DNA of 22,571 bases from the IMG/VR virus record IMGVR_UViG_3300005264_000630, positions 1-22,571 of that record; one strand, 5' to 3'. Shown here piece after piece: positions 1 through 22,571 of the stretch. Each line of letters starts with the position of its first letter. Within the stretch, counting starts at the first letter, position 1. A program made the position numbers and the translations under genes. The notes under the pieces are model-generated. The model was not told where the DNA came from. It saw only the letters and a program-made list of their open reading frames with translations, and did not search any database. The stretch is from a virus.

Positions 1-306
1 TCCCAGAATGTTAAATCAACTTTAGCAGTCCCTATTTTTATAGATAAAAAATATGTTGGTTTTATTGGTTTTGATGAATGTAGACAAAAAAGAATATGGC
101 AAGACCCCGAGATAAATGCTTTAAAAATGGCAGCTAACATTTTAAGTGCTTGGGTAGAAAGAGGTAGAGTAGAAAAATCATTAAGACAAACTATTGAAGA
201 TAATAAACAAACCAATAAAAAATTGGGTGCTTATTTAATTGAAGAAGGATATATTACAAAAGACCAACTCGATGAAGCTCTTAATAAGCAAAAAAATGAA
301 AGGTGA
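1..306 (+). CDS. GAF-domain protein, C-terminal end (partial)
   Basis: The gene enters from the left edge in frame 1 and stops at TGA 304-306, leaving 101 residues. The first ~55 residues look like the end of a GAF sensor domain: LAVPIF, then GFIGFD, then a W-x-D-x-E-I-x-AL helix and a closing helix. These are hallmark strands of GAF domains in bacterial signalling proteins, which bind small ligands. A charged linker follows (about residues 56-76). The last ~25 residues (LGAYLIEEGYITKDQLDEAL) resemble the N-terminal MshEN-type module of type II secretion and pilus ATPases, which in some proteins binds cyclic di-GMP. The stop overlaps the ribosome-binding site of the holin-like gene, so both are probably on one transcript. 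The GAF call is fairly secure. The second module is a pattern match only, and the missing N-terminus could hold any output domain. Confidence 0.7.
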   Translation, partial: SQNVKSTLAVPIFIDKKYVGFIGFDECRQKRIWQDPEINALKMAANILSAWVERGRVEKSLRQTIEDNKQTNKKLGAYLIEEGYITKDQLDEALNKQKNER

Positions 307-311
307 ATACC

Positions 312-851
312 ATGGATACTAAAGATGTTTGGAATTCAGTAAAAGGAATTGTTGGAAAGGTTGCTCCAGTGTTGGGTAATGCCATTGTTCCTGGAGCGGG
401 TGGAGTTGCAGGATCTTTACTTTCAAGTGTTTTAGGTTGTGATAATGATCCAATCTCAGTTGAGAAAGCTCTTATTGGAGCAACTCCTGATCAATTAAAT
501 GAATTAAAAAATCTTGAAAATACTCATAAGGAAAGACTTATTGAGTTAGGTATTGAGAATGATAAACTCCATGTCCAAAATACTCAAGATGCTAGAGCAA
601 GAGAATTAGAAATAGTAAAGATAACTGGCAAGAAAGATTATAATCTTTATATTTTAGCATGGACTGTTGTATTTGGATTCTTTGCCTTATGTCTTTACTT
701 AATGAGTAAACCTTTACCACAAGGATCTAATGAAGTTGTATTTATGTTATTTGGTGCATTAGCATCTGGTTTTGGAGTTGTCCTTCAATACTTCTTTGGA
801 TCTTCAAAATCAAGCTCTGATAAGACATCATTAATGGCAACAAAAAAATAA
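312..851 (+). CDS. Holin-like membrane protein
   Basis: This 179-residue protein has a glycine-rich N-terminus (PGAGGVAGSLL), a charged helical middle (about residues 50-105) and two hydrophobic segments near the C-terminus (about 110-131 and 139-162), ending in a Ser/Lys-rich tail. The architecture resembles the 3TM holin family of gene transfer agents and phages (GTA_holin_3TM), whose members form the membrane lesion that releases endolysin. The frame can also start at GTG 303. ATG 312 is preferred because AGGTGA (301-306) lies five bases upstream of it. That ribosome-binding site overlaps the stop of the GAF gene, suggesting translational coupling. A strong terminator follows. No endolysin gene is visible in this window, so the lysis role rests on family resemblance. 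Confidence 0.6.
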   Translation: MDTKDVWNSVKGIVGKVAPVLGNAIVPGAGGVAGSLLSSVLGCDNDPISVEKALIGATPDQLNELKNLENTHKERLIELGIENDKLHVQNTQDARARELEIVKITGKKDYNLYILAWTVVFGFFALCLYLMSKPLPQGSNEVVFMLFGALASGFGVVLQYFFGSSKSSSDKTSLMATKK

Positions 852-863
852 ATTTGACTTCTC

Positions 864-896
864 AAAAAAGTGAGTACCGCTGGTGCTCACCTTTTT
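864..896. terminator. Bidirectional rho-independent terminator
   Basis: A 9-bp stem, GTGAGTACC (870-878) with GGTGCTCAC (882-890), has one T-G wobble and a three-base loop. It has A-tracts on the left and T-tracts on the right, so it can work for the holin-like gene (plus) and for the 926-1144 gene (minus), which converge on it. Confidence 0.85.
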
Positions 897-925
897 AAAA
901 CTTAACTTTTTTAAGGGACAGGTTA

Positions 926-1144
926 CTACTTTTTGGAAGAAGATTTGGAAGAAGATTTTGATGACGATTTCTTTTTGTCATCATCTTTTTCTTCTTTCTT
1001 TGCTTCCCTGAAGTCCTTGACTTTATGATATGCCCACTTCACTGCAGTTTCTGCATAACTTTCAGTTTGTTCTTCTTTAGTTTTACAGATAGCAAAGTCG
1101 ACTCCTACCGCCAGTAAAAATCCTTTAGCTACATTTGCCCACAT
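926..1144 (-). CDS. Small protein with Ser/Lys repeat tail
   Basis: This encodes a 72-residue protein of unknown function. The ATG at 1144 has a good AGGAGG ribosome-binding site about five bases upstream, so the gene is probably real. Residues 1-20 form a mildly hydrophobic or amphipathic stretch. The middle is charged and helical. The last ~15 residues are almost only Ser and Lys, with three SSSK units, matching a 12-base tandem repeat in the DNA around 933-956. The tail should be disordered and highly positive, so it could bind nucleic acid or membrane. The gene is a single-gene minus-strand unit with its own promoter-like motif (1180-1210) and shares the terminator at 864-896 with the holin-like gene. 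I do not recognise the family. Confidence 0.7.
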   Translation of the reverse strand: MWANVAKGFLLAVGVDFAICKTKEEQTESYAETAVKWAYHKVKDFREAKKEEKDDDKKKSSSKSSSKSSSKK

Positions 1145-1179
1145 GGTTACCTCCTAAAATATAAATAAATTAAAACAAT

Positions 1180-1210
1180 TCTTCCTACCTAGTAATTAAT
1201 ATATATAGTC
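1180..1210 (-). promoter_or_regulatory. Minus-strand promoter-like motif, copy 1
   Basis: Read on the minus strand, this is ACTATATATATTAATTACTA followed by GGTAGGAAG. It lies about 60 bases before the start codon of the 926-1144 gene. Nearly identical sequences precede the other two minus-strand units in the left part of the window (6133-6160 and 5024-5051), and a related one lies on the plus strand at 8624-8643. Recurrence at unit starts supports a promoter role. Confidence 0.55.
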
Positions 1211-1230
1211 AATGGATCCATCTTTAATAC

Positions 1231-1247
1231 AGAACAAACTATAAAAG
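1231..1247 (+). promoter_or_regulatory. AGAACAAA motif, copy 1
   Basis: AGAACAAACTATAAAAG lies 27 bases before the HD-domain gene. It is one of five AGAACAAA sites in the window, all in short intergenic gaps before plus-strand genes, and most are followed by a short ATAAAA-like run. It is probably a phage promoter or early-leader element. Confidence 0.45.
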
Positions 1248-1257
1248 GAATCGCTAA

Positions 1258-1812
1258 ATGATGAACTATGAAACGATGAATGAATTACTCGAACAACATA
1301 TGACTGAAAAAGGTTTAGCATTTTGGAAAGCTATTAATTCAAAGATCCCTCCTGTTTGGGATAAACCTGTTTCATCAACTGGAAAATATCATAATAAGAA
1401 AGGGGGTTATGTTCCAACCCTTGCTGAACATACATATGAAATGATTTATAGTGCTACAAAAATATATGCAATGTTTGGAATTAATAAGGAAACAGTAGAG
1501 TGTGATTTACTTTTAATTGGTGTTGCCATACATGATATTGTAAAGTATGGAAATAATAATGATCGAAAGTTTTGTGATAATGCACATGACCGACTTATAG
1601 CAAATAGAATTCAAGAAAAAAGAGATATTTTTATTAGACATTTTTCTGAAGAACAAGTTGATATTTTAATTGAAATGGTTAGATATCATCAAGGTAAATG
1701 GTCAGCTGATGCAAAAGGGACAGACTTTGATTTTAAGAACTTTCATCCTTATACATTATTTCTTCATACTTTAGATATGTTATCATCAAGGAATTGTTTA
1801 AAAATAGAATAG
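1258..1812 (+). CDS. HD-domain phosphohydrolase
   Basis: This 184-residue protein carries a full set of HD-superfamily metal ligands: His58 in LAEHTYE, the doublet His92-Asp93 in AIHDIVKYG, His110, His144 in VRYHQGKW and Asp173 in LHTLDMLSSR. HD proteins are metal-dependent phosphohydrolases or phosphodiesterases acting on nucleotides, cyclic nucleotides or RNA ends. The region before the first His (GKYHNKKGGYVP) resembles the approach to the HD core in YhaM-type exonucleases. The fold is also shared by phage dNTP hydrolases such as DatZ. The substrate cannot be told from sequence. Two ATGs are adjacent (1258 and 1261), with AAGGAA upstream. It opens a plus-strand unit with two tail-type genes, although a role in virion structure is not implied. 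Confidence 0.8.
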   Translation: MMNYETMNELLEQHMTEKGLAFWKAINSKIPPVWDKPVSSTGKYHNKKGGYVPTLAEHTYEMIYSATKIYAMFGINKETVECDLLLIGVAIHDIVKYGNNNDRKFCDNAHDRLIANRIQEKRDIFIRHFSEEQVDILIEMVRYHQGKWSADAKGTDFDFKNFHPYTLFLHTLDMLSSRNCLKIE

Positions 1813-1822
1813 GGGATTATTA

Positions 1823-2488
1823 ATGACATGTGCTCATGGTACTATCATTGTGCCTGAACTTCAAAATTATTATACGAAGTTTATCTCAGAAGGTCAATTA
1901 AATAAAAATGGTATCTCACATTCCGTAAGAATATGTCATTCATTTATGAATAAGAATTCATTCTTACGACTTTTATTTGAAGATGTTTGGCCGAAGATAT
2001 ATAATTCTTATAGATACTTATATAGAGATGACGCTAATAATTTGGGTTGGCCAGCTATAATTAGAGACAGAGCTATGGTATATCCTTTGTCATCTAAATA
2101 TTATAAATCAGATGATGATAGTACAGCAGTATGTAATATTAATGCTTTTAACCTCTCTGATAATGATTTAGTTTTATTAGATGCTTTATTAAAATATAGA
2201 CTTACCGATGCAACTTCCTTAATAGTTATTGATTCAACTTCTGTAACAGATCCTATTTTTATTGATTCAACTTCTGCTGATACAACTGCTGTATTGACTG
2301 TAAATTATGAAAGGTTATCTCGATTTTCAAAATTAGTTTTTCAATATCTTAATTTAGAAGTCAATCAAGATATAAGTTATTATGATAATACAACATTGAT
2401 TGCAGATAAAGATAGTGTATTAGAGTCCACATATGAATCCTATGTTCTTGAGAAGATGTTTGTATTTATTGCAGACAGAGGTACGTAG
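1823..2488 (+). CDS. Unknown protein upstream of baseplate gene
   Basis: This 221-residue protein is of unknown function. It is placed 10 bases after the HD gene, with AGGGGATT before its ATG, and 17 bases before the gpI-like baseplate gene, so it is probably co-transcribed and may be a tail or baseplate component. It has no signal peptide or membrane segment. The N-terminal third is rich in aromatic residues (WPKIYNSYRYLYRDD). The middle carries an imperfect 11-residue duplication, IDSTSVTDPIF then IDSTSADTTAV, underlain by an 18-base perfect direct repeat. The stop is TAG at 2486-2488. Confidence 0.7.
   Translation: MTCAHGTIIVPELQNYYTKFISEGQLNKNGISHSVRICHSFMNKNSFLRLLFEDVWPKIYNSYRYLYRDDANNLGWPAIIRDRAMVYPLSSKYYKSDDDSTAVCNINAFNLSDNDLVLLDALLKYRLTDATSLIVIDSTSVTDPIFIDSTSADTTAVLTVNYERLSRFSKLVFQYLNLEVNQDISYYDNTTLIADKDSVLESTYESYVLEKMFVFIADRGT
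2226..2276 (+). repeat. 18-bp direct repeat inside a gene
   Basis: TTATTGATTCAACTTCTG occurs at 2226-2243 and again at 2259-2276, a spacing of 33 bases. This equals 11 codons and keeps the frame, encoding the duplicated IDSTS segment of the 1823-2488 product. Confidence 0.85.
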
Positions 2489-2505
2489 GCAAAGGAGATT
2501 AATTC

Positions 2506-4263
2506 ATGGCAAATTTTAGTGTTGATGATTTTTTTAAGTTTATAAAATACTTAAGAGGTGAAGAGTATTCAGATGATGAACTTGATCCAAAACTTAAGTC
2601 CTTATTAAAATCTGAACAGGCGACTACAAATACTTATTTTGAAAGAGTCCAAGACCAAATCGCCCATAGTTCGCCTGATTACGCAAGATTAAGACAAGAG
2701 TTTATTGATTGGTATGCAAGTCATAAAACAATTGTCACATCAGGTAAACAAGCTAACGATGTATTTTCATTGCCAGATGCTCATGTTGATGAGTTGATTA
2801 GAAGTTTTGGATTTGGATATCCTACTGACTTATTACAATACTTTACAAATAAAAGAAGTTTCTTCCTTGACTTAGTCAATTTATATAAAATAAAAGGTAC
2901 TCCAGAATCAATTATTAAAGTCCTTACATATTATGGATTTCAAGAAGTTGATATTGGAGAATATTGGTTAAGACGTGGAGATGAAGGAAACTTAGTTTTC
3001 AGAGGAGAGTATGTAACAGGAACTGGGTCTATCATCTTAGGTAAATGGACTGATGATATTAAATATCCTTTAATGGTTTCTGGAGATCCTCATTGGTTTT
3101 TAAATGAAGCTCAAGCAGAAGAAATGGTAAGACGAAGTCAATTTAGTCTTCCTACAAAATCTCCTTACTTTGCTCTAAGACCAAAATATGATTTAAGCTC
3201 TATTGATCAAGTCTTTTCAATTATAACTTGGCAAGTACAAAAAGATTATGCTTATTGGCAAGCTGGCGGAACTCTTACAAGAGATATTAAAGTACGTGGT
3301 CTTAATTATGTAGTATCCTTTTTAGAATTATATACCGCAATGGTTTATAGTTTTAATGAGACTTTTCAAAGAGAAGTTGGATCTCAAAATGATGATAATA
3401 TAATTTGTTATGATGGAACTGCAACAACTTATACAGAAATGATCAATGATTATAATCGAATTGTTGTAAATCCTGTAACAAGAGCTGAAAGAGATGCCAG
3501 ACTCATTGAATATCAAGATACATTTACAAGACCAAGAGAAACTCATCCATTTCAAATTGTTGGAGATGCCGGAGCAACGCTTGAGCTATTATATCCCGAG
3601 TTAAAGAATGTAATTGATTCATATCTTTCGACAGGGCGAGGTGAAGAACCTCTCGGTTATTTAATGAGAGAATTTGATTATTGGGTCCAAGCAAATATTT
3701 CATCTGGAGCTCCATTTCTTTCATTAATTGTTTTGGGTATTGACTCTCATTTAGTCCAAGATATTAAAAATCTAATTAACTTCTTTAAACCTTATAGAGC
3801 AAGAATGTCAGCAGTTGAAGTAATGTATGTTACAAAAAATCCTTTACTTGATTCTATAAGAGTTGATGATGAAGTTATTGAAAAACCCACTCTTTATTTT
3901 GATGATTATATAAACTGGGGAAAACCTTGTTGTACATATCCTGATATGCATTGTCCTGAAGTCCCTGTTGAATCTTATTATAATAGAGATACATACGATT
4001 GTGGATCTTATCATGATATTGGAGCTTCGTTTGATAAGAGAGATTGTTTTATATACATTCAGGACGAGATAGACGACGCCAGACTGATTTGTAGAAAAGG
4101 TTGGGATACTAATATACAACAAACAGGATATACCCTGGATTCATCGTCTGAAGTCGAATATGCGTGGGTAGATGGAGGGTGGTCTTTCTTTGATGAGTCA
4201 GGAATATTTGATTGCGTAACTGGCATGGAAACTGTTCAAATTACAGTTGAGAGTGTTCCGTAA
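2506..4263 (+). CDS. Baseplate protein, P2 gpI-like
   Basis: This 585-residue protein is probably part of the tail baseplate. Around residues 120-150 it has LYKIKGTPESIIKVLTYYGF, matching the conserved R/K-x-KGT-x-x-x-(I/V) helix of phage tail protein I (P2 gpI) and related baseplate wedge proteins. A second typical segment, LINFFKPYRARM, lies near residue 425. The C-terminal ~120 residues are unusual: a Cys-rich, aromatic tail starts near residue 473 (KPCCTYPDMHC, then YDCG, RDCF, LICR), perhaps a metal-binding or disulphide-rich module or a fibre-attachment region. AAAGGAG precedes ATG 2506. It is the last gene of its plus-strand unit and converges on a minus-strand operon. The gpI relation is a motif-level call, and the exact T4 counterpart is not clear. 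Confidence 0.65.
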   Translation: MANFSVDDFFKFIKYLRGEEYSDDELDPKLKSLLKSEQATTNTYFERVQDQIAHSSPDYARLRQEFIDWYASHKTIVTSGKQANDVFSLPDAHVDELIRSFGFGYPTDLLQYFTNKRSFFLDLVNLYKIKGTPESIIKVLTYYGFQEVDIGEYWLRRGDEGNLVFRGEYVTGTGSIILGKWTDDIKYPLMVSGDPHWFLNEAQAEEMVRRSQFSLPTKSPYFALRPKYDLSSIDQVFSIITWQVQKDYAYWQAGGTLTRDIKVRGLNYVVSFLELYTAMVYSFNETFQREVGSQNDDNIICYDGTATTYTEMINDYNRIVVNPVTRAERDARLIEYQDTFTRPRETHPFQIVGDAGATLELLYPELKNVIDSYLSTGRGEEPLGYLMREFDYWVQANISSGAPFLSLIVLGIDSHLVQDIKNLINFFKPYRARMSAVEVMYVTKNPLLDSIRVDDEVIEKPTLYFDDYINWGKPCCTYPDMHCPEVPVESYYNRDTYDCGSYHDIGASFDKRDCFIYIQDEIDDARLICRKGWDTNIQQTGYTLDSSSEVEYAWVDGGWSFFDESGIFDCVTGMETVQITVESVP

Positions 4264-4298
4264 AAAAAATAAAACCAAAAAGGAGAAGTTAATCTCCC
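4262..4298 (-). terminator. Terminator of minus-strand small-gene operon
   Basis: On the minus strand, GGAGA (from 4297) pairs with TCTCC across a six-base loop and is followed by a T-rich run (TTTTTGGTTTTATTTTTTTT) that reaches the stop of the 2506-4263 gene. A second hairpin, AAATCC/GGATTT at 4301-4318, overlaps the end of the minus-strand gene. Confidence 0.65.
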
Positions 4299-4309
4299 CC
4301 AAATCCTTA

Positions 4310-4612
4310 TTAGGATTTGTATGTATATGTCCAAGTCCATGCAACGCACCCATCTACTAAGTTATTTGAAAATGATTCCTTTATATCCATTAAGTTCATA
4401 GTTGTTGGATTTGTAAATGTTACATGATTTTCAAACTTTTTGCATAACACTGAATAATTAAGACAGTCACAATTACCTTCAACAGTATGATAACTGACAC
4501 TCTCTGCTCCAGTCATTTCTATTAGGGAATTTATGGTTAATTGTTCCATAGACTTGAAACCTTCTTCAATTATAAATGCTGGTATGATTGATATAAATGT
4601 TATTTTCTTCAT
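4310..4612 (-). CDS. Small unknown protein, last of minus operon
   Basis: This is a 100-residue protein I do not recognise. ATG 4612 has TAAGGAGAAAC upstream. That ribosome-binding site overlaps the TAA stop of the preceding gene (4625-4627), pointing to coupled translation. The first ~15 residues are hydrophobic (ITFISIIPAFII) but lack the length and cleavage site of a clear signal peptide. An internal Met at about residue 22 (MEQLTINSLIEMTG) is an alternative start. There are three Cys residues in or near a CDC-x7-C cluster. Only the position in the operon suggests it works with the two small membrane proteins upstream. Confidence 0.6.
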   Translation of the reverse strand: MKKITFISIIPAFIIEEGFKSMEQLTINSLIEMTGAESVSYHTVEGNCDCLNYSVLCKKFENHVTFTNPTTMNLMDIKESFSNNLVDGCVAWTWTYTYKS

Positions 4613-4624
4613 TAAAGTTTCTCC

Positions 4625-4834
4625 TTAGACTTCAATGTCTTTAATTATGTCATCAACCTTATCAACTCTTTCTTCCCAAATATCAACTACCTTATATGTT
4701 TCATCTCCAATATCAATCATGTAGTTGTATTTTGCGGCGTTGACCCAATAACCATCTGCAATCCTTGTTGATACTTTCCATCCTACCAAAAGTCCTAACA
4801 ACATTGTACATAAACACATTATTAAAGTTTCCAT
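4625..4834 (-). CDS. Small N-terminally anchored membrane protein
   Basis: This 69-residue protein has one hydrophobic segment at about residues 4-20 (LIMCLCTMLLGLLVGW) and a charged, acidic C-terminal part ending in KVDDIIKDIEV. It looks like a single-pass membrane protein with a short soluble domain. AAGGAGAC lies 8-15 bases before ATG 4834 and is embedded in the last codons of the 35-residue gene upstream. Its N-terminus (MET, then a hydrophobic run) resembles that of its upstream neighbour. A lysis-accessory or envelope role is possible but unproven. Confidence 0.65.
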   Translation of the reverse strand: METLIMCLCTMLLGLLVGWKVSTRIADGYWVNAAKYNYMIDIGDETYKVVDIWEERVDKVDDIIKDIEV

Positions 4835-4835
4835 A

Positions 4836-4943
4836 TTATTTAGTCTCCTTATTTTTGTAGTAATTTTCTGCAGTTTGTTTAATCATAAAATCACACACTC
4901 CACCAATGATCACTCCTATTATTATAACTAATGTAGTTTCCAT
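4836..4943 (-). CDS. Very small membrane protein (35 aa)
   Basis: A 35-codon gene starts at ATG 4943 with an AGGAGG ribosome-binding site five bases upstream and stops at TAA 4836-4838. The product is METTLVIIIGVIIGGVCDFM followed by a polar tail ending in NKETK. Residues 4-20 can span a membrane once. It is the first gene of a three-gene minus-strand operon, and its last codons contain the ribosome-binding site of the next gene. The strong start signal, the tight packing and the shared MET-hydrophobic opening with the next gene argue that it is real despite its size. The function is unknown. Confidence 0.65.
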   Translation of the reverse strand: METTLVIIIGVIIGGVCDFMIKQTAENYYKNKETK

Positions 4944-4981
4944 AAATCCTCCTATTTATTTATAAGTTAAATATAAAAATC

Positions 4982-4999
4982 TAAACACGGATGTGTTTA
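4982..4999 (-). promoter_or_regulatory. Leader hairpin of minus operon
   Basis: TAAACAC (4982-4988) and GTGTTTA (4993-4999) form a perfect 7-bp stem with a GGAT loop. It lies in the leader of the minus-strand operon, between the promoter-like motif at 5024-5051 and the first gene. It may protect the RNA or be an operator. No T-run follows, so a terminator is unlikely. Confidence 0.4.
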
Positions 5000-5023
5000 T
5001 ATCTAATTTAATGAGGGTAATAC

Positions 5024-5051
5024 TTTATCCTCAATTATTAATATATATAGT
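5024..5051 (-). promoter_or_regulatory. Minus-strand promoter-like motif, copy 2
   Basis: Read on the minus strand this is TACTATATATATTAATAATT followed by GAGGATAA. It matches copies 1 and 3 through TATATATATTAAT and then diverges slightly. It sits just past the terminator of the 5137-6096 gene and about 105 bases before the first small gene, exactly where a promoter for the three-gene operon is needed. Confidence 0.5.
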
Positions 5052-5071
5052 ACGCAGTTCTATAATGAAGG

Positions 5072-5110
5072 CAAAAAAAAGCAAGGTAGGTAGGAGTCCT
5101 TGCTTTTTTT
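5072..5110. terminator. Strong rho-independent terminator
   Basis: GCAAGG (5081-5086) pairs with CCTTGC (5098-5103). The stem is extended by eight A on the left and seven T on the right, giving 13 or more pairs. On the minus strand it ends transcription of the 5137-6096 gene, leaving a clean start for the next minus-strand operon. Confidence 0.85.
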
Positions 5111-5120
5111 CTACCCATAT

Positions 5121-5153
5121 TTACTATGGGTTTTTACTATGGGTTTTTACTAT
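5121..5153. repeat. 13-bp tandem repeat across a stop codon
   Basis: TTACTATGGGTTT is present twice (5121-5133, 5134-5146), plus a partial third copy (5147-5153). On the minus strand the repeat encodes the last residues SKNP and the TAG stop of the 5137-6096 gene, and then repeats just past it. CCCATA at 5114-5119 can pair with TATGGG at 5125-5130. Confidence 0.85.
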
Positions 5154-6096
5154 TATAATTGAATTTCGACAATGGCACAGATTCATTATGACGTTTTTCC
5201 AATGTCTCTTCTGCTTTATCATCCAATGCTTTTTCCAAATCTGTGACTTGAAGTTTAAGTTTTCGGATTTCATCATTGGCGGTAGCAACGAGTTTGTTTG
5301 CTTTTTCAGCACTATCTTTGTATTTCTCAGTTTCTTTGGCAAGCGCTGTTTGAATTTTAAGAGTGTGTTTCACATTTAGATATTTCTCTTTTAATTCAGC
5401 CATCTTGCTTTCCATCTCATTCATTGCAGCAGCAATGGATCTTCCCATATCGGCAAATGAGATTCTTCTCGAATTACCTGGCAATGAATCTTCAGATTTA
5501 GCTTTTGGAGTACTTTTCGTTTTTACGTCAGCAGCAATGTACATCTTTCCCGGACCTTTACATGGAACATTCTTTACAGCTCCAGAAGGTACTATTTTAA
5601 CTCGTATTTGCCAATCAACGGCATGTTTCGTAATACCTTTTGCTTCAGCAAGTTTATATAAAGCTTTAAGTTTGAAAGGTCCTGATTCAGAGAGGTCTTT
5701 TATAAGATCAAGTAATATACCTGTGGTGACTCCCTTCGTCACTGTTTTTGTTTTAGCTTTAACTTTCTTCTTTGCCGTTTTCTTTGGGGCAGATTTCTTT
5801 TTGGTTAATTCTGAAGCTTTGGTTTTTCTCTCAAGAGCTTTAAGCGGATTGTTACAAAGGGTAAAACAGCTTTTTGGATGATTCCCTATATAACCTTCCG
5901 GAGCTTTTTTCACCCGGACCAAAATTTTAAGATTTGTAAGTTTGTTTATTTGCCATGCAATGGTTCCTTTTGGAATACCCGATGAAACTCCCATTTCAAC
6001 CATCTTGCTAGTTGAGATAATTCCTTCCGATTCCTTGAGATTGCTGGCAAAACCAATTACCTTTATTGTTGTCTCATTCTTTCCAGTTTGTTTCAT
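5137..6096 (-). CDS. Histone-H1-like protein with duplicated winged-helix-like domains and coiled coil
   Basis: This 319-residue protein is a probable DNA-binding protein. Two similar domains can be seen: residues ~8-80 (with GIPKGTIAWQINKL) and ~120-190 (with GITKHAVDWQIRVKI). Both have the helix, K-x-(T/H)-(I/A)-x-WQI and basic strand pattern of winged helix-turn-helix domains. Between them lies a Lys/Ala/Pro/Thr-rich linker (about 93-118, KKKSAPKKTAKKKVKAKTKT) like histone H1 tails. Residues ~215-300 form a long heptad-rich coiled coil, suggesting a dimer or higher oligomer. It could compact DNA or bridge sites. ATG 6096 is used, with GGAGGAAG upstream (minus strand). It is a single-gene unit with its own promoter-like motif and terminator. 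The winged-helix assignment is from pattern only. Confidence 0.65.
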   Translation of the reverse strand: MKQTGKNETTIKVIGFASNLKESEGIISTSKMVEMGVSSGIPKGTIAWQINKLTNLKILVRVKKAPEGYIGNHPKSCFTLCNNPLKALERKTKASELTKKKSAPKKTAKKKVKAKTKTVTKGVTTGILLDLIKDLSESGPFKLKALYKLAEAKGITKHAVDWQIRVKIVPSGAVKNVPCKGPGKMYIAADVKTKSTPKAKSEDSLPGNSRRISFADMGRSIAAAMNEMESKMAELKEKYLNVKHTLKIQTALAKETEKYKDSAEKANKLVATANDEIRKLKLQVTDLEKALDDKAEETLEKRHNESVPLSKFNYNSKNP

Positions 6097-6132
6097 AGTG
6101 TAAAACTTCCTCCATTAAAAATTAATAACAAA

Positions 6133-6160
6133 TATTCCCACCTAGTAATTAATATATATA
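6133..6160 (-). promoter_or_regulatory. Minus-strand promoter-like motif, copy 3
   Basis: On the minus strand this is TATATATATTAATTACTAGG followed by TGGGAATA. It is identical to copy 1 over TATATATATTAATTACTAGGT and lies at a similar distance (about 60 bases) from the start of its gene (5137-6096). Confidence 0.55.
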
Positions 6161-6163
6161 ACA

Positions 6164-6178
6164 AGAACAAATATAAAA
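6164..6178 (+). promoter_or_regulatory. AGAACAAA motif, copy 2
   Basis: AGAACAAATATAAAA lies in the divergent gap before the 6253-7089 gene, directly beside the minus-strand motif. With the preceding TATATATAACA it closely matches copy 4 at 10790-10812. Confidence 0.45.
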
Positions 6179-6202
6179 TAAAACTTGTTATGCTATTTAA
6201 CT

Positions 6203-6240
6203 ACAGACTTTAAAAATTTCAGATCTTAGTCTGTGATCTG
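6203..6240 (+). promoter_or_regulatory. Two mutually exclusive leader hairpins
   Basis: ACAGACT (6203-6209) can pair with AGTCTGT (6228-6234), and CAGATC (6220-6225) can pair with GATCTG (6235-6240). Each stem has an arm inside the loop of the other, so they compete. The second stem ends two bases before the AAGGAG ribosome-binding site of the next gene, which makes translational control possible. Confidence 0.35.
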
Positions 6241-6252
6241 TAAGGAGAAATA

Positions 6253-7089
6253 ATGGTGTATAATCAAAAGTTTATCGCAGTCGTAAAAGTCAATGGTAAA
6301 GTCCTCAGAGAGCAAGACGATCTTGTCACTCTCCCTTTCGGTTCCGATTATTCAATTCTTTTAAAAAATCTCGAGTCAAGAAGAGCATCTGTCAGTATAA
6401 GTATTGATAGCAAGGATGTTCTTGATGGACATGCCCTCATTGTAAATCCAAATTCCGAAATTGAATTAAAAGGTTTTATGGAAAACAATGAAGTCCGTAA
6501 TGCTTTTAGGTTTATTCAAAAGACTCAAGAAATCTCAGATCACAGAGGTGATAATGTAGACGATGGTTTTATAAGAGTTGAATTTGCCTACGAGAAAGCA
6601 AAACCTGAAATCCTTAGAAAGACAATTATCCATGATAATGTTTATCATCATTGGAATGACGATAATACTATTTATGGAAGTTCAGGGACTCCAAGACCAA
6701 GAGGATTTTCAAAAGGATTAGGAGTTACTGGACAAATGGCAGGGACAGGAGACGCTCTAAGAGAAGCTCCAAGATCTTGTCTTTATTCTTCTCAGTCCGT
6801 TGCATCAAGTGATAATAGCGTTGTCACAGATTCTTTAAATGACGGACCTGCTCTTGATGAAGGAATTACTGTAAAGGGTGCTGAAACTCATCAAGGATTT
6901 CGCACTGTAAGTTTTGGAGAGACTGATGAAGCTCAGACAATTATCATAAGACTTAAAGGGACAATGTCCACAGGAGTTAAAGTTGAAGCTCCAATTACAG
7001 TTAAAACAAAAATAACTTGTCCATCTTGTGGCACTAAGTCAAAGTCTAATGTAAAGTTTTGTCAAAATTGTGGAACATTTATTCAATAA
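6253..7089 (+). CDS. Putative virion protein with C-terminal zinc ribbon
   Basis: This encodes a 278-residue protein. The N-terminal half is beta-rich with a regular phage-like pattern (VNGKVLREQDDLVTLPFG, YSILLKNLESRRASVSISID), suggesting a sandwich domain as in surface or structural proteins. A Gly/Ser-rich, less ordered middle follows (about 140-210). The last ~25 residues are a classic zinc ribbon, CPSCG-x11-CQNCG, with four Cys ligands. AAGGAG lies six bases before ATG 6253. The gene stands alone between the AGAACAAA motif with leader hairpins and a strong terminator, so it is a monocistronic unit and may be made in large amounts. I cannot name the family. The zinc ribbon is seen directly, and the structural role is inferred from the neighbourhood. 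Confidence 0.6.
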   Translation: MVYNQKFIAVVKVNGKVLREQDDLVTLPFGSDYSILLKNLESRRASVSISIDSKDVLDGHALIVNPNSEIELKGFMENNEVRNAFRFIQKTQEISDHRGDNVDDGFIRVEFAYEKAKPEILRKTIIHDNVYHHWNDDNTIYGSSGTPRPRGFSKGLGVTGQMAGTGDALREAPRSCLYSSQSVASSDNSVVTDSLNDGPALDEGITVKGAETHQGFRTVSFGETDEAQTIIIRLKGTMSTGVKVEAPITVKTKITCPSCGTKSKSNVKFCQNCGTFIQ

Positions 7090-7115
7090 TTAATCTTTAG
7101 CATAACAAGTGTACA

Positions 7116-7151
7116 AAAAGAGTCCTCTATGATTATTTAGAGGACTCTTTC
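7116..7151 (+). terminator. Rho-independent terminator
   Basis: AAAGAGTCCTCTA (7117-7129) and TAGAGGACTCTTT (7138-7150) make a perfect 13-bp stem with an eight-base loop and T-rich end, closing the 6253-7089 unit. Confidence 0.9.
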
Positions 7152-7191
7152 TTCCGTACTTTAAAATAACTTCTGTTTTAACAAAATATTA

Positions 7192-7206
7192 AGAACAAAT
7201 AATAAA
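7192..7206 (+). promoter_or_regulatory. AGAACAAA motif, copy 3
   Basis: AGAACAAATAATAAA lies between the upstream terminator and the 7241-7936 gene, about 50 bases before its start. This is the expected place for a promoter, because the preceding unit ends at 7151. Confidence 0.45.
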
Positions 7207-7240
7207 CATAATAATCTACCGTAATAAGGATGTTTAACCA

Positions 7241-7936
7241 ATGGATGAAAATACAAAAGAACTTTGTCAGGGAGATAAGGATCTCGTTGTCAGCGTTGAA
7301 GAACGTTATGGGGACAATTGTCTTATGGATCATGTTCCTTTGAACGGAGAACCTAGTCCTTCCGGAAAAACACCCCAAGGATTTGTTGAAATATATGAAG
7401 CGACTGATGATGATAAAATGAAGCTCCTTGGTAAACATAATTTAGTGGTATATTTAGGAAGAGAATGGTTAGCAGTTAGAGCGACCAAAACCGCAAATGG
7501 AAATATAACTCCGACACATGATGAATTTATAAGTTGGTTTGGAGTTGGAGTTGGCGGAACACTTCCTGGGGATCCTTTTGATCCAGTATCTCCCACTAAT
7601 GAAGACACAGATTTAGATGATGCAGTAGGAATTAATGCGACGGACGCCACTTGTGCAGATTTTCATGATGGGTATTATTATAAGCATCCCTTTGACAACA
7701 TAACTTTTGAGCAAGATCCTGAGAATTCAAATTCATGGTTACTTGCAAGAGTCGTAATTACGCTTGGGTCTTTGGATGCAAATGGAAATCAATTAAGTGA
7801 AGCGGGTCTTTTCACATCTCCGAGTTCATCGGGAGGGAGCTCAGGACCATTTCACTTATTTAGTAGGGTTACTTTCCCGACAATAGTAAAAAATACAAAC
7901 AGGCAACTTATCTTCGTATGGTATTTATATTTTTAA
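7241..7936 (+). CDS. Putative virion structural protein
   Basis: This 231-residue protein is of unknown exact role, with AAGGATG upstream of ATG 7241. It has no membrane segment or catalytic motif. Features include a strand pair around HNLVVYLGREWLA (about residues 66-78), FGVGVGG followed by a Pro/Asp-rich loop (PGDPFDPVSPTNEDTD), and a C-terminal segment FSRVTFPTIVK then a hydrophobic FVWYLYF end. Small beta-rich proteins of this style are common among neck, tail-completion and fibre-adapter proteins. The position just before the sheath gene fits a tail role, though it is separated from it by a homing endonuclease gene that begins two bases after its stop. The family is not recognised with confidence. 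Confidence 0.55.
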   Translation: MDENTKELCQGDKDLVVSVEERYGDNCLMDHVPLNGEPSPSGKTPQGFVEIYEATDDDKMKLLGKHNLVVYLGREWLAVRATKTANGNITPTHDEFISWFGVGVGGTLPGDPFDPVSPTNEDTDLDDAVGINATDATCADFHDGYYYKHPFDNITFEQDPENSNSWLLARVVITLGSLDANGNQLSEAGLFTSPSSSGGSSGPFHLFSRVTFPTIVKNTNRQLIFVWYLYF

Positions 7937-7937
7937 A

Positions 7938-8630
7938 ATGATACATTGTCAAATATGTGGTAAAGAATTAACATTAAAAGGTTTAGCGAACCATGTAATT
8001 TGTCATAACCTAACGTCTGAAAAATATTATGAATTATATTTAAAAACTCCTAATGAAGGAAACTGTAGAACATGTGATGCTATAACAAAATTTATTAATA
8101 TTCGTGAAGGTTATAGAAAATTTTGTAGCACAAGATGCAGTACATTAAATATAAATGTTCAAAAGAAGAGAAAAAATACTTGCAATAAAAAGTATGGTGT
8201 TGATTCTCCAGCGAAGGACGAAAGAGTTAAAATTAAGATGATAGAAAACTCCAAGAAAGTTTGTATGGAAAAATATGGAGTCTCTAATTATCTTTCTTCA
8301 AATGAGTTTAAAGAAAAATATAGACGTTACATATTTAGTGGTAGAGTTAATAAAATTTCCAAACCCCAAAGAAAATTATTTAAATTAGTGAAAAATTTAT
8401 TTATTGATGCTGAATTAGAAGTTCCATGTTTAAATTTTTCAATGGATATTGCGATTCCAAGTGAAATGTTATCAATTGAATATGATGGAAGTTATTGGCA
8501 TCAAGGTCGTGAAGATTATGACAATAGAAGACAAAAATTGATAGAAAATGAAGGTTGGAAAGTTATAAGATTTAGAGATTATATACCAAGCCATAATGAG
8601 CTTATACAAAAAATTATAGATGTTATTTAA
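7938..8630 (+). CDS. Free-standing homing endonuclease, Vsr/EDxHD-type
   Basis: This is a 230-residue endonuclease. It has a C2H2-like finger (Cys4, Cys7, His19, His23), then a four-Cys knuckle (Cys43, Cys46, Cys63, Cys67), then two CxxKYGV units (NKKYGVDSPAKDE and MEKYGVSNYLSS) typical of phage homing endonuclease DNA-binding regions. The C-terminal nuclease core carries Asp170, Glu181-Tyr-Asp183, WHQ with His188, Asp195, Arg198 and GWKVIRF. This matches the Vsr-like fold of EDxHD homing enzymes such as I-Bth0305I. Its ATG is two bases after the previous stop and has no clear ribosome-binding site, suggesting low or coupled expression. Both flanking genes look intact, so it is a free-standing intergenic invader, not an intron or intein. 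It shares its nuclease domain with the 15379-15924 product. Confidence 0.85.
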   Translation: MIHCQICGKELTLKGLANHVICHNLTSEKYYELYLKTPNEGNCRTCDAITKFINIREGYRKFCSTRCSTLNINVQKKRKNTCNKKYGVDSPAKDERVKIKMIENSKKVCMEKYGVSNYLSSNEFKEKYRRYIFSGRVNKISKPQRKLFKLVKNLFIDAELEVPCLNFSMDIAIPSEMLSIEYDGSYWHQGREDYDNRRQKLIENEGWKVIRFRDYIPSHNELIQKIIDVI

Positions 8631-8643
8631 TTAATTACTAAGG
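8624..8643 (+). promoter_or_regulatory. Promoter-like motif before sheath gene
   Basis: TATTTAATTAATTACTAAGG overlaps the stop of the endonuclease gene and resembles the minus-strand promoter-like motif (TTAATTACTAGG), but in plus orientation. It lies about 105 bases before the sheath start and could supply sheath transcription downstream of the inserted endonuclease. Confidence 0.35.
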
Positions 8644-8746
8644 AAAATATTCGTATAGATAAAATAGAGAGAAGAATGGAAATTTATAATTGAATATAAT
8701 TAAATTATTAGAGAATTTTACACAATATTAACAGGAGGGTAAATTA

Positions 8747-10705
8747 ATGGGTTCGAATATTTCCCCAGGTGTATATACCAAGATTATTGATTTATCAGCA
8801 TATGTAGCTGAAGTTCCTTCTACAATTGGTTGTATTTGTTTTCTCGCTGAAAAAGGTGAAGACAATAAACTTAAATTCATAGGTTCTCGACAGGAACTTG
8901 TATCTGAATTTGGCGAACCAAACATTGCTACGTATGGAAAAGGTTATGGTCAAGGACTTTATGAAGCTTATAATTTCCTTGGAGAATCAGGTGCGTTATA
9001 TGTAATGAGACCATTACCTGATGATGCAGCTTATGCAAACTTAAGAATTGACGCTGTTATGGGCGCAAGTGATGCAACATGTGCCATTGAACTTACTTAT
9101 GTTGACAGTTTAAATTCAGAAGCTGAAATTATCACAAACTTAGAATCTTCAGCACCAACTTACCCATTAGGTTTCTTATATCCAATTGGTCGAGGTCAGT
9201 ATTATAATAAATTGGGTATTCGTTTAACTGAAGTGGCAAATCCAATGATCAGTGACGTTTATGTTCTTGATGTTTATGAAAAACAATCAGACGGTGATGA
9301 TCAAATTATTGAATCATTTGAAGTTTCATTTAATCCAAAAGCAATGGATGATACAGGTTCTTCAATTTATATCGGAGAAGTTCTTGATCTTTATTCAGGA
9401 TTGCTTAAATGGCAAATGCAACTTTCAAATGAAGAGTACACAGATGGTTATAAATTAGTTGCAAAGATTTATGATAAAGACATTGGTCTTACAACTGTTG
9501 ACTTAACACCCGGTTCTGCAGAAATTGCAGATAATAAACAAGACTTTACTGATTACCAAACAAGTCCTGCAACTGGAAATGCTGAATTTATGGTTTCAGC
9601 TAAAGACAGTCGAGGAAATAAGATTTGGGGTTGGATAGGACTTGCTGCTGGAGTTGACGGAGAGGTTGCTGAAATTTATAATGGCAGAGACCTTGACGCA
9701 GCTTCAAGAGGATGGGAAGGTGACACTGTAAACTTTGATGATTCTGCAGATGCGACATATCTTATTAAGAAAGCTGACACAAGTATTGCCACAGCATTTG
9801 CTTCATCAACTCCTGTTCCATTTAGAAAAGGTTCTGACGGATCTTTACTTGATGCTTCTGGAGATCTTGATACAGCTGAAGCAACTCAGGTTCTTGCTCA
9901 AGCATATGCAGGACTTATTGATGATTCAATTCTTGACTCTGAGAATTTTTATTTCACAGTTGTCTGGGATGCTGGTTACCCAACTGACGTTAAGACACAA
10001 ATTTCAACTCTTGTTCAGACAAGAAGAGATTGTGTTGCATTATTGGACAATGGAGACAACCCAACATTTAATGCAGCAATGACAAGACGTCTTCAATATC
10101 ATACTTATAACAATTATTTTACTGCTCTGTATGAAGAGTATAATAAAGTATATGACCCATTTACCGGTCAGGACGTATGGTTTTCACCATTGTATCATAT
10201 GTCATACTTGCTTCCAAGAAATGACAATGTTGCAGAGATTTGGTGGGCAGCAGCAGGATTTAATAGAGGCGCCATTGAGTCAGTTAAGGAACTTCGATTC
10301 AATCCTAAGCAAGGTCAAAGAGATCAAATGTACTTGAAACAACTTAACCCAATTGTAAGATTTAACCAGGGTTATGTAATGTGGGGACAATTGACTTCTC
10401 AAGCGAAACCAAGTGCTCTTCAAGATCTCAATATTGTTAGACTTGTTCTTTATTGCAAGAGAGCATTAGAGCAATTCTGTAGATTCTTTATATTTGAACT
10501 CAATGACGCCGTTACTTGGAATAAAGTATCAGGTGAAATTGTTGAGTTCCTCCAAAGAATTCAACAACAAAGAGGTCTGTATAGCTTTAGCGTTGATGTT
10601 GGAGCAACTGAATATGAAAGAAAACGTAAAACATTTCATGTAAATGTTATTCTTGAACCTACAAGAGTTGTTGAGAAAATTGAATTGAATTTCTTCATCA
10701 AATAA
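8747..10705 (+). CDS. Tail sheath protein
   Basis: This 652-residue protein is close to the length of T4 gp18 (659). It forms the contractile outer tube that drives the inner tail tube through the host envelope. The N-terminus (SPGVYTKIIDLS) and the early domain (GESGALYVMRPL) are typical of sheath proteins. The C-terminal ~150 residues hold the conserved assembly domain: LNIVRLVLYCKRALEQFCRF, a W-x-K-V helix region, then a final strand pair ending ILEPTRVVEKIELNFFIK, the arm that links neighbouring subunits. AGGAGGG precedes ATG 8747 in a gap of 116 bases after the endonuclease. A strong terminator follows directly, so the sheath is a separate unit from the tube. Confidence 0.95.
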   Translation: MGSNISPGVYTKIIDLSAYVAEVPSTIGCICFLAEKGEDNKLKFIGSRQELVSEFGEPNIATYGKGYGQGLYEAYNFLGESGALYVMRPLPDDAAYANLRIDAVMGASDATCAIELTYVDSLNSEAEIITNLESSAPTYPLGFLYPIGRGQYYNKLGIRLTEVANPMISDVYVLDVYEKQSDGDDQIIESFEVSFNPKAMDDTGSSIYIGEVLDLYSGLLKWQMQLSNEEYTDGYKLVAKIYDKDIGLTTVDLTPGSAEIADNKQDFTDYQTSPATGNAEFMVSAKDSRGNKIWGWIGLAAGVDGEVAEIYNGRDLDAASRGWEGDTVNFDDSADATYLIKKADTSIATAFASSTPVPFRKGSDGSLLDASGDLDTAEATQVLAQAYAGLIDDSILDSENFYFTVVWDAGYPTDVKTQISTLVQTRRDCVALLDNGDNPTFNAAMTRRLQYHTYNNYFTALYEEYNKVYDPFTGQDVWFSPLYHMSYLLPRNDNVAEIWWAAAGFNRGAIESVKELRFNPKQGQRDQMYLKQLNPIVRFNQGYVMWGQLTSQAKPSALQDLNIVRLVLYCKRALEQFCRFFIFELNDAVTWNKVSGEIVEFLQRIQQQRGLYSFSVDVGATEYERKRKTFHVNVILEPTRVVEKIELNFFIK

Positions 10706-10728
10706 TAATTGGTGAATGTTTTAAAAAT

Positions 10729-10766
10729 AACCCCATATTGGAGGAAACTCTGATATGGGGTTTTTT
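10729..10766 (+). terminator. Rho-independent terminator after sheath
   Basis: AACCCCATAT (10729-10738) pairs with ATATGGGGTT (10753-10762) and is followed by further T residues. It closes the sheath unit. Confidence 0.9.
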
Positions 10767-10789
10767 CCCGCAGAATTAATATTCTAAAC

Positions 10790-10812
10790 TATATATGTAA
10801 CAAGAACAAATA
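10790..10812 (+). promoter_or_regulatory. AGAACAAA motif, copy 4
   Basis: TATATATGTAACA followed by AGAACAAATA sharing one A (AGAACAAA at 10803-10810) nearly repeats TATATATAACAAGAACAAAT of copy 2. It lies just past the sheath terminator and about 70 bases before the 10877-11134 gene. Confidence 0.45.
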
Positions 10813-10876
10813 ACTGACCCTGAGAATATATAAAAGGGAATTTTGAACAATTAATTTAAACAAGGAGGAAATTATT

Positions 10877-11134
10877 ATGAGCGAACTTCATGAACAATAT
10901 GATGGTATGCTTACTACACTCAGAGAAACATTTGAAGATTTTATGGATGAAGCTGAAAAAGGTAAAGAAGGTCGAGGAAGCAAAACATCCGCCCTTAAAG
11001 CTCGAAAACTTAGTAGTAAATTGGCGAATGGTCTTAAAGACTTTAGATCATTATCAATTGATAATGATAAAGCAAAACCTGTTCAGAAAAGAAATGCAGC
11101 TTCAGGAGAAGAACCACCTGCTTCAACATATTAA
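10877..11134 (+). CDS. Small basic histone-H1-like (Hc1-type) protein
   Basis: This 85-residue protein has AAGGAGG before its ATG. The N-terminal half is helical and acidic (LRETFEDFMDEAEKGK). The centre, GSKTSALKARKLSSKLANGL followed by KDFRSLSIDNDKAK, matches the GNK-AA-x-R-x-R, then K-x-(Y/F)-R-x-x-SI-x-x-(E/D)KA pattern of the Hc1 family, the chlamydial H1-like nucleoid protein also found in many bacteria. The long Lys/Ala tail of Hc1 is replaced by a short polar end. The family can bind DNA, but a chaperone or virion role is possible here. It forms a one-gene unit between two strong terminators, which implies tuned, possibly high, expression. The Hc1 relation is by eye. Confidence 0.5.
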   Translation: MSELHEQYDGMLTTLRETFEDFMDEAEKGKEGRGSKTSALKARKLSSKLANGLKDFRSLSIDNDKAKPVQKRNAASGEEPPASTY

Positions 11135-11149
11135 ATTTTCAAATACATT

Positions 11150-11194
11150 AAAAATCCCTTGAGATAATTAAATTTATCTTGAGGGATTTTTTTG
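11150..11194 (+). terminator. Rho-independent terminator
   Basis: AAATCCCTTGAGATAA pairs with TTATCTTGAGGGATTT (two G-T wobbles in the middle), and a T-run follows. It separates the Hc1-like gene from the tube block. Confidence 0.9.
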
Positions 11195-11244
11195 TACAAA
11201 AGTGAAAAATCCTCCATAAGAGTTGCTAGTTAACGTAAAGCACC

Positions 11245-11260
11245 AGAACAAAATTAAAAT
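11245..11260 (+). promoter_or_regulatory. AGAACAAA motif, copy 5
   Basis: AGAACAAAATTAAAAT lies between a strong terminator and the 11288-11470 gene. It probably marks the start of the long tail transcript (tube to 20217). Confidence 0.45.
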
Positions 11261-11287
11261 CCTTTAGGTTTACTTTAGAGGTGCTAC

Positions 11288-11470
11288 ATGACAATTATAG
11301 ATAAATACTTATATGAATTACAGAACAGAGAATCTATATTTCCTATGGACTCTATCCATTCAGGAACATTGCCTTCAGATACAGTCATATATGGAAAAGA
11401 TGAAAAAAAGAAAAGCGAAGAAGAGAATAAATTACGATCAAAGGAAATTAAACAGAATGAAATTAAATAG
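11288..11470 (+). CDS. Small hydrophilic protein before tail tube
   Basis: This 60-residue protein lies 12 bases before the tail tube gene, with AGAGGTG upstream of ATG 11288. The sequence is hydrophilic. The first ~35 residues (YLYELQNRESIFPMDSIHSG) could fold or bind a partner, and the last 25 are Lys/Glu-rich and probably helical or disordered. No membrane segment or known motif is present. Its place at the head of the tube operon suggests a small assembly factor, but this is inference from position only. Confidence 0.55.
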   Translation: MTIIDKYLYELQNRESIFPMDSIHSGTLPSDTVIYGKDEKKKSEEENKLRSKEIKQNEIK

Positions 11471-11482
11471 GAGGATAACTAA

Positions 11483-12199
11483 ATGAAAACTTCATTCGCT
11501 AGCATGAGTCAAAATGTTGCTACAAGACGTTTTGGTGGCACAAAAATAGGAGTTGCGGATCCTTATGTTACTGGATATCATTATGTATGGTTTGACTTAA
11601 TTCCAGTTAAATTACCTGAGTATGTTGTAACAGGAAACTCAGGTATTTCAAGTACAGGAGATATTTCTACAGTATTGGCATCAACATGTCTTTCAGTTAC
11701 TCCACCAGGAGGAACTTTAAATAAAGTTGAATTTACCGGTTTAGGTGGAATTAAATGGGCAGTGCCAGGAAATATTGATTACGGTAATACAGTATCTGTT
11801 AAATTCTTTGAATTTAATAAAACTCCTTTATTAGACATTATGCACGGTTGGGTAAAAATGATGAGAGATTACCGAACTGGTATAAGTGGTCTTGAAGATG
11901 GCAGTGACGGAGGAGGATATTCTAAGAGTACTTATGCTTGCATTATGTATTATTGGACAACTGCTCCAGATGGAAAAACCGTTGAATATTATGCCTGCTA
12001 TGATGGCGTATTTCCAACAAAAGATCCTCAAGATCTTTTTACAAGTGACGTTGAAACTGTAGGAAGACTTGATGTAGAGATTGAATTTAATGTTGATTAT
12101 GCATGGCATGAACCTTGGGTTCTTAGCACATGTCAGACATATGCAGATTCATTTGCTGCAAGTTATACAAATGTTGAGGATTATGGTAAGAAATATTAA
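11483..12199 (+). CDS. Tail tube protein
   Basis: This 238-residue protein is longer than T4 gp19 (163). It builds the inner tube through which DNA passes. The core pattern is typical of contractile-phage tube proteins: CLSVTPPGGTLNKVEFTGLG near residues 72-92, then a beta strand NTVSVKFFEFNKTPLLDIMH, WVKMMRDYRTGISGL, an acidic strand-loop region and the closing VEIEFNVDYAW. AGGAGG lies upstream of ATG 11483. The extra ~60 C-terminal residues and the Gly/Ser-rich N-terminal loop are probably additions on the tube surface. It stands downstream of the sheath as in most myoviruses, but a terminator pair and two small genes lie between them. Confidence 0.85.
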   Translation: MKTSFASMSQNVATRRFGGTKIGVADPYVTGYHYVWFDLIPVKLPEYVVTGNSGISSTGDISTVLASTCLSVTPPGGTLNKVEFTGLGGIKWAVPGNIDYGNTVSVKFFEFNKTPLLDIMHGWVKMMRDYRTGISGLEDGSDGGGYSKSTYACIMYYWTTAPDGKTVEYYACYDGVFPTKDPQDLFTSDVETVGRLDVEIEFNVDYAWHEPWVLSTCQTYADSFAASYTNVEDYGKKY

Positions 12200-12234
12200 T
12201 AACTAATTATATAAAAATCATTGAGGAGAGAGCA

Positions 12235-12732
12235 ATGGATAATAAAGAGTTAAAGCTATATGCCGGACATGTCGTTATAAATAGTAAACTTACAAAGGAG
12301 TCTAAATTTCAAATCCTTGAGTTTATTAAAAATGCATCTCCTGAGCAAATTAAAGTTTTTATCATGGATGGTAAAATGGTCAAGTTAGATGAGCAATCAG
12401 CTCAAATTGCAAGTGATCGTTTTGATGTTACAGTTGACACTGTTGAACTTCGTGAATTCTTTGAGTATGCTGGTTCTCTTAATGCCATTGGTGAAAAAGG
12501 TCTCGGTACTATTAACCAATGCAAGAAAACAAAATGTTACAAACTCAAAGGTGATGAAAAGAAAAAATGTATAAAATTATGTGAGATTGCTGGACATAAG
12601 AGTATGATCGGTGGACTCACTGCAGGCAAATCAAGATGTAAAGTTGCAAGAAAACCAGAAAAATGTATTGCAAGATTTGATTCGACAATTAAAAGACATC
12701 AAGATGCAATTCAAAAGAAAGCTGCAAAATAA
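12235..12732 (+). CDS. Six-cysteine paralog family, member 1
   Basis: This 165-residue protein is of unknown function, with GAGGAGAG before ATG 12235. The N-terminal ~75 residues are helical. The C-terminal half has cysteines at 96, 101, 112, 116, 135 and 144, i.e. C-x4-C-x10-C-x3-C-x18-C-x8-C, followed by a basic helix ending in KKAAK. Two other genes (14226-14843 and 14843-15382) have nearly the same spacing, so they form a paralogous family inside the tail block. The paired CxxxC segments suggest a zinc site or a disulphide-pinned helical hairpin. Unlike the other two, this member lacks a hydrophobic stretch before the cysteines. It lies between the tube and chaperone-like genes. Confidence 0.7.
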   Translation: MDNKELKLYAGHVVINSKLTKESKFQILEFIKNASPEQIKVFIMDGKMVKLDEQSAQIASDRFDVTVDTVELREFFEYAGSLNAIGEKGLGTINQCKKTKCYKLKGDEKKKCIKLCEIAGHKSMIGGLTAGKSRCKVARKPEKCIARFDSTIKRHQDAIQKKAAK

Positions 12733-12802
12733 AGAAGATATAGTAAAAGTATCAAATAATATATGAACAAGTTAATTTAAATGTGAAAATAAGGAGATCA
12801 AA

Positions 12803-13591
12803 ATGTTTAAAGGATTCAACGCTAAATATCCTGAGTATGAAGTAACGACTCCTCAGACAAAGCAAACTTTCACTTTGAGAAGTCTTAACGTGGCTGAAGA
12901 GGAAAGAATGAAGGGTAGCTTCATGAGTCCTCAAAAAATTACCGAGCACTTAAATAAAATTATTTATGAATCTCTGGTAAAGAAGCCAAAAGAAATAACT
13001 GACTTCGACTCATTTTTAAAGTTTGTAACGACAAAGGACCGCGACGCATTATTGTACGGGTTATATCATATTTCTTATGAAGAAATAAGGAACTATGATG
13101 TAACCTGTACTTCTTGTAGAAAAGAATATCCAATTACTATTAAAGCATCTGACACATTCTCTGCATCTTTATATCCTGAAGATGATATTCTCAGAAAGAC
13201 TCATGAGGTTCCTCTTCCTGTTACAAAAGGGGTTACTGCATTAATCAAACAACCCACTCTTAAAGATGAACTTGAAATGTATCAGAGACAGTCTATTCAA
13301 CCGGGTGCTAAAATAGATGTTTTGACCGAAGCTCTTGCTGTCGCACAATTTCATCAAGATATTGAGAAGCAAACTGAACCTGACGTTTATAGCGAAAGGT
13401 CTGACATTGTCAATGCTTATATGACTTTGCCTCCTATTGATAGGAGAAAAATAAACGATAAATATAAAGAAGAGTTTGGTCAATACGAGATTGCATTAAA
13501 TATGATGTCCCATTGTAAACATTGTGGGAATGAAGATTTAATGAATATAGATCTCGTGGAAAACTTTTTTCGTATGGTGTACGGACTTTGA
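12803..13591 (+). CDS. T4 gp26-like baseplate / tail assembly chaperone, short form
   Basis: This 262-residue protein has AAGGAG before ATG 12803. It resembles the T4-baseplate (gp26-type) family and occupies the position of tail assembly chaperones, downstream of the tube. Two Cys pairs, Cys102-x2-Cys105 (CTSC) and Cys238-x2-Cys241 (CKHC), are far apart in sequence but could close one zinc site around a helical middle domain. The frame ends at TGA 13589-13591. The +1 frame is open across this stop and continues 63 codons, and the last codons are CTT TGA, so the protein is probably made in two lengths by programmed frameshifting, as is common for tail chaperones. The family assignment is moderate. 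The split Cys pairs and open +1 frame are seen directly. Confidence 0.65.
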   Translation: MFKGFNAKYPEYEVTTPQTKQTFTLRSLNVAEEERMKGSFMSPQKITEHLNKIIYESLVKKPKEITDFDSFLKFVTTKDRDALLYGLYHISYEEIRNYDVTCTSCRKEYPITIKASDTFSASLYPEDDILRKTHEVPLPVTKGVTALIKQPTLKDELEMYQRQSIQPGAKIDVLTEALAVAQFHQDIEKQTEPDVYSERSDIVNAYMTLPPIDRRKINDKYKEEFGQYEIALNMMSHCKHCGNEDLMNIDLVENFFRMVYGL

Positions 13592-13592
13592 T
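13586..13592 (+). promoter_or_regulatory. Candidate +1 programmed frameshift site CTT TGA T
   Basis: CTT (13586-13588) followed by TGA (13589-13591) ends the short form. This is the same codon-plus-stop combination as the bacterial release-factor-2 (prfB) +1 shift. Slipping one base puts TTT in the P site and continues with GAT GGC ATT. A second slip-prone run, TTT TTT C at 13565-13571, lies upstream in the 41-base overlap of the two frames (13551-13591). Confidence 0.55.
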
Positions 13593-13781
13593 GGCATTAC
13601 TAAGTACCGCACAATTATGGACGAAAATTTGTTTTCATGCATGGAACTTACTAAGCAACAATATTATCCAAGTCTCATGTTAATGCCAATAAATCGTTTT
13701 CATAGTTTTCTTAAATGGAAAGCGAAGTTAGAAGAAGATAAGCAAAAAGCAATGGAAGAAGAACTTGCCTCAATCAAATAA
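13590..13781 (+). CDS. Frameshift extension of the chaperone-like protein
   Basis: In the +1 frame relative to 12803-13591, 63 codons run from GAT 13590 to TAA 13779-13781. The segment (DGITKYRTIMDENLFSCMEL, then YYPSLMLMPINRFHSFLKW, then a Lys/Glu-rich helix to ASIK) is protein-like and fills the gap to the gp25-like gene. It has no credible start of its own: the first in-frame ATG (13617) has no ribosome-binding site. It is therefore best read as the C-terminal part of a ~325-residue fusion made by frameshifting. In tail chaperones such an extension usually contacts the tape measure protein. A sequencing error is the alternative. Confidence 0.55.
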   Translation, partial: DGITKYRTIMDENLFSCMELTKQQYYPSLMLMPINRFHSFLKWKAKLEEDKQKAMEEELASIK

Positions 13782-13794
13782 TTAGTAGAGACTT

Positions 13795-14223
13795 ATGGCA
13801 AATATACTTGATAGATTTCAAAAATCAGTAGTCGGTTCAAAAACTAGATATTCAGATTTTATCGACGTAATATCTCCATCCGGGGATTTTACGCGTATTA
13901 CTGATATAAATGTTATCTTAAAGTCCTGGTTTAAAATTCTCATAACTCCAACTCGTACTGTAGATCATGATCCTGAATTTGGATGTGATTTATATAAATA
14001 CGTCTTTAGTCCCGCCGACAATGAAACAATGCGTGATATAATTGATGAAGTTACATATGCAATAAGAACGTATGATAACAGAGCGAAACTTCAAGGAGTT
14101 ACAGTTGAATTTTTAAATAATCGAAAGGGGTTTTCAATAAATATTATTGCTGAATATGGTGGACAAACTGGGGAAATTCAAGCTGTCATTGATAAAACTA
14201 CTTTTAATATATTAGGAAATTAA
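13795..14223 (+). CDS. Baseplate wedge protein, gp25-like
   Basis: This 142-residue protein is close to T4 gp25 (132). It belongs to the GPW/gp25 family, a conserved wedge protein that nucleates sheath assembly on the baseplate. The pattern is clear: a central segment INVILKSWFKILITPTRTVD, then DPEFGCDLYKYVFSP (the position of the family's hallmark E-x-R-loop), a helix MRDIIDEVTYAIRTYD and a final beta hairpin LQGVTVEFLNNRKGFSINII. The start at ATG 13795 follows the frameshift-extension stop by 13 bases, with a weak purine-rich AGTAGAGA site. The next gene begins two bases after its stop. Confidence 0.85.
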   Translation: MANILDRFQKSVVGSKTRYSDFIDVISPSGDFTRITDINVILKSWFKILITPTRTVDHDPEFGCDLYKYVFSPADNETMRDIIDEVTYAIRTYDNRAKLQGVTVEFLNNRKGFSINIIAEYGGQTGEIQAVIDKTTFNILGN

Positions 14224-14225
14224 TT

Positions 14226-14843
14226 ATGGACGACTTTCTTAGACAAGCATCACATGACTTCTGTAAAAAGGTCTTAACAAAGTCCGTAATGGAAAGTGTT
14301 TCCTTACGCAATAAATTATCATTTGTTGAGCAAGTCAACCTTTGTGAGTATATAGATAAAATAAGTTATGAAGAATCAGTTGAATTAGTATTTGAGTTAG
14401 GGGTAAGGGACTATGAGTCAAAATTTGGAAGACTCTTGAAGGTAGGATTAGCTGCAGTGGCTGGGGGGTTTGCTGCAGCACGATTTGGTACTAAAAAAGT
14501 CGCCGGGTTTGGGTTAGGTGCCCTTTTAGGTTATATGTTTAAAAAGGCAACTGACCCATGCTGGCAAGCATGTCGAAAACAACCATCTGATATTAAGAAT
14601 ATATGTAAATATATTTGCTACATGAAAGGTTGTGAATCAATAATGTCAGATATTAAAAACCAAATTGGAAAATGTGATGATACTGTAAATCCTTTAAAAT
14701 GTGAGAAACAATTAAATAAAACTTTTTCTAAATGGCAAGAAAAGAGAGAAAATTATAAAGAGAAGTTGGAGTTGGCAAAAGAAGAGTATGCTAAAAAGGA
14801 AGCTACAAGAAGACTTAAACTCCGCAAAAAGGGAGCTGAGTAA
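14226..14843 (+). CDS. Six-cysteine paralog family, member 2
   Basis: This 205-residue protein is of unknown function. The helical N-terminus is followed by a Gly/Ala-rich hydrophobic region (about residues 70-105, VGLAAVAGGFAAARFG and VAGFGLGALLGYMF) that could insert in a membrane or pack as a hairpin. The cysteine block follows: Cys112, 116, 127, 131, 150 and 159, C-x3-C-x10-C-x3-C-x18-C-x8-C, with an extra Cys136. A long Lys/Glu-rich helix closes the protein (about 160-205). The last two spacings equal those in members 1 and 3. AGGAAA lies before ATG 14226, and the stop overlaps the start of member 3 by one base, so the two are co-translated. Confidence 0.7.
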   Translation: MDDFLRQASHDFCKKVLTKSVMESVSLRNKLSFVEQVNLCEYIDKISYEESVELVFELGVRDYESKFGRLLKVGLAAVAGGFAAARFGTKKVAGFGLGALLGYMFKKATDPCWQACRKQPSDIKNICKYICYMKGCESIMSDIKNQIGKCDDTVNPLKCEKQLNKTFSKWQEKRENYKEKLELAKEEYAKKEATRRLKLRKKGAE

Positions 14844-15382
14844 TGGACAAACAATTTTTAATTAACTTTATTGCTAAAAGTGAATATATAAAATCCAAGA
14901 CATCATTTAAAGAACAACTTGGTATGATTAAATGGGTTAAATCTTTATCTGAGCAAGATTTAAAAATTGTTTTAAATGAAGTTGAAATAGATGCTGAAGT
15001 TCCAACTCCTGATGGTCCAGCTAAAAAAGTTTTAAGTATTGGATTTGTAACTGCTGCTGTTATACTTCCTGGTGGAATGGCATTACACGCAGCTTCTCAA
15101 TATTTATTGAAAGATTTTAATTATAAATGTGAATTAAAATGTCAAAATGATAAAACAATTAAAAATAAAGCTTTATGTAGCAGACATTGTAAAACTGCTG
15201 CTTTAAAAAATATTGTAGAAAAATTAGAGAAAGAGTATAAAGGTTGTGACGCTTCTAAAGATCCAAGTAAATGTAGAAAAAGATTATTACCATTAATTAA
15301 AGAGTATACAAATAAAAGAAATAAAGCAATATTGCAATTATCATATGCAACTAAAAAAGCAAGAATGCAAGGAAAAATATGA
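14843..15382 (+). CDS. Six-cysteine paralog family, member 3
   Basis: This 179-residue protein starts at ATG 14843, overlapping the previous stop by one base, with GGGAG upstream. Layout matches member 2: a helical N-terminus (1-50), a hydrophobic stretch (about 63-90, VLSIGFVTAAVILPGGMAL), then Cys96, 100, 112, 116, 135 and 144 (C-x3-C-x11-C-x3-C-x18-C-x8-C) and a basic C-terminal helix. Each member has a P-x-K-C step at the last Cys (PSKC here, PLKC in member 2, PEKC in member 1). The function is unknown. The membrane-like segment plus a Cys-stapled helical domain could suit a virion protein that meets the host envelope, but this is inference. Confidence 0.7.
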   Translation: MDKQFLINFIAKSEYIKSKTSFKEQLGMIKWVKSLSEQDLKIVLNEVEIDAEVPTPDGPAKKVLSIGFVTAAVILPGGMALHAASQYLLKDFNYKCELKCQNDKTIKNKALCSRHCKTAALKNIVEKLEKEYKGCDASKDPSKCRKRLLPLIKEYTNKRNKAILQLSYATKKARMQGKI

Positions 15383-15924
15383 GTAAAAAATCCGAATTAA
15401 TGAAAGCTAAATATAAAGATCCAAGTGAAATTAAAAAACTAAAAAAAGTTATTAATACAAAAGAAGCAAAACAAAAAAGAGCAGAATCAATGAGAAAGGC
15501 ATGGAAGGACCCTGAAACAAGAAAAAGATATCTTGAAGGAAGAAAAAAATATAGACAAACTGATAAAGCAAAAGAAAATTTTGAAAAACATAGACAATTT
15601 ATGATTAATGGTGGAGCTGTTCATGCTGCGTCATATATTAAAAATATATCAAAACCTCAAGTTGAATTATTTAATATAATTAAAGAAATATTTTCAACTG
15701 CAAAATTAAATTATGTAGAAGATATGTTTTTAATAGATGTCGCAATACCTCAATTAAAAATTGCTTTTGAATATGATTGTTGGTATTGGCACCAAGATAA
15801 AAAGAAAGATAATGATAGACAGAATAAATTAGAATCTATGGGATGGTCTTTTATAAGATATTTAGACTATGTTCCAACCAAGGAACAAATTATAAAAGAT
15901 ACAAATAAATTCTTATTTGTATAG
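15379..15924 (+). CDS. Free-standing homing endonuclease, Vsr/EDxHD-type
   Basis: This 181-residue enzyme starts at ATG 15379 in a four-base ATGA overlap with member 3 of the six-Cys family; AAGGA precedes it. The N-terminal ~95 residues are very Lys/Arg-rich and helical, with KAWKDPETRKRYLEGRKKY resembling the short DNA-binding helices of NUMOD-type modules. The nuclease core has Asp120, Glu131-Tyr-Asp133, WHQ with His138, Asp146-Arg147 and GWSFIRYLDYVP, matching the 7938-8630 endonuclease residue for residue in the key positions. The two also share ISKPQ-x5-F before the core. It lacks the zinc fingers of the other enzyme. Its stop overlaps the ribosome-binding site of the next gene. Adjacent genes appear uninterrupted, so it is an intergenic insertion. 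Confidence 0.85.
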   Translation: MSKKSELMKAKYKDPSEIKKLKKVINTKEAKQKRAESMRKAWKDPETRKRYLEGRKKYRQTDKAKENFEKHRQFMINGGAVHAASYIKNISKPQVELFNIIKEIFSTAKLNYVEDMFLIDVAIPQLKIAFEYDCWYWHQDKKKDNDRQNKLESMGWSFIRYLDYVPTKEQIIKDTNKFLFV

Positions 15925-15936
15925 GAGATTACATAT

Positions 15937-16581
15937 ATGCAGAATTATGAGCGTTTATACTGGTACATCCACGACTATCAAGATCTCCTATATCGCTATT
16001 ATTCAAAACATGCGATTGCTTTTTTAACTACATATTATAATTTGGATAAAGTAAATACTGTCTGGGATAATGAAGACTTATTAGATGGAGCATATGAGAG
16101 AGTTGGAGAATTGACAGGAATTAAATTTAATAAATATCTTTTGCTTCCTGTATTCTTTATTACAGAAGTTTCAACCGCTTATGATGGGTCAGAGATAGGA
16201 TTAATTAAAGAAGGAAATTGTGAGTTAGTTATTCCAAGTACCTATGGGATCCTTCCTTATGAGGGTGACATAGTTAAAATGGAACAAGATTATTTAAGAC
16301 CTCAAAATGATATTTATCCAACATTTATGGTTACCGGAAAAGAAAAAAGTGTAAATACAGACATTACATTTTATAAACTAAAAGTAGAGTTATTTCAAAG
16401 TAAGACTACAGATCAAGTCGACGAACAAGTATCTGATTTATTTGTTTTCTTTGATTATACAAAGAAAATATATACTTATGATGATGCTACATTTTTAGCT
16501 AAAATGGTTTCGAAGAATCATAAATTATCTCTACAAACTAATAACCTATTCAACCAAAACGCTGGATTATACTTTATTTAA
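15937..16581 (+). CDS. Putative tail/neck structural protein
   Basis: This 214-residue protein has AGGAGAT before ATG 15937. The first 35 residues are aromatic-rich and helical (ERLYWYIHDYQDLLYRYYSK). The centre is beta-rich (LPVFFITEVSTAYDG, ELVIPSTYGILPYEGDIVKM, FMVTGKEKSVNTDITFYKLK), followed by a helical C-terminus (LFVFFDYTKKIYTYDDATFL). It has no membrane segment or enzyme motif. Placement 12 bases before the gp6-like wedge gene suggests a baseplate or neck role. The style is that of a conserved virion protein of T4-like phages, but I cannot tie it to a named T4 gene. Confidence 0.6.
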   Translation: MQNYERLYWYIHDYQDLLYRYYSKHAIAFLTTYYNLDKVNTVWDNEDLLDGAYERVGELTGIKFNKYLLLPVFFITEVSTAYDGSEIGLIKEGNCELVIPSTYGILPYEGDIVKMEQDYLRPQNDIYPTFMVTGKEKSVNTDITFYKLKVELFQSKTTDQVDEQVSDLFVFFDYTKKIYTYDDATFLAKMVSKNHKLSLQTNNLFNQNAGLYFI

Positions 16582-16593
16582 AGGAAGTAAACT

Positions 16594-19095
16594 ATGGCAG
16601 ATGCACCAGAAACTTCAATTTCGAGTCAGATCTATTCATCAAGAGATCAAATAAGAACTGAAATTATAGAGCTTACGCAAAAATATTTAGAACTTGAAAA
16701 TGTAGATCTTACGAAAACTTCATTTCTTTCATTCCTAATAAATTTATTATCAACTCTAACAAGTAACCTTTTATTTTATAATACGTCTGTATATAAAGAG
16801 TTCTTTCTTACCAAAGCAGTACTTCCTGAATCAATTTTAAATCTTGCAGCTTTTATAGGATATTCTCCTGCTGAAGCTGAATATGCAACAAGCAATGTTC
16901 TTCTTACTTATGACTTAACATTTGATGATCCAAATGCAAATTTTACAATTCCTGAGAATTCAGAATTTACAACTTCATCTGGACTCAGTTTCTCTACATA
17001 TTATAATACCGAAGTGACTGTTACAAATAACTCTTATGTATCAGTAGTTGTTACAGAGGAAAATAAAATATATAATCTTCCTGTAAGCATTGATACAACT
17101 GGTGATGAACAATTTTCATTCTTATTGCCAGTAAGACAATATGATACATCTGTTCAAGAATTTCAAATTGATGAAGATACTCAAGAATTTCAATTTGTTG
17201 TAGTTGATGTTCCTGTTGATGCAAAAATTGCCGATCTCAAAGTTGAGGTGAGAGAACCAGGAGAAACATCTTGGCGATTATATGAGGAATTCGATAGTGT
17301 GTATCTTATGTCGAATTTAGATTATGGATATGTATATAGACGTACTGCTGATGGAGTTAGGATATATTTCGGAAATGGTCTTATTGGAGTACAACCTGCG
17401 CCAGGTTCTACAGTCAGAGTTACTATCACAGAGACTGAGGGAGAAAATGGTAATGTAATTGCCGGAACAATTGTAAATGGTCCAAGAGTTTATTTAGTTA
17501 ACTCAGTGACAGGACTTACACAAATTGTAAATTATGATGTCAATAATACATCTCCAGCAACTGGAGGGCAGGATGAGGAAGGAATTGAAGAAGTTAGACG
17601 AAATTCAATAACTAGTCTTACAGCTCTTAATAGGTTAGTATCTGAGGGAGATTATCAAGCAACTGACGTTATAATTCCAGACTTTCCTATTCAACCAAAT
17701 TCAATTCCTGTTCTTAAAAGATCAGATATTAAAGTTAATGAAATATCATTATTCACTTCACTTGATTTCAATAATGATATTGTTCCATCAAGAAATGCTT
17801 CATATGAAGTTCCTATTGATGAAACTTATATACCAAGGTCTACAGTAATTCCTATAGACAATGTTGATTTTATTACATTATTTGATATGACTTTAGATCA
17901 TATTAATTCATCAGCAATGTATCATTATATAATGAATCAAATTGTTTTAGTTCCTACTCTTGTAAGGAGTTATGGAATTGTTTATAATATATCAGCTACA
18001 AAATTCACAGTTACAAGAGTTGGTGATACTGCGGTAATGTATTTAGATTATTATACTGACGAGACTGATTATGCTTCAACAACTTGTGAAATGAGTTTCT
18101 TAGAAACTGGGTCAGTATATACAATGGCAAATAATACAACTGAAAGAAGATTTGAATATACATTTGATCCATATACTCTTTTAATTGAAGATGATATAAA
18201 TGCTATATTTACCATAAGTAATACAACACAGCAAGTATGTACATATTCAGCTGGATTTATATTTAGACAATCTCTTGATGATTTTATGTTATCAAATGTG
18301 GTTGATGATTCAACTGCTTACATTTCTACAATTTATGATATTCCAGTTGTTAAGAAGAGTTATTATGACTCAATCAATCAAGATGATTTTGAATTATTAG
18401 TTCTTCAAAAGATGATGGAGAATACATCATTTGCTGGACACAGAATGTTAACTGACTTTGCAAATATTAAATTTACGAATACGTCAGGTTATATGAGGAA
18501 TATGCAATTAAACGAAACTCAAAAACCTCCCGTAATAGATATCATATCGAGTCCTCCCGTCTATCCTTCGTCTTTAAAGAAAGGTGATAGATACATAGTA
18601 GGAACAAACGCAACGGGTGATTTTGAGGGGCATGAACACGAAATTGCGCAATGTACAGATGCAACAAATGTCACATGGTATTTTATAAGACCAATTACAG
18701 ATGATATGGTATATGTGACAAGAAAAGGAATGAAATATATTTATGCAATAGCAGGTTGGATAGTTCCTACTTATACAATTCCTCTCCAATTAGAACTTGA
18801 GGTATTTAAACGAAGTGATTATTCAGGAACTGATACAGACTTATCCAACTCAATAAAAACAGCTCTAATAGAATCCTTTTCAGATAGATTCGGATCCAAC
18901 ATTGCAATTTATAGATCTGAAATTACAGATGTTGTTCAAGAGGTTGTTGGAGTTGATCATCTTAGACTCACAGCGCCTGCGTCAAGTATTTTCTTTAATT
19001 TTAAATTAGAGGACTTTACAGATGAAGAGTTGTTAGATTATGGTCCGGAGTATGTATACTTTACAGAAGACACTATTTCAATCTTAGTCATATAG
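16594..19095 (+). CDS. Baseplate wedge protein, gp6/BaseplateJ-like
   Basis: This 833-residue protein is longer than T4 gp6 (660). It forms the wedge ring of the baseplate. Signature segments are an N-terminal helical domain (LTKTSFLSFLINLLSTLTSN, VYKEFFLTKAVLPESILNLA), VRIYFGNGLIGVQPAPGSTV near residue 255-275, ENGNV, and the BaseplateJ-type step SPATGGQDEEGIEEVRRNSI then LVSEGDYQA near 325-355. The C-terminal ~110 residues (LELEVFKRSDYSG to the end) are the usual wedge-contact domain. Between about 645 and 725 lies an apparent inserted module resembling DUF2793 (KKGDRYIVGTNATGDFEGHE, W-x-F, VYVTRKGMKYIYAIAGW), which T4 gp6 lacks as far as I know. AAGGAAG lies before ATG 16594. Confidence 0.85.
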   Translation: MADAPETSISSQIYSSRDQIRTEIIELTQKYLELENVDLTKTSFLSFLINLLSTLTSNLLFYNTSVYKEFFLTKAVLPESILNLAAFIGYSPAEAEYATSNVLLTYDLTFDDPNANFTIPENSEFTTSSGLSFSTYYNTEVTVTNNSYVSVVVTEENKIYNLPVSIDTTGDEQFSFLLPVRQYDTSVQEFQIDEDTQEFQFVVVDVPVDAKIADLKVEVREPGETSWRLYEEFDSVYLMSNLDYGYVYRRTADGVRIYFGNGLIGVQPAPGSTVRVTITETEGENGNVIAGTIVNGPRVYLVNSVTGLTQIVNYDVNNTSPATGGQDEEGIEEVRRNSITSLTALNRLVSEGDYQATDVIIPDFPIQPNSIPVLKRSDIKVNEISLFTSLDFNNDIVPSRNASYEVPIDETYIPRSTVIPIDNVDFITLFDMTLDHINSSAMYHYIMNQIVLVPTLVRSYGIVYNISATKFTVTRVGDTAVMYLDYYTDETDYASTTCEMSFLETGSVYTMANNTTERRFEYTFDPYTLLIEDDINAIFTISNTTQQVCTYSAGFIFRQSLDDFMLSNVVDDSTAYISTIYDIPVVKKSYYDSINQDDFELLVLQKMMENTSFAGHRMLTDFANIKFTNTSGYMRNMQLNETQKPPVIDIISSPPVYPSSLKKGDRYIVGTNATGDFEGHEHEIAQCTDATNVTWYFIRPITDDMVYVTRKGMKYIYAIAGWIVPTYTIPLQLELEVFKRSDYSGTDTDLSNSIKTALIESFSDRFGSNIAIYRSEITDVVQEVVGVDHLRLTAPASSIFFNFKLEDFTDEELLDYGPEYVYFTEDTISILVI

Positions 19096-19104
19096 GGAAA
19101 ATAA

Positions 19105-20217
19105 ATGGACGAGCTACTTAATAAAGCAAAAATAAATAAAAATATACTTAAGTCTACAATTGTTAAAATTGCAGCTCAGGAGCTTACGAAATTATCTGAA
19201 CCATGTTATTATCCTGAAATACATAAACACCAATATGAATTATTTAGATTAACTGGAATTAATGAAAAAGATTTAGGAGAATTTGTATCAAGATATTGGA
19301 AGGGAACAAAGTGGGCAAAATTTTTATTAACTAAAGATAAGATAACAATGTTATTAGTTTTCATTATGTATTATTTCTTAAAAGAGAAAGAAGAGAAAGC
19401 ATTTGAATATACATTATTATTTTTTATGATAAGATTTTATACAAACTTAATGCACAGACAAATGAAATTTTGCAATGATGATGTATTCAAATATGCATTA
19501 GATAATATAAATAAAACTCATTTGTTTGCTAGAGAGAAAACAATTCCATCAGCTATTTTGTTTTTAGCTAAAGAAATGAAAACAAGATATAAAGCTGCCA
19601 TCTTAGAAAATAATAAAGAGAAAATAGGAAACTTTATTCAAGAATCAAGAACTCGATTATCACAAAGTATTAAGAGCTTTGCTACATTATATTACAAAGC
19701 TTCCAAAGAAGGAACTGGAATAAGATCTCCATATGAGGGACTTGAGGATGATACGAATGCTCATCATTTAGAAACTGAAAAGAAAAGTGATAGGTTAGTT
19801 GATGAAATTTCTAAAAAGGTCACAGTCTATAAATTTGTAGATAATAAAGCTTTAACTGAAGCAAAGGCACTTTCTAAAATTAAAACATCTCTTGCTATTT
19901 TAATTGCAAAAACTATCACAGATATTAAATACCAAGATAATCTAAAATCAATTTATAGACTGTTTATTAAGGATTTAAAGAATGTTAATTTATTATGCGG
20001 AAAAAGATATTTTACGTATGTTAAAAAATTAATGTCTATTAAACGAACTAATGAATTAATATATTTCAAACAACAAGTAAATGTTCTTCTTGTTAAAGTT
20101 TTGAAAGAACTTAAATATGAAGATAAATATAATAAACTCACTTCACAAAGTCAATTCAATATAAATACCTTCCTTGCATATTACGTAACAATGATATTAC
20201 GTAACAATTTATGTTAA
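19105..20217 (+). CDS. Unknown helical protein at end of tail block
   Basis: This 370-residue protein has GGGAAAA before ATG 19105, nine bases after the wedge gene. It is Lys-rich and almost entirely helical by composition. A hydrophobic stretch lies at about residues 80-115 (ITMLLVFIMYYFLKEK and AFEYTLLFFMIRFYTNLM). There is no catalytic motif. The C-terminal part has repeated Leu/Ile-Lys helices. It ends the plus-strand tail block, and its TAA (20215-20217) overlaps the stop of the convergent minus-strand gene. It may be a tail assembly or baseplate protein judged by position alone. Confidence 0.6.
   Translation: MDELLNKAKINKNILKSTIVKIAAQELTKLSEPCYYPEIHKHQYELFRLTGINEKDLGEFVSRYWKGTKWAKFLLTKDKITMLLVFIMYYFLKEKEEKAFEYTLLFFMIRFYTNLMHRQMKFCNDDVFKYALDNINKTHLFAREKTIPSAILFLAKEMKTRYKAAILENNKEKIGNFIQESRTRLSQSIKSFATLYYKASKEGTGIRSPYEGLEDDTNAHHLETEKKSDRLVDEISKKVTVYKFVDNKALTEAKALSKIKTSLAILIAKTITDIKYQDNLKSIYRLFIKDLKNVNLLCGKRYFTYVKKLMSIKRTNELIYFKQQVNVLLVKVLKELKYEDKYNKLTSQSQFNINTFLAYYVTMILRNNLC
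20178..20208 (+). repeat. 15-bp direct repeat with palindromic core
   Basis: ATATTACGTAACAAT occurs at 20178-20192 and 20194-20208. Each copy contains the self-complementary TTACGTAA, so the two cores can also pair into an 8-bp stem with an 8-base loop. The repeat sits in the last codons of the 19105-20217 gene, just before the convergent stops. Confidence 0.75.
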
Positions 20218-21545
20218 CCAATTTGAGGCATTAAACTATCTAAATAATCAGATGTTGCCTTATCCTCAGCACTAACACGATCTCCAGCTTCAGTTTGAAA
20301 ATTCTCAGTGTCAGTTACATTTTCAGCACCACCCATTGTGTGAGAAAATTGTTTTTGTGGAGGAACTACTTGACCAGCTGAAGTTGCACTCGTCACAGTT
20401 TCCTTATATCCAGGACCTTCTATTTTATAACCGCTAGTTTGTCCTGCAACATTTTGTTTAAGATTTAAGTTTCTTTCATTAGCGGCCAAAGCTGCTTGAC
20501 TCTTAATTCCTGCTACATATTTACCAGGTCCATGATGTTCTCCATTCTTAGGATCTGTATACATATCTCTTGCTGTATCTTCATCTCTTAAAATATCAAG
20601 ATAAGCTTCCAAAGTTGATTTATCTGGATTTCCATCATCAGCTCCTGCCAACATACTTGAATATAATCCACCGAAGTCAATTCTTATATCAACAATTCCA
20701 AGTCTTTGATTCCAAGCAATTTGTTGTTGATCTCCGCCTTTAATTATAGTGATGTTGCTTATAAATGCAGCTCTTAAATCAAATAATCCTCGACATTTAA
20801 TTTTATGTAAAAATGGCCAGCTGTAAGTATGACCATCTTTAGTTTGAGGTAAATTAAGACATAATATAGCAGCAATAGGACCTATTATATATTTCTCAGT
20901 TGCTTCAGCATTTCCTGGAGCAGGATTGTATAATCGGCATGTTATTGAATAAGATGGTTGAAACCCACTATTTTTCCAAATTTGTGGAAAGTCAACTCTT
21001 GCTCCTGCCATGATAGATGATAATACAGCGCCTCCTCCTTTTAAAGAAGGTATTGAATTTGCAAGAGCATTTCCTACATTTTCAACTCCTGCTTTTCCAG
21101 CTGAAACTCCACTTCCTAATGCTCCTGCCATCCCACCTGCTTCTTTTAGAGCGGCAATTATTTTATCAGCTCCCTCTCCAGCACTTCGAGATCCTGTTAT
21201 TTGAGCAAGTTCAGCTGCTGCAGATGATGCAACGTCTGTAACTCTATTTAAAAAACTATCAGAATATTCATTTGAAAAAGAATCTGTTGGAAAATTATCT
21301 GCTAAAAATGCAAGTCTTATAGGAGTTGACTCTAATTGATAACCATATGTTTCAAGAAGAGCTTTATAACCATTATTTCCATCCCATGCTTTATCAAGTT
21401 TGAATAGACTCAAACCTCTTTGAAATTTAGGTAAATGAGGAACTATTTCAAGTACAGGCATTGAATTAAATTTAACATTCTCACTTACTAATGTATCAGG
21501 AGGCATTCCAAAGTATTTAGGAAGTTGTGTCATTCGTAAAGCCAT
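20214..21545 (-). CDS. Baseplate tail-tube cap/initiator, gp48/gp54-like
   Basis: This 443-residue protein probably belongs with the T4 gp48/gp54-type proteins that cap the baseplate hub and start the tail tube. The supporting core is in the middle: FPQIWKNSGFQPSYSITCRL, a YNP turn, IIGPIAAILCLNLPQ, TYSWPFLHKIKCRGLFDLR, then SNITIIKGGDQQQIAWNQRL and VDIRIDFGGLYSSML. Before this lies a Gly/Ala-rich, low-complexity insertion (about residues 100-185), and after it a ~120-residue polar tail. It reads from ATG 21545 with AAGGAGATATA upstream and shares one base with the stop of the gene before it. It converges with the 19105-20217 gene with overlapping stops. The gp48/gp54 relation is a pattern-level call. 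Confidence 0.6.
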   Translation of the reverse strand: MALRMTQLPKYFGMPPDTLVSENVKFNSMPVLEIVPHLPKFQRGLSLFKLDKAWDGNNGYKALLETYGYQLESTPIRLAFLADNFPTDSFSNEYSDSFLNRVTDVASSAAAELAQITGSRSAGEGADKIIAALKEAGGMAGALGSGVSAGKAGVENVGNALANSIPSLKGGGAVLSSIMAGARVDFPQIWKNSGFQPSYSITCRLYNPAPGNAEATEKYIIGPIAAILCLNLPQTKDGHTYSWPFLHKIKCRGLFDLRAAFISNITIIKGGDQQQIAWNQRLGIVDIRIDFGGLYSSMLAGADDGNPDKSTLEAYLDILRDEDTARDMYTDPKNGEHHGPGKYVAGIKSQAALAANERNLNLKQNVAGQTSGYKIEGPGYKETVTSATSAGQVVPPQKQFSHTMGGAENVTDTENFQTEAGDRVSAEDKATSDYLDSLMPQIG

Positions 21546-22571
21546 TAGTTTATATCTCCTTCTAAAATTTGTTTAGCTAATGGGTCAAAGTGACCTCTAT
21601 CTTGATTGCCCATATTATTAGCAATTGATTGCATTGAGCTTGACATTGAATTTGTAATGTTATTAATAACTGTGGCAGTTGTCAATGAGTTCGTCTTAGC
21701 AAAATCATCCATTGCTTCTTTTTGAGCTTTTGCTTGTTCTTGAATAAGAAATTTAGTTTTAGCAGTATCGCTTATAGCATCCTTTTTAGCAATGTCAGAA
21801 CCTGAAGTTACAGCATTTTCAACTCTATCTTTTATTTCATCTGATAATGGAGATATTAATTCTCCAGCATGAACTTTAACCAATCCTGTCTTTGCCACAA
21901 GTCCGCCAAGTGCTGCTTGAGGAAAATGATTTTTTGGAGAATTTTGTTCATAGTTTGCAAGTTTTTCTTCTGTTCTTCTTATTAATTTCCTATGTATATT
22001 TCTCGATGATGGACTATTTTCTCTTGGACCTTGTCTTCTAAGATTTTCTAATCTTCTTCTCAATATGTCTTCTTGGGACATATATCCTTTTTCAGATCTA
22101 TATGAATCATAATTAACATGAGCTTTCTTTTCTGATTCTCTCTTTGCTTTATCAGCTGCATCTTTTTTAGGATCTTTAGTTTTTCCTTCTCCTGCCCATT
22201 CTTTTATCTTATCTCCTATAAATGGAATACCTGATAATTTTTCAACTAAATATGTTTTAATTGATGTAAACATATTTTTAAATATATGTCCTACCCATTT
22301 GAATGGAAGCAATACTGTTTCAGCAACCTTTTTATTCAACGCTGGAATTGTCTTTGTTACAAGTTTCTTGGCTGATTTAAACATGAATTTCATTGTTGTC
22401 CAAGGAAACATTATAAACTTAAGAATACCTTTAGCAAGTTTCTTTATACTCTTTCCTATAAAGTCCATTCCTTTTGCTATATTCTTTCCTCCAAGAGCTC
22501 CCATAAGTCCACCGGCAATTGCTCCAACTGCGCCGCCAACTAATGTACCGACTCCGGGTATGAATGACCCA
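21545..22571 (-). CDS. Tape-measure-like tail protein, C-terminal part (partial)
   Basis: The frame is open from the right edge to TAA 21545-21547 (on the minus strand), so the true start is outside the window. An internal ATG at 22504 is unlikely to be the start because the coding pattern continues upstream (IPGVGTLVGGAVGAIAGGLM). The visible part has a Gly/Ala hydrophobic segment, then basic amphipathic helices (KSIKKLAKGILKF, AKKLVTKTIPALNKKV), a charged linker and a C-terminal region with LGGLVAKTGLVKVHAGELIS, a motif frequent near the end of tape measure and related tail proteins. The tape measure sets tail length and passes through the tube. Gene order (next to the gp48/gp54-like gene) fits. 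Another large tail protein cannot be ruled out. Confidence 0.6.
   Translation of the reverse strand, partial: GSFIPGVGTLVGGAVGAIAGGLMGALGGKNIAKGMDFIGKSIKKLAKGILKFIMFPWTTMKFMFKSAKKLVTKTIPALNKKVAETVLLPFKWVGHIFKNMFTSIKTYLVEKLSGIPFIGDKIKEWAGEGKTKDPKKDAADKAKRESEKKAHVNYDSYRSEKGYMSQEDILRRRLENLRRQGPRENSPSSRNIHRKLIRRTEEKLANYEQNSPKNHFPQAALGGLVAKTGLVKVHAGELISPLSDEIKDRVENAVTSGSDIAKKDAISDTAKTKFLIQEQAKAQKEAMDDFAKTNSLTTATVINNITNSMSSSMQSIANNMGNQDRGHFDPLAKQILEGDIN

Follow-up and report, generated by a model that had tools for sequence, protein, structure and literature searches.

A family of six-cysteine proteins with three predicted disulphides encoded in the structural operons of contractile-tailed phages

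Three cysteine-rich proteins in a contractile-tail locus

The window analyzed here, a 22,571-nucleotide stretch of viral DNA (IMG/VR record IMGVR_UViG_3300005264_000630, positions 1 to 22,571), contains a contractile-tail locus in which three genes encode small cysteine-rich proteins, P0001, P0002 and P0003 (Table 1). Their translations share the pattern C-x3/4-C-x10/11-C-x3-C-x18-C-x8-C, as a preliminary description of the sequence had stated. The last three spacings (3, 18 and 8) are the same in all three proteins, and each has P-x-K-C at the last cysteine (PEKC in P0001, PLKC in P0002 and PSKC in P0003). The first cysteine pair of P0001 is CX4C, versus CX3C in the other two, and P0002 has three additional cysteines at positions 13, 40 and 136, the last within the x18 stretch. 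A six-frame scan of the window with relaxed six-cysteine and strict 3-18-8 patterns matched these three ORFs only.

Table 1 Features of the locus, with positions in the window
Feature	Position	Strand	Remarks
Tail tube-like protein, left flank of slot A	11483..12199	+	PHROG virion structural protein, E 6e-12; called tube from its position after the sheath
P0001	12235..12732	+	165 aa; slot between the tube and hub-like genes
P0001 N-terminal helical domain, residues 1-67	12235..12435	+	Core K-x-Q-L-L-x-F-I...Q-L-K...D-G
P0001 stretch without nucleotide match in contig L003	12430..12730	+	Module replaced
P0001 six-cysteine module	12520..12666	+	C96-x4-C101-x10-C112-x3-C116-x18-C135-x8-C144
Hub-like protein, right flank of slot A	12803..13591	+	PHROG baseplate hub, E 3e-12
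gp25-like baseplate wedge subunit, left flank of slot B	13795..14223	+	PHROG E 1.5e-14
P0002	14226..14843	+	205 aa; slot between the gp25-like wedge gene and a 214-aa baseplate-locus gene
P0002 hydrophobic Gly/Ala-rich stretch, residues 69-105	14430..14540	+	
P0002 six-cysteine module	14559..14702	+	C112-x3-C116-x10-C127-x3-C131-x18-C150-x8-C159
P0003	14843..15382	+	179 aa; overlaps P0002 at the start codon
P0003 hydrophobic stretch, residues 63-89	15029..15109	+	
P0003 six-cysteine module	15128..15274	+	C96-x3-C100-x11-C112-x3-C116-x18-C135-x8-C144; modelled helices 79-102 / 109-137 / 141-175
DUF559-type homing endonuclease, inserted after P0003	15379..15924	+	Absent from L003; outside the cysteine family

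The three proteins match one another in blastp searches, so the lack of cross-matches that would have spoken against a family is not seen: P0002 aligns with P0003 over ~188 residues (E=7e-10), and P0001 matches P0002 and P0003 with E values of 4e-4 and 0.006, respectively. The sequence outside the cysteine block had been described as very diverged, which needs correction, since homology extends beyond the block and the N-terminal domains are homologous as well. By these alignments, P0001-P0003 are full-length paralogues, homologous over their whole length. The hydrophobic stretch noted ahead of the block in two members was found in P0002 and P0003 and is lacking in P0001; the best 19-residue Kyte-Doolittle means are 1.38 for P0002 and 2.04 for P0003 (from the near-identical copies in contig L003) and 0.37 for P0001. 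The C-terminal end is basic, as previously noted, with module and tail together carrying charges of +16 (P0001), +10 (P0002) and +14 (P0003), and it is helical in both proteins that were modelled, P0001 and P0003.

Contig L003 is 96-99% identical to the window apart from the stretch that holds the P0001 module. P0001 residues 1-65 are 69% identical to the L003 copy, and the nearest relative of the P0001 module forms the C-terminus of a protein of 320 aa encoded on a phage contig of 223 kb (E 9.9e-12, 37% identity). One cysteine module was swapped between phages that are this similar elsewhere.

Distribution of the family

Single-sequence scans of viral contigs recovered only a near-identical contig; other relatives came to light with a gene-neighbour scan and the profiles that followed. 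Neighbour-gene and profile searches of IMG/VR contigs identified 117 family ORFs, with more in two archaeal-MAG contigs. The hub-like neighbour, used as a query against bacterial and archaeal genomes, returned two contigs, both in archaeal MAGs, a binning that is no proof of host; a P0002-type profile had no match in bacterial and archaeal genomes. The family has no match in Pfam, PHROGs, NCBIfam, PADLOC or 50,697 GenBank phages. Against GenBank phages, megablast of the whole window gave no match, and tblastn of P0001-P0003 and the divergent relatives L018_6456 and L018_4466 gave nothing credible. A PADLOC match of P0002 to AbiU reached only E 0.007 and was not credited, and matches to Stealth, DUF6065, CARD and effector models in the library scans were single and sub-threshold and were not used.

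These results, together with the many relatives in metagenomic phage contigs, bear out the earlier proposal of an expanded, unnamed family in a tail locus, which is of the contractile type. Proteins of the family are mostly 140-400 aa long and have an N-terminal helical domain. Relatives differ greatly in the number of copies and in how these are fused or split, and the counterparts of P0002 and P0003 are fused into one protein in many of them. As delimited by these searches, the family is large, previously unclassified, modular and multi-copy, and its hosting lineage comprises uncultured contractile-tailed phages, up to jumbo-phage size, without a close GenBank relative.

Cysteine pairing and predicted fold

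In a set of 118 cysteine modules, the only losses are joint losses of cysteines 1 and 4, of 2 and 3, or of 5 and 6. Among the 15 possible pairings, 1-4/2-3/5-6 alone has 0 violations, the next best having 26, and the lowest count in 20,000 column shuffles was 27 of 55. Eight two-cysteine modules were assigned by hand as C2-C3; without them, 110 modules remain, still with 0 violations. Loss of a disulphide usually means loss of both of its cysteines (PMC2628669). The cysteine record of the family is in effect a natural disulphide-mapping experiment, which allows a precise pairing to be stated without any structure.

AlphaFold (AF2) models of P0003 and P0001 (mean pLDDT 91.4 and 90.5) have the same helix plan. 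The modelled C-terminal domain consists of three helices, with the cysteines predicted to lie where the 1-4/2-3/5-6 pairing needs them. The strictly pairwise loss and the predicted fold argue for disulphides rather than a zinc site, and the predicted bonds C1-C4, C2-C3 and C5-C6 are well supported. Of the two possibilities first raised for the paired motifs, the disulphide hairpin is thus upheld and the zinc site largely refuted. Small Tim proteins with twin CX3C motifs can bind zinc when reduced (PMC3759932), but in the phage family four zinc ligands are not kept together: the three pairs are lost independently, and C1+C4 or C2+C3 may go while the other pair remains, so that a hairpin site would retain two ligands instead of four, which makes a zinc-binding domain extremely improbable.

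In the non-family proteins of five large contigs, even and odd cysteine counts number 209 and 259. There is no even-cysteine bias, which suggests that the disulphides are peculiar to the family. Thioredoxin and glutaredoxin were absent from 11 contigs in searches with positive controls. We rejected, as very improbable, the idea that thermophilic hosts with an oxidizing cytosol would make such disulphides commonplace; the two relatives in archaeal MAG bins would fit it, but the even/odd test is negative, one contig encodes a peptidoglycan amidase, and binning does not establish a host.

Foldseek searches of PDB and BFVD gave no match at E<=0.001, and matches to ferritin and tape-measure proteins reflected generic helical similarity. 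A profile search of PDB sequences gave several weak matches to known CX3C disulphide hairpins (Tim10, Tim13, vicilin hairpins and hairpinin peptides). Plant alpha-hairpinins (C1X3C2XnC3X3C4) pair C1-C4 and C2-C3 (PMC10136942), the pairing that pairwise loss indicates for the phage family. The alpha-hairpinins, which include Pfam Antimicrobial21 and vicilin N-terminal hairpins, share with the phage proteins the CX3C-Xn-CX3C spacing, a helix-turn-helix hairpin and a basic character. Unlike these short (<50 aa) secreted peptides, which are cut from a signal-peptide precursor, the mostly much longer proteins described here are of phage origin and have the C5-C6 disulphide, a third helix, an N-terminal domain and no signal peptide. 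The plant hairpin peptide model PF14861 weakly matched 7 of 38 slot-A members (E 0.00033 at best, in single members; P0001 had no match), and the hairpinin and vicilin PDB profile matches had E values of 0.26 or worse. Because neither PF14861 nor the PDB profiles gave more than sub-threshold sequence similarity, with no significant homology, the likeness is likely convergent. The small Tim proteins (Tim9/10/13) also carry twin CX3C motifs on a helical hairpin with two intramolecular disulphides, but they are short eukaryotic intermembrane-space chaperones without a third disulphide or N-terminal domain, and the profile search found no significant homology to Tim8/9/10/13 (best Tim10, E 0.012).

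Gene positions and probable virion location

The slots occupied by the family fall inside a T4-type contractile tail module (sheath, tube, hub, gp25, wedge), and no family library assigns P0001-P0003 to a component of such a tail. The tube-hub slot (slot A) holds a family member in 35 of 35 loci and the gp25 slot in 28 of 35. In one relative, a member lies between the portal (Portal_T4, 3e-18) and prohead protease (Peptidase_S77, 1.5e-13) genes, and another member adjoins a gpV-like spike gene. Family genes therefore sit among head, tail and spike genes and are not confined to the tail locus, which suggests that the products are parts of the virus particle; judged from the conserved slots in structural operons, family members are probably virion proteins. 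If so, they would be an uncommon example of virion proteins that carry disulphide staples throughout the set. An observation against a virion location comes from contig G002, where one copy is joined to a protein that weakly matches the small terminase. RecA-like and nuclease genes lie nearby, and the fusion does not resemble a structural protein.

The charge of module plus tail has a median of +15 and a minimum of +7 across the family, in contrast to the acidic sheath, tube, hub-like and wedge neighbours. An upstream segment reaches transmembrane-level hydrophobicity in only 35 of 95 modules, and membrane contact is therefore uncertain.

Proposed role and alternatives

Phage ejection (pilot) and internal virion proteins are helical, basic and partly hydrophobic, and are encoded beside portal, tube and hub genes. 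The likeness of the cysteine family to them is a functional analogy, with no sequence or fold match found, and we know of no disulphide-stapled paralogue sets among them. The spread of the family over head, tail and spike loci points to an unrecognized common function, probably DNA ejection. As a working hypothesis, held with modest confidence, we favour P0001-P0003 being small, disulphide-stapled accessory proteins inside the virion, located along the DNA-ejection path of contractile-tailed phages. Each has a helical domain at its N-terminus, which probably serves for docking, and a basic three-helix domain at its C-terminus, usually with a hydrophobic helix between them. In the C-terminal domain, C1-C4 and C2-C3 are predicted to hold helices 1 and 2 together as a hairpin, and C5-C6 to lock the turn between helices 2 and 3. 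The chains would be incorporated into the virion, at the head core, the tail tube or baseplate, or the spike, and be oxidized there or outside the cell. Bundles that are compact, basic and in part hydrophobic, placed where the DNA passes, would most likely line its path or travel with it at ejection, contacting DNA or host membrane.

A purely structural role is possible, though we think it unlikely: the proteins would remain permanently in the tail, baseplate or head as minor components or plugs, with disulphides serving only to stiffen them in the extracellular particle and nothing ejected. The invariant tail-locus slots, the compact predicted bundle and a hydrophobicity often below transmembrane level are all consistent with such staples, but the variable copy number, fusion and fission and the module swap would be unusual for a load-bearing part, and the strong basic charge is left unexplained.

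A more elaborate form of the ejection proposal, which we regard as doubtful, has disulphide-locked proteins spread over the entire path by which the DNA leaves the particle (portal, tube, hub, spike), with reduced or extended chains passing through the tube and oxidation locking them in the host envelope or the released particle. If this were true, disulphide formation would be a working step of DNA delivery.

It is less probable still that the proteins are membrane-associated chaperones of hub and wedge, like the small T4 hub-assembly proteins, and absent from the finished particle. Proximity to the hub-like and gp25-like genes and the hydrophobic segments speak for tail-assembly factors, but disulphides are unexpected in a cytosolic factor of phages without general cytosolic disulphide use, and one copy lies at a head position. 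Slightly lower again we place infection-stage envelope proteins, acting in superinfection exclusion or counter-defence and carried as cargo in structural operons. Rapid turnover with module swapping, and a hydrophobic segment joined to a disulphide domain, would suit this role, but it is disfavoured by the lack of a credible PADLOC match and of an apparent signal peptide, and by a tube-hub slot that is always occupied.

Three paralogues in a contractile-tail locus

The window is a complete 22.6-kb IMG/VR contig and carries a contractile-tail locus with sheath, tube-like, hub-like, gp25-like and wedge genes (PHROG assignments). Checked translations of P0001, P0002 and P0003 gave the three ORFs and the six-cysteine pattern C-x3/4-C-x10/11-C-x3-C-x18-C-x8-C (C1 to C6) as first described, and six-frame searches of the window with a relaxed pattern and with the strict 3-18-8 part each matched only these three. 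The preliminary description had proposed them as paralogues, and blastp linked all three (P0002/P0003, E 7e-10, ~188 residues aligned; P0001/P0002, E 4e-4; P0001/P0003, E 0.006); judged from sequence, they are true paralogues over their entire length.

Its statement that no named phage family is known to have this layout was also borne out: Pfam, PHROGs, NCBIfam and PADLOC held no credible family for the three proteins, and no relative of the window or of the family proteins was found among GenBank phages. Relatives were reached through a gp25-like neighbour search followed by profile searches, which gathered 117 distinct family ORFs. In many relatives P0002 and P0003 are joined as one ~400-aa protein, while other members are split over two ORFs, have two hairpins, contain long linkers rich in Lys and Ala, or are reduced to an N-terminal domain. 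The apparently split slot-A gene of contig L010 is kept in L013 and L016. P0004 and its L009 counterpart each have a hydrophobic helix at the N-terminus and match the Cys module weakly (E 0.003-0.005). This gene is absent from the window and may mark a third tail slot, its products having a long loop that separates C2 from C3.

Coordinates and gene positions of family members and other features (slot A, between tube-like and hub-like genes; slot B, after the gp25-like gene; L003 lies in the near-identical contig L003/G001; other L and G handles, related contigs or contig pieces)
Feature	Sequence	Coordinates	Strand	Position
P0001	window	12235-12732	+	slot A, between tube and hub-like gene
P0002	window	14226-14843	+	slot B, after gp25-like gene
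P0003	window	14843-15382	+	slot B, after gp25-like gene
Small Lys-rich protein	window	10877-11134		between sheath and tube genes
Tape-measure-like gene	window	21545-22504	-	
DUF559-type homing endonuclease	window	7938-8630		freestanding
DUF559-type homing endonuclease	window	15379-15924		freestanding
Split slot-A gene, N-domain ORF	L010	3867-4106		slot A
Split slot-A gene, Cys-module ORF (different frame)	L010	4121-4435		slot A
P0004	L003	6082-6636		after sheath
P0004-type gene	L009	612-1148		after sheath
320-aa protein	L101 (G002)	1498-2460 (91836-92798)		
Volactin-matching gene	L089 (G002)	8447-9490 (122447-123490)		adjoins family member with CBM_14-like repeats
M48 metallopeptidase	L087 (G002)	10019-11293 (86019-87293)		inside gpV/PAAR spike operon
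T4-type portal gene	L121 (G020)	15724-18726		
Family member	G020			between T4-type portal and prohead protease
Family member	G020			adjoins gpV-like spike gene
Family member	G002			fused to protein with weak small-terminase match; G003 and G020 homologues lack the module
Family member				after volactin-like gene

Pairwise loss of cysteines

Modules were placed in register by their fixed spacing, taking the register with most cysteines and ignoring pairs. All six cysteines were present in 55 of 118 modules; C1 and C4 were absent from 37, C5 and C6 from 15 and C2 and C3 from 3, with C2 and C3 the sole survivors in 8. Among the 15 possible pairings, 1-4/2-3/5-6 gave 0 violations and the next best 26 (0 vs 24 for 95 non-redundant modules); 20,000 column shuffles never gave fewer than 27 of 55. 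Mapping the states onto a tree for which the cysteine columns were masked required a minimum of 11 changes (at least 6 for pair 1-4, 2 for 2-3 and 7 for 5-6); well-supported branches alone force fewer, so the number of independent events is a rough figure. When a disulphide is lost, both partners are usually removed (PMC2628669). The cysteines very probably form disulphides paired 1-4, 2-3 and 5-6. Of the two options first offered, a disulphide hairpin or a zinc site, pairwise loss upholds the former; a hairpin zinc site would not outlast the loss of C1 and C4 or of C2 and C3, both of which are seen.

Predicted fold

AlphaFold2 models from family alignments had mean pLDDT values of 91.4 for P0003 (helices 3-45 in four pieces, 58-74, 79-102, 109-137 and 141-175) and 90.5 for P0001 (3-45 in three pieces, 53-67, 70-101, 106-137 and 141-164). 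In these models C1 and C2 lie on long helix one, C3 to C5 on helix two and C6 at the start of helix three, the predicted arrangement that 1-4/2-3/5-6 pairing needs.

Foldseek returned no significant structural match. Profile searches of PDB sequences gave weak matches only, several top ones being known CX3C hairpins, namely Tim10 (0.012), Tim13, vicilin hairpins and hairpinin peptides, the last paired C1-C4 and C2-C3 (PMC10136942). The likeness to hairpinins and Tim hairpins is one of build rather than demonstrated kinship. The hairpin architecture is already known from plants and mitochondria. None of the libraries or papers searched contained a multi-copy phage family of this type that has a third disulphide and is spread over loci for head, tail and spike.

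Gene positions and module exchange

Slot A was filled in 35/35 distinct loci with both flanks seen and slot B in 28/35; part of these loci were retrieved by family profiles, and those reached solely via neighbour genes agree. More members lie beyond the tail slots in five large contigs (G001-G004 and G020).

The 72-kb contig L003/G001 is 96-99% identical to the window across most of the shared stretch, P0001 differing. Its counterpart, P0005, shares 69% identity over residues 1-65, beyond which it has a different four-Cys module and a hydrophobic segment; closest to the P0001 module is the C-terminal module of a 320-aa protein on a 223-kb contig (G002). These comparisons therefore indicate that the Cys module moves between proteins. 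The terminal fusion in the 320-aa protein occurs in G002 only. The first ~190 residues of this protein form a standalone protein in two other phages, with a weak Terminase_2 match and adjoining KH-like and RecA-like genes.

Proposed function

Module and tail were basic in every case (median charge +15). Even cysteine counts were not over-represented among non-family proteins of the five large contigs (209 even vs 259 odd) in a test that serves to detect cytosolic disulphide use (PMC3177088). The disulphides are thus peculiar to the family, as would be expected if the cysteines are oxidised in the particle or outside the cytosol. The N-terminal domain would dock, often followed by a hydrophobic helix and then the basic disulphide-locked bundle. 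The best-supported reading is of virion-internal accessory proteins, and the proteins are probably virion components. Since the portal, tube, hub and spike positions of members all lie on the route by which DNA leaves the particle, the most economical common function would be to line this route or to travel with the DNA; a role in ejection is put forward tentatively, as the less probable outcome.

Other features of the contigs

The small Lys-rich protein, kept in L003, has a sub-threshold histone H1-like (Hc1) match. Patches of the tape-measure-like gene are 77-95% identical to L003, with flanks at ~99%. The endonuclease gene following P0003 is missing at that place in L003, pointing to recent insertion or loss; HNH-type genes are abundant in related contigs too, and an HNH-containing intein interrupts the G020 portal gene. 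The phage-encoded Volactin-matching protein hits the Pfam Volactin model with E 1.5e-73. Two contigs with the tail locus of this lineage, L099 (63-kb) and L100 (211-kb), are assigned to Lokiarchaeota and Woesearchaeota MAGs; they are probably mis-binned phage or viruses of such hosts.
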